Source: Flavobacterium jumunjinense (lineage in GTDB: Bacteria > Bacteroidota > Bacteroidia > Flavobacteriales > Flavobacteriaceae). From it: a stretch of DNA of 64,000 nucleotides. The stretch lies in NCBI RefSeq assembly GCF_021650975.2, contig NZ_CP091285.1, forward strand, positions 4,526,001 through 4,590,000, in the 5' to 3' direction. The notes below the pieces were generated by a model that was not told where the DNA came from, did not search any database, and saw only the letters and a program-made list of their open reading frames with translations. A program made the position numbers and the translations under genes. This document shows positions 1-64,000 of the stretch, one piece after another. Numbering within the stretch: position 1 is the first letter of the stretch; every line of letters starts with the position of its first letter.

Positions 1-246
1 TAGTTTCAACTTCTGCGAAGTTAATACAGCATAAGGATAGGTCTTATAAACTCTTCTCTTTAATATTAATAATTTTTTCCTTTCTAGGTCTGCTGCAGAA
101 ATACCTTCTTTAGAAACTACAATCTCTTTTAGCTCTATTGAATACAATAGTGAAGAATCTTGAGCTGTTATACTCAAAGTATCTTGCACTTGGCAATTTG
201 CAAGAAAAGTATATAGTAGAAATATAATGATTGTATATTTTTTCAT
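1..246 (-). CDS. DUF4294 family protein, C-terminal part cut by window edge
   Basis: An open frame starts at an ATG at 246 and runs off the window edge after 82 codons. It begins with a signal peptide (MKKYTIIIFLLYTFLANCQ). The segment 'SIELKEIVVSKEGIS' and the later 'RRVYKTYPYAV' resemble the start of the DUF4294 domain, a Flavobacteria-wide exported protein of unknown function. Genes of this family often sit beside an M42 aminopeptidase, and here the M42 gene is divergent, 166 bases away. The family call rests on recall of those motifs; the exported nature is read directly. Confidence 0.65.
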   Translation of the reverse strand, partial: MKKYTIIIFLLYTFLANCQVQDTLSITAQDSSLLYSIELKEIVVSKEGISAADLERKKLLILKRRVYKTYPYAVLTSQKLKL

Positions 247-412
247 CTATTTAGGTGTGTTTTTAAAGATCAACAAATTAATATAAATTTACGTTAGATT
301 TCTAATCAAAAGAAAAAAATGAGTAATTTACTAAAAAACCTACTCAAAAATAACTAAATTTTTAGATAACTCTTAAAGCAATTTTATAATTTAGCAAAAA
401 ATATACAATATA

Positions 413-1501
413 ATGAGTACAAAATCTATCTTAAAAGAAAGTTCTTTAACTTTTTTAGAAAACTATTTAAATAATTCTTCTCCTACTGGGTATGAAGCTG
501 AAGGGCAAAAATTGTGGATGAACTATTTAAAGCCTTATGTAGATACTTTTATTACTGACACTTATGGTACAGCTGTTGGTGTAATTAACCCAGACGCTCC
601 TTTTAAGGTTGTAATTGAAGGTCACTCTGACGAAATTGCTTGGTATGTTAACTACATCTCTGACGATGGTTTTATTTATGTGATTAGAAATGGTGGTAGT
701 GATCATATGATCGCTCCATCTAAGAGAGTACACATTCATACTAAAAAAGGAATAGTTAGAGGTGTTTTTGGATGGCCAGCGATTCACACAAGAAACAAAG
801 ACAAAGAGATAACAACTAGAATAGATAATATTTTTATTGATTGTGGATGTGAAACAAAAGAAGAAGTTGAGAAACTAGGAATTCATGTAGGTTGTGTTGT
901 TACTTATCCTGATGGTTTTGAAGTTTTAAATGAAAACAAATTTATTTGTCGTGCAATTGACAATAGAATGGGTGGCTTCATGATTGCTGAAGTTGCTCGT
1001 TTATTAAAAGAAAACAAGAAAGATCTTCCGTTTGGTTTATATGTAGTAAACTCTGTTCAAGAAGAAGTTGGTTTACGAGGTGCGGAAATGATTACTCAAA
1101 CTATTAAACCAAATGTTGCAATAGTTACTGATGTTTGTCATGATACAAACACTCCAATGATTGACAAAAAAATTGAGGGTGATTTAAAAATGGGGAAAGG
1201 TCCTGTTATTGCTTATGCTCCTGCAACCCAAAATAATCTTCGTGAATTAATTGTTGATACAGCTGAAACAAACAAAATTCCATTTCAAAGACATGCTTCA
1301 TCACGCGTGACTGGTACAGATACGGATGCATTTGCATATAGTAATGGTGGTGTTGCTTCCGCCTTGATTTCATTACCACTTCGTTATATGCATACTACCG
1401 TGGAAATGGTTCATAGAGATGATGTTGAAAATGTTATTAAATTGATTTATGAAACTTTATTAAAAATTGAAAATAACGAAACTTTTTCTTATTTTAAATA
1501 A
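413..1501 (+). CDS. M42 family metallopeptidase (glutamyl aminopeptidase / endoglucanase-type)
   Basis: A cytosolic di-metal aminopeptidase of 362 residues, the usual M42 length. The metal ligands expected for the family are visible: H71 in EGHSDE, D183 in AIDNRMGG, the general base and ligand pair E217/E218 in VQEEVGLRG, D240 in VTDVCHD, and H327 in RYMHTTVE. M42 enzymes are tetrahedral peptidases that trim N-terminal residues from short peptides; the exact specificity cannot be read from sequence. There is no signal peptide. The ATG at 413 is the first in frame. The histidine kinase gene follows within 5 bases, so the two are probably co-transcribed. Confidence 0.9.
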   Translation: MSTKSILKESSLTFLENYLNNSSPTGYEAEGQKLWMNYLKPYVDTFITDTYGTAVGVINPDAPFKVVIEGHSDEIAWYVNYISDDGFIYVIRNGGSDHMIAPSKRVHIHTKKGIVRGVFGWPAIHTRNKDKEITTRIDNIFIDCGCETKEEVEKLGIHVGCVVTYPDGFEVLNENKFICRAIDNRMGGFMIAEVARLLKENKKDLPFGLYVVNSVQEEVGLRGAEMITQTIKPNVAIVTDVCHDTNTPMIDKKIEGDLKMGKGPVIAYAPATQNNLRELIVDTAETNKIPFQRHASSRVTGTDTDAFAYSNGGVASALISLPLRYMHTTVEMVHRDDVENVIKLIYETLLKIENNETFSYFK

Positions 1502-1505
1502 ACCA

Positions 1506-3422
1506 ATGAATATTAAAACTTTTTCTATATTTTTTTTACTTTTTTCTCAATTTGTATTACCAAACGATACAATTGTAAAAACATTTAAGATTAAGAAAGA
1601 AATAGAAAAAGTTTTTTATTTTAGAAGTTTACATCAAGAAGATAAACTAAAATACATTTTATTATTTAAAGAAGAATTCTTTTTACTAAAAAATAAAAAT
1701 TCCACAAACAAAACTCAAGAAAAACCTTATACTTTTTGTTTAGGACTTATTGATCAGTTGGATCAAAATCATATTAAAGCAATTTCGAAATTCAATAAAT
1801 TATTAGAGAATAAGGATTATAAATTGTGCGACAAAGAACGCATGGATATTTATGTTGCCATGCAAGAATCTTATTTAAAACTGAATTTATATTCAAAAGT
1901 TTTTGATAGCAACAGACAAATCAATACTTTAATAGAAAAAGGTGTTGATTATCCACTTTGGAGTTATAATATACAAAGTCGTCTTTATCTACAACTTGAA
2001 AAAGTAGACAAAGCTATAATTCAATTAAAAAAGGAAATCAACTTATTGCAGCAAAACACAAAACGTGATTCTCTAATTATCCCGTCCGCATATAATGATT
2101 TAGGTTTTTTTTATTCGTTAATCAACAAAAATGACTCTGCATTAATTTATTACAACAAAGGACTTTATAAAGCTGAAAAAGGAAAAAAAAAAATTGATTC
2201 TATTAGTTATAGAAATTTTTTTTTAAATGTTAACGAAAATATTGCAAACATTTATTTAACTCAGAAAAAATACGATAAAGCAATAACCACACTAACTGCT
2301 TTAGATTCAAATTACTTTAACACGGTTAAAAAAAACAACACCTACATAGATTACAAAGTTATTTTAGCGAAAGCTTATCTTGGTAAAAAAGATTTTTCAA
2401 AGTCTAAATCTATAATTATGCATTTAGACTCTTTAAATAAAAACTCAAAAATACAAACTTTACAGTTACTTAATCTAAAACATCAATTCGCTCAAGAAAC
2501 AAATAATTACAAAGAAGCCTACAAATTACTACTCATTATAAAAAAAAATAATGATTCAATTTCCAACATACAAAAAAAAAAATTACTCCAAAGTTCCGAA
2601 TTAAACTTTTCTATAGAAGAAAATGAACGATCAATTATTAAAAAAAACAAAGCAATTAAAGAAAAAGAGGACATCATATTTACCATTATTATTACAGGTC
2701 TTTTACTATTACTAATTATAAGCTTTATTTTCATCTCAAACAACCAAAGAAAACGAGTTGAGATTGAAAGAATGAGCAATTCCATTTTAAAAAAAAATAA
2801 AGAAATTGAAGAATCACTTATAGAAAAAGAATTACTTTTAAAAGAAATTCATCATCGTGTAAAGAATAATTTGCAAATAATTTCAGGAATATTAGAGCTT
2901 CAAAATTACACAATAAAAGATCCTAAAATTAAAACCATTTTAAGTGAAGGACAAAATAGGATTCAATCTATTGCATTACTTCATAAAACAATCTATCAAA
3001 ACAAAAATTTTAAAGCTGTTAATTTTTCACACTATATATCTGAATTTATTACCTACAGCAAACAAGTGAACTCATCTGAAAAAAAGATTGATATAACAGT
3101 AAATATAACAAATTTTCAACTTGAGATTGATACCGCTATTCCACTAAGTCTAATTTTAAACGAAATTATTAACAACGCATACAAACATGCATTCACAAAT
3201 ACTAAAGCTGGAAAAATTGATATTAGTTTAGAAAAAAAACAAACGGAGTACAAAGTAACAGTTCAAGACAATGGAATTGGATTTCCTGATAATTTTGATA
3301 CAAAAAATGTAAAATCATTTGGTTTTGAATTAATTAATGGACTTATTAAACAAATAAATGGTAATCTATATACCTCTAATAGAAATGGTGCTTTACTAAC
3401 TATTATTTTTAAAACGAATTAA
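1506..3422 (+). CDS. TPR-containing membrane sensor histidine kinase (HisKA_2 type)
   Basis: A 638-residue sensor kinase. I chose the ATG at 1506 because it opens a clear signal peptide (MNIKTFSIFFLLFSQFVLP); an ATG at 1467 would overlap the M42 gene and push the signal inward. Order of parts: signal peptide; helical TPR-like repeats to about residue 365; a short coiled segment; one membrane span near residues 390-411; a dimerisation/phosphoacceptor helix with EIHHRVKNNLQIISG (HisKA_2 family, phospho-His at about 449/450); and an HATPase domain with N box NEIINNAYKHAF and G box DNGIGFPDNF. The response regulator starts one base after its stop, so the pair forms a two-component system. The signal sensed is unknown. 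Confidence 0.88.
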   Translation: MNIKTFSIFFLLFSQFVLPNDTIVKTFKIKKEIEKVFYFRSLHQEDKLKYILLFKEEFFLLKNKNSTNKTQEKPYTFCLGLIDQLDQNHIKAISKFNKLLENKDYKLCDKERMDIYVAMQESYLKLNLYSKVFDSNRQINTLIEKGVDYPLWSYNIQSRLYLQLEKVDKAIIQLKKEINLLQQNTKRDSLIIPSAYNDLGFFYSLINKNDSALIYYNKGLYKAEKGKKKIDSISYRNFFLNVNENIANIYLTQKKYDKAITTLTALDSNYFNTVKKNNTYIDYKVILAKAYLGKKDFSKSKSIIMHLDSLNKNSKIQTLQLLNLKHQFAQETNNYKEAYKLLLIIKKNNDSISNIQKKKLLQSSELNFSIEENERSIIKKNKAIKEKEDIIFTIIITGLLLLLIISFIFISNNQRKRVEIERMSNSILKKNKEIEESLIEKELLLKEIHHRVKNNLQIISGILELQNYTIKDPKIKTILSEGQNRIQSIALLHKTIYQNKNFKAVNFSHYISEFITYSKQVNSSEKKIDITVNITNFQLEIDTAIPLSLILNEIINNAYKHAFTNTKAGKIDISLEKKQTEYKVTVQDNGIGFPDNFDTKNVKSFGFELINGLIKQINGNLYTSNRNGALLTIIFKTN

Positions 3423-3423
3423 A

Positions 3424-4125
3424 ATGGAAAAATCTCTACAAATTTTAGTTATAGAAGACGAATTTATTACACAAAAGACAATAATTAATCAGTTAACTGA
3501 AATTGGCTACAGAATTTCTGGCACTGCAATGAGTTCTGATGAAGCTATTGAAATATTAGAAAATGAAATTGTGAATTTTGCTATTTTAGATATCAATATA
3601 AAAGGAAAAAAAAATGGAATTTGGCTTGCTAATTACATTAAAGAAAATTATTCTATTCCATATATATATCTAACTGCTTATTCTGATGATGATACTATTA
3701 CTAAAGCGTTAAAAACTGACCCATACGCTTATTTGGTTAAACCTTTTCAAAAAACAGACTTGTTAACTTCAATTGAAATTAGTGTTCAAATTTTTAATAA
3801 GATCAATCAACAAATTAAAGAAAATTTTTTAATTATTAAGCATTTAGAAGTATATAAAAAAATTAATTTAAATAGCATTCGATTTATTGAAAGTGATAAA
3901 AACTATTTAATTCTAAACTCAAGTGATACCAACTATCGATATAGAGCAACAATAACCGAATTCACAAAACAACTACCTCATTGTTTTATTCAAACACATA
4001 AAGGTTTTATTGTAAACATTAATTTTATAACAGCATTTTCAAATACATTAATTGAAATTGAAAACAACAAAATACCAATTTCTAAAACTCACAAAGACAA
4101 TGTTTTAAGGATTTTAACACAATAA
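3424..4125 (+). CDS. LytTR family response regulator
   Basis: A 233-residue DNA-binding response regulator. The receiver domain (1-120) has acidic residues E11/D12, phospho-acceptor D56 in FAILDINI, T84 and K106 in LVKPF. A LytTR DNA-binding domain follows (about 140-233), with IRFIESDKNY and FIQTHKGFIVNI typical of that fold. It is translationally tied to the TPR kinase just upstream (one-base gap) and is very likely its cognate partner. The next gene downstream encodes a secreted protein and is a possible target, but nothing in the sequence proves that. Confidence 0.88.
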   Translation: MEKSLQILVIEDEFITQKTIINQLTEIGYRISGTAMSSDEAIEILENEIVNFAILDINIKGKKNGIWLANYIKENYSIPYIYLTAYSDDDTITKALKTDPYAYLVKPFQKTDLLTSIEISVQIFNKINQQIKENFLIIKHLEVYKKINLNSIRFIESDKNYLILNSSDTNYRYRATITEFTKQLPHCFIQTHKGFIVNINFITAFSNTLIEIENNKIPISKTHKDNVLRILTQ

Positions 4126-4221
4126 ACATATTCTTCCCAAAAAAACATATTTTATCCCAATAATTTTTATTTTTTAAATTATAAATCAATTTTTGTTAAA
4201 TAATTTAATAAAAAAATAAAA

Positions 4222-5562
4222 ATGAAATTATTTTTACTACTATTCGTTTTTCCCTTATTCTTAAATGCTCAAGTAGGAATAAACACAACAAATCCAGACA
4301 ATAGTTCAATGCTTGATATTACTGCAACTGATAAAGGTTTATTAATTCCAAGAGTATCGATTCCGAATCTGAATGTTGCGGCACCAATTACAAATCCAGC
4401 CACAAGTTTATTAATTTTCAACACTAATACAATAACTGGAGTCGGTTTTTATTATTGGGACGGATCAAAATGGACGCAATTAATTGACGGAACAAATCAT
4501 TGGTCTAAAATTGGAAATGATATTTACAATAATAATACTGCAAATGTTGGCATAGGAACAACTACCCCAACCACGAAATTTCATATCGAAAAAATCGGTA
4601 CTCCTTCATCATTACTTAATCAAAACTTTGAGACCAATACAATTTCACCACTAACAACAAGTGGGAGTACTAACTGGATAACGCAAACATCTGTAAAACA
4701 TACAGGAACTTATGCAGCAAAATCAGGAGCAATTGGTGATAGCCAAAGTACAGCGATTTCATATACAGTTGTAGCTCCTTCAGAAGGAGCTACTCTAAAT
4801 TTTTTTTACAATGTAAGTAGTGAAAGTGGTTTTGATTATTTACGTTTCTACATTGATGGTGTACAACAAAATCAGTGGTCTGGCGAGATTGGATGGACAC
4901 AACAAACTTATTTTTTAGCTGGAGGCTCGAGAACATTACGTTGGGAATACAGTAAAGATTCTTCATCAAGTGCAGGTAGTGATGCTGCATATATTGATAA
5001 TTTAACAATAACAACTATTGCACCAGCCGCTATGCGTATTGTTGATGGGAATCAATCTTTAGGCAAAGTATTAACTTCTGATGCAAATGGAAATGCTTCA
5101 TGGCAATCTATAACAAATAGCAGTATTTCTGATATTCCACTTATAGCGTCAGTAAATGGATTAAGTATTCCTATATGCAATAATGTAAGTGTTGGAACAA
5201 CGGGTAGTTTTCCAGTTACTATTAAAGGCGTACCAACAACGGTAAATTGGGAAATTTTGGCAAAGCAACAAAAAAGTGGATCACAATTAGTGAGTGGAAA
5301 TCAACTTGCTAAAGCAGAAGTTCTAGCAGAAAGACTTCAAGTACGTTATGATTTTAGTCCGCAACTCCCATTTAGTCCAAATGGATTTATTTTTAGTGCG
5401 AATAATAATACTGGAGTTTCAGATGTATTTGCTTTAAATTATGCTAACAAATCCCAATCTTCTGTAACAATAAATATTGCAAGAGTAGAGAAATTTGCTG
5501 AACAATCAGGAGCCAATTGTTGGCAAGGCCAATTCTATTTTGATGTTTTCATAACAAATTAA
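4222..5562 (+). CDS. Secreted surface protein with fibre-like N-terminus and a jelly-roll-like module
   Basis: 446 residues with a signal peptide (MKLFLLLFVFPLFLNAQ) followed directly by VGINTTNP, a start shared with the 5961 gene and common in flavobacterial exported proteins. A second tail-fibre-like motif (VGIGTTTPTTKFHIEK) lies near residue 113. Residues of about 130-265 look like a beta-sandwich module (NQNFET ... AAYIDNLTI). No type A or type B T9SS sorting signal is visible at the C-terminus. Function unknown; a surface or matrix role is inferred from export and the beta-rich composition. Confidence 0.65.
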   Translation: MKLFLLLFVFPLFLNAQVGINTTNPDNSSMLDITATDKGLLIPRVSIPNLNVAAPITNPATSLLIFNTNTITGVGFYYWDGSKWTQLIDGTNHWSKIGNDIYNNNTANVGIGTTTPTTKFHIEKIGTPSSLLNQNFETNTISPLTTSGSTNWITQTSVKHTGTYAAKSGAIGDSQSTAISYTVVAPSEGATLNFFYNVSSESGFDYLRFYIDGVQQNQWSGEIGWTQQTYFLAGGSRTLRWEYSKDSSSSAGSDAAYIDNLTITTIAPAAMRIVDGNQSLGKVLTSDANGNASWQSITNSSISDIPLIASVNGLSIPICNNVSVGTTGSFPVTIKGVPTTVNWEILAKQQKSGSQLVSGNQLAKAEVLAERLQVRYDFSPQLPFSPNGFIFSANNNTGVSDVFALNYANKSQSSVTINIARVEKFAEQSGANCWQGQFYFDVFITN

Positions 5563-5653
5563 CATTTCTATTTCACATACAACACTTAAAAACAGTTATG
5601 ACTAAAATCTGAAATAAATACAAGATTATCTTATTTTAAATAATAAATAAAAT

Positions 5654-5683
5654 AAAAATGAAGCTTTTATGCTTCATTTTTTT
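5654..5683 (+). terminator. Intrinsic terminator after the 4222 gene
   Basis: The arms aaaaatgaagc and gcttcattttt (5654-5664 / 5671-5681) form a perfect hairpin with a TTTTAT loop, ending in a T-run. The remainder of the 400-base gap (5684-5960) is AT-rich, and I see nothing coding in it. Confidence 0.8.
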
Positions 5684-5960
5684 GTTTTACAACACTTTAA
5701 CTATTCTTAATTGATGTATTAAAAAATAAAATATTGCTTTATTTTTTATTTTTTTTTAGTTAAAAAAAATGGAATTATAGAAATTTTCATCATAAAAAAA
5801 CACGATTTAATGAACCTAAACGATTTTATACGCACTTTAATCGATTTCTTTATGAATTCTAATTTTTTAAGTCAAATTTTGTACTGCAAATCTCAATAAA
5901 CTGTTTTTTTTAACCTAAAATTCTGGAATTAAAAATAATTAATTTATTAAATTTCTAGAC

Positions 5961-6659
5961 ATGAATTCAAAAAGAATACTATTAATCTTAGTATTATTTC
6001 CATTTTTAATGAATGGACAAGTTGGTATTAATACCACATCTCCTACAAAAGAGTTAGACGTAAATGGAGACGTTAGAATACGAGGACTTTCTAACACAAC
6101 TGGAAGAACAACACCTGTTTCTGTTTTGCCTGACGGAACTTTGGTTACTGCTCTTACTGATAATACCGCGCCTGGAACAAAATTTGTTGGTTTTTTATCG
6201 TCTGATATTCCACTTAACACTGATTTTAACTTTAAAGAAATTATATTAGCTGTTGAACTTGTTGATGTTTCAAACGAATACAATACTTCTACTGGTAGAT
6301 ATTCGCCAATAATTGATGGCTATTATAAAATATCTATGGATTTTGATATTGGTGACTATACAAATTCTTCAAACGATTTAGATATTTTGATTGGTCTTTG
6401 GGATTTTACAACAAATAATTGGGTTTTGAGAAGAACTTTTAAACACAGAGACAACAATAATCCTACTCTTGGTTCGGGAAGAAATGAAAGTTATGGAATT
6501 ACAAATTACTTACAATTGATTCATGGACATTCTTATGGTTTTAGGATCTTTACAGACTATGAGGACAGCACAACAAGAAACGCGAAATTAAAATCGCAAA
6601 ATAGTGGTTCAACTGGTACTTCTGTTTCTACAAGTTTTTCAATTGAAAAAATACTTTAA
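5961..6659 (+). CDS. Secreted protein, N-terminally related to the 4222 product
   Basis: 232 residues: signal peptide (MNSKRILLILVLFPFLMNGQ), then VGINTTSPTKELDVNGDVRI, a collagen/tail-fibre-like beta motif found at the start of many flavobacterial surface proteins. The rest (about 75-232) is beta-rich with no domain I recognise. It shares the first 30 or so residues in pattern with the gene at 4222, so the two are likely paralogues or share an export/assembly module. It has its own upstream gap and terminator and is probably monocistronic. Confidence 0.6.
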   Translation: MNSKRILLILVLFPFLMNGQVGINTTSPTKELDVNGDVRIRGLSNTTGRTTPVSVLPDGTLVTALTDNTAPGTKFVGFLSSDIPLNTDFNFKEIILAVELVDVSNEYNTSTGRYSPIIDGYYKISMDFDIGDYTNSSNDLDILIGLWDFTTNNWVLRRTFKHRDNNNPTLGSGRNESYGITNYLQLIHGHSYGFRIFTDYEDSTTRNAKLKSQNSGSTGTSVSTSFSIEKIL

Positions 6660-6727
6660 TACAATAGTTTTGAGTTTTTAACAAAACATCAACTCAATTC
6701 ATACTTTTTATTTTCAAATTCTAGAGT

Positions 6728-6766
6728 AAAAGCTCCATATTTCAATATTTGATATGGAGCTTTTAT
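6728..6766 (+). terminator. Terminator after the 5961 gene
   Basis: A 13-bp inverted repeat aaaagctccatat / atatggagctttt with a short loop, followed by TATAATTT. It may act in both directions between convergent genes. Confidence 0.75.
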
Positions 6767-6776
6767 AATTTAATGC

Positions 6777-6807
6777 AAAAGGTTATGCGACAAGCACACA
6801 ACCTTTT
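6777..6807 (-). terminator. Probable terminator of the ankyrin gene
   Basis: The arms aaaaggtt (6777-6784) and aacctttt (6800-6807), with extra pairing inside (tgtgc/gcata on the minus strand), lie just past the stop of the 6836 gene. Confidence 0.55.
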
Positions 6808-6835
6808 AATCAATAATCTAACTATAAAACAAAAA

Positions 6836-7231
6836 CTATCTTTTTAATGCTTCTATAATTAAGTCTTTAGACTCTTCCGAACCACTACTTTTTGCATGAT
6901 CTAAGGCGTTAAAACCATTACTATCTGTAATTGTTAAATTTGCTCCTTTTTCGATTAACATTTTTACAATTTCAACTTTATTATATCTTGCCGCATACAT
7001 TAAAGGTGTCATTCCTCTATACGTTACTCCGTTCAAATCTACTCCATACTCTAAAATTCTTTCTACTAAATCAATATCTCCATTACTTATTGCTTTACAC
7101 AGTGGCGTAACGTCATCTTCAAAAAACACAATACTATTTTCATTCGCAAATTCATCTTGAACCGAAGCTGCATTTGTACTATTTGCTGATAAAATAAATG
7201 ATAAACCTAAAAAAACGATTGATTTTTTCAT
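6836..7231 (-). CDS. Exported ankyrin-repeat protein
   Basis: 131 residues. A signal peptide (MKKSIVFLGLSFILSANSTNA) is followed by three ankyrin-type repeats: TPLCKAISNGDIDLVERILE, a second with GMTPLMYAARYNKVEIVKML, and a third ending NGFNALDHAKSSGSEE. Ankyrin repeats mediate protein binding; the partner is unknown. The protein should be periplasmic. It lies downstream of purC but beyond that gene's terminator, so it is probably transcribed on its own. Confidence 0.8.
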   Translation of the reverse strand: MKKSIVFLGLSFILSANSTNAASVQDEFANENSIVFFEDDVTPLCKAISNGDIDLVERILEYGVDLNGVTYRGMTPLMYAARYNKVEIVKMLIEKGANLTITDSNGFNALDHAKSSGSEESKDLIIEALKR

Positions 7232-7276
7232 AATGAATAATTTGTTTGTAATTATCTTTTTTATTCACTACAAAGA

Positions 7277-7302
7277 ACAAAAAAACCACGCAGAGCGTGG
7301 TT
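7277..7302 (-). terminator. Terminator of purC
   Basis: On the minus strand aaccacgc TCT gcgtggtt is followed by TTTTTTGTTC: an 8-bp stem with a 3-base loop and a T-run. Confidence 0.85.
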
Positions 7303-7327
7303 ATGGTAGCATTAAACTAATGTTATG

Positions 7328-8278
7328 TTACTTCTTACTTAAAAAACTTAAAACATTATCTTCAATTCTTTTATTTATATTAGAGATATCTGCCTTAACA
7401 AATTCTTCTCCTAATATGTTCTCAAACAATTCAATATATCTTTCTGATACTGAATTGATATATTCTTCTGTCATTTCCGGAATCTGTTGACCTTCTTTTC
7501 CTTGAAATCCATTTTTAATTAACCATTGTCTAACAAATTCTTTAGAAAGTTGTTTTTGACCTTCACCTTTATCTTGACGCTCTTGATATCCATCAGCATA
7601 AAAATAACGTGAAGAATCTGGCGTATGAATTTCATCGATTAAAACAATCTTACCTTCTTTTGTTTTTCCGAATTCATATTTAGTATCTACTAATATTAAT
7701 CCTCTTTCTGCTGCAATTTCAGAACCTCTTTGATATAAAGCTCTTGTATATTTTTCTAAAACTAAATAATCTTCTTCTGAAACAATTCCTTTTGACAATA
7801 TATCTTCACGGGAAATATCTTCATCATGTTCACCATTATCTGCTTTCGTAGAAGGTGTTATTATTGGTGTTGGAAATTTATCATTTTCTTTTAAGCCATC
7901 TGGAAGTGCAACTCCACATAATATTCTTTTACCTAAAGCATATTCTCTTGCTGCATGTCCTGCTAAATAACCTCTTATAACCATCTCTACTTTGAATGGT
8001 TCACACAAATGTCCGACAGCTACATTAGGGTCTGGTGTAGCTAACAACCAATTTGGCACAATATCTTGCGTTAGCTCCATAAACTTGGTTGCTATTTGAT
8101 TTAGAATTTGTCCTTTATATGGAATTCCCTTTGGCATTACTACATCAAAAGCTGAAAGTCTATCGGTAGCAATCATAACAAGAAGTTCATCGTTTATGTT
8201 ATAAACTTCTCTTACTTTACCGTTATAAACTGATTTTTGACCAGGAAAGTTAAACTTGGTCGATGTTATTGTACTCAT
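7328..8278 (-). CDS. purC: Phosphoribosylaminoimidazole-succinocarboxamide synthase (SAICAR synthetase)
   Basis: Purine biosynthesis: joins CAIR and aspartate with ATP to form SAICAR. 316 residues from the ATG at 8278; a longer frame from an upstream start adds 18 residues that do not fit the family. Visible family features: [10 protein letters not shown] near the start, [45 protein letters not shown] and the metal/nucleotide site [12 protein letters not shown]. It is slightly longer than the 240-residue bacterial form and resembles the long form usual in Bacteroidetes. A strong terminator follows. Confidence 0.95.
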
Positions 8279-8356
8279 TAATTGTTGTGTTGTTGTTTTT
8301 GCAAAAATAAGTCGTTTATTAGACATAAACAATGGAAAAAATCAAGTTTTAAATTT

Positions 8357-8812
8357 TTAGATATAACCTAACTTTTTCAGTATCGTAATTCCTTTTTCTT
8401 CTATATTTTCTAGACGTTCGAAATCTTCTTTCCCTTCTTTATTTTTAAAATAAATTTTCAAACTTTTAAACGAGTAATCCATTTTATCAATTTTTGAAAG
8501 TGGAATTTTATACTGTGAACCTGATCCTACTTTTATATAATTAAAAGAAGATACAATTAACAGAATTATAGCTGTTGTTAATAGGATTTTATTATCTGCT
8601 CTATAAATATTAATAAACAATAGCAATGAAAACGAAACTAACATGGCGTAAAAACTATATGTCTTTACTTTTTTTATAGTATTTTGACTCTTTGATTTAA
8701 ATGACTTCTCTTCTATTAAGTCGATTTCAGACCAATTTCCTGTTTTTGTTAGGAATAAATCGGTTTCATTTATATTTATGAATCCTTTTTCATATTTAAA
8801 AAACTGTTTCAT
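8357..8812 (-). CDS. Small membrane protein of unknown function
   Basis: 151 residues with two adjacent membrane spans (about 53-70 and 76-92), flanked by soluble N- and C-terminal parts. The C-terminal half (KIPLSKIDKMDYSFKSLKIYFK) has the alternating pattern of a bacterial PH-like beta domain, but I cannot name a family. It sits 19 bases after the SDR gene on the same strand, suggesting co-transcription. Confidence 0.6.
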   Translation of the reverse strand: MKQFFKYEKGFININETDLFLTKTGNWSEIDLIEEKSFKSKSQNTIKKVKTYSFYAMLVSFSLLLFINIYRADNKILLTTAIILLIVSSFNYIKVGSGSQYKIPLSKIDKMDYSFKSLKIYFKNKEGKEDFERLENIEEKGITILKKLGYI

Positions 8813-8831
8813 GCCTCTTTATAATTAAAAT

Positions 8832-9650
8832 CTATTTTTTAAGAACCATTTTCTTAATTACACTATTAAATAATCTATAACCTAAAATTCGTCTTAGGTA
8901 TTTCATGAAATTAGCATCAAAGCCAATCGTATATTTTCTATATCGTTTTGATGGGTTTTCTGCAATATCAAATAATTTATTAATAATTGTACTCGTTAAG
9001 TTTTTGTTCTTATCTGTTTTTTTATTTAATATCTCATTTATTGCATCCATCATTGCATTATAGGATGGAATATTACAATCTCCGCACTTAGCTACATTTT
9101 TCTGAAAATCGGTTGGTGCATTTCCGAATTGAACCGTACAAACACTCACATTAAATTCTAATAATTCATAGGACATACATTCTGAAAAGCTTTCTACTGC
9201 TTGTTTTGTAGAGTGATAAAAATTTCCCAAAGGCAAGTTTACTAAGCCCGCAATAGACGTGATATTTATAAATTGTCCGAAATTTTGTTCTCTAAACACA
9301 GGAATAAATGCTCTACAAATTTTCACAACACCGAGCCAGTTCACATTAACAATGGTGTCTATTTTAGAATCTTCTGAAAGTTCAACAAAGCTTCTATAGC
9401 CTAAACCTGCATTATTTATAACAACATCGATTGTTTTAAAATCTTTTAAAATCTCATTTTTTGCTTTTTCTATATTTTCTGATGAAGTTACGTCTAACAA
9501 GTAACATTTCACGTTAGGATATCCTTTTAATTCTTCCGCTAAATCTAAATCGATCATTGTGGCAATTACATTCCAACCGTTATCTGCAAAATGTTTCGTT
9601 GTTAATTTTCCTAATCCTCCGGATGCTCCAGTTATTAATACAGTTTTCAA
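8832..9650 (-). CDS. Short-chain dehydrogenase/reductase (SDR), TTG start
   Basis: 272 residues. Classical SDR features: the nucleotide-binding glycine motif TGASGGLG (7-14), NNAG (79-82), catalytic S around 132 (ITSIAG) and Y145-x3-K149 (YHSTK). The substrate is not predictable. The start must be a TTG at 9650-9648: it lies six codons before the glycine motif, and an in-frame stop (TAG) lies upstream with no ATG between. A TAGCTTTG box (minus strand, 9710-9703) about 50 bases upstream may be the -7 element. The extended C-terminus (RKYTIGFDANFMKYLRRILG) resembles SDRs acting on lipids or retinoid-like substrates, which is only a hint. Confidence 0.85.
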   Translation of the reverse strand: MKTVLITGASGGLGKLTTKHFADNGWNVIATMIDLDLAEELKGYPNVKCYLLDVTSSENIEKAKNEILKDFKTIDVVINNAGLGYRSFVELSEDSKIDTIVNVNWLGVVKICRAFIPVFREQNFGQFINITSIAGLVNLPLGNFYHSTKQAVESFSECMSYELLEFNVSVCTVQFGNAPTDFQKNVAKCGDCNIPSYNAMMDAINEILNKKTDKNKNLTSTIINKLFDIAENPSKRYRKYTIGFDANFMKYLRRILGYRLFNSVIKKMVLKK

Positions 9651-9721
9651 TGTTATTATAGCTTTTAATTTCTACAAATAAAGCTTTTTTAGTCGTAACT
9701 AGCAAAGCTAACTTAAAAAAA

Positions 9722-9757
9722 CAAAAAAAGGATACTGAGAAAAACACAATATCCTTT
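9722..9757 (-). terminator. Terminator of the alpha-amylase gene
   Basis: Minus strand aaaggata ... tatccttt with a 15-base loop, followed by TTTTGTTT. Confidence 0.75.
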
Positions 9758-9778
9758 AATAAAAACTAATTCACTCAA

Positions 9779-11206
9779 CTATAATGTTGACCACACTGAG
9801 TAACTATTTGGTGGACATTGTATTTTTACCCATTTTCCACCTTGTGTTGTTGGTTGCCAAGATGAATTTCCTGTATAATCTTTTATCTCTGTACTCGACC
9901 AATTAGTTTCTACCCATCTTTCTTGCCAAGAGCTTGAATTATTCAAATAGACCACTAAACCAGGGTTTCCATTATAACCATTTCTTCTTGCAATATATTC
10001 GTCATTATCTGCATATAAAATTGAAGTGTTTCCTGTTGCTTTATTATTATGTATCCAGATTAAATTATTAAGCTTACTTTTATCTAACCAATCTTCATAA
10101 TCTTTATAAAAAATTGTTGGATATCCTTCATGGGTTAAAATGTATGCATAAGCAAGGTTTTTTTTCCAAATTTGATCCGTATCATGATTAGAAACAAATG
10201 TTACTGCTCTATAAGGTCTTCTTTTCCAAAGCATATCTCCAGAACTTAACTTCGATAAATCATCACCATCAAAAGCTTCATCCATTTTATAATAACATGC
10301 AAAGTCAAAAGCAGAACTATTTGCATTATCACACCACCATTCTAAAGTAGCTGCATTACCATCCCAATATTCTCCTACTGAAAAACCACCAACATTAGCA
10401 TTCCATTGGTTCACAACCCATGGCCCAAAGCCTTTAACATAATCAAATCTCCATCCATCAAACTTCATTGTATTTTTATAATACTTCCCTACTCCATCTG
10501 ATCGTTTCCACAACCAATCTTGTACATAAGGATTAGCATGACATAAGTCTGGAAAACCGCCAAAACTTCCTTCATCATTATTCCCAAATGAATTTTTATA
10601 GAAATCGTTATATGTTCTATTAAACTTACCTGAAGCTACATTAAATTTAGTGTAGGTATTTGAATTAGTAAATGGATTTAATTCGGACTGCCCACCACTG
10701 TTGTGATTAATAACAATGTCTGCATATACTTTCATGTTTTCATTATGAACCGTTGTGATTAAACTTGTAAGTTCGGTTTTAGAACCGAATCTTGTTTCAA
10801 CTGTTCCGTTTTGATTATAATCTCCAAAATCAAAATAATCTGTAGGATCATATCCCATTGAAAATGGTCCGTTTTGTGCTTTTGAAACAGGAGGCAACCA
10901 AATAGATTCAATTCCTGCATTTCCCCAAGATGCAACTTTGCCTTTTACAACATTCCACCATGTACCTCCAGCTGGAACATCCCAATAAAAAGCTTGCATC
11001 ATTACTCCACCTCCTGGACCAGAATTAAATTTATTCGTTTCACTACTATTTCCAGTACTGAAAGGTTTACCGTCATGATTTGTTACTTGAATTGTTTTAA
11101 ATTCATTAGTATCAATTTTACTTTCATCTATTTCCTCATTGTTGCATGAAAAAAAAGTAGCTACAAAGCAAAATGAAAAAATCTTCAATGTTTTTATTTG
11201 TTTCAT
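9779..11206 (-). CDS. Secreted lipoprotein alpha-amylase (GH13)
   Basis: Hydrolyses alpha-1,4 bonds in starch. 475 residues. The N-terminus is a lipoprotein signal with the lipidated Cys at about residue 21 (TFFSCNN). The (beta/alpha)8 domain shows the GH13 motifs: DIVINH (163-168), GWRFDYVKG with nucleophile D255, acid/base E279 in VGEYWDG, and FVSNHDTD with D342. The C-terminal beta domain (about 395-475, ending NSYSVWS) matches the archaeal/plant-like GH13 subgroup in style. It is probably surface- or periplasm-anchored. No SusC/SusD neighbours lie in the window. A LacI-type palindrome lies 80 bases upstream. Confidence 0.93.
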   Translation of the reverse strand: MKQIKTLKIFSFCFVATFFSCNNEEIDESKIDTNEFKTIQVTNHDGKPFSTGNSSETNKFNSGPGGGVMMQAFYWDVPAGGTWWNVVKGKVASWGNAGIESIWLPPVSKAQNGPFSMGYDPTDYFDFGDYNQNGTVETRFGSKTELTSLITTVHNENMKVYADIVINHNSGGQSELNPFTNSNTYTKFNVASGKFNRTYNDFYKNSFGNNDEGSFGGFPDLCHANPYVQDWLWKRSDGVGKYYKNTMKFDGWRFDYVKGFGPWVVNQWNANVGGFSVGEYWDGNAATLEWWCDNANSSAFDFACYYKMDEAFDGDDLSKLSSGDMLWKRRPYRAVTFVSNHDTDQIWKKNLAYAYILTHEGYPTIFYKDYEDWLDKSKLNNLIWIHNNKATGNTSILYADNDEYIARRNGYNGNPGLVVYLNNSSSWQERWVETNWSSTEIKDYTGNSSWQPTTQGGKWVKIQCPPNSYSVWSTL

Positions 11207-11286
11207 AATTTTTAATAATTAATAAATTTAAATCTAATTTAATAGATAATTAAACATAAATACGATTAAAAATTACGAATAACACA

Positions 11287-11302
11287 ACGAAAACGTTTTC
11301 GT
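11287..11302. promoter_or_regulatory. LacI-family-type operator upstream of the amylase gene
   Basis: A perfect 16-bp palindrome ACGAAAACGTTTTCGT lies 81 bases before the amylase start. Its AACG|CGTT-type core is the usual half-site arrangement for LacI/GalR regulators. On the minus strand it overlaps a possible -33 TTG, 22 bases before a TATTTATG (one mismatch to TAnnTTTG). Repression or activation by a sugar-responsive LacI-type regulator is inferred; no regulator gene is in the window. Confidence 0.6.
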
Positions 11303-11374
11303 GTTGATAATTTTATTAAAAAAGTATATTTAATAAGCCAAAATAAATCATCCTACTCAATTTCAAATGTTTAC

Positions 11375-11407
11375 ATAAAAAAAACCAACTATTTTCATAA
11401 TTGGTTT
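11375..11407 (-). terminator. Terminator of phoH
   Basis: Minus strand aaaccaa ... ttggttt with a 12-base loop, followed by TTTTTATG. Confidence 0.75.
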
Positions 11408-11428
11408 CTCTTTTTTCATTCAAAAAAA

Positions 11429-12379
11429 TTAATCGTGATTTTCAATACTCTTATAAGCATCTATAATTTTCTTGACTAACTTATGTCTTACAATATCTTT
11501 ATCATCTAAATAAGTTATCCCTACACCTTCTACATCTTTCAGTATTAATAATGCTTCTTTTAATCCAGAAATTGTTCTTCTTGGTAAATCTACCTGACCA
11601 GGATCTCCAGTAATCATAAATTTAGCATGTTTCCCCATTCTAGTTAAAAACATCTTCATTTGACTATGCGTCGTGTTTTGAGCTTCATCTAAAATTACAA
11701 ACGCATTATCTAAAGTTCTACCTCTCATGAAAGCCAATGGAGCAATTTGAATAATTCCCTTCATGATATAATCTTCTAACTTCTCCGCTGGTATCATATC
11801 TCTTAAAGCATCATACAAAGGCTGCATATAAGGATCTAGCTTCTCTTTCATATCTCCAGGTAAAAAACCTAAATTTTCACCTGCTTCTACTGCTGGTCTA
11901 GTTAAAATAATTCTTTTAACCAGTTTCTCCTTTAAAGCTTTTACAGCCATTGCTACTCCTGTATAGGTTTTACCCGTTCCTGCGGGACCAATTGCAAAAA
12001 CCATATCATTTCGCAATATTGTATCAACAAGTTTTTGTTGGTTTGGTGTCAATGCTTTAATAAGCTTCCCTCCAACACCATGAACAAGAATTTTATCTCT
12101 TCCATTTAACTGCTGTGTTTCTTGAGAATCATTTTCTAAAACCCTCAAAATCACATTCTCATCAATAGTATTATACCGTGTAAAATGAAGCATTAATCTT
12201 CTGAATTTTATTTCAAATTCATCTAATATCTCTTCTTCTCCATAAGCTTTTAATGTAGTTCCTCTTGCAACAATTTTCAGTTTTGGATAATACTTCTTAA
12301 CAGCCTCTAAATTAACATCTTGAGTCCCCCAAAAATCCTTTGGAGTAATCTCTACTAATTCAATTATTCTTTCGTTCAA
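11429..12379 (-). CDS. phoH: PhoH family ATPase, TTG start
   Basis: A cytoplasmic PhoH/PhoL-type P-loop ATPase, in a family linked to RNA metabolism. 316 residues. Walker A GPAGTGKT at 131-138, Walker B VILDEAQN with D231/E232, and the downstream ITGDPGQVDLP motif. An N-terminal KH-like region occupies about 1-90. The start is a TTG at 12379: the family N-terminus (NERIIEL) begins right there and no ATG lies close upstream. It is divergent from the SAM hydrolase gene, with 181 bases between. Confidence 0.9.
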   Translation of the reverse strand: MNERIIELVEITPKDFWGTQDVNLEAVKKYYPKLKIVARGTTLKAYGEEEILDEFEIKFRRLMLHFTRYNTIDENVILRVLENDSQETQQLNGRDKILVHGVGGKLIKALTPNQQKLVDTILRNDMVFAIGPAGTGKTYTGVAMAVKALKEKLVKRIILTRPAVEAGENLGFLPGDMKEKLDPYMQPLYDALRDMIPAEKLEDYIMKGIIQIAPLAFMRGRTLDNAFVILDEAQNTTHSQMKMFLTRMGKHAKFMITGDPGQVDLPRRTISGLKEALLILKDVEGVGITYLDDKDIVRHKLVKKIIDAYKSIENHD

Positions 12380-12401
12380 ATGCTTTCTTTTTAAATTGTT
12401 T

Positions 12402-12495
12402 TTGTTGTACTAAAATTATAGTAGCTTTGTACTTATTTTAAGATACTATTTTTATCAAAAATTATACTTTTTCATGTACTATAATTATAGTTTTG
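12402..12495 (+). promoter_or_regulatory. Two candidate tandem promoters for the 12561 gene
   Basis: TTG (12402-12404), 17 bases, TAGCTTTG (12422-12429) fits the Bacteroidetes consensus. A second TAGTTTTG (12488-12495) lies 66 bases further on. The sequences leading into both boxes are near-copies (GTACTAAAATTATAGTAGC and GTACTATAATTATAGTT), so the upstream region may have been duplicated. Confidence 0.45.
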
Positions 12496-12560
12496 AAAAG
12501 TGTTAAAATCAAATTTAAGAAAAACAAAACTTGTTTTTGTAATAAGTTATAAACAAATTT

Positions 12561-13391
12561 ATGTCAATAATTACACTTACTACCGATTTTGGATTAAAGG
12601 ATCACTTTGTTGGTGCTCTAAAGGGTAAGTTAATTTCTGGACTTGAAAACCCTATCATTGTAGATATATCTCATGATATAGATTTATTTAATACTTTAGA
12701 AGCAAGTTATTCCATTTCGGCTGCCTACAAAAGTTTCCCAAAAGGAACAATACATATTATAGGCGTTGATAGTGAACGAACTGCAACTACAGAACATATT
12801 GCAATGCAATGGGATGATCAATATTTTATATGTGCAGACAATGGAATATTAAGTTCATTAATACAAAAAAAAGTAGCTCAAAAAATAGTAGCAATCAATA
12901 TTCATGATAGACTACAGGAAGAGAATACAGATATGAATGTATTTGTTGCTGTTGCATGTCATATTGCAAGAGGTGGCTTATTAAATGTTATTGGAAAAGA
13001 AATAAACGAACTTAGAATGGTTAATGAAATGACCGCTCAAGTTTCAAGTGATAATTCATTAATAAAAGGAACTATTATCCATATTGATCAGTTTGGAAAC
13101 TGTGTTACTAATATTTCTAAGAAAATGTTTGATGATATTTCCATGAAAAGAAACTTTAAAATCAAATTTCATAATAAAAAACTAGACCGAATACATAATT
13201 TTTATTCAGATTTTAAAAACACAGATAAATATACTCTGAAAGCCTTTGAAGGTAATGCTTTGGCTTTATTTAATGAAAATGGATATTTAGAAATTGCCAT
13301 TTATAAGAGTAATCCAAAAACTGTTGGCTCTGCTTCCACTTTATTAGGATTAAAGTTTAGAGATGTTGTTAGTATAACTTTTGAAGAATAA
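12561..13391 (+). CDS. SAM hydrolase / SAM hydroxide adenosyltransferase family (DUF62)
   Basis: 276 residues. Family members cleave S-adenosylmethionine to adenosine and methionine using water; fluorinase and chlorinase are relatives. The N-terminal signature ITLTTDFGLKDHFVGALKG, VDISHDI, the central ADNGILS and the C-terminal-domain motif DQFGNCVTNI are all present. The fluorinase-specific loop cannot be judged by eye, and hydrolysis is the default assumption. It heads a short same-strand run with the monooxygenase-like gene 15 bases downstream. Confidence 0.88.
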   Translation: MSIITLTTDFGLKDHFVGALKGKLISGLENPIIVDISHDIDLFNTLEASYSISAAYKSFPKGTIHIIGVDSERTATTEHIAMQWDDQYFICADNGILSSLIQKKVAQKIVAINIHDRLQEENTDMNVFVAVACHIARGGLLNVIGKEINELRMVNEMTAQVSSDNSLIKGTIIHIDQFGNCVTNISKKMFDDISMKRNFKIKFHNKKLDRIHNFYSDFKNTDKYTLKAFEGNALALFNENGYLEIAIYKSNPKTVGSASTLLGLKFRDVVSITFEE

Positions 13392-13406
13392 ATTTAACTA
13401 TATATA

Positions 13407-13703
13407 ATGTTTGTACGAATTGTAAAAATGCGCTTTCAAGACGATAAAATTGCTGTTTTTCTTGAAAAATTTGATACTATTAAAGAAAAAATAAGAGCTT
13501 TTGAAGGAAATCAGTTTTTAGAACTATATCAAGACAAAAATGATCCTCGAATTTTTTTTACATATAGTTATTGGAATTCAGAAGAAGATCTAGAAAAATA
13601 TAGACATTCTGAATTATTCAAGGAAGTTTGGGCGTTTACAAAAGCTTTTTTTAGTGATAAACCTGAAGCATGGAGTGTTGACAAGTTAGTTTCAATACAC
13701 TAA
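13407..13703 (+). CDS. Antibiotic biosynthesis monooxygenase (ABM) domain protein
   Basis: 98 residues, the size of a single ABM ferredoxin-like domain. VRIVKMRFQDDKIAVFLEKF, then FLELYQDKNDPRIFFTYSYW and HSELFKEV follow the beta-alpha-beta pattern of YgiN-like quinol monooxygenases and related small-molecule enzymes. The substrate is unknown. It lies 15 bases after the SAM hydrolase gene, so co-transcription is likely. Confidence 0.8.
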   Translation: MFVRIVKMRFQDDKIAVFLEKFDTIKEKIRAFEGNQFLELYQDKNDPRIFFTYSYWNSEEDLEKYRHSELFKEVWAFTKAFFSDKPEAWSVDKLVSIH

Positions 13704-13734
13704 AAAAAATATTTATTTAAAACAATAAAAAATA

Positions 13735-13742
13735 TAAATTTG
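13735..13742 (+). promoter_or_regulatory. Candidate -7 box for gldFG
   Basis: TAAATTTG matches TAnnTTTG and is followed by GCATTACTA, 75 bases before gldF. No clear -33 TTG is visible. Confidence 0.4.
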
Positions 13743-13816
13743 CATTACTAATTTCTAAACAAAAGTTTACCTATTTTCAGATATAAAATGAAATTCTAAG
13801 CTTTAAACAAAAAAAT

Positions 13817-14542
13817 ATGAAAGCATTATTGCTACGTGAAATAAAATCATTTTTCGGATCGCCAATTGGTTATCTAGTTATTGCCATTTTTCTATTACTC
13901 AATGGATTATTTCTTTGGGTATTTCAAGGTGATTTTAATATTTTAAATTCTGGATTTGCAGATTTAAGTCCGTTCTTTAAACTTTCTCCTTGGATTTTAA
14001 TTTTTCTAATTCCTGCGGTAACTATGAGATGTTTCTCAGATGAAATAAAACAAGGGACAATCGAATTACTTTTCACAAAACCATTAACTATTTGGGAAAT
14101 TGTAAATGGTAAATTTCTAGGTGCTTTTCTATTAATTGTTTTAGCTATTCTTCCTACTTATGTTTATGTTTGGGTTATTTCCTATTTTGGAAGTCCCGAA
14201 GGTAATATTGATATGGGAAGTACAATTGGTTCCTATTTTGGCCTATTATTCCTAATAGCAGCATATACTTCGATTGGTGTATTTACATCAACTCTATCAG
14301 AAAATCAAATTGTTGCATTCATTATTGCTATTTTTGTATGTTTTATCTTTTATTTTGGTTTCGAAGGTATTGCAAATCTTTTTAATGAATATAGCAAATC
14401 TATAGCTTCTTTAGGAATGGATTATCATTTTAAAAGTATGAGTCGTGGCGTTTTAGACACAAGAGATGTTACTTACTTTATGAGTATAACTTTTTTGTTT
14501 TTATCGATTACTGTTTATAAACTTAAAACATTGAAAGGATAA
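13817..14542 (+). CDS. gldF: Gliding motility ABC transporter permease GldF
   Basis: 241 residues and six membrane spans, the ABC-2 type permease of the GldAFG transporter required for gliding in Flavobacterium. The start MKALLLREIKSFFGSPIGYL and the segment RCFSDEIKQGTIELLFTKP are typical of GldF/ABC-2 permeases. The stop codon overlaps the gldG start by one base (TAATG), indicating translational coupling. The ATPase partner gldA is not in the window. Confidence 0.92.
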   Translation: MKALLLREIKSFFGSPIGYLVIAIFLLLNGLFLWVFQGDFNILNSGFADLSPFFKLSPWILIFLIPAVTMRCFSDEIKQGTIELLFTKPLTIWEIVNGKFLGAFLLIVLAILPTYVYVWVISYFGSPEGNIDMGSTIGSYFGLLFLIAAYTSIGVFTSTLSENQIVAFIIAIFVCFIFYFGFEGIANLFNEYSKSIASLGMDYHFKSMSRGVLDTRDVTYFMSITFLFLSITVYKLKTLKG

Positions 14543-16224
14543 TGAAAACTTCAAAAAAACAAAATTTAAAGTCACTTTTTATAGTTATCATAGTCCTTAT
14601 TGCTATTAATGTTGTGAGTAATTTCTATTTTAAACGTTTCGATTTAACACATGACAAACGTTATACGCTTTCTGAAACATCATTAAATATTATAAAAAGT
14701 ATTGATAGCCCTTTATATGTAGATGTTTTTTTAGAGGGAAATTTCCCTCCAGAATTCAAACGTTTACAGAATGAAACAAGACAACTATTAGAAGAGTTCA
14801 CAGCATACAATCCTAATATTATTTTCCAATTTGTAAATCCGATTGAAAAAGAAGAAGAGCGCTTAGCTGTAATGAAAGAGTTTCACGCAAACGGACTACA
14901 AGCCTTAAATATTACTGTGGATGATAAAGGAAAACAAACACAGGAAGTAGTTTTTCCATGGGCAGTAGCTAATTATGGAAACAAGGGAACTAAAGTTTCA
15001 TTACTAAAAAATTTAATGGGAGCAACAACAGAACAAAAAGTAATTAGTTCTGTACAACATCTAGAATTTGCTTTTGCGGAAGCTTTCAATAAAATAACTA
15101 AAGAGAAACAAAAAAAGATAGCAGTAATTAAAGGTAATGGTGAGTTAGAAGATATACAAATTGCTGACTTTATTAGATCGGTAAGAGAAAGCTATTATAT
15201 TGGTACGTTTACTCTTGATTCAGTAGCAAAAGAACCTCAAAAATCTTTAGAAGCTTTAAAGAAATATGATTTAGCAATAATCGCTAAGCCTACTGAAAAA
15301 TTTACAGAAGAAGAAAAAGAAGTATTAGATCAATTTATCATTAACGGAGGTAAATCATTATGGTTAATCGATAATATAACTGCTAATTACGAAGATTTAT
15401 ATAATGAAACAGGTAGTCTATTAGCACATCAAACTGATTTGAATCTAACCGATATGTTGTTTAAATATGGAATAAGAATAAATCCCTTATTAGTAAAAGA
15501 TGAACAGGCTACTCCTATAAAATTAGCAACAGGAAAACAAGGTAGTGAAACACAATATGAACAATATTTTTGGAAATTTTCTCCATTTGTTTATCCATCA
15601 ACTAATCATCCTTTAGTTAAAAATATGGAAGGAATTAAGTTTGAATTTCCTTCACCTATAGAATTACTTAAAAATGATATTAAAAAAACTGTTCTTTTAA
15701 GTAGTTCAGAATATTCAAGACCTATTGGTACACCTTCAGAAATATCATTAGATATGGTAACAGAAGAGACTAAACCCGAAGACTATTTAGGAAAGGGTCT
15801 GATGCCATTAGCCGTTTTGTTAGAAGGTTCATTTTCATCTATGTATAAAAATAGAGTACTTCCATTTAAAGATCCTACATTTAAAAATGATGGTTTAGCA
15901 AACAAAATGATCGTGATTTCTGATGGTGATATTATAAAAAATCAAATCGACAAAGGAATTCCTTTAGAATTAGGTTTTGATAAATGGACAAATAACCTTT
16001 ATGGTAACAAAGAGTTTTTAATGAATTGTGTAAATTACCTTTTAGATGACACTGGACTTATCAACATTAGAAGTAAAGATGTAGATTTGCCATTATTAGA
16101 CAAAGAAAAAGTGTATCAAAACTATACTTGGGCACAAATGATAACTGTCGGATTACCAATGATTTTATTAGCTATTTTTGGTATTTTGTTTACTTTTTTA
16201 AGAAAAAGAGCCTACAGCAAGTAG
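14542..16224 (+). CDS. gldG: Gliding motility-associated ABC transporter substrate-binding protein GldG
   Basis: 560 residues. An N-terminal membrane anchor (about 12-30) is followed by RFDLTHDKRYTLSE, the hallmark start of GldG/ABC-type uncharacterised transport proteins, then a large periplasmic region, and a second span near the C-terminus (about 530-555). It partners GldF and GldA. It starts inside the gldF stop codon. Family length and order match. Confidence 0.92.
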   Translation: MKTSKKQNLKSLFIVIIVLIAINVVSNFYFKRFDLTHDKRYTLSETSLNIIKSIDSPLYVDVFLEGNFPPEFKRLQNETRQLLEEFTAYNPNIIFQFVNPIEKEEERLAVMKEFHANGLQALNITVDDKGKQTQEVVFPWAVANYGNKGTKVSLLKNLMGATTEQKVISSVQHLEFAFAEAFNKITKEKQKKIAVIKGNGELEDIQIADFIRSVRESYYIGTFTLDSVAKEPQKSLEALKKYDLAIIAKPTEKFTEEEKEVLDQFIINGGKSLWLIDNITANYEDLYNETGSLLAHQTDLNLTDMLFKYGIRINPLLVKDEQATPIKLATGKQGSETQYEQYFWKFSPFVYPSTNHPLVKNMEGIKFEFPSPIELLKNDIKKTVLLSSSEYSRPIGTPSEISLDMVTEETKPEDYLGKGLMPLAVLLEGSFSSMYKNRVLPFKDPTFKNDGLANKMIVISDGDIIKNQIDKGIPLELGFDKWTNNLYGNKEFLMNCVNYLLDDTGLINIRSKDVDLPLLDKEKVYQNYTWAQMITVGLPMILLAIFGILFTFLRKRAYSK

Positions 16225-16241
16225 ATGTTGATAAAATGTTT

Positions 16242-16271
16242 TTGTGTTTGCTAATAATTAGAATATATTTG
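16242..16271 (+). promoter_or_regulatory. dnaN promoter (Bacteroidetes type)
   Basis: TTG (16242-16244), exactly 19 bases, then TATATTTG (16264-16271), 38 bases before the dnaN ATG. This is a perfect match to the TTG-N19-TAnnTTTG consensus. Confidence 0.7.
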
Positions 16272-16309
16272 TGAAACTAAAATCATAAGAGATTTTAAAA
16301 TAAAAGAAA

Positions 16310-17428
16310 ATGAAGTTTATAGTATCGAGTTCGTATTTATTAAAACAGCTACAAGTATTAGGAAGCGTTATTAATAGTAGTAATACGTTACCCATTTTAG
16401 ATAACTTTTTATTTGAATTAAATAATAATCAACTGACTGTTTCTGCATCAGATTTGGAAACAACTATGTCAGCTACATTAGAGATTGATTCAACTAGTCA
16501 AGGAAGTATTGCAGTGCCTGCAAAATTATTATTAGATATACTTAAAACCTTTCCGGAACAACCTTTAACTTTTTCAGTTGAAGAGAATAGTACTGTGGAA
16601 ATTAGTTCTAATTCTGGTAAATATGCTATTGCTTATGCTCCAGGAGAAGAATTTCCAAAAGCAGTAGCATTAGAAGATCCGTCTTCAACGTTAGTTCCTG
16701 CAGAAGTTTTAGCAACAGCTGTTAGTAAAACTATTTTTGCTGCTGGTAATGATGATTTAAGACCTGTAATGAGTGGTGTATTTTTTCAATTCTCACCAGA
16801 AGGCTTAATATTCGTAGCAACAGATGCTCACAAGTTAGTGAAATATGCGCGTGCAGATGTGAAAGCATCTCAAGTTGCAGATTTTATTATGCCTAAAAAG
16901 CCTTTAAATATTTTAAAAGGTATTTTAGGAGCTTCAGATGCAGAAGTTAAAATTGAATATAATGATGCTAATGCAACTTTTTCTTTTGAAAACTACGTAT
17001 TAACATGCCGTTTAATTGATGGAAAATATCCTAATTATGAAGCTGTAATTCCAAAAGAAAATCCAAATAAATTACTTATCAATAGAGTTCAATTTTTAAG
17101 CTCTGTACGTCGTGTTGCAATTTTTGCAAACAAAACAACACATCAGATTCGTTTAAAAATTGCTGGAACAGAATTGAATATTTCTGCCGAGGATATTGAT
17201 TATTCTAACAAAGCAGATGAGCGTTTAACATGTGATTATCAAGGAGACGATTTGCAAATCGGTTTTAATTCACGTTTCTTAACAGAAATGCTGAACAACC
17301 TTACTAGTGATGAAATCCAACTTGAAATGTCTATGCCAAACAGAGCTGGTATTCTTACTCCAGTTGATGGACTTGATGACGGAGAAACTGTTACGATGTT
17401 AGTAATGCCTGTAATGCTAAGCAATTAA
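16310..17428 (+). CDS. dnaN: DNA polymerase III beta subunit (sliding clamp)
   Basis: Ring-forming processivity clamp of the replicase, 372 residues, the standard length with three repeated clamp domains. Family motifs: FIVSSSYLLKQLQVLGSVI, TLPILDNFLFEL, DLRPVMSGVFFQF, ATDAHKLVKYA and the C-terminal LVMPVMLSN, which forms the edge of the partner-binding pocket. It is preceded by its own promoter and followed by a terminator, and is not next to dnaA here. Confidence 0.97.
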   Translation: MKFIVSSSYLLKQLQVLGSVINSSNTLPILDNFLFELNNNQLTVSASDLETTMSATLEIDSTSQGSIAVPAKLLLDILKTFPEQPLTFSVEENSTVEISSNSGKYAIAYAPGEEFPKAVALEDPSSTLVPAEVLATAVSKTIFAAGNDDLRPVMSGVFFQFSPEGLIFVATDAHKLVKYARADVKASQVADFIMPKKPLNILKGILGASDAEVKIEYNDANATFSFENYVLTCRLIDGKYPNYEAVIPKENPNKLLINRVQFLSSVRRVAIFANKTTHQIRLKIAGTELNISAEDIDYSNKADERLTCDYQGDDLQIGFNSRFLTEMLNNLTSDEIQLEMSMPNRAGILTPVDGLDDGETVTMLVMPVMLSN

Positions 17429-17514
17429 TTAAAACATACAAAAATATTTAAATATTAAAATCTAACTTTTAATTATTACTTAATATTTTCAAAATAACTA
17501 TACCAACCTTAACC

Positions 17515-17557
17515 CAAAAAACCGCAAAAACCCTAAAAGTTGATGCGGTTTTTTATT
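17515..17557 (+). terminator. Terminator of dnaN
   Basis: aaaaaaccgc ... gcggtttttt (17516-17525 / 17545-17554) followed by ATTTT. Confidence 0.85.
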
Positions 17558-17678
17558 TTATCTAATTATTAATTATTATTACGTCACAACAAAGATAGAC
17601 ACTCTAAATAAGGCTGTTTATATCGAACAAATTACAATAAAACACTATTTTTTTTGTTCTTTTATTTAAAATAGCTAA

Positions 17679-17931
17679 TTATTTGGGTGCTTTTTCATAT
17701 AATAAATGGTGTTCGATTTTACCAATCGAAGTCACAGTTTTTTTGAACCACTTAACAACAGTTAATCTATTTTGAATACCAAGTGTCTTTGTAAATTCTT
17801 TAACTGTAAGTTGACCTCATTCGATTTCTTAAACAATTTGTAATTTAAAGGACATTGAGTAGTCATTTTATATTCCTTTTCACATAACGTGTTTCTTTAC
17901 GTTTTTCCATTGGAGCTACTTTTTTACGCAT
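17679..17931 (-). pseudogene. IS3-type OrfA transposase remnant
   Basis: Read on the minus strand, two frames joined by a small shift give MEKRKETRYVKR followed by MSFKLQIV, stop, EIE, stop, GQLTVKEFTKTLGIQNRLT and VVKWFKK. This is the opening helix-turn-helix of IS3-family OrfA proteins of Flavobacteria. Two in-frame stops (TAA, TGA) and a frameshift show it is dead. No OrfB and no inverted repeats remain. It is the only transposase trace in the window, and it fills most of the 574-base gap between dnaN and the giant adhesin. Confidence 0.75.
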
Positions 17932-17950
17932 TCCTTTTAGGGACTGGACA

Positions 17951-17984
17951 AAAAAAAGCTTCACAAATAATGTGAAGCTTTTTT
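17951..17984 (-). terminator. Terminator of the giant adhesin gene
   Basis: The arms aaaaagcttcaca and tgtgaagcttttt with a 6-base loop form a strong hairpin with T-run 19 bases past the stop. Confidence 0.85.
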
Positions 17985-18002
17985 AAAATTATATTTTATC
18001 CA

Positions 18003-21000
18003 TTATCGTTTTAATGAAAAATGTGCTTTAAATACTTTCTTTTGTTGGTTTTCTTCATACTCTACTGTGAACCAGTAATCTGCTGAAGGTAATTGTTTAC
18101 CGTTAAAGGTACCATCCCAACCTTGGCTTTCCGGGCTGATTTGTTTGATCAATTTACCGTATCGGTCAAAGATATAAATTTTTGTGTTAGATTGACCTCT
18201 TAATGAAAAAATATTCCAAGTTTCATTATACCCATCTCCATTTGGTGTAAAGAACTTAGGATAATCAACTACTAAAATACTCTTTTCTAGATAAGTACAA
18301 CCTTTTTCATCTACTACTGTAACAATATGTTCTCCTGCACTTACTCCTGTAAATACATTCGAATCTTGAAGATCTCGATCATCTAATTGATATAAAAGAC
18401 TTCCATTTCCGTCTATTACTGTTATTGTTATTGTTGCATTATCTGTAAATGCATTTGTTACTGTATAGGTGAAATCTGTAGCGTTATTGATCTCGTTTAC
18501 TGTTATTGTATTTGATGTATTCGAACACCCTGTAGTTATGTTTTGAACCTCTACATAATAAGATCCAGCTTCTGTAGCATCATAGGTACTTTGTGTTGCT
18601 GTTGGAATTGGTGCTCCATTGAAATACCAATTGAAATCATAATTTGCAGTATTTGGTATTCCTGAATCTAAATGATGACTTTGGAATACTAAACCTGTTG
18701 ATAATTCAACACAAATTGAACCATCTAACAATACAGGTTGCGGTAATGGGTTTACAATTTGAGTATACTGTCTTGGCACTCCTAAACAATCTCCTAATCT
18801 TGGTGTAAAGGTATAAACTGCCGTTCCTGCTACCAATCCTGTAGTGGTTAAAACATGATCTATCAAGTGAATATTACTTGTAGAAACACCACTTGTAACT
18901 CCTCCTGTTACCGCTACTCCATTCAACTGAACACTCCACTCGTAAACTACATTGTTGTTTCCTGATGCTACCGTAACATTAGGCATCTCTCCACTACAAA
19001 TTGCGTTTATAGAACCCGAGAATGTTAAATCATCAACCGGTACTGGATTTACTGTAATTGTAATATCAACAACCGTTCCTGCACAAATACCCATTGTTGG
19101 AGTTACATGATACACAACCGTTGAAGCCGTTAAATTTGCAGTCGTTAAAGTATCTGTAATCATTGATCCTGAACCATTACTCATTCCAGAAACTGTTCCT
19201 CCTGAAACAACTTCTGAAGTCCAACTAAAACTTGCTCCTGGATAATCATCTGAAAACAAACTAATTTGTGTCGTTTCTCCTGAACATATCGAATCATCAA
19301 TAACAGTATAATCAACCGATGGAATTGGATTAATTCGAACCGTAAAAGTTTGAGTTTGTCCAATACAATCAGCAACACCATAAGTTGTAACTACTAAATC
19401 TACTGGTAAAAACTGCCCTGTTTGTAATGTAAGGTTTTGATTTAAGACAATTGGCCCTACTCCATTTCCTGAAATAATTTCATTTATTCCTTGTGCTGAA
19501 GCTGTCCAATAAATTGTTGCTCCTGGAACATCTGATGTTATTGTTACATCCATAGCCTCTCCATCGCAAATCGTTGGCGTGTTATTCACAATAGTAACTG
19601 TTGGGGCAATAGTAACTGTTATCACTCCATTATCTGTCGCTTGTGGTGCACAACCTCCTGTTGTTGTTATTGTATAAGGATAAACTCCTGGAGCACTTGG
19701 CGTTCCGCTTATGCTTGCAACTCCTGTTACTGCATTATAAGAACTTGTTACTCCTGTTGGTAAACCTGTAACAACTACATTCGTTGCTGTTCCTAAAACT
19801 TGATAGTTGATCGAACTTAATGAAAAGTTCTCACAAATTGTTTGGTTCTCTGTCGCTACATCAGAAATCAATGTTAATGTCGTTGCTGCTGAAATAACAA
19901 CTGTTGATGTCATTGTTAATGCACTATTACAACTTGTCGTTGGATTAGTTACCAACGTTAAGTTTATTGTTTGGTTTGTAGTAGCATTAGCCACCATTAC
20001 CGTTGCTGATCCTGAAGCACTCAACGTAACTGGACTAGCAGGTAAACCTGAAACTCCTGTATAACTAACTTGCGACCCTGGTGTTCCTGTAATAGTAAAC
20101 ACAGCATTTGTAGCAGAACAAATTGGACCATTGTTGGTTATACTTGTAACATTAGGTAATGGATTAACCACTACTGTTGCTGAATTACTTAAGTTTCTTA
20201 AACAGCTTCCTATAAAAATATCTATCAAATTAATCGTCTGCGTAGCCATTGCTCCTGCAACTGTTATTATGCCATTTCCAGAAGCATCTAAAACAATCGT
20301 CTGAGTTGTTGCAACTCCTGTTATTGCATAACTAACTGTAGCATTTGGCGTTCCAACTATCGTGAAAATAGCATCTTCATTCTCACAAATTGGTCCGTTT
20401 CCTATTACACTTGTAACATCTGGAATCGCATTAACTACAATCGTTGCTGTATTGGTTAATGGCGAAATACAATTTGTTGTTGTGTTTTCGATAAATGATA
20501 ATGTAACAGTCTGATCTGTTGTTGCTGCTGTTACTGTTATTATTCCATTCCCAGAAGCATCTAGAAGAACTGTTTGTGTAGCTACAACTCCTGTAATGGT
20601 ATAACTCACTGTAGCATCAGGCGTTCCAACTATCGTAAAAATAGCATCTTCGCCTTCGCAAATTGGACTGTTAGTCGTTAAACTTGTTACCGTTGGCAAC
20701 GGATTTACAGTTATTGTTGCTGTATCTGTTACTACTAATGAACAAGTAGTTGTTGGATTTGTAATTAATGTTAATCCAATCGTCTGATCTACTGTAGCTG
20801 CTGTAACTGTTATTGTTCCATTTCCTAAAGCATCTAAAGTGATACTTTGAGCAACCGTATTTAAAGTATAATCTACAACTGCATCTGGCGTTCCAACTAT
20901 AGTAAAAATAGCATCCGATCCTGCACAAATAGGTCCGTTTCCACTTAAACTTGTTAAAACAGGCAGTGGATTTACCGTAATTGTAGCCGTATTTGTTACT

Positions 21001-24000
21001 ACTGATGAACAAGTAGTTGTTGGGTTTGTAATTAACGATAAAGTAATCGTTTGATCTACTAGCGCTCCAACTATAGTAACAACTCCGTTTCCAGAAGCAT
21101 CTAAAGTAATACTTTGAGCACCTGTATTATCGGTATAATCAACAACTGCATCAGGTGTTCCAACTAGCGTGAAAATAGCATCTTCGCCTTCGCAAATTGG
21201 ACTGTTTGTCGTTAAACTTGTTACTGTTGGTAATGGATTTACAGTTATTGTTGCTGTATCTGTTACTACTGAGGAACAAGTAGTTGTTGGATTTGTAATT
21301 AATGTTAACGCAACTGTTTGATCAACTGTAGCTACTGTAACTGTTATTGTTCCATTTCCTAAAGCATCTAAAGTGATACTTTGAGCAACCGTATTTAAAG
21401 TATAATCTACAACTGCATCGGGCGTTCCAACTATAGTAAAAATAGCATCTTCGCCTGCACAAATTGGACCATTAGTCGTTAAACTTGTTATTGTTGGTAA
21501 TGGATTTACAATTATTGTTTCTGTATCTGTTAATGAACTAACACAACTTCCTACTGAAATAGATGATAATTCAATCATTTGATTAATCATTGCTCCTACT
21601 ACTGTAACTGTTCCGTTTCCAGAAGCATCCAAAATAACAGTATCCGTTGTAGTTCCTCCATCTAAAGTATAAGTAACGGTAGCGTTAGCAGTACCATCTA
21701 GCGTAAAAATAGCATCTTCGCCCGCACAAATTGGTCCGTTCCCACTTAAACTCGTTAAAACTGGCAACAGAACTACTGTTATAGTTGTTGCATCAGTTAC
21801 TACTGAAGAACATGTAGTCGTTGGGTTTGTAATTAATGATAAAGTAATTGTTTGGTCTACTAGCGCTCCAACTATAGTAACAACTCCGTTTCCAGAGCCA
21901 TCTAAAGTAATACTTTTTGCACCAATATTATCAGTATAATCAACAACTGCATCGGGCGTTCCAACTATCGTGAAAACAGCATCTTCGCCTGCACAAATTG
22001 GACTATTTGTCGTTAAACTTGTTACTGTTGGCAACGGGTTAACAGTTATTGTTGCTGTATCTGTTACTACTAATGAACAAGTAGTTGTTGGATTGGTAAT
22101 TAATGTTAACGCAACTGTTTGATCTACTGCAGCTGCTGTAACTATTATTGTTCCATTTCCTAAAGCATCTAAAGTAATACTTTGAGCAACTGTATTTAAA
22201 GTATAATCAACAACTGCATCAGGCGTTCCAACTACTGTAAAAATAGCATCTTCGCCTGCACAAATCGGTCCGTTTCCACTTAAACTTGTTAAAACAGGCA
22301 ATGGATTTACCGTAATTATTGCTGTATTTGTTACTACTGATGAACAAGTAGTTGCTGGGTTTGTAATTAACGATAAAGTAATCGTTTGATCTACTAGCGC
22401 TCCAATTATAGTAACAACTCCGTTTCCAGAAGCATCTAAAGTAATACTTTGAGCACCTGTATTATCGGTATAATCAACAACTCCGTCAGGCGTTCCAACT
22501 ATCGTAAAAATAGCATCTTCACCTGCACAAATTGGACTGTTTGTCGTTAAACTTGTTACTGTTGGCAACGGGTTAACAGTTATTGTTGCTGTATCTGTTA
22601 CTACTAATGAACAAGTAGTTGTTGGATTGGTAATTAATGTTAACGCAACTGTTTGGTCAACTGTAGCTGCTGTAACTGTTATTGTTCCATTTCCTAAAGC
22701 GTCTAAATTGATACTTTGTGCAACCGTATTTAAAGTATAATCTACAACTGCATCGGGCGTTCCAACTATAGTAAAAATAGCATCTTCACCTGCACAAATC
22801 GGACTATTAGTCGTTAAACTCGTTATTGCTGGTAATGGATTAACTGTAATCGTTGCTGTATTTGTTAATGGAGTAACACAACTTCCTACGGAAATAGATG
22901 ATAATTCAATCATTTGATTAATCATTGCACCTACTACTGTAACTGTTCCGTTTCCAGAAGCATCCAAAACAACAGTATCCGTTGTACTTCCACCATCTAA
23001 AGTATAAGTAACCGTAGCATTAGCAGTACCAACTAGCGTGAAAATAGCATCTTCGCCTGCACAAATTGGTCCAGTTCCACTTAAACTCGTTAAAACTGGT
23101 GTAGGCGTTACAACTAAATTAAAGGTCGTCGTATTATAAACTGTTGGATCAGCAATTTCTTGAATTCTAACATAAATCACTTGATTTGTACCATTAAAAG
23201 CTGCGTAAGGTGTAGCTGCATCTGTAGTAGTAACAGTATAATCATCTGCTCCTGCTTGTGAGGTATAATAAGTAATATCATAAAGAGCAGGATTATTACT
23301 TCCTATTACTGTAGCATCTTGAGAAGTTAAATCAAAAATTTCAAAATCATCATTACTAGGGTCATCACAAACAACCATATCGGATGGTTGGACAATAATC
23401 ACACCACAATTTATAATAACCTGAAACTCTATAAACTCAGCACATGCACTGTTATTTACATCTTCCACACGTACATATATAGTAGTATCTGCAAGTGGAT
23501 TTGGTGTATATGCTGTTGGATTAGCTATATATGTAGGAACCGTTGTTCCACCAGAAAAAGAATCAAAAAGATCCAAATAGAAACTAACATTAAAGTCTGC
23601 TGGATTCTCTGGAGCGACCATAGCTGGTATAACAGAAGTTAAATCATAAACAGGGGCACAATCGTTCATCGCTCCAATGAGGTCTGGAGGCGTATTAAGA
23701 ACTGGGGGTGAAGAAAAATAAACATCTACTTGATCAGTTGCAACATCAGAACAACCAGGTCTAGTAACCCTTACTTCCCAAGTTCCAGATTGACTTACTG
23801 TTAAACTATTTGTTGTTGTTGTAGTTTGCAAAACAGCAGGTGTTCCAAGATACCACTCATAGGTTGGTGTACCTGGAGTTGTTGGCGCTTGATTGAATGT
23901 TGCTGTTAATGTTGTACTAGTAATAGTTGACGAACAAAATAATTGGTCAGGACCAAGGTCGACACCACAAACAATATCACAATCTGTTGTTGCAGTAGAA

Positions 24001-24488
24001 CTATTTAATAAATCTAATTGGATAAAACCCGGGTTATTTGAAAAATTTGTTACCAATAACACATAAAACTCACCTGCATTCACGCCGTTTAATGAAAAAT
24101 TTTCTACAGCCGAAACCGAATAACTACATGCTGCAATGTTATTTACAGTAGCGCCTGGACTATATTCAAACAAATCTGTACAGTTAGGTCCTGTAAAAGG
24201 TCCCCAAACAATAAAATCAACATCTTGATTATTATATGCTGGTGCATTATTTCCTTGATGCAAAGAAAAATTAAAATTTCCCGAGGTTCCTACTTGAAAG
24301 TAAAACCATGCAGGATTAGGAGTAGTATTTAAACATCCTATAGTTCCCAAACTTGCGACACCTGTTGAGTTTGGAAATGGCGCAACACTTCCCGAACAAA
24401 TAGCCGAAGCCGTATCACATGTAGGGGATTGTGAATAAATATTATTAAAAGTGATAATTAATAAAAATAAGTATAATATTCTTTTCAT
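18003..24488 (-). CDS. Giant repeat adhesin with type B T9SS sorting domain
   Basis: 2161 residues. Parts in order: signal peptide (MKRILYLFLLIITFNNIYSQ); an N-terminal CDTASAICSG domain common in flavobacterial T9SS cargo; a PKD-like domain with GPDQLFCSS; two roughly 90-residue CAEFIEFQV / VYNTTTFNLVV modules; twelve tandem Ig-like repeats of about 89 residues, each opening with a PICAGEDAIFT-like motif; further PKD/Ig-like domains; and a C-terminal type B sorting domain (FFTPNGDGYNETWNI, IFDRYGKLI, WDGTFNGKQLPS, KAHFSLKR). Such proteins are exported by T9SS and stay on or leave the cell surface; SprB-like adhesion is a reasonable guess. It is flanked by its own promoter and terminator. Confidence 0.9.
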   Translation of the reverse strand: MKRILYLFLLIITFNNIYSQSPTCDTASAICSGSVAPFPNSTGVASLGTIGCLNTTPNPAWFYFQVGTSGNFNFSLHQGNNAPAYNNQDVDFIVWGPFTGPNCTDLFEYSPGATVNNIAACSYSVSAVENFSLNGVNAGEFYVLLVTNFSNNPGFIQLDLLNSSTATTDCDIVCGVDLGPDQLFCSSTITSTTLTATFNQAPTTPGTPTYEWYLGTPAVLQTTTTTNSLTVSQSGTWEVRVTRPGCSDVATDQVDVYFSSPPVLNTPPDLIGAMNDCAPVYDLTSVIPAMVAPENPADFNVSFYLDLFDSFSGGTTVPTYIANPTAYTPNPLADTTIYVRVEDVNNSACAEFIEFQVIINCGVIIVQPSDMVVCDDPSNDDFEIFDLTSQDATVIGSNNPALYDITYYTSQAGADDYTVTTTDAATPYAAFNGTNQVIYVRIQEIADPTVYNTTTFNLVVTPTPVLTSLSGTGPICAGEDAIFTLVGTANATVTYTLDGGSTTDTVVLDASGNGTVTVVGAMINQMIELSSISVGSCVTPLTNTATITVNPLPAITSLTTNSPICAGEDAIFTIVGTPDAVVDYTLNTVAQSINLDALGNGTITVTAATVDQTVALTLITNPTTTCSLVVTDTATITVNPLPTVTSLTTNSPICAGEDAIFTIVGTPDGVVDYTDNTGAQSITLDASGNGVVTIIGALVDQTITLSLITNPATTCSSVVTNTAIITVNPLPVLTSLSGNGPICAGEDAIFTVVGTPDAVVDYTLNTVAQSITLDALGNGTIIVTAAAVDQTVALTLITNPTTTCSLVVTDTATITVNPLPTVTSLTTNSPICAGEDAVFTIVGTPDAVVDYTDNIGAKSITLDGSGNGVVTIVGALVDQTITLSLITNPTTTCSSVVTDATTITVVLLPVLTSLSGNGPICAGEDAIFTLDGTANATVTYTLDGGTTTDTVILDASGNGTVTVVGAMINQMIELSSISVGSCVSSLTDTETIIVNPLPTITSLTTNGPICAGEDAIFTIVGTPDAVVDYTLNTVAQSITLDALGNGTITVTVATVDQTVALTLITNPTTTCSSVVTDTATITVNPLPTVTSLTTNSPICEGEDAIFTLVGTPDAVVDYTDNTGAQSITLDASGNGVVTIVGALVDQTITLSLITNPTTTCSSVVTNTATITVNPLPVLTSLSGNGPICAGSDAIFTIVGTPDAVVDYTLNTVAQSITLDALGNGTITVTAATVDQTIGLTLITNPTTTCSLVVTDTATITVNPLPTVTSLTTNSPICEGEDAIFTIVGTPDATVSYTITGVVATQTVLLDASGNGIITVTAATTDQTVTLSFIENTTTNCISPLTNTATIVVNAIPDVTSVIGNGPICENEDAIFTIVGTPNATVSYAITGVATTQTIVLDASGNGIITVAGAMATQTINLIDIFIGSCLRNLSNSATVVVNPLPNVTSITNNGPICSATNAVFTITGTPGSQVSYTGVSGLPASPVTLSASGSATVMVANATTNQTINLTLVTNPTTSCNSALTMTSTVVISAATTLTLISDVATENQTICENFSLSSINYQVLGTATNVVVTGLPTGVTSSYNAVTGVASISGTPSAPGVYPYTITTTGGCAPQATDNGVITVTIAPTVTIVNNTPTICDGEAMDVTITSDVPGATIYWTASAQGINEIISGNGVGPIVLNQNLTLQTGQFLPVDLVVTTYGVADCIGQTQTFTVRINPIPSVDYTVIDDSICSGETTQISLFSDDYPGASFSWTSEVVSGGTVSGMSNGSGSMITDTLTTANLTASTVVYHVTPTMGICAGTVVDITITVNPVPVDDLTFSGSINAICSGEMPNVTVASGNNNVVYEWSVQLNGVAVTGGVTSGVSTSNIHLIDHVLTTTGLVAGTAVYTFTPRLGDCLGVPRQYTQIVNPLPQPVLLDGSICVELSTGLVFQSHHLDSGIPNTANYDFNWYFNGAPIPTATQSTYDATEAGSYYVEVQNITTGCSNTSNTITVNEINNATDFTYTVTNAFTDNATITITVIDGNGSLLYQLDDRDLQDSNVFTGVSAGEHIVTVVDEKGCTYLEKSILVVDYPKFFTPNGDGYNETWNIFSLRGQSNTKIYIFDRYGKLIKQISPESQGWDGTFNGKQLPSADYWFTVEYEENQQKKVFKAHFSLKR
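20100..23090 (-). repeat. Twelve tandem Ig-like coding repeats, about 268 bp each
   Basis: Twelve units within the 2161-residue adhesin, counted by the PICxxxDAIFT motif. Three subtypes occur: A (TLDGGxTTDT), B (LNTVAQ) and C (DNTGAQ or DNIGAK). In protein order they read A-B-C-B-C, A-B-C-B, then three diverged units. Neighbouring units of the same subtype are nearly identical in DNA, which points to recent duplication. Boundaries are approximate. Confidence 0.85.
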
Positions 24489-24526
24489 TATTTATATTTA
24501 TATTGTTAATTTATAATAGTAGCTAA

Positions 24527-24534
24527 CAAATTTA
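24527..24534 (-). promoter_or_regulatory. Candidate -7 box for the giant adhesin gene
   Basis: The minus strand TAAATTTG matches TAnnTTTG, 38 bases before the ATG. No TTG lies at the right distance. Confidence 0.35.
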
Positions 24535-24608
24535 ACAAAATAATAGTTCTATACTAATATTTTCACCAATAATTAATGTTAATCCCATTTTTTTTAATTT
24601 AATTGATT

Positions 24609-24616
24609 TATCTTTG
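24609..24616 (+). promoter_or_regulatory. Candidate -7 box for folE
   Basis: TATCTTTG matches TAnnTTTG, 36 bases before the folE ATG; the -33 region has only a T-run. Confidence 0.45.
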
Positions 24617-24652
24617 CCCCTATTAAAAAAATGCTATAACATAATAATTATA

Positions 24653-25324
24653 ATGATTAATAAAGACGATTTTCAAGAAGAAATAGGTGATAATCATATT
24701 GCAACTAGTGCAGAAACTCCTTTAAGAAAAGATGCTTTTAATTTATCCGATGATGAAAAAATTGAAAGTATAAAAAAAGATGTTGAAAGTATTTTAACCA
24801 CTCTTGGGATGGATCTTACTGATGATAGTTTGAAAGGAACCCCAAATAGAGTTGCTAAAATGTTTGTAAAAGAAATTTTTGGTGGTTTAAATCCTGATAA
24901 AAAACCAAGTTCTTCAACCTTTGACAATAAATATAAATATAATGAGATGCTTGTTGAAAAAAACATCGTTGTTTATTCAACTTGTGAGCACCATTTATTA
25001 CCTATTGTAGGAAGAGCTCACGTTGCATATATATCTAACGGAACTGTTGTTGGACTTTCAAAAATGAACAGAATTGTTGATTATTTTGCAAAAAGACCAC
25101 AAGTACAAGAACGTTTAAATATTCAAATTGTTCAAGAATTGCAACAAGTTCTTGGAACAGAAGATGTAGCTTGTGTTATTGACGCAAAACATTTATGTGT
25201 TAATTCAAGAGGAATTAAAGACATTGAAAGTAGTACTGTAACTGCTGAATTTGGTGGTAAATTTAAAGAGGATAAAACTAGGAGAGAGTTTTTAGATTAT
25301 ATCAAACTTGATACTAAATTTTAA
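24653..25324 (+). CDS. folE: GTP cyclohydrolase I
   Basis: Converts GTP to dihydroneopterin triphosphate for folate/pterin synthesis. 223 residues from the ATG at 24653; an upstream TTG at 24614 lies inside the promoter box and is rejected. Zinc ligands C111, H114 and C182 are present (YSTCEHHLLP, KHLCVNSRG), with the active-site H113. KGTPNRVAKM and GLSKMNRIVDYFAKRPQVQERL are family signatures. A structured intergenic element and cysS follow on the same strand. Confidence 0.95.
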   Translation: MINKDDFQEEIGDNHIATSAETPLRKDAFNLSDDEKIESIKKDVESILTTLGMDLTDDSLKGTPNRVAKMFVKEIFGGLNPDKKPSSSTFDNKYKYNEMLVEKNIVVYSTCEHHLLPIVGRAHVAYISNGTVVGLSKMNRIVDYFAKRPQVQERLNIQIVQELQQVLGTEDVACVIDAKHLCVNSRGIKDIESSTVTAEFGGKFKEDKTRREFLDYIKLDTKF

Positions 25325-25337
25325 CAATTTATTTTCA

Positions 25338-25432
25338 TAGCCCTGATAGTAGCGGCATCCTTTTATAGAGTACAAATGTAGCTTGCGAAATTTTACGCTA
25401 TAAAAGATAAAGCGAATAGCAGGAAATAGCTT
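25338..25432 (+). ncRNA. Structured intergenic RNA candidate (resembles the Flavo-1 type motif)
   Basis: The folE-cysS gap holds conserved-looking blocks AGCCCTGATAGTAGCGGC and GAATAGCAGGAAATAGC around a 9-bp perfect stem (CTTTTATAG 25360-25368 with CTATAAAAG 25398-25406). CCTG (25342-25345) can pair with CAGG (25420-25423) to close the structure. I recall these two blocks flanking a variable stem in many flavobacterial intergenic regions, and I believe this is the Rfam Flavo-1 motif; the name is from memory and not checked. Function unknown. Confidence 0.55.
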
Positions 25433-25453
25433 CAAAACAACAAAAACAACAAC

Positions 25454-26941
25454 ATGCAATTATACAAAAACCAAAGCCTCAAATTATACAACACCACTAG
25501 TGGTGAAAAAGAAACTTTCAAACCTATCCATGAAGGACATATAGGAATGTATGTTTGTGGACCAACGGTTTATAGTAATGTTCATCTTGGAAATGTGAGA
25601 ACTTTTATGAGTTTTGATGTTATTTACAGATATCTAAAACATATTGGCTATCAAATTCGTTATGTTAGAAATATAACGGATGCTGGACATTTAACGGATG
25701 ACGGTAATGTTGAAAATGACAGATTTGTTAAACAATCTCGATTAGAAAAATTAGAACCTATGGAAATTGTACAGAAATATACTGTAGATTTTCATAAGGT
25801 ATTGGATACTTTTAATTTTCTACCTCCAACGATTGAACCTACAGCAACTGGACACATTATTGAACAGATTGAATTAATTGAAAAACTAGTTGCAACTGGT
25901 TTTGCATATGAAAGCAAAGGTTCTGTGTATTTTGATGTTTTAGAGTATAACAAAAGAGGTTTAAATTATGGAGAATTAAGTAATCGTAATATTGAAGAAT
26001 TATTCACTAATACCCGAGATTTAGACGGTCAGAGTGAAAAGAAAAATCCTCAAGATTTCGCACTATGGAAAAATGCTTCTCCTGCACATATCATGAGATG
26101 GAACTCTCCTTGGGGTGAAGGTTTTCCTGGTTGGCATCTTGAATGTACTGCAATGAGTACAAAATACTTAGGTGAAAAATTTGATATTCATGGCGGAGGA
26201 ATGGACTTAAAATTTCCTCATCATGAATGTGAAGTAGCACAAGGGAAAGCATGTAATGGTGAATCTCCTGTTAACTATTGGATGCACACCAACATGCTCA
26301 CCATGAACGGATTGAGAATGAGTAAATCTACTGGTAACTATATTTTACCAATGGAATTAATTGAAGGTAAAAACGATTTCTTTGAAAAAGCTTTTAGTCC
26401 TAGTATTGTTCGTTTCTCTTTTCTCCAAGCACATTACAGAAGTGTCTTAGACATTTCTAATGAAGCAATGCTTGCCAGTGAAAAAGGTTTTAATCGTTTT
26501 GTTGAAGGACTTAAAATTGCTAAAAATTTACTACCGAGTAGTACTTCTACACTAGATATTACCAAATGGAGAGAAAGTTGCTACGATGCAATGAACGATG
26601 ATTTTAATACTCCTATATTATTAGCTCAATTATTTGAAGGTATACGTTTTATAAACCTTGTTAATGACAAAAAAGAGTCACTCACAGAAATAGATATTAC
26701 ATTACTATCAGATACTATTCGTATATTCTTAACCGATGTTTTAGGTATTAAAATTGAAACTAATAATGAAAACAACAATAGCTCAAAACTAGAAGGTGTT
26801 GTTCATATGCTAATTGAAATGAGAGATGAAGCTAGAGCAAACAAAAACTGGGCTTTATCAGACGAAATTAGAGATCGTTTATTAGCATTAGGTATTCAGC
26901 TAAAAGACGGAAAAGAAGGAACTGGTTTTAGTGTTAATTAG
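25454..26941 (+). CDS. cysS: Cysteinyl-tRNA synthetase
   Basis: Charges tRNA-Cys. 495 residues, class I fold. The HIGH-type motif is HLGN (44-47), the zinc ligands are C35, C231, H256 and E260 ([20 protein letters not shown]), and the KMSKS-type loop is RMSKS (288-292). The C-terminal DALR/anticodon region is of normal length. It starts 10 bases after the intergenic RNA candidate region and is followed 32 bases later by yidD. Confidence 0.96.
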
Positions 26942-26973
26942 TGATTAATAATATCTACAGATAGAACAAAGAA

Positions 26974-27207
26974 ATGATAAAACAAATAGTCAAAATACTT
27001 GCTTTTCCTTTTATAATTTTAGTTCGTTTTTATCAAGTAGCCATTTCTCCATACACACCAGCAGCATGTAGGTTTGAACCAACATGTTCACATTATACCG
27101 TTGAAGCCCTAAAGAAACATGGCATTTTTAAAGGGGGTTGGTTAGCTATAAAACGAATACTAAGTTGTCATCCGTGGGGAAAAAGTGGCTATGACCCTGT
27201 CCCTTAA
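26974..27207 (+). CDS. yidD: Membrane protein insertion efficiency factor YidD
   Basis: 77 residues. An amphipathic N-terminal helix, then [30 protein letters not shown], and the C-terminal [14 protein letters not shown], which together define the YidD family. It helps YidC-dependent insertion at the inner membrane. It lies between cysS and lgt on the same strand. Confidence 0.94.
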
Positions 27208-27293
27208 AACTTGACACTATATCTTAAATTAATTTTAACATCTATACCAATTATATTCTTTAATTTTAAGCCCAATAAACAAAATAGTAAATT

Positions 27294-28247
27294 ATGCATT
27301 ACACATTAAACATGGTTTGGAATCCTTCGGAAGGAATAGATTTAGGTTTTTTTATGATTCGTTATTATAGTTTAATGTTTGTGGTTGCTTTCGGTTTAGG
27401 ATGGTATATAATGAAACCTATATTTAAGAGAGATAATTTACCAATTGAAAAACTTGATAATATTTTTGTTTACACCGTTATAGCAACTTTACTTGGTGCT
27501 AGATTGGGACATGTTTTTTTCTATGATTGGGATTATTTTAAAGATCATAAATTAGAAATTCTTCTTCCAATAAGAGAAAATGCACAATCAACACTATTTG
27601 GGTTTATTGAAGGTTGGGAATTTACTGGATTTGCAGGTTTAGCAAGTCACGGAGCTGCTATAGTAATAGTAATTGCAATGATAATTATTAAACGTAAAAA
27701 AATTATAGACAAACCGCTATTATGGATACTCGATAGAATAGTTATTCCCGTAGCAAGTGGTGCTATTTTTGTTCGTTTAGGTAACTTTTTTAACTCAGAA
27801 ATTGTTGGAACAGAAACAAACTCTCCTTTTGGAATAAAATTCATTAGAGATTGGTATTCTCCAAGACAAGCTTTTGAAAAAACAGGAATTCAAAATTCTA
27901 ATGATGCATACAAGGCTATTCAGAATAACTCAGAATTCTCAACAGTATTAGCTGATGTAGTTCCAAAACATCCTGCTCAGCTATATGAAGCATTTGGTTA
28001 TGTTTTTGTTTTTGCAATACTACTATATATGTATTGGAAAACAGATGCTAGAAACAAACAAGGCTTATTATTTGGAACTTTCTTAGTGTCTCTTTGGACA
28101 GTTCGTTTCTTCGTTGAATATGTAAAAGAAAGTCAAGGTGGTTTTGAAAGCGCTTTAGGCCTATTTTCAACAGGACAATGGTTGAGTATTCCTTTCATAA
28201 TTATCGGGCTATATTTTATCATCAAACCACAAATAGCAAAAAAATAA
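27294..28247 (+). CDS. lgt: Prolipoprotein diacylglyceryl transferase
   Basis: First enzyme of lipoprotein maturation; moves diacylglycerol from phosphatidylglycerol to the lipobox cysteine. 317 residues, seven membrane spans. The signature GLASHGAAI (115-123) and GAIFVRLGNFFNSEIVG with the essential Arg at 161 are clear. The C-terminal HPAQLYEA and VRFFVEYVKE are also typical. Several lipoproteins in this window would be its substrates. A very strong terminator follows. Confidence 0.95.
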   Translation: MHYTLNMVWNPSEGIDLGFFMIRYYSLMFVVAFGLGWYIMKPIFKRDNLPIEKLDNIFVYTVIATLLGARLGHVFFYDWDYFKDHKLEILLPIRENAQSTLFGFIEGWEFTGFAGLASHGAAIVIVIAMIIIKRKKIIDKPLLWILDRIVIPVASGAIFVRLGNFFNSEIVGTETNSPFGIKFIRDWYSPRQAFEKTGIQNSNDAYKAIQNNSEFSTVLADVVPKHPAQLYEAFGYVFVFAILLYMYWKTDARNKQGLLFGTFLVSLWTVRFFVEYVKESQGGFESALGLFSTGQWLSIPFIIIGLYFIIKPQIAKK

Positions 28248-28260
28248 AAAATATTTTATA

Positions 28261-28304
28261 AAAAATCGAGCACTAAAATAATTATTTTAGTGCTCGATTT
28301 TTTT
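28261..28304 (+). terminator. Bidirectional terminator between lgt and the 28322 gene
   Basis: A near-perfect 19-bp inverted repeat aaaaatcgagcactaaaat / attttagtgctcgattttt with a T-run on both strands. Confidence 0.9.
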
Positions 28305-28321
28305 ATATCTTACTTATACTA

Positions 28322-28537
28322 TTAAGTATTTGCTAATTCTTGTTTCATTATATTTGTTACACAGGGTTTTAAAATTGGATTTTCATTAATAAAATAAACC
28401 AGCCACTTTTTTAAATGGTCTAACTCATATGGAAGTAATTTTTTTATTGCTTTTTTCAATTCTTTCATAAAAAGTTCAGGATCAAAACTTACTCTTTCAA
28501 GTACATCTTTTGTGTAATCGTAAATCATTCTAGACAT
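28322..28537 (-). CDS. Small conserved-looking protein, function unknown
   Basis: 71 residues, all alpha by pattern, no signal or membrane segment (MSRMIYDYTKDVLERVSFDP, then KELKKAIKKLLPYELDHLKK). A regular start, clean terminator and coding-like composition support it as real. I recall similar short helical proteins in Flavobacteria but cannot name a family. Confidence 0.65.
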   Translation of the reverse strand: MSRMIYDYTKDVLERVSFDPELFMKELKKAIKKLLPYELDHLKKWLVYFINENPILKPCVTNIMKQELANT

Positions 28538-28777
28538 AATTCAAATTATTATTAGTTAATAAGTAGATTTAAATTCATTATAAAGCTACAACTATCTATT
28601 TGAAAATCAAAGTAAAAACATTATTTATTATCGTTTAAAACCTTTTTTTATCGTTGAAATACACTTTTGTAGGTATATTCTTTTTGAATGATAAATTGAA
28701 AATAACTTTTGTAAATTGCATACCTATTAAAAATTAAATTCCACCATACTATAACCTTTACAACTCATTGATTTTAA

Positions 28778-29755
28778 ATGAAAAAACATCAGGAAGAAAT
28801 TAGAAATGAACTAATCAATTCAAAATTAATTACAAGAGAACAAGGCAATCAAATTGATGCATATAAAAAATTATCTATTTTTTCACTACATAATGAATTA
28901 CGTACTTTATTATATCTTTCAGTTTCTCTCTTTACAGCAGGAATAGGAATAATAATATATCAAAACATAGATTCAATTGGGCATATTGCATTATTACTTG
29001 CATTATTTATAATAATCTGTTTTTGTTTTTTTATGAGTTTCCAAAAAGCACCTCGCTTTCAAAAAACAGAAACTTTTTTCAGCAACTCTTTATTCGATTA
29101 TCTCATAGTATTAGCATACATTTTAACTTGCACTTTTATTGGTTATCTTCAATTTCAATATTCTATTTTCGGTAATCAATTTGGGTTAGCAACACTAATT
29201 CCAACCCTGATTGGTTTAGGTTGTGCTTATTATTTTGATAATAAAAGTATTTTAACAATTGCTATTACTGGTTTAGCTGCATTTATTGGCATTACTGTAA
29301 AGCCTCAAATGTTGTTACAATGGGACACATTTAACTTAAATACTTTAGGTTATCCATCAATACTATTAGGTGCTGTTTTAGTGCTTTGGTCTATCTATTG
29401 TGACACTATTGATTTGAAGAAGCATTTTAAATTAATTTTTACTACCTATGCTTTACATATTATTTCTTTAGCATGTATTTGCAATCTTTTAAGTTATACA
29501 AATAGAGTTCCTTTTGCTATTTTTCTACTACTTTCAACTTATTATTTTATCAAAACCAGTATAAAAATAAAAGCAATTTCTATCTATATTTTTACCATTT
29601 TATACGGTTATATTGGTTTAAATATCATTTTATTTATGCTCCTTGAAAGATTAGATTTTTCAAACTTATTTGAACTCTTTATTTTTTTACTACCAATATA
29701 TTTCATCCTTTCAATAATAGGCTTCATTAAATCAATAAAAAAATTCAAACAATAA
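28778..29755 (+). CDS. DUF2157-like multi-pass membrane protein
   Basis: 325 residues: a soluble N-terminal helix pair (about 1-40, with REQGNQIDAYKK) followed by roughly nine membrane spans. The layout, a short cytoplasmic head then many spans, fits DUF2157-type proteins. It is followed three bases later by a second, larger protein of the same architecture, so they probably work as a pair. Function unknown. Confidence 0.7.
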   Translation: MKKHQEEIRNELINSKLITREQGNQIDAYKKLSIFSLHNELRTLLYLSVSLFTAGIGIIIYQNIDSIGHIALLLALFIIICFCFFMSFQKAPRFQKTETFFSNSLFDYLIVLAYILTCTFIGYLQFQYSIFGNQFGLATLIPTLIGLGCAYYFDNKSILTIAITGLAAFIGITVKPQMLLQWDTFNLNTLGYPSILLGAVLVLWSIYCDTIDLKKHFKLIFTTYALHIISLACICNLLSYTNRVPFAIFLLLSTYYFIKTSIKIKAISIYIFTILYGYIGLNIILFMLLERLDFSNLFELFIFLLPIYFILSIIGFIKSIKKFKQ

Positions 29756-29758
29756 GTT

Positions 29759-30928
29759 ATGATAAGTTACGACAAAAAGTTATTAGAAAATACTTATTTA
29801 GTTAATGAAGCAAAAAGTCTAGAAACTTCTGGATTTATCAGTCAAGAACAGGTTGCTGCTATAAAAAACAATTTTACAGCATTGAAAACTCAGGATAATC
29901 TATTTATTCGAATTTGTTTATTCCTTTTAGGAAGTATCCTGTATTTATCTATATGTGGAGCAATCGGTTTTTTAGGTTTAAACTCATTTAATTCAGATTC
30001 AGACACAAGTATGTCAATCTTAATTTTTATATTTGGTTTAACTGGTTTTCTAACTACAGAATTCATTTTAGTACGGACAAAGAATTATTTCGGAAATGGT
30101 TTAGACGATTCGTTTATTATTGGTATGCAAATAGCCTTTAACGGCCTTATCTTATTCTTCAATAATTCTGACATGGTATTCTGTTTTTCAATATTTTCAA
30201 TAAGTACACTATGCTATTTTCGATACCTTCATTTAGTATCACTCTTAGCATCTTATATTTCAGTAATAGCACTATTGTTTTTTATTTTTATTGATTATAT
30301 ACATTACGGAGCGGAAATTTTACCTTTTATACTTTTTTTCTTTGGAATAGGTTCTTATCTCTTTTCAAAAAAAATAACATCAAAAATAAAGACTCCCTAT
30401 TATAGTGCAGGTATTCTTTTAATTAGCAATCTTGGATTAATTTTAACCTATCTTTCAATGAATTATTTTATAGTTAGAGAGCTATCTAATGAAATAAATT
30501 CATCTAGAGGAGAAATACCAATGGCTTGGTTATTTTATAGCTTTACGATTCTAATACCATTGTTTTATTTGTTTTACAGTATAAAGACTAAAAACAAACC
30601 AATGTTATGGATTGGTGGTCTAACAATGGCATTTACAGTATTCACAATACGTTATTACCATCATATAATGCCTACAGAAATTAGTTTAACATTAGCAGGA
30701 ATAATTCTTTTTAGTATTGCTTTTCTAGCCATTAGAAAATTAAAAATGAAGGAAAGTGGTATTACATTTTTGCCAGACAGATTTGAACCATCAAATTCAT
30801 TATTAAATATTGAAACATTAGCAAGTGCTTCTCAGTTTGGAATACAAACAGAAGACCAAACTACAGATTCACCAATGGATTTTGGTGGTGGTGGCTTTAG
30901 TGGTGGTGGTGCAGGAGAAAGTTTTTAA
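29759..30928 (+). CDS. DUF2157/DUF4401-like membrane protein with glycine-rich tail
   Basis: 389 residues; a soluble head (FISQEQVAAIKNNF), about ten membrane spans, then a cytoplasmic tail ending FGGGGFSGGGAGESF. That glycine-rich ending resembles the tails of TPM-domain membrane proteins. It partners the 28778 gene, with three bases between them. Function unknown. Confidence 0.7.
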   Translation: MISYDKKLLENTYLVNEAKSLETSGFISQEQVAAIKNNFTALKTQDNLFIRICLFLLGSILYLSICGAIGFLGLNSFNSDSDTSMSILIFIFGLTGFLTTEFILVRTKNYFGNGLDDSFIIGMQIAFNGLILFFNNSDMVFCFSIFSISTLCYFRYLHLVSLLASYISVIALLFFIFIDYIHYGAEILPFILFFFGIGSYLFSKKITSKIKTPYYSAGILLISNLGLILTYLSMNYFIVRELSNEINSSRGEIPMAWLFYSFTILIPLFYLFYSIKTKNKPMLWIGGLTMAFTVFTIRYYHHIMPTEISLTLAGIILFSIAFLAIRKLKMKESGITFLPDRFEPSNSLLNIETLASASQFGIQTEDQTTDSPMDFGGGGFSGGGAGESF

Positions 30929-30969
30929 TGAGTCACAAAAACAAGATACAAGTCATTACAAAAAGATTA

Positions 30970-31011
30970 AAAAGAATGGTGTTTTAACAACTTTAAAACT
31001 CCATTCTTTTT
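30970..31011. terminator. Shared terminator of convergent genes 29759 and 30993
   Basis: AAAAGAATGG t GTTTTAA / TTTAAAAC t CCATTCTTTT forms an 18-bp stem with one mismatch. The last codons and stop of the minus-strand aldolase gene lie inside the right arm. Confidence 0.8.
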
Positions 31012-32018
31012 AGTACGTCTATTACGAAATCATGCATTACTCCTCTATAATCCAAGTGCGTAACCATTCTTAATTTCCCTTGTCCCATTGAGGTAATAAG
31101 GATGCTTTTTTGCTTTAATTTTTCAACAAACATTTTCTCATCAATATTTTGTTGCAATGTAAAAATGACAATGTTTGTTTCAACTGGTGCTACAGAAGCA
31201 ATCCATTTCTTTCCTACTAAAACTTCACCAAGCTCTTTTGCACGTTGATGATCTTGTGCTAGCCTTTCAACATTATTCTTTATTGCATATAAACCCGCTG
31301 CTGCTAAATATCCAGCTTGACGCATGTTCCCGCCAAATAATTTACGAATCCTAATTGCTTTCTTTATATCGGCAGCGCTTCCTACTAAAACAGAACCAAC
31401 AGGCGCACCTAATCCTTTAGACAAACAAACAGAAATTGTATCGAAGAGATTACCAAAATCTCTTGGATGTTGATTTTTTGCTACCATTGCATTCCATAAT
31501 CGAGCTCCATCTAAATGAAATTTCAAATTATGTTCCTGGCAAACTCTTTTAATTTTTTCTAATTCTTCCAATTCATAGCAAGCTCCACCTCCTTTATTTG
31601 TAGTATTCTCTATACTCACTAATCGAGTTGTTGGAGCATGATAAAATTCTGGATCATTTATAACATTTCGAACTTGTTGAGCCGTAATTTTCCCTCTATC
31701 TCCGTCTACTAAATGACAAGAAACACCACTATTTGCAGCTACTCCACCACCCTCATATAAAAAAATATGCGACCATTTATCGCAAATTACTTCGTCAGCT
31801 GGTTGTGTATGTAATTTTATTGCAGTTTGATTCGCCATTGTTCCACTTGGAAAAAACAAAGCCGCTTCTTTACCAAATAGTTTAGCAGTGTAACGTTCTA
31901 GTTCATTGACAGTTGGATCTTGCTTAAATACATCATCACCTACTTCTGCTTTAAACATTACGTCTAACATTGCAGGAGTTGGTTTCGTTACGGTGTCACT
32001 AATTAAATTTATTTCCAT
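30993..32018 (-). CDS. ltaE: Low-specificity L-threonine aldolase (PLP enzyme)
   Basis: 341 residues, fold-type I PLP enzyme that splits threonine to glycine and acetaldehyde. The start NLISDTVTKPTPAML and GDDVFKQDPTVNELE are hallmark. The PLP lysine is K201 in CLSKGLGAPVGSVL, preceded by HLDGARLWNA; H84 in KWSHIFLYEGGG stacks on the cofactor. It is divergent from prfB with 48 bases between. The gene's last four codons (RMEF) and stop sit in the shared terminator stem. Confidence 0.9.
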   Translation of the reverse strand: MEINLISDTVTKPTPAMLDVMFKAEVGDDVFKQDPTVNELERYTAKLFGKEAALFFPSGTMANQTAIKLHTQPADEVICDKWSHIFLYEGGGVAANSGVSCHLVDGDRGKITAQQVRNVINDPEFYHAPTTRLVSIENTTNKGGGACYELEELEKIKRVCQEHNLKFHLDGARLWNAMVAKNQHPRDFGNLFDTISVCLSKGLGAPVGSVLVGSAADIKKAIRIRKLFGGNMRQAGYLAAAGLYAIKNNVERLAQDHQRAKELGEVLVGKKWIASVAPVETNIVIFTLQQNIDEKMFVEKLKQKSILITSMGQGKLRMVTHLDYRGVMHDFVIDVLKRMEF

Positions 32019-32037
32019 AAAATCAAAAGTAATGTTC

Positions 32038-32045
32038 TATTTTTG
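32038..32045 (+). promoter_or_regulatory. Candidate -7 box for prfB
   Basis: TATTTTTG matches TAnnTTTG, 21 bases before the prfB ATG; no clear TTG lies 17-23 bases upstream. Confidence 0.4.
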
Positions 32046-32066
32046 TGACGTAAAACTACAATATTT

Positions 32067-33165
32067 ATGCTTAATATAGAACAAGTAAAAGATATTATTG
32101 ATCGCCTTGGTGCGTTAAGGAGGTATCTTTGACATCGATAGAAAACAGATTGAAATAACAAACGAAGAAGAAAAAACGTTTGCTCCTAATTTTTGGGATA
32201 ATGCCAGAGAAGCGCAAATTATTGTTCGAGAACTCCGTTCTAAAAAGAAATGGGTTGAAGATTACAATAAAGCGGTTGATATGACAGATGAACTTCAAAT
32301 CATGTTAGATTTCCTGAAAGATGGCGATATATCTGAAGAAGAAGTAGAAGAATTGCATGCCAAAACTCTGACTCATATAGAGGATATTGAGTTTAGAAAC
32401 ATGCTTTCTGATGAAGGAGACAGCATGAGTGCTGTTTTACAAATAACTGCTGGTGCAGGGGGAACAGAAAGTTGTGACTGGGCTTCTATGTTAATGCGTA
32501 TGTATTTAATGTGGGGCGAAAAACAAGGTTACAAAATTAAAGAGTTGAATTTTCAAGAAGGAGATGTTGCAGGTATTAAAACCGTTACACTCGAATTTGA
32601 AGGTGATTTTGCTTTTGGTTATTTAAAGGGTGAAAATGGTGTACACCGATTAGTGCGTATTTCTCCTTTCGATAGTAATGCAAAACGTCACACCTCTTTT
32701 GCTTCTGTATATGTATACCCATTGGTAGATGATACGATTGAAATTGAAATTAATCCTGCTGATATTGAGATTACAACTGCTCGTTCGAGTGGTGCTGGTG
32801 GTCAAAATGTAAACAAGGTGGAAACTAAAGTTCAATTAGTGCATAAACCAACAGGAATACAAATTCAATGTTCGGAAACACGTTCGCAACATGACAATAG
32901 AAATCGTGCGATGCAAATGCTGAAATCGCAATTGTATGAAATTGAATTGAAAAAACAATTAGCACAACGTGCCGATATTGAAGCTGGGAAAATGAAAATT
33001 GAATGGGGTTCGCAAATACGTAATTATGTAATGCAACCTTATAAATTAGTAAAAGATGTACGCACAGGTGCAGAAACTAGCGATGTTGATGCGGTTATGA
33101 ATGGTGATATTGACAAATTCTTGAAAGCCTATTTAATGATGATGGGTCAAAAAGAGGAAGAATAA
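32067..33165 (+). CDS. prfB: Peptide chain release factor 2, made by programmed +1 frameshift
   Basis: Reads UGA/UAA stop codons and releases the peptide. The gene is join(32067..32129,32131..33165): 21 codons, an in-frame TGA at 32130-32132, then the +1 frame from GAC at 32131, giving 365 residues. The join restores the normal N-terminus (ALRRYL then DIDRKQIEI). Anticodon-like SPF is at about residues 199-201 and the catalytic GGQ at 244-246 ([15 protein letters not shown]). Without the shift, the frame would only start at 32281 and lack 71 residues. Confidence 0.96.
32117..32133 (+). promoter_or_regulatory. prfB +1 frameshift site
   Basis: AAGGAGGTATCTTTGAC: an internal Shine-Dalgarno-like AGGAGG three bases before the CTT TGA C slippery stop, the classic RF2 autoregulatory layout. 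Low RF2 lets the peptidyl-tRNA-Leu slip from CTT to TTT. Confidence 0.95.
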
Positions 33166-33197
33166 AATCATTGTTTTTATTAAATAAAGCACACTAT

Positions 33198-33237
33198 AAA
33201 AGTCCAAATTCTATTAGTTTAGAGTTTGGACTTTTTT
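33198..33237 (+). terminator. Terminator of prfB
   Basis: aaaagtccaaa ... tttggactttt, 11-bp stem, then TTATG. Confidence 0.85.
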
Positions 33238-33392
33238 ATGTTTACTATTAATTAACATCGGTTTCATTGATTTAAAACAAAATAATAGCTATTTTTAGGA
33301 AATAATACCTACTTACAACAAATACAAACAGACATAGAAAAGTGAATGTCTTAAAATGTTCACTGTAGCATTAATTTTTAATATTTTAAATC

Positions 33393-33587
33393 ATGAAAAA
33401 ACAAATTTTAAAATTTGGTAAAGTTTTAACAAAGGCAGAACAAAAAGGAATCATTGGAGCTAATTCTTTTGGAGATGAATATGGGGTTTGTAACTCTCGT
33501 TATTCTTTCTTTTGCGGAGTTCCAGATCATGTATGTTGCAATTATATGTGTGTTTTAGTAACACATCCTGCTTGTAATAGAAATTAA
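33393..33587 (+). CDS. Cysteine-rich peptide with GG/GA-type leader (bacteriocin-like precursor)
   Basis: 64 residues. The first 23 (KFGKVLTKAEQKGIIGA) fit the Bacteroidetes double-glycine-type leader pattern, where LxKxEQKxIxGG is usual; here the cleavage site would be Gly-Ala. The predicted 41-residue core holds six cysteines (C33, C41, C48, C49, C53, C61), enough for three disulfides or thioether-type modification. It has its own long upstream gap with an AGTGAA/TTCACT inverted repeat (33341-33346 / 33359-33364) and its own terminator. No peptidase-containing ABC exporter or modification enzyme is nearby. Secretion and antimicrobial or signalling action are inferred. Confidence 0.65.
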   Translation: MKKQILKFGKVLTKAEQKGIIGANSFGDEYGVCNSRYSFFCGVPDHVCCNYMCVLVTHPACNRN

Positions 33588-33638
33588 AAATAGGTTAGCA
33601 AATATAAAATAGTCTTTTGTTGACAAGAGTCAAAAGTG

Positions 33639-33671
33639 AATCCCAAAGTTTTTTTAAGCTTTGGGATTTTT
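33639..33671 (+). terminator. Terminator of the cysteine-rich peptide gene
   Basis: aatcccaaag / ctttgggatt with a 10-base loop and TTT after. The rest of the gap to 33908 is AT-rich, and I see nothing else in it. Confidence 0.8.
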
Positions 33672-33908
33672 ACTTTCTATAAATCATATAACTAATTGAT
33701 ACTCTACTGACAGAATAATGTAGATTTAATTCTGATGTGTAAATTGACAAATTATTAAAAGTCTATTTCATAATAAGAGCGTAAAAAAAGAAAGAATAGC
33801 GAACACCCTTTTGAATATTTTTTTTCACATATCTCAATAATTATTGTAAAATATTACATATTTCAAAACAAAAACACGTTATTTGAAAAAAATACCTAAA
33901 ATATACTC

Positions 33909-34913
33909 ATGAAACCCTATACGCTACAAGAAATAAATGATGTCCTAAAAGGTACAATTTATGGAACTACAAATCAGAAAATTACTGCCCCTGAACAACT
34001 TGAAGTCGCTTCAAATACAGAAATATCTTTTATTGGAAATAAAAAATATGAAAAATTATGGGCTACTTCAAATGCTTGCGTTGCAGTAGTCAATGAAGAT
34101 ATTTCGATAGCACCTGGTGAGAATAGGGCTTTTATAAAAGTAAAAAATGCTGATTTGGCAATGTCGCAAGTACTTGAACTTTTTGCGCCTGCTCCTCCTC
34201 AATTTCTTGTAGACATTCACCCCACAGCAACTATAGACTTAACTGCTGTTATTAGTAATGGTGTTAAAATTGGTGCTGGTTGCTATATAGGTCCGAAAGT
34301 AGTTATACACGAAAACACAATACTCTATCCTAATGTGACTATTCTAGATGAATGTACTATTGGAAAAAACACAATAATTTGGTCTGGTGCAGTTGTTAGA
34401 GAACGTTGCCATATTGGTAATGATTGTATTATTCACCCGAATGCTACTATTGGTGCAGATGGTTTTGGATTTCGACCTTGCTCTGAAAGAGGACTCGTTA
34501 AAGTTCCTCAAATTGGAAATGTAATTATTGGAAACGGTGTAGAAATTGGTGCTAATTCTTGTGTTGATAGAGGTAAATTTAGTTCTACCGTAGTTGGGGA
34601 CGGATGTAAAATTGACAACTTAGTTCAAATTGGACATAATAGTAAACTAGGTCGTTTTTGTATTATGGCTGGAAATAGTGGATTAGCTGGTTCTGTTACA
34701 TTAGGAAATGGTGTAATAATTGGCGGAAGTGCATCGATAAAAGATCATATAAAGATTGGAGATGGTGTAATTGTTGGTGCTGGTTCTGGTGTTGCTGGAG
34801 ATATTGAAGCGGGGAAAACAATGCTTGGTTATCCTGCAATTGAGGCTAGAGACGCATTAAAACAATGGGCTATTCTGAAAAGATTAGTCAATGATTCTAA
34901 AAAAAGTAAATAG
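33909..34913 (+). CDS. lpxD: UDP-3-O-acylglucosamine N-acyltransferase
   Basis: Third step of lipid A synthesis. 334 residues: an N-terminal uridine-binding domain (1-100), then a left-handed beta-helix of hexapeptide repeats (105-300) and a C-terminal helix. Signatures: IGADGFGF (181-188), catalytic H243 in [12 protein letters not shown], and [15 protein letters not shown]. It stands alone here rather than beside lpxC/fabZ, so it may be the second lpxD-like copy known in some Flavobacteria; substrate choice could differ. Confidence 0.88.
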
Positions 34914-34920
34914 TATTTAT

Positions 34921-34975
34921 GATTTTCTTTTTCTATTATCCTATGTTATTCAAAGGATAATAGAAAAAGAAAATC
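34921..34975 (+). terminator. Perfect 22-bp hairpin after lpxD
   Basis: The left arm 34921-34942 and right arm 34954-34975 are exact reverse complements (22 bp) around an 11-base loop, then GTTTTTAT. It lies 8 bases past the lpxD stop, so a terminator role is likely, though the stem is unusually long. Confidence 0.65.
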
Positions 34976-34995
34976 GTTTTTATAAGTTGATAATT

Positions 34996-35156
34996 ATACC
35001 ATTTATGATTTGAATTTACTGTAAAATAAAATGATGATTTTTTTCTTGATATGTAATAGAAAATCAAAGCATAACATCGCTACGTTTTTATTTTATATTG
35101 AAATAGCGAGGAAAAAAGGGCGTTTTATTCCAGTAAATTCAAGTGATAAATGGTAT
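34996..35156. mobile_element. MITE-like element with 26-bp terminal inverted repeats
   Basis: The left end (34996-35021, ATACCATTTAT then GATTTGAATTTACTG) and the reverse complement of the right end (35131-35156) differ at only two or three positions over 26 bases. The interior of about 109 bases has no frame and contains a small CGCTA/TAGCG stem. TTA flanks both ends if the repeat is trimmed to TACC...GGTA, as a target-site duplication would. The right end abuts the stop codon of the FrnE gene. A related right end occurs at 55321-55356. Confidence 0.5.
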
Positions 35157-35872
35157 TAATCACAACCATCAATTCCGCAACTGTCGCCTTCGGTACTATT
35201 TACAACTTTTACATTTGACATTGAAGATTTTTCTTCCCATACTTTTTCTAATGTTTCCATAAATACTTCTTCTGGTTGTGCTCCTGAAATAGCATATTTA
35301 TTATCAAAAACAAAGAAAGGTACACCTTGAACTCCTATATTTTGCGCTGTAGCAATATCGTTATTAACCTCATCCGAATAAGCATCAGAATGTAAAACCT
35401 CTTCTACAATTGTTTTTTCTAAGCCAACTTCTTGTCCTAATGTACTTAATATTTCTAAATTATTTACATCTTTCCCTTCAGTTAAATAAGCTTTTAACAG
35501 CAATTCTTTTAGTTCGTTTCCTAAATTATATTTCTTTGCTAAATGCAATAAACGGTGTGCGTTATGAGAATTGGCTAAAATGGCTTTTTCAAAATGAAAA
35601 TCTAAACCAGAATTTTTAGCATTTTGCGTCATATTATCGACCATTTCTTGTGCCCAAGCCTTGTCTTTACCATATTTTACTGCTAAATGATCTACAATAT
35701 TGTCATCGGCTGATGCTTTAAAGCTTGCGTCTAACTGAAAACTTTTCCACTCAATTTCAACCTTATCCTTGTGTTCAAAATTAGCTAATGCTCCTTCTAT
35801 TCTTCTTTTTCCTATATAACAAAACGGACACATGACATCGGACCAAATTTGTACTTTTAATGTATTTTCCAT
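35156..35872 (-). CDS. DsbA/FrnE family thiol oxidoreductase
   Basis: 238 residues from the ATG at 35872, chosen over an upstream start because MENTLKVQIWSDVMCPFCYI is the family N-terminus. Thioredoxin fold with an inserted helical domain; the CPFC redox pair is C15/C18, and the cis-Pro region is GVQGVPFFVFD. FrnE-like proteins are cytoplasmic here (no signal peptide). The C-terminus ends in SCGIDGCD, a pair of cysteines seen in several flavobacterial members. The stop codon is at the edge of a MITE-like element. Confidence 0.9.
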   Translation of the reverse strand: MENTLKVQIWSDVMCPFCYIGKRRIEGALANFEHKDKVEIEWKSFQLDASFKASADDNIVDHLAVKYGKDKAWAQEMVDNMTQNAKNSGLDFHFEKAILANSHNAHRLLHLAKKYNLGNELKELLLKAYLTEGKDVNNLEILSTLGQEVGLEKTIVEEVLHSDAYSDEVNNDIATAQNIGVQGVPFFVFDNKYAISGAQPEEVFMETLEKVWEEKSSMSNVKVVNSTEGDSCGIDGCD

Positions 35873-35962
35873 TACTTTTTTTATTTGTATATACAAACTT
35901 ACTTCTATTTGAATGGTAATAAAAAGGATTTAAGAGTTTATTAACGTATCAACTGAGGTAGA

Positions 35963-36304
35963 TTAAAAGGGATGCATGTAGTATAGAAAAGGATAAAAAA
36001 AGGTTACAAAACCATAGGCGGCTGTCCCAAAAATGATAAATAAATGCCTGTATTGAAAGAAATTAAACTTTGATTTTAAATAATATACGTTAATTATTTC
36101 AAGTAATATTCCTAGAGAATAAAGAACATTTGCCATGAAGCCCCAAAATAAAATTCCAATACAATCTAATAAACCAAAACAAGGTGAAAAAATAAGCAAC
36201 AGAGAAAAAGTGCCTAAAGCTCCTAAAATCATATTAAAGCTAAGTCTATGCCTTTCCCACCAATTAATTGTTTGATTTATTGAACTAAAATCTATTTCTT
36301 TCAT
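35963..36304 (-). CDS. Small multi-pass membrane protein, unknown
   Basis: 113 residues with about four hydrophobic spans (24-42, 45-70, 86-104 and a short C-terminal one) after a charged head containing INWWERHRLSFN. No family recognised. It stands between FrnE and a secreted protein gene on the same strand and marks the start of the accessory region. Confidence 0.55.
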   Translation of the reverse strand: MKEIDFSSINQTINWWERHRLSFNMILGALGTFSLLLIFSPCFGLLDCIGILFWGFMANVLYSLGILLEIINVYYLKSKFNFFQYRHLFIIFGTAAYGFVTFFYPFLYYMHPF

Positions 36305-36357
36305 GTTTTTAAATTTATCTACTTGACTTAATCAAATACTACTTATTTTATACTTTT

Positions 36358-37848
36358 TTATTCTTCAACTATCTTGGTTGCGAGGTATTCTGGTAATTTA
36401 TTTACTGCTGCTGTTAATTTCTCTTTATTGACTGTTTGTTTTTCTTCGTTTTCTAAATTGTGGTTATAGTTTAAAAACAAATAATACATTAAAATCCTAT
36501 TGTAATCGTCAAGTTGATTATCAGCTATCATTTCTAGCATTTTTGCTTCTATTTCATTTGCTTTTTCAGTTTCAGATAAAGCTCTGCCTATCCTACCTAT
36601 ACTTCCATAATAATGATTTTCACTTGGGTTTTCAATTCGCAAACTTATTCCTAATAGCAAGTCTAAAACATTAATATCTAAGACTTCTAGCTCTTTTATA
36701 TAGGTTTTCCTTTTTCCCCATGCATAACTTCCATCACTTACTCTGTCAAATCTATCGTTCATGATGTCTAAATGGGATCTAAGAAATATTTCCCAGTTTA
36801 TGGTTTCAGCCGCTAATTTAGCAATATTTACAGCGTGTATTCTTGGACTATTATCTTGACTACAACCTCCTACTACAATTCGATTTCTTTTTAATTCGAG
36901 TGCTGTTTTTGGTGAATAATAAAGTGCTACATATTCTTCAAATTCATCATTTGAACCTCCTTTTTCTAGCACTTCTTTAACTGCTTCTTCCAGAAGTGTA
37001 TCAATTTTTTTATCAATTGCTTTTAAACTATCTACTCTCTTAAGACGTAAAGAATCCCATAATTCACGCTTCTTCAAAAATTTTTCATACTTTTTTTCAG
37101 TATATTTTGATTTGAATTCGGGTTTCTTTGTTGCTTTATTAATGTAATCTATAAATTTTTTAGATTTCGCAGACTTTTTGTTTGAGAATCTAACACCTCC
37201 TTTTTTCGCTCTTTCATAAAAAATATGTGCAGTAGTATCGACCATACAATCTGAATATTGAATCATTCTCTCATAATGCTCTGGTATGGGTTGTTGTCTA
37301 AAATCTTCTGTAAAGTAAAAAGCATAGATAGACTCCTCTGAATATTCACTCTTTTCGTAATGATCAAAAACCCATTGTCCTTTTACTGATTGGTCATATT
37401 TTTCTAAATCTTCATAAAAATTAAATTCATGTCCATATTTATCATTGAACTCTAAACTACTTAGCTCTACAACATCTTCATCATTATAATTCTTATATTT
37501 AAACTTCACTACTACTAAGTCTTTTTCTAACTCGGTTTGGTTGTACTTTTTTATAAAATCATCAAATGCGATGTTTGCTTCTATATCGTTTTTAGCTTCA
37601 TTTGCTAGTGAGCCTTTTAATGAGATATAATGAGCCTTTGCCTGTGGTTTTGACAAATAGGTTTTATTGAATTCGCAAACTTTAAATTTTAAGTTTAGCG
37701 AATCTACAATAAATTTTAATTGTTTTACAGTGGTGTCCGAATAGATTAATCCATTGTTCGATTTGCCAAATTCTGTGTTTTGGGAAAAAATGTTTGTCCC
37801 TAAAAATAAAACAAGTATTGTTGTAAGTAGCAATTTGAATTTCTTCAT
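36358..37848 (-). CDS. Secreted protein of unknown function
   Basis: 496 residues from the ATG at 37848, which opens a signal peptide (MKKFKLLLTTILVLFLGTNIFSQ); the frame extends six codons further to a TTG, which is rejected. The mature part is mostly alpha-helical and charged, with a lysine-rich stretch around 240-300 and a GGCSQDNSPRIHAVNIAKLA segment that may be a structural core. No domain recognised. The next genes (37974 onward) are on the same strand. Confidence 0.6.
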   Translation of the reverse strand: MKKFKLLLTTILVLFLGTNIFSQNTEFGKSNNGLIYSDTTVKQLKFIVDSLNLKFKVCEFNKTYLSKPQAKAHYISLKGSLANEAKNDIEANIAFDDFIKKYNQTELEKDLVVVKFKYKNYNDEDVVELSSLEFNDKYGHEFNFYEDLEKYDQSVKGQWVFDHYEKSEYSEESIYAFYFTEDFRQQPIPEHYERMIQYSDCMVDTTAHIFYERAKKGGVRFSNKKSAKSKKFIDYINKATKKPEFKSKYTEKKYEKFLKKRELWDSLRLKRVDSLKAIDKKIDTLLEEAVKEVLEKGGSNDEFEEYVALYYSPKTALELKRNRIVVGGCSQDNSPRIHAVNIAKLAAETINWEIFLRSHLDIMNDRFDRVSDGSYAWGKRKTYIKELEVLDINVLDLLLGISLRIENPSENHYYGSIGRIGRALSETEKANEIEAKMLEMIADNQLDDYNRILMYYLFLNYNHNLENEEKQTVNKEKLTAAVNKLPEYLATKIVEE

Positions 37849-37973
37849 ATTAAATATATTTTCCAATTATATCTTACCAAAGATAACTTTGGTTTTTATT
37901 TTTTAGTATCTTCAAGTATTATTTTTATTTCTGTTTCCTTTTTTACTTCTTCTATTAATCTTGCTCTTTTTAA

Positions 37974-38624
37974 TCACCAATATTCTGTAATGGATTGTAT
38001 TAAATCGGCTCCTCCTTTGTGCGGATGTGGCACGTAATTTTCTGGTGGTTTTGGCAGTTTTTGTTCGCAAGCTTTGGAACAAAGATTGGCAAGCATTGGA
38101 ATAGCATCAGTACCTACGTATGCTGTTATCCACATTTGATTGGTGTTTTCATAACTCAGGTCTTTTTCACAAACGCTACATTTTAGTTGGTCTCCAAAAT
38201 ATCTAACGGGATTATGGTCTAGTTTGGGAAATTTCATTCTGTTCCTAAAATTACCATAAAGCGCTCTGACACTTATTCTACTGTCTTTTAGCTTTTTGCA
38301 TTTCGTAATTTCATAGGGAAACCAATGCAAATTATAGGATGTATAAGGATCGAAATTTTCTAACGATTCCATTTGCCCGATCTCTGGTGGTATTCGTTTT
38401 AAATTACTACCATAAAGATCTAATTTCTTAACTTTTTTAAGTTTGGCAATAGATTCTGGCAGGGTATAGATTTGTGAATACAGTTCGTTTCCTAATGCTA
38501 ATCTTGGCACAAATTCGTCTGCTCCATTCGCTGCAATTTCTTCAACATAATTGCATAGTTTTTGCCAAGCTTCAGTAGTTCTGTCTTGCACATCATTTGG
38601 TATTTTAGATATTCGATTGTTCAT
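37974..38624 (-). CDS. Leucine-rich repeat protein with C-terminal zinc-ribbon-like motif
   Basis: 216 residues. Residues of about 50-95 form two or three leucine-rich repeats (LPESIAKLKKVKKLDLYG, LKRIPPEIGQMESL). The C-terminal part has CSVC and, 40 residues later, CSKAC, a likely zinc site. Cytosolic, no signal peptide. Its start overlaps the stop of the 38621 gene (ATGA), so the two are translationally coupled. LRR proteins of this size in accessory regions can be immunity or toxin partners; that is only a guess. Confidence 0.65.
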   Translation of the reverse strand: MNNRISKIPNDVQDRTTEAWQKLCNYVEEIAANGADEFVPRLALGNELYSQIYTLPESIAKLKKVKKLDLYGSNLKRIPPEIGQMESLENFDPYTSYNLHWFPYEITKCKKLKDSRISVRALYGNFRNRMKFPKLDHNPVRYFGDQLKCSVCEKDLSYENTNQMWITAYVGTDAIPMLANLCSKACEQKLPKPPENYVPHPHKGGADLIQSITEYW

Positions 38625-38959
38625 AGTGGCTTTTGCTTTGTGATGACTTGTTCGCTATTCAAAACCTCCTGACTTTTTGAAGTTGTAGATGTTAGGGAGT
38701 GATAGCTAATTATAAAAAAATTAATTATAAATAATGTGAAATAAAACCAAAATAGTTTTCTGTTTTTAATTGTTTTCTTCAATTGAATACTATGCTTTGG
38801 GTTGTCTGTTTTTTTTAACTGATTAATCATTTCATTTAATGAAATATAGGGCTTCTTTTTAACCTTAACTTTTAAAATATTTTCAAAAACATATGGTGAA
38901 TCATCATTAAATAAATGATAAAGAATAAGTATAAAGAAAACAATAGCTAGAAAGTACAT
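38621..38959 (-). CDS. Small membrane protein, coupled to the LRR gene
   Basis: 112 residues: a membrane span at the N-terminus (MYFLAIVFFILILYHLF), a basic loop (NPKHSIQLKKTIKNRK), and a second span (LFWFYFTLFIINFFIISYHS). The stop TGA overlaps the next ATG by four bases. No family recognised. Confidence 0.55.
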   Translation of the reverse strand: MYFLAIVFFILILYHLFNDDSPYVFENILKVKVKKKPYISLNEMINQLKKTDNPKHSIQLKKTIKNRKLFWFYFTLFIINFFIISYHSLTSTTSKSQEVLNSEQVITKQKPL

Positions 38960-39015
38960 AATTTACTTATTTTTTTGATGACATATGCCTCAACGTTGGG
39001 AAACTTTACGGAGCT

Positions 39016-39405
39016 TTAGTACTTTAAATATATTCCTGAAAGGAGCATAAAAAACTGATACAAAGTAATTATTACCGTAAAATGAAAGGTGTAATCATTT
39101 CGTTCTAAATAATTTGTTATTTTCTGTTTTATCCTTTTATTTTTCTCGGTCATTTTTTCATTTGTACTTTTTTTATAATTTACAATGGTTTTAAAAAAAA
39201 GGCTAAAAATAGGTATTGCTATACTAAAACATAACAAATGTATTAATGCTTGTGTTATTCCATTCTCAACATTGCTTCTTAGTTTTGAAAGAAGTAGTAA
39301 AAAAAACAAGAAAATTATTTGTAATCTTATTGTTTTTAAACTCATTATTATTTTATAGAGAATGAGGTTTAGTAGTAAGAATGAAAAGATATAGATAATT
39401 ACCAT
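39016..39405 (-). CDS. Small membrane protein, unknown
   Basis: 129 residues with about four membrane spans and a lysine-rich loop (NEKMTEKNKRIKQK) before the last. No recognisable family. Same strand as its neighbours on both sides; the upstream neighbour is a lipoprotein 20 bases away. Confidence 0.5.
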   Translation of the reverse strand: MVIIYIFSFLLLNLILYKIIMSLKTIRLQIIFLFFLLLLSKLRSNVENGITQALIHLLCFSIAIPIFSLFFKTIVNYKKSTNEKMTEKNKRIKQKITNYLERNDYTFHFTVIITLYQFFMLLSGIYLKY

Positions 39406-39425
39406 ATAGTTATTTAAATTGTGTT

Positions 39426-39833
39426 CTAATCAAAGTTTTTTCTGTTTACTTTTTTTCTATTGTAGAAACCATTCCAGAAGTCTTTTTCGTTTTCAAAATT
39501 TATTTCTTCATTAATGGGTTGTAATTTAAGGTTTCTACTACTATCTAAAAAATACAATTCTATGGAATTATTTTCTTTTTGTTTTATTAAGGCTTTTGTA
39601 GAATGGCTCCATTCTCCAAATGTTTTAAAGTATAGGGTATCCTTTTTAATGGCTATTTTTCTCCATTCTGATAGTCCTACCCAATAATTATCGTATGCCA
39701 TTCTCATTGAATCTTTTTTAAAATAAACTTCAAAATATCCTCCATTTTTAGAAACAAAGTAGTTTTTTTCAATAGTTGTATTATGACAACTGAATGCAAA
39801 TAAAAGACAAAATATAAAGAGAAGGTATTTCAT
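39426..39833 (-). CDS. Small lipoprotein, unknown
   Basis: 135 residues with a lipoprotein signal (MKYLLFIFCLLFAFSC, lipidated Cys at 16). The rest is beta-rich with many aromatic residues, with no domain that I recognise. It is followed at 20 bases by the membrane protein at 39016. Confidence 0.6.
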   Translation of the reverse strand: MKYLLFIFCLLFAFSCHNTTIEKNYFVSKNGGYFEVYFKKDSMRMAYDNYWVGLSEWRKIAIKKDTLYFKTFGEWSHSTKALIKQKENNSIELYFLDSSRNLKLQPINEEINFENEKDFWNGFYNRKKVNRKNFD

Positions 39834-39901
39834 TGTTTCGTATTAATCTTATTTTGATTGCAATTGCTATGCCTACTAAGAAACGTAATTTATTTGTGCT
39901 C

Positions 39902-40489
39902 TTACCTAAAAGGTGGTCCAGAAACCCAACCCACAATAGATTGTCGTGTGCCTTTTGTAATGGGTGTAACGCGATGCATGATGAAGGAAGGAAAAATGAC
40001 TATGGTTCCTTTTTTTCGGGGTGCATTTTCTATTTTATTGTTTATCATAAATTGTAAATCGCCTCCTTCATAACTATCTTCATCGGACAACTGAATGGTC
40101 ATGCTTAATTTTCTAGCGGAAATTTCTCCTGCACCAAAATCTAAATGCCAATCAAAAAAATCGCCTTCTGAATATCTTGTTAGTTGTAGTTCTTGATGGA
40201 AGCCTAACAAATCAAACCAATATCTTTCGTTATTGCAGTTGATTGCTAAACCTGCTAATCGGTTATAAATCCAATCGTTTTCGGGTGTGTTGTCTATAAA
40301 CATTACGGAACTCTTTCGTAATTCGTCATTATAGGTATCGTCTCCAGAGAGTGTTGCTTTTATGGTTTTGTCTTCTTCCCAAAAATGGAGTATTCTATCT
40401 ATTTCATGTGGAAGAAATAGTCCTGTATAGTAGATGTATTCTGCAAAGTTATGCTTTAGTGGTAGACCAAATGAGTAATTTATTGCCAT
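39902..40489 (-). CDS. 2OG-Fe(II) oxygenase (prolyl 4-hydroxylase-like)
   Basis: 195 residues. An iron- and 2-oxoglutarate-dependent dioxygenase with the HxD...H triad H115, D117 (DWHLDFGAG) and H172 (FIMHRVTP), and 2OG-binding R182 (GTRQSIVGW). QLSDEDSYEGGDLQF and KGTIVIFPSF are typical of the PKHD/P4Hc group. The target is unknown; bacterial members hydroxylate proteins or small molecules. A long non-coding gap with repeats lies upstream. Confidence 0.88.
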   Translation of the reverse strand: MAINYSFGLPLKHNFAEYIYYTGLFLPHEIDRILHFWEEDKTIKATLSGDDTYNDELRKSSVMFIDNTPENDWIYNRLAGLAINCNNERYWFDLLGFHQELQLTRYSEGDFFDWHLDFGAGEISARKLSMTIQLSDEDSYEGGDLQFMINNKIENAPRKKGTIVIFPSFIMHRVTPITKGTRQSIVGWVSGPPFR

Positions 40490-40639
40490 GCTATTTTGCT
40501 TTTTAGTACCGTTATATTCTTTGTGGCTGTTGGGTAAATTTAAAACAAAAGATTGCTAATTCAAAATAGTTTTTGGTTCTATTGCACGAAAAGACATACT
40601 GTTTTATGAATTGTTTTTGTTTGCTGGTGATGAAACTGT

Positions 40640-40940
40640 TTATAAGGTATAGGTTCTTGATACACTGTTTATAAAATTGCTATTCGCATTTTATAAACAA
40701 CACTCGAACTGACGGTGTGCAAAACTAAGAGTTGATGGAGAGCATTTTAACCACCCCGTCCTTCGGACACCCCTCCAAAGGAGGGGAAATGAATACCATT
40801 CTGGGCTAACTGTTGTGTTGAAAATCAGTTTGTGTTATACTAGTGAGATCGGGTAACTCGAACTGACGGTGTGCAAAACTAAGAGCTGATGGAGAGCATT
40901 TTAACCACCCCCTTCGGACACCCCTCCAAAGGGGAAAATG
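40640..40940. repeat. Dispersed intergenic repeat block (two R1 units and one R2 unit)
   Basis: R1 (ACTCGAACTGACGGTGTGCA, then AAACTAAGAGTTGATGGAGAGC ...) occurs at 40702-40787 and 40856-40935, and again at 47964. R2 (GAATACCATTCTGGGCTAAC ... GATCGGG) occurs at 40791-40853 and again at 46326. Internal hairpins are CCCCTCC/GGAGGGG and the 11-bp GTTTATAAAAT/ATTTTATAAAC (40667-40677 / 40688-40698). I see no coding in the 40490-41086 gap. Confidence 0.75.
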
Positions 40941-41086
40941 AAAAAGTCCTATTATTAAAGTTAATAAATAGGACTGTTATTGAGTGGTAAATCGATATTA
41001 GAAAGAGGTTGTTTCCGCCTTCTTCTTTTTCTTCCGTGTATTGCTTTTTCTTCCGCGTATTGAAACAGAGTAACTCTCGGCTAAAA

Positions 41087-41275
41087 ATGAGCTTCCGTGT
41101 GTTGCAATACAATTTCCCTGTGTTACAAATGAATTTCTCTGGGGTACAAATGAGTTTCCGCTGTTTACAATTGTTTTTCCGTGTTTTTCAAATGAATTAC
41201 TCTGACTTACAAATGAGTTTCCGCTTTATTCAATTGTGTTTCCGTGTATTCTAAATGCCCTTCCGTAGTGCTTTA
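41087..41275 (+). repeat. 21-bp minisatellite, nine units, encoding heptads in one frame
   Basis: Nine consecutive 21-base units, consensus ATGAGTTTCCGTGTTTTACAA, each reading MSFRVLQ-like on the plus strand (MSFRVLQ, YNFPVLQ, MNFSGVQ, MSFRCLQ, LFFRVFQ, MNYSDLQ, MSFRFIQ, LCFRVF-stop, then one more unit). Degenerate partial units extend back to about 41020. The array runs exactly to the stop codon of the minus-strand gene at 41273. A frame is open from an upstream TTG at 41009 to 41254, but I do not call it as a gene. Confidence 0.85.
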
Positions 41276-42007
41276 AGGTTTCTTTTTTGCTGTGGTAGTG
41301 CTTGCTGCTTTACTGTTTATTGTGGCTGCTACTTTGGCAAAGCTGAATAGTTCTTGTTTTGTTTTATCGGTTTTATAGAAGTTGTGTGCAATTTTCGCAA
41401 TACTTATTACTTGTTCGTAGATTTCGTTGAAGGTTACTACTACTTCTTCTGTAATTACTTTGCGGCCTCCTTTTTTGCCTTCTTGGGTAATGTTGGCTTG
41501 TTTTAGGGTGTTTGCATAGCCTATAATTCGGTCTATTGTGGCTTGTGCTATTCCTTTTGCTACAATTTCGGTGTTTAGCGTTGGGGTTAGGTTGTTTTTG
41601 AATTGATATAACAATTGTATTAGTGCTTCTTGGTCGCTTTTTTGAACGTTTTTATGGAGTGCTACAAAGCCTAATGTGGTTAGGATTTCTTTTTTTTGAA
41701 CGGGTTCTTTTTTGAAATCTTGTTCTATTTGAATTTTGAATTCGGCTAGGTCTATTTGTGCTTGTGCTTGAATGCTGAGTACTACTTGTGTGGCTTCGCG
41801 CATTTCTTTGGCAGCATCTTTTCCTAAATAGGTTTCGGTTATGTCTTCAATTTGTGTTTTTAGATCATTGAAGAACGGATCTGCCCAGGTGCTTCTTTTG
41901 GATAGTAATAGTGTTTTGTTTGCAATTGCGTTTTCTACAATTGTTGCTGCTGCTGTTAGCATTTCGACATCTTTTACTTTGTACTTTCTTGTGATTTCAT
42001 TTTGCAT
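41273..42007 (-). CDS. Unrecognised helical protein, 244 residues
   Basis: Starts at the ATG at 42007 (MQNEITRKYKVKDVEML); an in-frame extension upstream is AT-rich and unlike the rest. The protein is almost wholly alpha-helical, with alanine- and glutamine-rich stretches and a C-terminal lysine tail (AASTTTAKKKP). Codon use is less AT-rich than its neighbours, which suggests transfer or a distinct origin. It ends in the 21-bp minisatellite. No family recognised; a phage- or plasmid-type structural protein is one possibility. Confidence 0.6.
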   Translation of the reverse strand: MQNEITRKYKVKDVEMLTAAATIVENAIANKTLLLSKRSTWADPFFNDLKTQIEDITETYLGKDAAKEMREATQVVLSIQAQAQIDLAEFKIQIEQDFKKEPVQKKEILTTLGFVALHKNVQKSDQEALIQLLYQFKNNLTPTLNTEIVAKGIAQATIDRIIGYANTLKQANITQEGKKGGRKVITEEVVVTFNEIYEQVISIAKIAHNFYKTDKTKQELFSFAKVAATINSKAASTTTAKKKP

Positions 42008-42164
42008 ATGTTTGTTATTTAATTGTTTGAAATCAAATGTAATACATTGGCAAATTATCAACAATAGGGTAAATGTTATTTTTTTTATAAAAAATAGGGG
42101 TGCATTTTTTTGGTGGTTTGAAGAATTACACGAAAGGATTCGTAAGGTAGCGTGGGGTTCTTTG

Positions 42165-42995
42165 TTATGTAAACAGACTTTTTATTTTATACCAAAACCC
42201 TGAATTAATTATAGTTTTTGTTTCCTGTACTTTTCCTTCATTTTCTGGTTCAGATTCCTGTTTTTCAATAATCCATTCAGCTCCAATTCTATCTCTATAA
42301 GCTTTTTGTCCGTAATTCAGATAATAAATATCATTAAGTGTTGCATCGAGTTTTATTATTTGTTCTAGACACACTAGCTTATAATTTTCTATTTTTGGTT
42401 CATACTCGGTATGGAATTGCCAGTCTCCATCTTCATTATGATAAACATACAAAATTGGTTTACCTTCTAAAGCATGATGAGTTGTATAAACTCCTAATTT
42501 CTTTTCTTCGTGATATTTGAAATCAATATTTCTATCAAGTAAAGGTTGCTCGAACTTCCAATTTTCATTGAACTCAGTTTCCCAAGGCCATTTATTTTCT
42601 TTATCTGGCCAAATCATTTGTAAAACTGGGAAATCAAAAGTTTTTTTATAATACCATCCAGCATAACCTAAATAGTCAGGATAATTTTCTCTTTTTACTT
42701 CTAAGAATTGAATTTCATAACCTTCTAGTAAACCTGAATATGTTTGATTAGGTTGATAGTTTTTTCCTTTTCTTATTTCGTCTCTTAACCCATTTAAAAG
42801 GTGCGCCATAACATCAGTTTTAAGTCCGAAAATTATAATTTCAGGATGTTGGAACTTTTCATAAAGTCCAATTGTATAAACAAATGCAGGCAGGTAACCA
42901 TCACTTTCCAATAAAGCTAAATGACAATCATATTCTTTGATGTCATTTACTATTCTTTCTTTGGCTTCTTTATCGTGTACTTCGTGATTTTCCAT
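42165..42995 (-). CDS. DUF4262 domain protein
   Basis: 276 residues. DYIKEYD-CHLALLESD-like start (DIKEYDCHLALLESDGYLP) followed by FVYTIGLYEKFQHPEIIIFG is the pattern of DUF4262, a domain found in many accessory bacterial proteins. The C-terminal half (GWYYKKTFDFPVLQMIWPD) continues the family. No signal peptide. The function of the domain is not known. It is isolated, with gaps of 157 and 250 bases on its two sides. Confidence 0.8.
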   Translation of the reverse strand: MENHEVHDKEAKERIVNDIKEYDCHLALLESDGYLPAFVYTIGLYEKFQHPEIIIFGLKTDVMAHLLNGLRDEIRKGKNYQPNQTYSGLLEGYEIQFLEVKRENYPDYLGYAGWYYKKTFDFPVLQMIWPDKENKWPWETEFNENWKFEQPLLDRNIDFKYHEEKKLGVYTTHHALEGKPILYVYHNEDGDWQFHTEYEPKIENYKLVCLEQIIKLDATLNDIYYLNYGQKAYRDRIGAEWIIEKQESEPENEGKVQETKTIINSGFWYKIKSLFT

Positions 42996-43245
42996 ATTAC
43001 TAGTATCTTTTTATAGGTATACAAATATCCTTTTATTTTTTTATTCCTTCAAATCTAAACTATCCTTTTTAACTCTGCAATACGCAGTAAAGGGTGAATG
43101 ATTTGTGGTGTGTTTTATTTTGTGCTTTACAAACACGTATAACATTTCTTTCTAACGATTTTGGATATTAGAGCGATCGGTTTTTTAGGAGGAAGTTTTA
43201 CTTTTGTACCTCTAATTCGGGAGACTTTACGGAGCAGGGATTTAA

Positions 43246-43689
43246 TTAGAACTCTTCAGAGAGCTGGTTTAGATTATCAGGTAATTCATTAGAATAAGTT
43301 AAATATATACATCTTTTCATTTTCTTTATAAATAGAAATCTATATCTCTGGTATTTATTAATTTCAATAGGAAAATATTTTTTATTTATTGTTATTAAAA
43401 TATTTTCAGTGTTTTTTGCTTTAATCACTTTATAAAACTCATTTTTTCTTTTCAATTGAAATGTTTCATTATAAATTACATTTGTACCAGATAGACTACC
43501 TGTTTCTACACTAATGTTACTATTTATCAACGACTTATCTATAATAATAAATAAATTAAAAAAATTAGGTGTTCCTTCAATTTTCTTTTCAAAAGTCGAA
43601 TTTACATCAGTCTCTATATATTCAACAATATAAGATGTCTTACATGATGTAATAAAAAACATAAATAAATAAATAAAATTTTTCATCAT
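43246..43689 (-). CDS. Small lipoprotein, unknown
   Basis: About 147 residues. Two adjacent ATGs (43689 and 43686) open a lipoprotein signal (MKNFIYLFMFFITSC); I take the first. The rest is beta-rich with no family that I recognise. It lies in the run of small minus-strand genes of the accessory region. Confidence 0.55.
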   Translation of the reverse strand: MMKNFIYLFMFFITSCKTSYIVEYIETDVNSTFEKKIEGTPNFFNLFIIIDKSLINSNISVETGSLSGTNVIYNETFQLKRKNEFYKVIKAKNTENILITINKKYFPIEINKYQRYRFLFIKKMKRCIYLTYSNELPDNLNQLSEEF

Positions 43690-43800
43690 ATTATAAAACA
43701 ATTTAAATTCCTAATTAATTATTAACACCTCTACCGAGCGAATAAATGTGATTTTTTTATAAAAAATAAGGGTGATTTTTAGCAGAGCAAATCTTCTTTC

Positions 43801-44217
43801 TTACTCATTATTGAATAAATCTAATAGCGGGTCTGTATCGATATCATAGTCATTCCAAGTTGTTTTTTCTTTCAATAATTTATTAATCATATCTTCAAAA
43901 TATCCTTTATAATTTACTTCAATTTCTTTACTTACTTTTTCACCGTTAAAATTTGAATTGATAACCATTTTATTTTCACCTAAGAAAGTAATTTGCAAAT
44001 GTGGTTCTTTATCTAGTCCGTGATTTCTATTTCTAGACAATAATAAAAACCATAGTGATTGACCAGTTCTTAAGTCTTTATCAAGTCCTAAATTTCTCAT
44101 TTCTTTAATCAATCTGAGCGCATCAAGGTTGAATGGACGTTTATCGTCATTATATCCTTGATAAAAGTTTTCAATTAAATTCCAACTCTCAATAAAATCC
44201 TTTTCAATTTGTTTCAT
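43801..44217 (-). CDS. Small acidic cytosolic protein, unknown
   Basis: 138 residues, no signal or span. Helical N-terminal half (MKQIEKDFIESWNLIENFYQ), then a beta part with LQITFLGENKMVINSNF and an acidic tail (DIDTDPLLDLFNNE). Size, acidity and setting would suit an immunity protein, but no toxin gene is beside it. The neighbour upstream starts 11 bases away. Confidence 0.55.
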   Translation of the reverse strand: MKQIEKDFIESWNLIENFYQGYNDDKRPFNLDALRLIKEMRNLGLDKDLRTGQSLWFLLLSRNRNHGLDKEPHLQITFLGENKMVINSNFNGEKVSKEIEVNYKGYFEDMINKLLKEKTTWNDYDIDTDPLLDLFNNE

Positions 44218-44228
44218 CTATTTTAGGG

Positions 44229-44543
44229 TTATAAAGTTAGTATCATCATAGTCCACCATCTAACAAACAATGAAAGTATTCCAATAATACTCAAAATAAT
44301 TGATAGTATTGAATACTGCCGATTTTCTGCTTTACGAATTGCTAAAATTCCAAATCCTAAAGCAATCGTTACAACTAAGCCGATATATAATTTTACATCT
44401 AAGTAAGCTAATTCTGTTAGTCCAAAAAGTGCTTTGTTTTTACCACTCGAATTGTTAAATAGGGTTGCTAATCTATAATTTAGAACTACTATTCCACAGA
44501 TACTGACTACACTAATTAAAATAGAAATTTGATATTTTTTCAT
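44229..44543 (-). CDS. Small membrane protein, unknown
   Basis: 104 residues with three or four membrane spans (7-28, 48-68, 80-103). No family recognised. Eleven bases separate it from the 43801 gene, so they may be co-transcribed. Confidence 0.55.
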   Translation of the reverse strand: MKKYQISILISVVSICGIVVLNYRLATLFNNSSGKNKALFGLTELAYLDVKLYIGLVVTIALGFGILAIRKAENRQYSILSIILSIIGILSLFVRWWTMMILTL

Positions 44544-44644
44544 TATGAAATAGCTTTTTTGTTTGTAATGCTTTTGTTTGTGGTCACGGAAAACATTTCC
44601 GCACTAACGATTGGGTACATACTTGTTTTGTAAGTTGTTGTCTT

Positions 44645-45205
44645 TCAGAATTCCATTTCATCCCTTGTGCAAAACCAGTTTGGATGACAATCAGTAACTA
44701 CACATCCTCCGTATTTCACTTTTCTTTCTTCTAAAATTGGCTTTCCATTTTTATCTGTTATTTCTCCGTCTTTATCACGAAACTTGACAGACGCTACAAA
44801 TCCATAAGTAATAGAAATTACTTTATCGTCTTTTTTGCATATTGGACAAATTGTATTTTGAGTTTTTGAGTAAGGACAAACAGAAGAATATTTTAATTCT
44901 AATTTTTGGATTTCGCCTTCTTTCAAATTAACTCTATAATATGTGTTAGTTGGATAATTTCGAGGAAGAATAAAAACATTTAAAGTATCTGTTGACAAAT
45001 TTTTAAATTTAAATTCCAAGTTTTTGTCAACTTTTATAGTATCATTTCTTGTTTTAGATTTTAATATTATCATTGTGTTTTTTAAAACTACTTGATAATT
45101 TTCTAAATCTTCAAGTATTAGTTTTCCGTGAATTTCTCCAGTTTGACAAAATCCAAAAAATGAATTTAAAATTGTAATAAGAAATAATATGATTATTTTT
45201 TTCAT
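44645..45205 (-). CDS. Secreted protein with carboxypeptidase-regulatory-like fold and cysteine clusters
   Basis: 186 residues. Signal peptide (MKKIIILFLITILNSFFGFCQ), then TGEIHGKLILEDLENYQVVL, the start of a carboxypeptidase-regulatory-like beta domain. The C-terminal half has CPICKKDDK and CVVTDCHPNWFC, possible metal sites. Function unknown. A degenerate repeat-like stretch lies upstream. Confidence 0.6.
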   Translation of the reverse strand: MKKIIILFLITILNSFFGFCQTGEIHGKLILEDLENYQVVLKNTMIILKSKTRNDTIKVDKNLEFKFKNLSTDTLNVFILPRNYPTNTYYRVNLKEGEIQKLELKYSSVCPYSKTQNTICPICKKDDKVISITYGFVASVKFRDKDGEITDKNGKPILEERKVKYGGCVVTDCHPNWFCTRDEMEF

Positions 45206-45340
45206 AACTTGATGTTAGCGTTCTGCGCCAAAATAGCTTGGATGGTTGGAAGCCTGTAACCGCTCAATTTTCGGCTTAACGAAAAAATGATGCGAAACGG
45301 TAACTAAAAAGAATCTTCACTCGTTTCAATCTTCTAATTT

Positions 45341-45547
45341 CTATTGGTTTTCTTTAGAAGAGTTCTGTTTTTTATAGTCTTTTCTCGAAATTAACGCCAT
45401 GATTAAGCCGAAAAATGAAGCATTAAAAATAAATTTTCCTAATCTAAATTCATTTCCACTAAAGTAATCGTATCCAGCAATTGCTACAGCATATATTAAC
45501 CCTGTTAATAAAAAAGTTTTTATCATTTTTTTTATTATTGGCTTCAT
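45341..45547 (-). CDS. Very small two-span membrane protein
   Basis: 68 residues with two membrane spans (about 9-27 and 38-56) and a lysine-rich end. No family recognised. Plausible but weakly supported. Confidence 0.45.
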   Translation of the reverse strand: MKPIIKKMIKTFLLTGLIYAVAIAGYDYFSGNEFRLGKFIFNASFFGLIMALISRKDYKKQNSSKENQ

Positions 45548-45648
45548 GTTTTTTTATTTTTTTAATGTTTTCATTTTTTATGAGTAATTGTATGTAACGT
45601 CATATACTTAGTAAATAGTGTTTTTTAAGAAGCAATTTCAAAATGGAT

Positions 45649-45864
45649 TTATTTTTCCAATTTCAATTCACTAAAAACCTCTTTAAACATTTCTCCTGGA
45701 TCAATATCAATGGCTAGAGCAATTAGATACAATTCATCTGCTCTTAATTTTGTTGATTCATTTGAAGTTAATTGAGACAATCGCGCTTGACTGATTCCTG
45801 TTCTTCTAGAAACCATTGCTCTATTTACAGATTTCTTGGTAAGATATAGTCCTAAAGAAGTCAT
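45649..45864 (-). CDS. XRE family HTH transcriptional regulator
   Basis: 71 residues, a single Cro/C1-type helix-turn-helix domain: VSRRTGISQARLSQL marks the two helices, and LRADELYLIALAIDIDPGEM is the usual third/fourth helix. No effector domain. Such small regulators often govern themselves and neighbouring genes in mobile or defence regions; the plus-strand gene at 46004 is divergent, 139 bases away. Confidence 0.85.
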   Translation of the reverse strand: MTSLGLYLTKKSVNRAMVSRRTGISQARLSQLTSNESTKLRADELYLIALAIDIDPGEMFKEVFSELKLEK

Positions 45865-46003
45865 AATACTTTCGAATTTATACTCGTAAATATAGCTTAA
45901 TTAAAGAAAAATATAGAATATCTAAAGTTTTGTTTTGGATTTAGATAGATTATCACTAGATTTGTTTAGAAAGTCTAAATAATTATTTATAAAATATAGT
46001 GAT

Positions 46004-46207
46004 ATGAGTAAAAGATATACGAAAGCAGATTTAGAGGAAATTATCTATAATCAATTAGAAAATCTAAACGCAATGCATGATTTATTGGGAATTATGAAAC
46101 TTCAAAATGATTTAATACAAAATATTAATCAGAAACTTAGAGAGGAAATTGGTCAATTTAAAGGACAACAAGTAATGTATCCAACACGAAAAAAAACTAA
46201 ATCGTAA
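46004..46207 (+). CDS. Small coiled-coil protein, unknown
   Basis: 67 residues, entirely helical with a coiled-coil pattern (KADLEEIIYNQLENLNAMHD, then LGIMKLQNDLIQNINQKL) and a basic C-terminus (TRKKTKS). It is the only plus-strand gene in this part of the region and is divergent from the XRE regulator. No family recognised. Confidence 0.55.
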   Translation: MSKRYTKADLEEIIYNQLENLNAMHDLLGIMKLQNDLIQNINQKLREEIGQFKGQQVMYPTRKKTKS

Positions 46208-46325
46208 TTTCTATGTTGGATTTACTTTGTTTGTGGTTTAAAGGCGGGGATTTTGAGGAACAGATTATATTTTTCAAATTTAAATAAAATACAATTTGGT
46301 TTTTTTTGACGCTCTTTGTGGGTAC

Positions 46326-46390
46326 AGAATGCCATTATGAGCTAACTGTTGCGTTGAGAATCCAGTTTGTGTTTTACCTGTGCGATCGGG
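46326..46390. repeat. Dispersed intergenic repeat R2, second copy
   Basis: GAATGCCATTATGAGCTAAC ... CAGTTTGTG ... GATCGGG is a diverged copy of 40791-40853. The rest of the 46208-46521 gap shows no gene. Confidence 0.7.
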
Positions 46391-46521
46391 AAATTTTTAT
46401 AATCATTTCTAGTAGCTCGTCTAAATGACTCGTTCCGAAAAAGCCATCTGACTTCAAATAATATTATAAAAAATCATTGACTTAAAAATCTATAAATGAT
46501 AATTCAACGCTTAGCAAAGTC

Positions 46522-46571
46522 TAAAATAGTTAGTCCTCAAAGCCAAGTGACTTTGAGGACTAACTATTTTA
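46522..46571. terminator. Perfect 21-bp hairpin at the end of the Abi gene
   Basis: The left arm 46522-46542 and right arm 46551-46571 are exact complements around an 8-base loop. The Abi stop codon (TAG) lies in the arm. AT-rich arm ends provide the U-tract. Confidence 0.7.
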
Positions 46572-47406
46572 ATCTTCGGTGTTCAAATGTTTCAAGTAAA
46601 AATGTAGCCAATGTTATACCTGCACCAACAGCTAATTTAGCATGCCTTTCATTTAATCCTTTTCTTGCATTTTCTTTACCGTGACCAGTCCCGTATAAAT
46701 TTCTCAATTCTGTTAGTTTAATAACTACTTGACTTAAATTACTTAAAAGAATTTTTATTATGTCTGAACCTTTTTTTGCATCATCTACATCATCAGGAAC
46801 GAGTTCTAAAGCTTTTTGCACACTTTTCAAAAGTTTTGGAATATCATCTTTCTTATCAAATGAGATTTTTGATTTATTTAAAATTGTTTTCAATGTAGAT
46901 TCTACTAATTCTTTGGTTGAGCCAATTGCTAAACCAACATCTTCTGTAATAGATTTTTTTATTCTATCTATATGTTCTTGGAAATGCGATTTATCTAATA
47001 AATCAGTTGCATTTTGTAAATCTTCAAAATTGACTATTTGACCTACTGATGATAATTCTCCATTTGAAAATTCAAAACCATCACGAAGTAAAAATTTACT
47101 TAATTTATCAAACCAAATTTTATTTTGTTCAGTATTCCATGTGAATTTATTATCTTCCAAATCATTAAGTATATCTTGATAAACATTCAAAATTTTTCGA
47201 CACATAATTGGATTTCTCCAGTCGATTCCTATATAATAATTTTCAACTAGTGTTCTACGTTGTCCCCCATAATTTGACTCATCAGAATGCTCTGTGAATT
47301 GTACATCATGATTGTCAAAGTAATTTTCAATTTCTCGTAAAGTTATTGTTACAAAATATTCTTTAAATTCAGAACGTGTTTTTTTACTTATAATTTCCAT
47401 ATTCAT
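46564..47406 (-). CDS. Abortive infection protein with Abi_C (HEPN-type) C-terminus
   Basis: 280 residues. The C-terminal 60 (LRNLYGTGHGKENARKG, ERHAKLAVGAGITLATFLLE) match the Abi_C family (PF14355) pattern. RNLYGTGH gives R235-x6-H242, the RNase signature of HEPN domains, so the protein is a predicted RNA-cleaving abortive-infection effector against phage. The N-terminal 130 residues are helical and probably sense the trigger. The small gene at 47474 is 67 bases upstream on the same strand. Confidence 0.78.
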   Translation of the reverse strand: MNMEIISKKTRSEFKEYFVTITLREIENYFDNHDVQFTEHSDESNYGGQRRTLVENYYIGIDWRNPIMCRKILNVYQDILNDLEDNKFTWNTEQNKIWFDKLSKFLLRDGFEFSNGELSSVGQIVNFEDLQNATDLLDKSHFQEHIDRIKKSITEDVGLAIGSTKELVESTLKTILNKSKISFDKKDDIPKLLKSVQKALELVPDDVDDAKKGSDIIKILLSNLSQVVIKLTELRNLYGTGHGKENARKGLNERHAKLAVGAGITLATFLLETFEHRRLK

Positions 47407-47473
47407 TGAGGTTTACCATGCTTATTGTTAGCTTTATATAAATGAAAGATTGCGTAGAATTATCCTTTGTAGC

Positions 47474-47629
47474 TTAATCTCGCTTTTTTAGCAATTCATA
47501 AATTTTATCTAATACAAACATATCGATAGATAAATTGGTTAACTCATTTGTATTTGAACGAATATCTTCTAATTTAGAAGACATATCTTCTAATAATTCA
47601 ATCATTTTTTCGGCTTGTTCTTCTGTCAT
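47474..47629 (-). CDS. 51-residue helical peptide upstream of the Abi gene
   Basis: A short frame from an ATG at 47629 to a stop at 47474: MTEEQAEKMIELLEDMSSKL, continuing EDIRSNTNELTNLSIDMFVL and DKIYELLKKRD. It is acidic and helical with a coiled-coil pattern. Same strand as the Abi gene and close enough for one transcript. Real-looking composition, but the size keeps confidence moderate. An antitoxin- or regulator-like role would be speculation. Confidence 0.45.
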   Translation of the reverse strand: MTEEQAEKMIELLEDMSSKLEDIRSNTNELTNLSIDMFVLDKIYELLKKRD

Positions 47630-47963
47630 TTTTTTGTTTTTTAATAATTACACTAACTTATTTATACATGTTACAAAATCACACAAAGCCATCTGTTTTT
47701 AGGTAGATCGGCATGATAAATCCTGTTTGTTTTATTTATTCCTTACAAACCTAAACTTTTCTTTTTAGTCTTGCAATACGTATAAATACGTAGTCAAGGT
47801 AAAGTAGTTCGCCAAAACACTTTTTTATGGTGTATTGGGTTGGTTTTGTTTTGGTAAAAATAGGGTGCTTTTTTTAATCTATTTTACGGTTTTCCTTATT
47901 GTGGTGTTTTTTTTGGTTCTCGAGTTCTCGATACTTTTTAACTTCGTTGCTCTGCGTTAAAAA

Positions 47964-48050
47964 ACTCGAACTGACGGTGTGCAAAACTAAGAATTAATGA
48001 AGCCGAATTTTAACCACCCTGTCCTGCGGACACCCCTCCAAAGGATGGGA
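47964..48050. repeat. Dispersed intergenic repeat R1, third copy
   Basis: ACTCGAACTGACGGTGTGCA, then AAACTAAGAATTAATGAAGC ... CACCCCTCCAAAGG, related to 40702 and 40856. A flanking TTTTTAAC ... GTTAAAAA hairpin sits just upstream, and GGTTCTCGATAC just downstream repeats the sequence near 40650. The whole 47630-48398 gap is non-coding. Confidence 0.75.
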
Positions 48051-48179
48051 ATTGACGGAGTGCTAGGGTTCTCGATACGTTTTTTATGAAATTGCTGTTC
48101 TACAACACCTATTCTTTTATAAGTAAGCCACTAATGAGGTGCTTTCAGCAAGACAATTTTGAGGATAATCATTTTACGT

Positions 48180-48230
48180 TAACATCCTACACCTGTCAGG
48201 TTTTAGAAACCTGACAGGTGTAGGATGTTA
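48180..48230. repeat. Perfect 24-bp palindrome with 3-base loop
   Basis: The arms TAACATCCTACACCTGTCAG... (48180-48203) and 48207-48230 are exact reverse complements with loop TAG. The ACCTGTCAGGTTT core is, from memory, a frequent dispersed palindrome in Bacteroidetes. Confidence 0.75.
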
Positions 48231-48274
48231 GTATTAATACATGAATTTCTTTTTAACACAATCAATAAACACAC

Positions 48275-48304
48275 AAAAAAATCCCAAGCATTACACTTGG
48301 GATT
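48275..48304 (-). terminator. Terminator of the second adhesin gene
   Basis: Minus strand aatcccaag tgtaatg cttgggatt followed by TTTTTTGTG. Confidence 0.85.
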
Positions 48305-48398
48305 ATTGCTGTTCTCCATAACTTAACAAATTCGGAAAACATCATAAAAATGTTTTATAATATAACTAACTCACAAAAACATTTTATTATTTCATATG

Positions 48399-51300
48399 CT
48401 ATCTTTTTAAAGAAAAGTGTGCTTTAAACACCCTTCTACTTTCTCCAAATAAATAATCTACTGTGAACCAATAATCGGTAGAAGGCAATTGTTCGCCATT
48501 AAACGTTCCGTCCCAACCTGCTCCAACGGTAGATAGTTGTTTCAATAACTTTCCATACCTATCAAAAATAAAAATACGTGCATCTGGCTGATCGGATAAC
48601 GCAACAATATTCCAATTATCATTAATTCCATCACCATTAGGGGTAAAAAACTTAGGATAATCTAAAACAATAACTTCAGTCGTAATTGATGCGGAACAAC
48701 CATTCAAATCGGTAACCGTAATAGTATGTGTTCCAATAGCTACATTTTCAAAAACAGGACTCAATTGAGGAATATTGTCGTCTAACTGATATTCATAATT
48801 ACCAGAAGAAGTAGCATAAACCGTTATTGTTCTTTCGCCCGAAAAAGGTTCCCCCACTACACAAGTAACATTCGTTAAAGTAGGCTGATTAATTGTCATT
48901 GCTAAAGTTGTTGCAACAGCACATTGTCCAGCATCGGGTGTAAAAGTATAGGTTGCCGATGTGGTATTGTTGACAACAGCAGGATTCCATGAACCAGTAA
49001 TACCTTCTATCGAAGTAGCTACTAAAACAGGAGCCGTTTCTCCTGAACAGATGGGTTGCAGCCCTGTAAAACTAGGAACAATAGGCGTGTTTACCACAAT
49101 CGTCATAACAACAACCTCAGCACATTGTCCGGCATCGGGTGTAAAAGTATAGGTCGTTGTTGTGGTATTATCCAAAGCAGGAGACCATGTTCCTGTGATG
49201 CTTTCTAACGATGTTGTTGGTAAAGGACTCAAGGTTTCCCCTGAACATATAGGTGCTACTTGTGTAAACGTTGGTGTTACTAAAGGGTTTACTGTTATTG
49301 TTACTGTTGTCAATGTTGATGAAGTACATTGTCCGGCATCGGGTGTAAAAGTATAAGTCGTTGTTGTAGTATTATCTAAAGCAGGAGACCATGTTCCTGT
49401 GATGCTTTCTAATGATGTGATTGGCAACGGAGCAAAAGCATCTCCCGAACAAATTGCAGCAACTGCTGAAAATGTCGGTGTTACTATTGGGTTTACAACA
49501 ATCGTCATCATTACACTATCTGCACATTGTCCGGCATCGGGTGTAAAAGTATAAGTTGTAGTTGCTGTATTGTCTAATGCTGGTGACCATGTTCCTGTGA
49601 TTCCTTCAATTGAAGTAGTCGATAAAGGAGCCAAAGCATCTCCCGAACAAATTGGTGCTACTTGCGTAAATGTTGGTGTTACGATTGGATTTACAACAAT
49701 TGTCATCATTACACTATCTGCACATTGTCCGGCATCGGGTGTAAAAGTATAGGTTGTTGTTGTGGTATTATCCAAAGCAGGAGACCAACTTCCTGTGATG
49801 CTTTCTAACGATGTTGTTGGTAAAGAACTCAAGGTTTCCCCTGAACATATGGGTGCAACTTCTGTAAACGTTGGTGTTACTAAAGGGTTTACTGTTATTG
49901 TTACTGTTGCCAATGTTGATGAAGTACATTGTCCGGCATCGGGTGTAAAAGTATAAGTTGTTGTTGTAGTATTGTCTAATGCTGGTGACCATGTTCCTGT
50001 AATACTTTCTAATGATGTAATTGGCAATGGGCTCAAGGTTTCTCCTGTACATATTGGTGCTACAGGATCGAAAGTAGGCATTACACTTCCTGGATTTACA
50101 GTACTTGTTAAAGTTGTTATTGTAGCACATTGTCCCGCATCGGGTGTAAAGGTATAAATTGTTGTGGTGGTATTGTCCAAAGCTGGAGACCATGTTCCTG
50201 TGATGCTTTCCAATGACGTGGTTGGCAAAGGAGCCAAGGCATCTCCTGCACATATTGGCGCAACAGGATCAAAAGTAGGTGTTGTACTTGGGTTAACAAC
50301 AATTGTCATATCAACCGGTTCTGCACATTGAATACCTGTGGGAACAAAACTAATATCATCAATCCCAAAATCATTTCCATAAGCAGCTGTATTCTTATCA
50401 TAAATACAAATCTCAGCCGAAGTACTTGTTCCAGAATTCCAAGGAAAAGAGCTTCTTGTCCAATTACAGGTAGCATATCCTAAATTAGTGTTTCCTATGG
50501 CAACTCCATTAATGGTTACTTCTAAATTAGCAGGACTTCCCGAAGAAACAGATTGGGCAAAATAGCTGAAAATATAATTTTCTCCTGCTTGAATAGGAAT
50601 TGTTTGACACCATACACTATCGTTTCCTCCATTGGAAACAGAAGCATCTGCTACTAAAAAATTACCACCACCCGTATTGTCATTACAAGACGAAAGTGAA
50701 TTGAACCAAACACTAGAGTTGGTTGTTACTCCATAGACTCCCACAACAGTTCCATCTGAACTTAATGTATGAGTATAGCTACTTGAAAATCCAGAATTAC
50801 CTTGCGAAAAATCTCCATTTAGAGCTAAATTCGGATTCGGATTCGGGTCGGGTGTAAAAGTATACGTCGTAGTTGTTGTGTTGTCTATAGCAGGAGACCA
50901 AGTTCCAACTACACCGTTATTTGAAATAGTAGGCAAAGGAGCAATTACTTCTCCTTCACAAATATCGGGTACAGGTGTAAAAATTGGAGTAGTTATTGGT
51001 TTTACAGTTACCAACACTGGTTGAATATCATTACAGTTTGGTGCTACACCAGAGGAACTTCTAATATAATAGGTGCCACTCACATCTATAGCAGACGGTG
51101 AAGGGGTAACTAAAGGAATTGTTCCCGCAGGATCGGTCCAATAGGTTAATGTACCACCACCTATACTTCCTACTGTTATAGCAGGATCGGTAATATCTAC
51201 TGTATTCGGACTACAAACTGCATCTGGATTTGTGATTGATAAAACGGTTGGTGCACACAATTGTAAAACAACTTCTAAATCATCTAGCGCAAAATCATTT

Positions 51301-51878
51301 CCTCCAGGACTTGTATTAACGTCTACTAAATTAATTGTTACACAAGCAGCCGAAGGCACAAAAGTGTACATTACTTGTTGCCAACCAACAGTAGGCAAAT
51401 CGGCAGTAGGATTACCATAGATAATTGTTCCTGTAGCGTTTCCAAAATTAACCACAATATTGGGTTGTGTAGTTGCATCTGTAGTTGTAGAAGAAATCGT
51501 TCTAATCCAATAACTAAAAGTATAAGAAGCTCCAATTGTTAAACCACAAAGTCCCGAGGCATTGTCTCCAGCACTCCAAAAAGAAGCATTCGAATTGGTA
51601 TGACCATCAACAACCATCATGGTGTTTCCTGCACCAGCAGTATGGTCGTTTAGGGGTGAAATAAAATATTGATTTAAAGGAGATGGATTATTGCTTATCG
51701 CATAACTTCCTGGATAAGTATCTCCTGTAGTAGATGTGTATAGATTGTAATTTGGAACAGTAAAACCGCTACCGGCTCCTCCGCTTTCAAAATCTCCGTT
51801 AGTTAAAAGGTTTTGGGAAAATAAGTGCACAGAAAAGAGCACAAAGCATGTAAAGAATGCTTGATTCAATTTTTTCAT
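48399..51878 (-). CDS. Repeat adhesin with type B T9SS sorting domain
   Basis: 1159 residues from the ATG at 51878, which opens a signal peptide (MKKLNQAFFTCFVLFSVHLFSQ). Parts: an N-terminal jelly-roll module (LLTNGDFESGG ... FALDDLEVV); one Ig-like domain; a first PLPTISNNGVVGTWSPA repeat split by a second jelly-roll (LALNGDFSQ ... FGIDDISFVP); seven more repeats of about 65 residues (ICSGETLSPLPTTSLESITG, then TWSPALDNTTTTTYTFTPDA); a SprB-like ENVAIGTHTITVTDLNGC module; and the type B sorting domain (FFTPNGDGINDNWNI, WDGTFNGEQLPS, KAHFSLKR). The sorting domain closely matches that of the 2161-residue adhesin. Surface display through T9SS is predicted. Confidence 0.9.
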   Translation of the reverse strand: MKKLNQAFFTCFVLFSVHLFSQNLLTNGDFESGGAGSGFTVPNYNLYTSTTGDTYPGSYAISNNPSPLNQYFISPLNDHTAGAGNTMMVVDGHTNSNASFWSAGDNASGLCGLTIGASYTFSYWIRTISSTTTDATTQPNIVVNFGNATGTIIYGNPTADLPTVGWQQVMYTFVPSAACVTINLVDVNTSPGGNDFALDDLEVVLQLCAPTVLSITNPDAVCSPNTVDITDPAITVGSIGGGTLTYWTDPAGTIPLVTPSPSAIDVSGTYYIRSSSGVAPNCNDIQPVLVTVKPITTPIFTPVPDICEGEVIAPLPTISNNGVVGTWSPAIDNTTTTTYTFTPDPNPNPNLALNGDFSQGNSGFSSSYTHTLSSDGTVVGVYGVTTNSSVWFNSLSSCNDNTGGGNFLVADASVSNGGNDSVWCQTIPIQAGENYIFSYFAQSVSSGSPANLEVTINGVAIGNTNLGYATCNWTRSSFPWNSGTSTSAEICIYDKNTAAYGNDFGIDDISFVPTGIQCAEPVDMTIVVNPSTTPTFDPVAPICAGDALAPLPTTSLESITGTWSPALDNTTTTIYTFTPDAGQCATITTLTSTVNPGSVMPTFDPVAPICTGETLSPLPITSLESITGTWSPALDNTTTTTYTFTPDAGQCTSSTLATVTITVNPLVTPTFTEVAPICSGETLSSLPTTSLESITGSWSPALDNTTTTTYTFTPDAGQCADSVMMTIVVNPIVTPTFTQVAPICSGDALAPLSTTSIEGITGTWSPALDNTATTTYTFTPDAGQCADSVMMTIVVNPIVTPTFSAVAAICSGDAFAPLPITSLESITGTWSPALDNTTTTTYTFTPDAGQCTSSTLTTVTITVNPLVTPTFTQVAPICSGETLSPLPTTSLESITGTWSPALDNTTTTTYTFTPDAGQCAEVVVMTIVVNTPIVPSFTGLQPICSGETAPVLVATSIEGITGSWNPAVVNNTTSATYTFTPDAGQCAVATTLAMTINQPTLTNVTCVVGEPFSGERTITVYATSSGNYEYQLDDNIPQLSPVFENVAIGTHTITVTDLNGCSASITTEVIVLDYPKFFTPNGDGINDNWNIVALSDQPDARIFIFDRYGKLLKQLSTVGAGWDGTFNGEQLPSTDYWFTVDYLFGESRRVFKAHFSLKR
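48880..50330 (-). repeat. Seven tandem coding repeats of about 190 bp
   Basis: Units 2-8 of the second adhesin, each with TSLESITGTWSPALDNTTTT and TFTPDAGQC. DNA identity between units is high, which also leaves antisense frames open. Limits are approximate. Confidence 0.8.
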
Positions 51879-52003
51879 GATCGTTTTGATAGTTTGTTTG
51901 TTTTTAATTCCTTCTAGTAATAACAATAGTAACCATCAAAATTCCCACATAATGATGTTTGTCTTTTCTATTTTAGAATAACACATAAAAGGTTACCAAA
52001 AAA

Positions 52004-52011
52004 CAAAACTA
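52004..52011 (-). promoter_or_regulatory. Candidate -7 box for the second adhesin gene
   Basis: The minus strand TAGTTTTG matches TAnnTTTG, 125 bases before the ATG; no -33 TTG is seen. Confidence 0.3.
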
Positions 52012-52167
52012 GACTTGTATTTATTCTTTCCACTAAAAGTTGATAACGGCAAAAATAGAAAGATATTATGAAATAGCCTCCCTTTTTACTATTATGTTTC
52101 TGTAAAATAAAGTCCTAAAAAAAAATAGTTGCGAAAGAAAAATAAAACTGTAATTTTGTTTCCACAA

Positions 52168-52223
52168 ATAGGAAATGGTGTGCTTCCTAAACCAACCGCC
52201 CTGAAAAAGCTGATGACACCTGA
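52168..52223 (+). ncRNA. Fluoride riboswitch (crcB motif) aptamer
   Basis: ATAGGAAATGGTGTGCTTCC, then TAAACCAACCGCC and GCTGATGACACCTG, carry the conserved fluoride-aptamer blocks: GATGGTG-like, the CCTAAACC joining region, CCGCC, and CTGATGACACCT. GGTGT can pair with ACACC to close the fold. It stands 39 bases before a CLC-F exporter gene, the standard partner. Confidence 0.92.
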
Positions 52224-52258
52224 TTAAATATTTATTTTTCACAATTTTAATCAGGAGA
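52219..52258 (+). promoter_or_regulatory. Expression platform: SD-sequestering hairpin
   Basis: CCTGATTAAA (52219-52228) and TTTAATCAGG (52246-52255) are perfect 10-bp complements. The right arm contains the start of the AGGAGA ribosome binding site (52253-52258), four bases before the ATG. The left arm overlaps the 3' end of the aptamer (ACACCTGA), so fluoride binding should free the site. Confidence 0.75.
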
Positions 52259-52261
52259 ACT

Positions 52262-53581
52262 ATGTCTCATAATAATGCACCAGAAACCGCTAGCCAAAAA
52301 GTACAAAAGCAGCTCCAATTATTTTTTAAACGATTTCCATCACTACCTTATATTGCAAAATGGTTGCTCATTAGTAGCATCATCAGTATTTGTATTGGTT
52401 CTGCATCTGCCGGATTTCTAATCTCCTTAAATTGGGTGACCAACTATAGAGAAAACCATCTTTGGATTATTGCACTACTTCCCATTTGTGGACTATTCAT
52501 TGGTTATTTATACCATTATTTAGGAAAAGATGTTGAAGCAGGTAATAATTTACTTATTGACACGATTCATGATCCTAAAAAAATAAAAATCCCGTTCAAA
52601 ATGGCTCCCTTAGTCTATATTGGAACCATTGCCACGCACTTATTTGGAGGATCCGCAGGTCGAGAAGGAACAGCATTACAAATGGCAAGTGCTATAGCCG
52701 ATCAATTTACCAAACCCTTTAAACTAAATAGCGAAGAACGAAAAATAGTCCTCATTGCAGCTATTGCGGCTGGTTTTGGTTCTGTCTTTGGAACACCATT
52801 AGCGGGTGCTATTTTCGGATTGGAAGTATTCCTTATCGGAAAACTCCGTTACAATGCTATTTTTCCTGCTTTTACATCAGCCATCATAGCCGATTTAGTT
52901 ACCGATTTTTGGCAAGCTGAACACACACTTTATCATATTGATAGTATTCCTACACTTTCTACCTCAACACTGCTATATAGTATTCTAGCTGGAATAGCCT
53001 TCGGACTTTGTGCGGCTTCTTTTAGCAAAATAATGCATGCCACCACTCGTTTTTTCAAAGCCAAAATTAGTTATGCTCCTTTGCGACCTTTCATAGGTGG
53101 TTGCATTGTTGCATTAGCAGTATTACTTATGGGAACATCAAGATATATTGGTTTGGGTGTACCCGTAATTGTAGAAGCCTTTGATCACACATTACCCGTG
53201 TATGATTTTGCCTTAAAAATGGCATTCACACTACTCACACTTTCCGCTGGTTTTAAAGGAGGCGAAGTGACTCCCTTATTCTTCATAGGAGCCACATTAG
53301 GTAGTGCGCTATCGTTATTTATACCGTTACCCACTGCCCTATTAGCAGGAATGGGATTTGTAGCCGTTTTTGCAGGGGCTACCAATACACCATTAGCTTG
53401 TATCTTCATGGCACTCGAACTTTTTGGTTCAGAATGTGGTATTTATGTCGCTATTGCTTGTGTTGTTGCCTATTTACTTTCGGGACACACTAGTATCTAT
53501 ACCGCACAAATTATTGGCAATGCCAAACATTCCGATTTTAATGAGGAAGAAGGTAAAACAATCAAAGAAGTGAAAAAGTAA
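52262..53581 (+). CDS. Fluoride/proton antiporter of the CLC-F type
   Basis: Expels fluoride across the inner membrane. 439 residues, about ten or more spans. GGSAGREGTALQM is the selectivity-filter GREG motif. The residue run AGNNLLIDTIHDP replaces the GSGIP motif of chloride-type CLCs, which marks the fluoride-specific clade. GSVFGTPLAGAIFGLE, GGEVTPLFFIGA and AGATNTPLACIFMALE are further CLC signatures. The fluoride riboswitch just upstream supports the substrate. A lipoprotein gene follows 12 bases after the stop. Confidence 0.92.
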   Translation: MSHNNAPETASQKVQKQLQLFFKRFPSLPYIAKWLLISSIISICIGSASAGFLISLNWVTNYRENHLWIIALLPICGLFIGYLYHYLGKDVEAGNNLLIDTIHDPKKIKIPFKMAPLVYIGTIATHLFGGSAGREGTALQMASAIADQFTKPFKLNSEERKIVLIAAIAAGFGSVFGTPLAGAIFGLEVFLIGKLRYNAIFPAFTSAIIADLVTDFWQAEHTLYHIDSIPTLSTSTLLYSILAGIAFGLCAASFSKIMHATTRFFKAKISYAPLRPFIGGCIVALAVLLMGTSRYIGLGVPVIVEAFDHTLPVYDFALKMAFTLLTLSAGFKGGEVTPLFFIGATLGSALSLFIPLPTALLAGMGFVAVFAGATNTPLACIFMALELFGSECGIYVAIACVVAYLLSGHTSIYTAQIIGNAKHSDFNEEEGKTIKEVKK

Positions 53582-53593
53582 TACTGTGTTATA

Positions 53594-54211
53594 ATGAAAA
53601 AGAACCTCTTTTTATTTGCTTTCGTAATCTTGCTATTTTCATGTAAAAAAACAGAAATAAGACCTATTGAAACAACAAAAAAACTAAAAGAAAAAGGTCT
53701 TCCAAAAAGAGAAAGTAGCCAATCGTTTGATTATTCAAAGTTTACTATTTCTAAAGGAAAAATGGGAACATTAAAAATTGGCATGACTTGCCATGAGGCT
53801 GACAAATTACTTTCAGATTTAACAAAAAAAGAAACAGATCCTTTCAATTTTGGGTTCGATGGCGGAGGAAAAGCATACATCTATTATTTTGAAGAAGAAC
53901 CAATTCTATCATTAATCCCAGAATTTGAAACCGATACAATTATTGCAATAATAGCCCTTACAAAAGAAATAACAACAAAAAATGGCTTACACCCAAATGC
54001 CTCAGTTTCTGAAATACTTCAAAAAATTCCAAAACTAAAAGTCAACTATAATCCAATGATGGATTGGGAATATATGACCGATGAAAACAATAATTGGGAT
54101 TTTATTTTTGCTACAGATCCAAACCACCAAATTGGAAATTATACTGCTATTGAAGAACCTACAAAACCGATTCGTTTAGAAATAAAATGCGATTGGATAA
54201 CCATACATTAA
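53594..54211 (+). CDS. Lipoprotein, unknown function
   Basis: 205 residues with a lipoprotein signal (MKKNLFLFAFVILLFSC, Cys 17). The mature part is charged, with KMGTLKIGMTCHEADKLLSD resembling the start of a small alpha/beta fold seen in flavobacterial lipoproteins. It starts 12 bases after the CLC-F stop and could share the fluoride-controlled transcript, though a role in fluoride handling is not shown. Confidence 0.6.
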   Translation: MKKNLFLFAFVILLFSCKKTEIRPIETTKKLKEKGLPKRESSQSFDYSKFTISKGKMGTLKIGMTCHEADKLLSDLTKKETDPFNFGFDGGGKAYIYYFEEEPILSLIPEFETDTIIAIIALTKEITTKNGLHPNASVSEILQKIPKLKVNYNPMMDWEYMTDENNNWDFIFATDPNHQIGNYTAIEEPTKPIRLEIKCDWITIH

Positions 54212-54321
54212 CCATCAAGGTACAAAACACAGCACCTCATAATTTAACCTAATAGCATTTCTTTTATTCGCTATTACAAGAAGTTAAACGCAAATTAATT
54301 CGTATTTTTAACCTAAAAAAA

Positions 54322-54810
54322 ATGAAGGTTAAAACAGAAATTGCTCCAGAAACAGCTCTTATAAAAGAAGCACTTCCTAAAGTAGACTTTACGGATACCT
54401 TTTCAACAACCAATCATCAAGATACTTTAGAAAGTATAACAAACCTCATCTTTGGTAAAGAACCGAAATGGGTGACGCTACTTTTCAAAATTAGAAATTC
54501 CATTGTGAAACTGTTTGGTTTAAAAACTGAAATGCCCAAAAATGTAAACACCCACTTTAAAGTAGGTAGCTATATTGGTTTCTTTCAAATTTTCAACATC
54601 ATAGAAAATGAAGTACTACTAGGAGCAGACGATAGCCATTTAAAATTTAGAGTCAGTATTTTCAATTCTCAAGAAAAAGACTTCAATATAAAAGTAACCA
54701 CACTTGTGCAATACAACAATACGTTTGGCAAAATATACATGACTATTATAAAGCCCTTTCATGGTTTAGTAGTCAAATCGATGATTAAGAACGCGTATAA
54801 AAGTAATTGA
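54322..54810 (+). CDS. DUF2867 family protein
   Basis: 162 residues, no signal. ALPKVDFTDTFST, KWVTLLFKIRNSIVKLFGL and the C-terminal YNNTFGKIYMTIIKPFHGLV are characteristic of DUF2867. Function unknown. An SRPBCC-type gene follows 8 bases later and is likely co-transcribed. Confidence 0.75.
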   Translation: MKVKTEIAPETALIKEALPKVDFTDTFSTTNHQDTLESITNLIFGKEPKWVTLLFKIRNSIVKLFGLKTEMPKNVNTHFKVGSYIGFFQIFNIIENEVLLGADDSHLKFRVSIFNSQEKDFNIKVTTLVQYNNTFGKIYMTIIKPFHGLVVKSMIKNAYKSN

Positions 54811-54818
54811 TTAGTAGT

Positions 54819-55298
54819 ATGAAAGTAGAAAACATCCATCAACGAATCATTAATGCGCCCATCAATACCATTAGCGAATGCTTAAAAACATTAGCAACTG
54901 AAAATGATACAATTTGGCCGAAAGAAAAATGGCCTAGTATTCGATTTAAAGAAGGACTTAAAGTTGGTTCAAAAGGAGGACATGGACCTATTCGGTATAC
55001 GATTGAAGTTTACGAACCGAATCAAATTATCCAATTTCGTTTTTCTAACCCTAAAGATTTCAAAGGCATTCATAAATTCGAAATTACTGCAACAAATACA
55101 TCACAAACAATAATTAAACACACCATCAATATGAATGTAAAAGGTAAAGGAGTATTGCTTTGGTATTTTACAATTCTACACCTTCATAATGCACTCATAG
55201 AGGATGCTTTCGATAAAATAGAAAATCAATTCGATACTGTTAAACAGCCCGCTAGATGGAATATTTGGGTAAGAGTACTACGAAAATTACTTTCCTAG
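54819..55298 (+). CDS. SRPBCC (START-like) domain protein
   Basis: 159 residues from the ATG at 54819; an in-frame TTG at 54807 would overlap the previous gene and is rejected. Beta-alpha-beta pattern typical of SRPBCC ligand-binding folds: VENIHQRIINAPINTISECL, GPIRYTIEVYEPNQIIQFRF, HKFEITATN, and a C-terminal helix. Ligand unknown. It pairs with the DUF2867 gene upstream. Confidence 0.7.
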   Translation: MKVENIHQRIINAPINTISECLKTLATENDTIWPKEKWPSIRFKEGLKVGSKGGHGPIRYTIEVYEPNQIIQFRFSNPKDFKGIHKFEITATNTSQTIIKHTINMNVKGKGVLLWYFTILHLHNALIEDAFDKIENQFDTVKQPARWNIWVRVLRKLLS

Positions 55299-55320
55299 AA
55301 AAGTTTTCCCGATGTTCGTA

Positions 55321-55356
55321 TTTTATTACAGTAAATTCAAATTACAACTGGTATTA
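55321..55356 (+). repeat. Solo copy related to the right end of the 35.0 kb MITE-like element
   Basis: TTTTATTACAGTAAATTCAA then ATTACAACTGGTATTA matches 35124-35158 at about 30 of 36 positions, including the CAGTAAATTCAA and TGGTATTA blocks. I see no left end nearby. Confidence 0.5.
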
Positions 55357-55440
55357 TTATAAATACTTTTCTAAATTGCAAAAGCTTTTCAATGAATACA
55401 AACAACTTTATATAATACAAACAAATAGCAAAACAATAAA

Positions 55441-56202
55441 ATGAAAATAATCGACCTCTCAAAACCCATCCAATACAACAAGAACGATCCTTGGTTCATG
55501 AAAGTAAAAATAAAACACAAACCTCATCGAAAAGCAAAATGGCTCATTCGTGTTTTAGGACTTCCTTTCAAACTATTTCCTAAAGGGTTTGAAGGTTGGG
55601 CTGACGACACTATACAAAAAATGGGAGTACATTCCACCACACATATCGATGCACCTTGGCACTACTCACCTACTACCAACGGAGAAAAATCGAAAACTAT
55701 AGATGAAATCCCACTCGATTGGTGCTATGGAGAAGGTATTGTAATCGATATGAAGCACAAAGCCGATTTCGACCCTATCACTATTGCCGATATAGAAGCA
55801 TTCCTATCTGAAAACCAACTTACTATTACTCCAAACATGATTGTTCTTATCAAAACAGGAAGAGATCAGTTTAATGGTACTAAAAACTTTCATGAAATTG
55901 GTACCGGAATGAGTGCTACAGCTACCGAATGGCTCATTGATAAAGGCATAAAAGTAATGGGTATCGATTCTTGGGGTTGGGATTTACCACTTCAGCATCT
56001 GATGAAAAAAGCTAAAGAAACAAACAATAGTGAATTATTCTGGGAAGCACATCTTGTTGGAAGCAAAAAAGAATATTGCCACATGGAACAATTAGTAAAC
56101 TTAGATGCGTTACCCTATACAGGGTTCAAAATCGCAGTTTTCCCATTAAAAATTGTAGGAGCATCTGCTGCACCAGCGCGAGTAGTAGCCATGATGGAAT
56201 AA
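55441..56202 (+). CDS. Cyclase family protein (kynurenine-formamidase-like metal hydrolase)
   Basis: 253 residues. The motif HSTTHIDAPWHY, with the HxxTHxDxPxH pattern, is the metal site of the cyclase/kynurenine formamidase family (PF04199). IKTGRDQF and SWGWDLP are further features. Substrate unknown; some members act on small N-formyl or amide compounds. It is followed by a lipoyl-like gene 38 bases away. Confidence 0.82.
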   Translation: MKIIDLSKPIQYNKNDPWFMKVKIKHKPHRKAKWLIRVLGLPFKLFPKGFEGWADDTIQKMGVHSTTHIDAPWHYSPTTNGEKSKTIDEIPLDWCYGEGIVIDMKHKADFDPITIADIEAFLSENQLTITPNMIVLIKTGRDQFNGTKNFHEIGTGMSATATEWLIDKGIKVMGIDSWGWDLPLQHLMKKAKETNNSELFWEAHLVGSKKEYCHMEQLVNLDALPYTGFKIAVFPLKIVGASAAPARVVAMME

Positions 56203-56240
56203 AAAAACACAAATCACGTTAAGTAGACAAATAGCTATAA

Positions 56241-56606
56241 ATGATAAAGAAAATAATAAACCGACTATTCTTTCCAGAAAAAGAAAGAAATCCGAATTCT
56301 AGAACAGAAAGAGCGGTACAGAAAGAACCATCAAACTCAAATCAAACCAATACAGTTGCGTTTAAAAAAGGCGAAATTCATACCTTCACCATACCAAATC
56401 TAGGAAATCAAGAACCATTTATCGTAACACAATTTTATTACAAACCAGGTGACGTTGTTAAAGCTGGTGCTATTTTATGCGAAATTGAAAATGAAGAAAT
56501 TACCATTGAAATGGAGAGTTATTTTTACGGTAAAATAATAGCTACTTGTGCATTAGAAGAAGAACTTACAACAGGAACAGAGATTTTAAAAATTGAAGTA
56601 CTATAG
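56241..56606 (+). CDS. Lipoyl/biotinyl-like domain protein lacking the acceptor lysine
   Basis: 121 residues: a basic, disordered N-terminal half and a C-terminal barrel with FYKPGDVVKAGAILCEIENE and EITIEMESYFYGKI. Here the Lys of the usual DKA/MKM turn is replaced by Glu (ENEEI), so it cannot be lipoylated or biotinylated at the normal place. It may be a degraded carrier or a structural barrel. The fold call is by pattern. Confidence 0.65.
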   Translation: MIKKIINRLFFPEKERNPNSRTERAVQKEPSNSNQTNTVAFKKGEIHTFTIPNLGNQEPFIVTQFYYKPGDVVKAGAILCEIENEEITIEMESYFYGKIIATCALEEELTTGTEILKIEVL

Positions 56607-56690
56607 AAGCACTTTAACAAAAGTGAAGAACATTGCGGTTATACCCAAATTACACATTAGAATCTATTATTTAACATAATGAAACTATAA

Positions 56691-57425
56691 ATGAACAAAA
56701 ATAACTTTCTATACATCATCTTCCTTTATTCAATAGTAACCTTCGGACAAACTGAAATACACAAAGAAAAGTTTCGCACATTAGAGCCCGATATTTGGTT
56801 AGGCATTTGGGATAAAGAAAACTCCAATCATTCCATAGTAGTTGACACATTAAGTTATGATGATATACCCAAAGTAATCGATTTTAGAGGAACAGTTGTA
56901 GAAGCCTTAAAATGGAAAGACAAACAAGGAGAAAACATACTTATTCAAACCGTAACAGGACATTTTAATTGGAAAGACTATGAAGAAAATTCAACCAATT
57001 ATATGATTCAAGATAAGTCAGAATTGTATGCCTATCTATTTCAAAAAGGAGAGAATGAAAACGAATACCAAAGAAAATGGAAAATTTATGATTTCACCGA
57101 ATGTTTTGGAGTCGATTGGTTTACTGGTTTCATACCCAAAGCAACCACAATAACCGATTTGAATAAAGATGGAATTGCTGAAATAACAATTCCCTATGTG
57201 TTAATTTGTAGAGGTGGAATGGATCCTGGTACAATGAAAATAATTATGTATGAGGCAAGCACAAAATATGCATTAAGAGGAGAAACCAAACTCATGTGTG
57301 ATAGTAAAAATCCCTACGGAGGAGAATATACAGAAAGTGATAATTTAAAAGACAACACCATTTTTAAAAATTTCTTACTAAGACATTGGAATCGTAATAC
57401 ATGCGAAGCCGGGAAGTATTATTAA
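56691..57425 (+). CDS. Exported protein resembling the M949_RS01915 surface-polysaccharide family
   Basis: 244 residues with a signal peptide (MNKNNFLYIIFLYSIVTFGQ). The segment ITDLNKDGIAEITIPYVL looks like a calcium-type loop in a secreted beta protein, and VLICRGGMDPGTMKIIMYEA resembles members of a Flavobacteriaceae family named for a Riemerella surface polysaccharide gene. The family name is from memory; export and the loop are visible. Confidence 0.5.
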   Translation: MNKNNFLYIIFLYSIVTFGQTEIHKEKFRTLEPDIWLGIWDKENSNHSIVVDTLSYDDIPKVIDFRGTVVEALKWKDKQGENILIQTVTGHFNWKDYEENSTNYMIQDKSELYAYLFQKGENENEYQRKWKIYDFTECFGVDWFTGFIPKATTITDLNKDGIAEITIPYVLICRGGMDPGTMKIIMYEASTKYALRGETKLMCDSKNPYGGEYTESDNLKDNTIFKNFLLRHWNRNTCEAGKYY

Positions 57426-57506
57426 ACCCTAATTAAGCATTTTTTTCAAAACAATATGACAGCAAAAATCCCTTTAGGGATGAAATAATAAATCAATTAC
57501 TAAATA

Positions 57507-58130
57507 TTGAACATAATTAAAAAACACAGCTACCTCTCACTTATCCTATTAGCGCTACTATGCGGAATAATTTGGCGAATAGAAATAGAGCATCATGGTT
57601 GGAAAGGCCTTATTTGGCTTAGCTATTTTCATATTGCAATACCAATTGGCTTCGGGTTATTTTTACTTTGGGCAAATTTATGCATTGAACTAAAAATGTA
57701 TAAAAGAATACAACTCAATATAACAGCTATTCTATTTGGAATATTTATCTATTTCTGGCTTAAAATTTCACTATACTATCTTTTTAACTCAGGTTCTTCT
57801 GCACTTATATTGGAAATGCAAACACCAAGATGGATCTTTTTCGTTTTTAGATATTCTATTTTTATCTTAACTCCACTACTCCCCATAGGTACTTACACTA
57901 TTTTAAACATTTTTAAAATAAAAAGACCTATTAAACAATTATTTTATGCCATTTTGAGCATCCTTATTGCTATACCAATCTCTGTCATACTATTAAAAAT
58001 ATCCAATCATAAAGGAGCACACAATTATATTCATTCTATTAAAAGCGGTTATATAATTCCATTAATAGTCATATCAATTGGGTTAATGCTAATAAAGAAG
58101 AAGAGCACTAAATCGATGAAGTCCTTATAG
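57507..58130 (+). CDS. Multi-pass membrane protein with apparent TTG start
   Basis: 207 residues with about six membrane spans and a basic end. No ATG lies near the frame start; the first is about 70 codons in, after two spans. A TTG at 57507 (NIIKKHSYLSLILLALLCG) is therefore the best start, though none has a clear ribosome site. No family recognised. Preceded by an 81-base gap and followed by a 198-base gap. Confidence 0.5.
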   Translation: MNIIKKHSYLSLILLALLCGIIWRIEIEHHGWKGLIWLSYFHIAIPIGFGLFLLWANLCIELKMYKRIQLNITAILFGIFIYFWLKISLYYLFNSGSSALILEMQTPRWIFFVFRYSIFILTPLLPIGTYTILNIFKIKRPIKQLFYAILSILIAIPISVILLKISNHKGAHNYIHSIKSGYIIPLIVISIGLMLIKKKSTKSMKSL

Positions 58131-58328
58131 AATTAGCTTAACATTTTCACACACAACAAAAACCTCCTTAACCAATATAAAATATAGCATCCATAATCCC
58201 GTTAAGGATACAATATAGTCAACAAACAAAAACTACTACCCATTTAGTAACATTGGAAAAATCGAAAGGAAAGTTTAGATTTGTGAAACACAAGTGCTCT
58301 AAACATCCTCAATAAAAAGATAAGAAAG

Positions 58329-58928
58329 ATGAAAGCAAAACTATTAATTGTATTAATTATAAATATTTTATTAATTCAATCTTGTAAACAAAACAGCAAG
58401 AATAAAACAACCAATCATCGCTATTTTGATAAATCATTATCAGATACAATAGCAACAGAAAAATTGACAGCCATTACAGACGAAGAATACCTTCAATATG
58501 GTGCTAGAGTAGCATTTATTAATGATAAAGCAGATACAATAATCCCTTTTGGAAAATATGCTTACTTTGGAACGGACACATTAGAATTCTATGCTAATGT
58601 TATTGAATATCCAAATGATAGTACCTATGGACGACTAATTGCTATTGATAAAAATCAGAACATTTTGTTTGATATAGTAATGTTTGACAATGGACCAGAG
58701 TATTTTAATGAAGAATTAACGAGGGTTCTTAGAAATGGTAAAATGGGATTTGCTAATAAATTTGGACAAGTAGTTATTCCTTGTAAATATAATTTTGCAC
58801 AATGGTTCGAAAATGGCAAAGCAAAAGTAACCTATAATGCAACATTATCTTCAGATTCAGAAGACCATCAACATGTTGAAAGTAAAGAATGGTTTCTAAT
58901 CGATAAAAAGGGAAATAAGGTAAAATAG
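58329..58928 (+). CDS. WG-repeat-like lipoprotein
   Basis: 199 residues with a lipoprotein signal (MKAKLLIVLIINILLIQSC, Cys 19). The mature region has WG-repeat-like units: ARVAFINDKADTIIPFGKYA, VLRNGKMGFANKFGQVVIPC and WFLIDKKGNKVK. WG repeats form small beta units of unknown ligand. It is followed by an AATAAAAG/CTTTTATT hairpin. Confidence 0.75.
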   Translation: MKAKLLIVLIINILLIQSCKQNSKNKTTNHRYFDKSLSDTIATEKLTAITDEEYLQYGARVAFINDKADTIIPFGKYAYFGTDTLEFYANVIEYPNDSTYGRLIAIDKNQNILFDIVMFDNGPEYFNEELTRVLRNGKMGFANKFGQVVIPCKYNFAQWFENGKAKVTYNATLSSDSEDHQHVESKEWFLIDKKGNKVK

Positions 58929-58929
58929 C

Positions 58930-58965
58930 AATAAAAGTCACTTCGCTTTGGCTTTTATTATTTTA
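58930..58965 (+). terminator. Terminator of the WG-repeat gene
   Basis: AATAAAAG ... CTTTTATT (58930-58937 / 58952-58959) followed by ATTTTATT. Confidence 0.55.
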
Positions 58966-59008
58966 TTATCTTGTTGAAAAATTAGTACCAATAGTATCAA
59001 ACACTAAC

Positions 59009-59046
59009 AAAAAAAAATGAGCCCGATATTATATCGAGCTCATTTA
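59009..59046 (-). terminator. Terminator of the fabV-fabI unit
   Basis: On the minus strand AAATGAGCTCGATAT / ATATCGGGCTCATTT is followed by TTTTTGTT. Confidence 0.85.
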
Positions 59047-59063
59047 TATAAAAATAGTCTTTA

Positions 59064-59876
59064 CTATTCGTTTTCGAACATATCCATTACTGCCTGACTC
59101 ACACCAATATTAGAGAAACCTCCATCATGGTACAAATTCTGCAACGTAACGCATCTTGTTAAATCAGAAAACATAGAAACTGTATAATTAGCACAATCTA
59201 ATGCAGTAGCATTACCTAAAGGCGACATTTTATCTGCATAAGCAATAAAACTATCAAAACCTTTCACTCCTTGTCCTGCTGTTGTAGGCGTTGGAGATTG
59301 AGAAATCGTGTTCACACGCACTTTCTTATCCTTTCCAAAGAAATACCCAAAACTTCGAGCAATCGACTCTAAATACGCCTTATTATCGGCCATGTCATTA
59401 TAATCTGGAAAAACACGTTGCGCAGCCATATAGGTTAACGCTACAATACTTCCCCACTCTGCCATAGCTTCTTTTTTATACAAAACTTGCATTACTTTAT
59501 GGAATGAAACCGCAGAAACATCCCAACCTTTTTGCGTAAAATCATAATTTTGGTTAGTATAATGATTTCCTTTTCTCACATTCACAGACATTCCGATAGA
59601 ATGCAATACAAAATCAATCTTACCACCTAAAATTTCAACTGCTTTCTCTACTAAATTCTCAAGATCTTCAACAGAAGTAGCATCTGCAGGTATAATTTGC
59701 GAACCTGTTTTTTCAGCCAAATCTTTTATCGTTCCCATACGCATCGCAATTGGTGCGTTAGTCAAAACAAAAGTCCCACCTTCTTCATGCACACGTTCTG
59801 CTGTTTTCCAAGCAATAGAGTTTTCATCTAATGCTCCAAAAATAATTCCTCTTTTACCTTTTAATAAATTATACAT
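59064..59876 (-). CDS. fabI: Enoyl-ACP reductase FabI
   Basis: Last step of each fatty-acid elongation cycle, NAD(P)H dependent. 270 residues. GRGIIFGALDENSIAW-like cofactor motif (KGKRGIIFGALDENSIAW), LHSIGMS (91-97), and the Y159-x6-K166 active site (YNDMADNK). The C-terminal substrate loop (TTAGQGVKGF) is also present. It lies 48 bases after fabV on the same strand. Confidence 0.94.
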   Translation of the reverse strand: MYNLLKGKRGIIFGALDENSIAWKTAERVHEEGGTFVLTNAPIAMRMGTIKDLAEKTGSQIIPADATSVEDLENLVEKAVEILGGKIDFVLHSIGMSVNVRKGNHYTNQNYDFTQKGWDVSAVSFHKVMQVLYKKEAMAEWGSIVALTYMAAQRVFPDYNDMADNKAYLESIARSFGYFFGKDKKVRVNTISQSPTPTTAGQGVKGFDSFIAYADKMSPLGNATALDCANYTVSMFSDLTRCVTLQNLYHDGGFSNIGVSQAVMDMFENE

Positions 59877-59924
59877 ACAATTTATATTTCATCTATATTT
59901 TAAAAATTTACAAGCAACTAATAA

Positions 59925-61118
59925 CTAGCTTTGAATACTAGGTACTTGTACCATCTCATTAGCATCAGCTAAATAATCTACACCTTCAAAGCCAAAGCCA
60001 AACAAATTCAAGAAATCTTGTTTGTATCCTGCTAAATCTCCCAAAGCAACCAACGTTTCCGTAGAAGCTTCTTCCCACAATGTAGCAATTTTAGCCTGAA
60101 CATCTTCTCTCATTTCCCAATCATCAATACGAATCCTTCCTTTATCATCTAAAGGCAATGCTTCACCAGAAAACAATCGATCTGCATACAATCGTTGAAT
60201 TTGCTCTATACAACCTTCGTGAATACCTTCTTCCTTCATAATTTTGTACAACAAAGAAATATACAACGGAATCACTGGAATAGCTGAACTTGCTTGTGTA
60301 ACCAATGCTTTATTTACTGAAACATATGCTTTTCCATTTATCGATTTTAAAGCATCCGTAATTTCGAAAGCAGTTGCTTCTAAATGGTCTTTTGCACTAC
60401 CAATTGTTCCTTTTCTATATACTGCCTCTGTTAAAGATGGTCCTATATAAGAATAAGCAACCGTTTGAGCTCCATCTGCTAACAATCCACCATCTTTCAA
60501 AGCCTTCATCCACATTGCCCAATCTTCACCTCCCATAACGGTAACGGTATTCGCAATATCTTCTTCATTAGCTGGTTCAATAGAAACATCAGAAACCTTA
60601 CCTGTATGAAAGTCTACCGTTTTATTTGTAAATGTTCCACCAATAGGTTTTAACGTTGAACGATGTAAAACACCCGTTGTTGGATGCATACGCACAGGAG
60701 AAGCTAAGCTATAAATCACTAAATCAATCTGACCTAGATCTTCCTTTATCATTGCTAAAGTTTGTTCTTTAACTTCATTAGAAAAAGCATCACCATTGAT
60801 ACTTTTAGCATATAAACCAGCTTGCTTTGCTTCATTTTCAAAAGCAGCAGAATTATACCATCCTGGAGAAGCCGTTTTCCCTTCGCTTGGTGGTTTTTCA
60901 AAGAAAACTCCAATAGTTGAAGCGTTAGACCCGAAAGCACTTGTTATTCTTGAAGCTAAACCAAAACCCGTTGAAGCACCAATCACTAATACACGTTTTG
61001 GTCCGTTGATTGTTCCTTTTGATTTAATATATGCTATTTGATTTTTTACATTTTGTTCACATCCTTTTGGGTGAGATGTTAAACAAATGAAACCTCTCAT
61101 TCTTGGTTCTATTATCAT
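59925..61118 (-). CDS. fabV: Trans-2-enoyl-CoA/ACP reductase FabV
   Basis: 397 residues, the single-chain long SDR type of enoyl reductase. VLVIGASTGFGLASR is the cofactor site, and Y234-x8-K243 (YRKGTIGSAK) is the FabV/TER active site. MRGFICLTSHPKGC opens the family. It may use enoyl-CoA (TER-type) or enoyl-ACP; the sequence does not settle which. Same transcript as fabI is likely, from the promoter at 61187. Confidence 0.93.
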   Translation of the reverse strand: MIIEPRMRGFICLTSHPKGCEQNVKNQIAYIKSKGTINGPKRVLVIGASTGFGLASRITSAFGSNASTIGVFFEKPPSEGKTASPGWYNSAAFENEAKQAGLYAKSINGDAFSNEVKEQTLAMIKEDLGQIDLVIYSLASPVRMHPTTGVLHRSTLKPIGGTFTNKTVDFHTGKVSDVSIEPANEEDIANTVTVMGGEDWAMWMKALKDGGLLADGAQTVAYSYIGPSLTEAVYRKGTIGSAKDHLEATAFEITDALKSINGKAYVSVNKALVTQASSAIPVIPLYISLLYKIMKEEGIHEGCIEQIQRLYADRLFSGEALPLDDKGRIRIDDWEMREDVQAKIATLWEEASTETLVALGDLAGYKQDFLNLFGFGFEGVDYLADANEMVQVPSIQS

Positions 61119-61186
61119 ATTTGTAGTTATTTGTACCTACTAAAAGGTGAAATTGTGTTCTTTTATTTACGCTATAAATTGTGACA

Positions 61187-61214
61187 CAAATATAAAGTTT
61201 ATAAATTAATTCAA
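61187..61214 (-). promoter_or_regulatory. fabV(-fabI) promoter
   Basis: Minus strand TTG (61214-61212), 17 bases, TATATTTG (61194-61187), 69 bases before the fabV ATG. The -33 element lies a few bases inside the recN coding end. Confidence 0.65.
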
Positions 61215-62858
61215 TAGTTCTTTTGCATGGTTTATAGCCGAATCGGAAATATTTTTACCCGATAACATTTCTGCAATTTCAACAACTCGTTCATCGTGAG
61301 ACAGTAACTTTAACTCAGAAAGCGTATCGTCTTTTACATTATATTTAAAAACTTTATAATGTTGATTCCCTTTTGCTGCAATTTGTGGTAAATGTGTAAT
61401 GGCAAATACTTGCATGTTTTGACTCATTTCTTTCATTATTATTGCCATTTTATTCGCAATTTCTCCAGAAACTCCGGTATCAATCTCATCAAAAATGATA
61501 GATGGTAATTTAGAATATTTAGCTAAAACTGCTTTAACAGCAAGCATAATTCGTGACATTTCTCCTCCAGAAGCCATTTTTTTAATTGCTCCAACTTCCA
61601 TTCCTTTATTACCCGTAAATAATAAATTAATAGCGTCTTTACCTAATTTAGTATAAGTATCGGTCTCTTTAATTTCAAAAAGCACTTTTGCATCTGCCAT
61701 ACCCAAGAGTGCGAGTATTTTTTCTATTTTTTGAGATAAAATAGGAGAAGCTTCAAGGCGTGCATTAGTAATTAACACAGCTACTTGATCTACTTTTTCA
61801 ACAATATCTGCTTTTTCTTTTTCTTTCTTTGCAATTTCAGCATCTAAATCATCACTACGAAGCACTTTAGAATCCAAATCATTTTGAATTGCTAATAATT
61901 CTTCTACAGTTGTTACTTGATGTTTCTTTTGCAACATATAAATAGATTGCAGTTTTACATTTACAAAACCTAAACGCTCAGGATCGTTAATTATTTTTTC
62001 AGAATTTGAAAAACAAGCATCCATGATATCTTGCAATTCAATCGAAACACTTGCAATACGTTCGTGGAAATCATTATATTCTTTAGAAAATCCGGCAATT
62101 TTTTGAAAAGATTGTTTAATCTCATTTAGAGTTATAATAGTCCCTAATTGCTCTTCATTAGCTAACGAAAGCGCTTTATCAACATTCTCCTTAATAAACT
62201 CAACATTACTTAGCTGTTCTAACTCCTCTTCTAATTCAGCTTGTTCACCAGCCTTCAACTTTGCAGCAAGTAATTCCTCTAAAAGAAATGTATTGTATTC
62301 TTTTTCTTTTGATAGCGATTCCTTTTCAGCAATAAGCTTATTCAATTCTTTAGTCGCTTTGTTAAGCAAACTCAATCCTTTTCTATAGCTTTCTAATCGT
62401 CTTTCATTTTTTGCAACAGCATCTACAATTTGAAATTGATACTCTTCATTCAATAATTCGCGAGTTTCATTTTGCGAATGAATATCGATTAAATAAACCG
62501 ATAAAGCCTGAAGCTCTGCAAGATTAACAGGACTATCATTTATAAAAGCTCTCGATTTTCCAGAAGGTAAAATTTCTCTACGAATTATAGTTTGCTGTTC
62601 ATAATCTAACTCTTTCTCTTTAAAAAAAGCTTCTAGATTATAATTAGAAAGCAAAAAATGTGCTTCAATGACACATTTTTGCTCTTTATCTTTTAAAGCA
62701 GATAGATCGGCTCTATTTCCTAAAACAAGCCCTAAAGCTCCCAAAAGAATAGATTTCCCTGCTCCTGTTTCTCCTGTAATTATAGAAAACTGATTAGAAA
62801 AATCAATTTCTAAAGACTCTATTAATGCATAATTTTTTATCGAAAGTGATAATAGCAT
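61206..62858 (-). CDS. recN: DNA repair protein RecN
   Basis: 550 residues, an SMC-like ATPase for double-strand break repair. Walker A GETGAGKS at 30-37, a long coiled coil (about 155-370), the ABC signature KKMASGGEMSRIMLA, and Walker B IIFDEIDTGVSG. Length and order match RecN. It lies 24 bases after the DUF4835 gene on the same strand. Confidence 0.95.
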   Translation of the reverse strand: MLLSLSIKNYALIESLEIDFSNQFSIITGETGAGKSILLGALGLVLGNRADLSALKDKEQKCVIEAHFLLSNYNLEAFFKEKELDYEQQTIIRREILPSGKSRAFINDSPVNLAELQALSVYLIDIHSQNETRELLNEEYQFQIVDAVAKNERRLESYRKGLSLLNKATKELNKLIAEKESLSKEKEYNTFLLEELLAAKLKAGEQAELEEELEQLSNVEFIKENVDKALSLANEEQLGTIITLNEIKQSFQKIAGFSKEYNDFHERIASVSIELQDIMDACFSNSEKIINDPERLGFVNVKLQSIYMLQKKHQVTTVEELLAIQNDLDSKVLRSDDLDAEIAKKEKEKADIVEKVDQVAVLITNARLEASPILSQKIEKILALLGMADAKVLFEIKETDTYTKLGKDAINLLFTGNKGMEVGAIKKMASGGEMSRIMLAVKAVLAKYSKLPSIIFDEIDTGVSGEIANKMAIIMKEMSQNMQVFAITHLPQIAAKGNQHYKVFKYNVKDDTLSELKLLSHDERVVEIAEMLSGKNISDSAINHAKELLN

Positions 62859-62882
62859 AGTAGTATATGTAATTTAAAGAAA

Positions 62883-63776
62883 TTATCTAATTTTATTCCA
62901 TTTAATAGAATTCAAAGGAGATATTCTATTAAGAGTTTCTAAAAGTTGCGCATTATTAGTCATTGGACCGCCAGTAAAAACTTGAACAATTTCGTCTGTT
63001 TTGGCATCAAAAAAAGTACGTGTTAATAATGCATTAGGTCGAGAACGTTGAATTTGAGCAATTGTTTCTATTGAACTCGCAATTCCTTCTTTTCCTTTTT
63101 TCAAATCTTCTGCCATTAAATCTAAACCTTGAAAATGATATTCTAATAGCGATTTTCTAAAGGAAACAAAGGTATTAGATAACATATCTGAAATTAAAAA
63201 ATAACGATTATTATTATTTCCTTCCGATTGCGACCATCCTTTATAACCACTAGATTGGGAAACACTCATAATATTAGACGCAATATCTAAATATTTTGTT
63301 CCGCCCAATTCGCTGTAAGAATCCATATCTAAACCAATAATGATATTAACATAATATGCCAACACAGAGGTAAGGTTAGAATTAAAGTTATTTTGATCAA
63401 AAAGTAATTGTTCAAATTCAATGAATCTAAAACTAAAATCTTTATCATTCAAATTCAATATTGGAGAACTATAACTTGAGTTAAAAATTGCTCTTGATGA
63501 TTGAACTTGTAAAGTTGCCGAAATATTATTAGAATTAAATTCTGAAACATTAATGAAAAAATTACAATCGATTTTCTCATTCTGTTTATAAGACAAGGTA
63601 GTCCACTTAGTATTGTTTAAAAACTCTGAAACTTGTTTTTCTAAATTTTTAAATATTTGAGGGTTAACGTCAGTCATTCGCTCAGCATTTACAGATACTG
63701 TAGCATTTAATTCTTGAGCTCTATTAGTGTTTAATGAAAGTACAACAATAAGTATAGTTAACCAATTACGCATCAT
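62883..63776 (-). CDS. DUF4835 family protein (probable T9SS factor PorD)
   Basis: 297 residues with a signal peptide (MMRNWLTILIVVLSLNTNRA). QELNATVSVNAERMTDVNPQ and the end LLETLNRISPLNSIKWNKIR are the family marks of DUF4835, conserved in Bacteroidetes and sitting between coaBC and recN. I recall it being named PorD, a type IX secretion factor; that name is from memory. Its ATG overlaps the coaBC stop, so translation is coupled. Confidence 0.82.
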   Translation of the reverse strand: MMRNWLTILIVVLSLNTNRAQELNATVSVNAERMTDVNPQIFKNLEKQVSEFLNNTKWTTLSYKQNEKIDCNFFINVSEFNSNNISATLQVQSSRAIFNSSYSSPILNLNDKDFSFRFIEFEQLLFDQNNFNSNLTSVLAYYVNIIIGLDMDSYSELGGTKYLDIASNIMSVSQSSGYKGWSQSEGNNNNRYFLISDMLSNTFVSFRKSLLEYHFQGLDLMAEDLKKGKEGIASSIETIAQIQRSRPNALLTRTFFDAKTDEIVQVFTGGPMTNNAQLLETLNRISPLNSIKWNKIR

Positions 63777-64000
63777 AATATTGAATGATTTTATTTATAA
63801 TATCCTGAGCTACTTCTTGTTTTGTTTTTAAATCCATAGGTTCAATAACAAAATCTTTATTTATAAAAGTAACCTTATTTGTATCGTGACCAAAACCTGC
63901 TCCTTTATCGTTTAAAGAATTAAGAACTATCAAATCTAAGTTTTTTTTCTGAATTTTCGCCTTTGCATGCTCAATTTCATTTTCTGTTTCCAGTGCAAAC
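63766..64000 (-). CDS. coaBC: Phosphopantothenoylcysteine synthetase/decarboxylase, C-terminal part
   Basis: The C-terminal 77 residues of CoaBC, cut by the window edge. FALETENEIEHAKAKIQKKN, then NDKGAGFGHDTNKVTFI are typical of the CoaB (synthetase) domain. It joins cysteine to phosphopantothenate in coenzyme A synthesis. The stop overlaps the DUF4835 start by 11 bases. Confidence 0.9.
   Translation of the reverse strand, partial: FALETENEIEHAKAKIQKKNLDLIVLNSLNDKGAGFGHDTNKVTFINKDFVIEPMDLKTKQEVAQDIINKIIQYYDA

Follow-up and report, generated by a model that had tools for sequence, protein, structure and literature searches.

The leader of a CLC-type fluoride/proton antiporter-like (CLC-F) gene of Flavobacterium jumunjinense matches the fluoride riboswitch family, and the 3' strand of its aptamer is complementary to the sequence just before the start codon. 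We consider it likely that this leader is a translation-ON fluoride riboswitch that acts by occluding the start region, with the Shine–Dalgarno (SD)-like AGGAG having at most a minor role as an SD. The aptamer match, the two arms of the hairpin, a promoter motif, the target gene, and the recurrence of the arrangement among relatives were established by sequence analysis and computation. Coordinates (Table 1) refer to the window, the whole 64,000-nt stretch analysed (NZ_CP091285.1, positions 4,526,001 to 4,590,000), and those of the start region to the ATG of the CLC gene (clc) at 52262.

Table 1. Features of the clc leader and its surroundings.
Feature	Position	Strand	Evidence
-33 element TTG of a Bacteroidota-type promoter	52129-52131	+	Read from the sequence; 19-nt spacer to the -7 element
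-7 element TAATTTTG, fits TAHHTTTG	52151-52158	+	Motif count in Bacteroidota fluoride leaders
P1 hairpin AGGAA/TTCCT	52170-52174/52184-52188	+	Window sequence, RF01734 match, leader alignment
Pseudoknot 5' strand GGTGT, within the P1 loop	52177-52181	+	Pairs with 52216-52220
P2 region, weak in the window copy	52198-52210	+	RF01734 match, leader alignment
Pseudoknot 3' strand ACACC	52216-52220	+	Pairs with 52177-52181
Left arm CCTGATTAAA	52219-52228	+	Exact complement of the right arm, shuffle test
U, putative linchpin U48 equivalent (partner A52213, A40-equivalent); third base of the left arm	52221	+	Directly after the pseudoknot strand
Hairpin loop, 17 nt	52229-52245	+	
Right arm TTTAATCAGG, spans -16 to -7 of the start region	52246-52255	+	Exact complement, shuffle test
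AGGAG, SD-like	52253-52257 (-9 to -5)	+	SD pairing, AGG counts, relatives' leaders
CLC-type fluoride/proton antiporter-like (CLC-F) gene, 439 aa	52262-53581	+	PF00654, E 1.4e-74; 6d0j, E 1.8e-61
Small lipoprotein-like ORF	53594-54211	+	Starts 12 nt past the clc stop; no Pfam family

A covariance-model search of the 64,000-nt window placed RF01734 (fluoride riboswitch, crcB motif) at 52162-52229 on the forward strand with 35.7 bits, narrowly over the gathering score, 34 (E 3.3e-6, calculated for the full window), and in the 4.68-Mb genome no other RF01734 match reaches E <= 0.001. An earlier sequence-only reading had named a fluoride riboswitch from its conserved blocks; the blocks are present where it had placed them, and the score above gathering upholds the identification. 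The window copy shares with the crcB motif P1, the pseudoknot, the conserved blocks, and the position before a fluoride-exporter-like gene; its low score, a P2 that is weak, and U-A at the third pseudoknot pair set it apart. It looks like a genuine fluoride-sensing RNA upstream of a predicted fluoride-exporter gene.

The whole promoter reads TTG-N19-TAATTTTG at 52129-52158, in line with the Bacteroidota consensus TTTG/TANNTTTG given in PMC6847099 and the TAnnTTTG motif given in PMC9723704. The motif TAHHTTTG starts 14-32 nt 5' of P1 in 60 of 100 Bacteroidota fluoride leaders, whereas 88 positions further upstream yielded 8 hits. Many F. johnsoniae start sites are reported to lie 4 or 5 nt past the -7 element (PMC6847099), and the transcript would accordingly begin near 52163, about 7 nt before P1. 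With a start there, the riboswitch would make up the entire leader.

Among solved structures, the closest relatives of the encoded protein are 6d0j (1.8e-61) and, more weakly, two variants of it, while the best other CLC, 1kpl, reaches 6.1e-18. The likeness to 6d0j extends over residues 36-416 and both proteins have the GREG motif, but the window protein has Asn (AGNN) where 6d0j (QGMN) has Met. The protein belongs to the CLC family and is nearer to the fluoride antiporter than to the other solved CLCs, which bears out the proposal of a CLC-F-like exporter gene as the target; fluoride transport is predicted from this similarity. A second CLC gene is present elsewhere in the genome, and no CrcB match was found in it.

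The small lipoprotein-like ORF may share the clc transcript: co-transcription is plausible, given the 12-nt gap and a scan (loops of 3-8) that found no terminator-like site on the forward strand between the clc stop and the ORF. Homologues of the lipoprotein occur in 4 of 121 genomes of the genus, its own included, and the other three loci have no CLC match within about 1.5 kb on either side. The suggestion that the gene is carried along with clc thus stands as possible co-transcription, and a conserved clc-lipoprotein operon is rejected on these counts. Elsewhere in the window, a Flavo-1 RNA (RF01705, 68.4 bits), for which we know of no function, lies at 25335-25430 on the forward strand, and 48399-51878 on the reverse strand encodes a long protein in which very similar units of about 70 residues recur (judged by eye) and which carries PF13585, a C-terminal domain of type IX secretion.

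The 10-bp exact complementarity of CCTGATTAAA and TTTAATCAGG was confirmed, and an equally good helix arose in 14 of 20,000 dinucleotide-preserving shuffles of the linker with the pseudoknot strand held fixed. The arm does overlap the aptamer, as the sequence-only reading had it, though by three nucleotides, the last two pseudoknot C residues and the following U, and not by the whole of ACACC. Likewise, the idea that the folded aptamer leaves the left arm unavailable holds for these 3 of 10 bases; a weak A/U-rich stem, predicted at about -3 kcal/mol, can remain. The predicted energy of the window hairpin falls from -10.2 kcal/mol in full to -4.0 without the CC and -3.3 without the CCU, and the predicted probability that -9 to -7 are unpaired rises from 0.003 to 0.63. 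Predicted means over 40 leaders including the window are nearly the same (-9.6, -3.5, and -3.0 kcal/mol). Based on these drops, the switch looks like a G-C clamp common to aptamer and hairpin. The combination found here, a helix joining the aptamer 3' strand to the start region and no terminator, is that of a translational (start-region-sequestering) fluoride riboswitch. Since the hairpin overlaps the aptamer and the leader has no terminator, the predicted logic is fluoride = ON, and the translational reading proposed earlier is supported by these features and the RF01734 match.

Related arrangements are known. In Bacillus cereus crcB, the linchpin A40-U48 is reported to be locked by fluoride (PMC8752731, PMC11077080), and there, as we propose for the window, a strand of the expression platform and the aptamer vie for the 3' half of the pseudoknot in a linchpin-gated manner (PMC8752731, PMC11077080), but the B. 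cereus platform is a terminator and that of the window a start-region hairpin. The equivalence of U52221 to U48 is our own mapping from this linchpin. In PMC13273304, the translational controls are fluoride riboswitches from Pseudomonas syringae and from Burkholderia pseudomallei. They act without termination, as in the window. Their hosts use SD sequences. The phylum of the window host is reported to hide the anti-SD, and so the occluded feature is here, unlike in those two species, probably the start region itself. The words 'bacteroid' and 'flavobacteri' are absent from the main text of PMC13273304. We found no paper on SD-free sequestering by Bacteroidota fluoride riboswitches in a search by title and abstract start that took in few subscription journals and is weak evidence of absence. 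The riboswitch itself is a known type of element; what is newer is to read the group as a whole as independent of the SD.

To see how widely the arrangement recurs, we searched for RF01734 in three overlapping samples, each including the genome of the window: the genus (199 genomes, 35 with a match, 29 over threshold), the family (397, 32, and 21), and the phylum (394, 55, and 46). Of 113 loci fetched, 10 below the gathering score were dropped (L030, L079-L087) and 103 were kept, among them L141 at 33.6 bits; further sub-threshold survey matches were left out as loci. The kept loci lie before CLC genes (69), before genes that we take, from sequence features, to be CrcB-like (24), and before other genes (10). 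One contig (genome G661, contig 5, with loci L135 and L140) has three fluoride riboswitch matches in about 23 kb, two over threshold and one at 33.8 bits.

A helix anchored on the pseudoknot strand was significant (p <= 0.05) in 38 of the 65 CLC leaders entered in the shuffle test, where about 3 would be expected, and was not significant in the other 27 (four of the 69 loci were left out: L003, L021, and L064 for their start choice and L103 for its long linker). Corresponding counts were 7 of 20 CrcB-like leaders, in a test that ended at start+3 and so misses arms entering the coding sequence, and 2 of 5 other leaders; the test took 20 of the 24 CrcB-like and 5 of the 10 other loci, and seven further loci were skipped for long linkers or as outside the groups. 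Compared with arms taken from other leaders, the own arm of a CLC leader scored better than 95% of foreign arms in 25 of 66 leaders and better than 80% in 45 of 66 (mean score 15.9 own versus 10.5 foreign); this control and the second-helix test described below used 66 CLC leaders (L011, L134, and L103 dropped).

From the protein side, 28 loci were collected by CLC similarity alone. The pseudoknot motif lies within 150 nt upstream in 26 of them, and CCTGAT...CAGG (or CGGG) arms precede the gene in 24 by eye; Flavobacterium, Chryseobacterium, Empedobacter, Dysgonomonas, Sphingobacterium, Sediminibacterium, and Emticicia are among the genera represented. In the alignment of 40 distinct leaders of the window's kind, 87.8% of arm cells pair in the helix of the expression platform, versus 15-50% with slid partners, but these leaders were chosen for having these very arms, so that the high pairing is partly built in and the 24 of 28 is the less biased count. 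Three of the 10 helix pairs change on both sides; the covariation score was matched in 16 of 500 shuffles, a modest covariation within a close group, and further pair types were no better than shuffles (194 of 500). With so few two-sided changes, the alignment argues for conserved complementarity more than for covariation, which we rejected as the main proof given the similarity within the group. Three leaders in the alignment (L128, L050, and L051) are shifted by one column, and L072 was left out of the alignment, the pair counts, the energy averages, and the AGG count. A second alignment (A2, 18 group-B leaders) was kept out of the pair counts, since the start regions in it do not line up.

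Other CLC leaders of the genus show a second layout, in which the 3' strand of P1 also pairs with the start region. Such a second helix reached p <= 0.05 under plain shuffles in 13 of 42 CLC leaders outside the window's kind (group A) versus 0 of 24 within it, and so is not claimed for the window. In L002, L071, L074, L075, L003, L004, and L017, the stretch TTTAAGGCA or TTCAAGGTA directly preceding the AUG can form 7-9 bp with the P1 3' strand, and the partner of the pseudoknot strand lies upstream of this stretch. The outer helix of this layout formed in 7 of 11 folds, partly in 3, and was absent in L071. Separately, in five crcB-like leaders (L061, L089, L118, L119, and L131, of which L061 and L118 are identical over the compared stretch), the arm that matches the aptamer 3' strand starts at the start codon and enters the first codons, so that sequestration would be the work of the coding sequence.

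The sequence-only reading took the hairpin for a classical SD-sequestering device, in which AGGAG is concealed until fluoride releases it to pair with the 16S tail. In favour of this explanation, AGGAG at -9 to -5 pairs with the organism's own 16S tail, CACCTCCTTTCT, at -7.4 kcal/mol, the second-best SD pairing among 50 ORFs; AGG occupies -9 to -7 in 27 of 40 leaders of the window's kind versus 0 of 49 other ORFs of the window; and an SD core occurs in 17 of 31 CLC leaders with the arm at -9 to -3 (9 of 20 with the arm further up). However, ribosomes of Bacteroidia are reported to be unable to recognise SDs (PMC9976891), which is ascribed to bS21, bS18, and bS6 holding the 16S tail (PMC9976891, PMC6847099). 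In F. johnsoniae, rpsU alone is described as having an obvious SD, whose use needs exceptionally strong pairing, below -13 kcal/mol (PMC9976891). The rpsU of the window's genome (L142) has the extended SD GAAAGGGGGTGCC at -18.3 kcal/mol, as published for F. johnsoniae, compared with the -7.4 kcal/mol of clc. Flavobacterial initiation is described as differing from SD use (PMC9723704) and, in F. johnsoniae, as depending on structure and on A at -3, -6, -12, and -13 (PMC9976891, PMC6847099); all four A residues are present before clc.

Comparison with relatives also speaks against the SD role. The 16S 3' end was sought in 17 genomes and found in 14. In a second family of the same order (f2), the copies inspected in all five genomes with a 16S end read ATCTCATTTT where the window's genome has CACCTCCTTTCT; an altered tail has been published for Chryseobacteria (PMC9976891). 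Nevertheless, CAGGA is retained in all seven leaders examined from this family (one of them, L115, from a genome in which no 16S end was found), with a pairing to the altered tail of -0.9 to -2.1 kcal/mol. The full AGGAG occurs in just 2 of 40 leaders of the window's kind, the window included. Finally, in 15 of 66 CLC leaders the best arm abuts the AUG or comes within one base of it, and none of the 15 has an SD core; 11 of these 15 helices have at least six pairs, and 7 are significant in the shuffle test (p <= 0.05). Taken together, the presence of AGGAG and its -7.4 kcal/mol pairing stand, but SD sequestering as the mode of action is unlikely in view of the reported hidden anti-SD, the CAGGA kept in f2, and the arms at the AUG. 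AGG is probably kept for pairing with the CCU of the aptamer and not as an SD, a role that we regard as doubtful, though it may still apply to this copy; in the simplest reading, AGG complements this CCU and what the hairpin closes off is the start region itself.

A decaying aptamer that has lost fluoride sensing and left behind a constitutive or chance hairpin is improbable. It would fit the score of 35.7 bits, the lowest among the 29 over-threshold matches of the genus survey, the weak P2, in which 2 of 4 model pairs are standard, and the U-A in place of U-G at the third pseudoknot pair, which the window alone has among the 40 leaders. On the other hand, the alignment has 33 invariant columns, at none of which the window departs from the other 39 leaders, its pseudoknot has five pairs, all of them Watson–Crick, and its promoter motif and arms are intact. 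Its short P2 type, CCGCCCTAAAAAGC, recurs in several relatives. Each of the two inner P2 pairs is unpaired in 12 of 40 leaders. The U-A pair should stiffen the aptamer. Control of transcription by anti-termination, known for the fluoride riboswitches of B. cereus and T. petrophila (PMC11077080) and matched by terminator-like leaders, a stem and then a T-run, among the Bacteroidota loci (L110 and L127), is scarcely credible for the window, where the hairpin is A/U-rich with a 17-nt loop, is followed by AGAACTATG instead of a U-run, and coincides with no terminator site in a leader scan covering loops of 3-8, so that we rejected a terminator in the leader.

Under occlusion of the start region, the reading that we prefer, we infer fluoride binding, the OFF and ON states, translational control, and independence from the SD as follows. 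Transcription would start about 7 nt 5' of P1. When fluoride is absent, all ten bases of the left arm (the CC that ends the pseudoknot 3' strand, the U equivalent to the linchpin, and seven more) would pair with -16 to -7, and the resulting hairpin of about -10 kcal/mol would block initiation at clc. When fluoride is present, the pseudoknot and the linchpin would lock the three shared bases, the G-C clamp would be lost, the hairpin would fall to about -3 kcal/mol, and ribosomes could load. The ON state as drawn is limited by the prediction that the seven-pair A/U-rich stem can persist, with A-12 and A-13 staying paired. The occluded element would be the start region as such, that is, its structure and A-rich context.

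On balance, we favour extending this reading, with less confidence than for the window, to Bacteroidota fluoride riboswitches as a group. These would be SD-independent translational switches in which the aptamer 3' strand is antisense to the sequence before (in some crcB-like leaders, over) the start codon; the AGG of CLC-F leaders would be kept for complementarity, and the second layout within the same genus would close the start region with the P1 3' strand as well. If this is right, these leaders would offer a natural system for riboswitch control of translation in a phylum reported to do without SD pairing, and the relatives with an altered 16S tail would provide a ready comparison for SD-independence. 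Fluoride is a cheap inducer, and the leader could serve as a tunable switch in Flavobacterium genetics.
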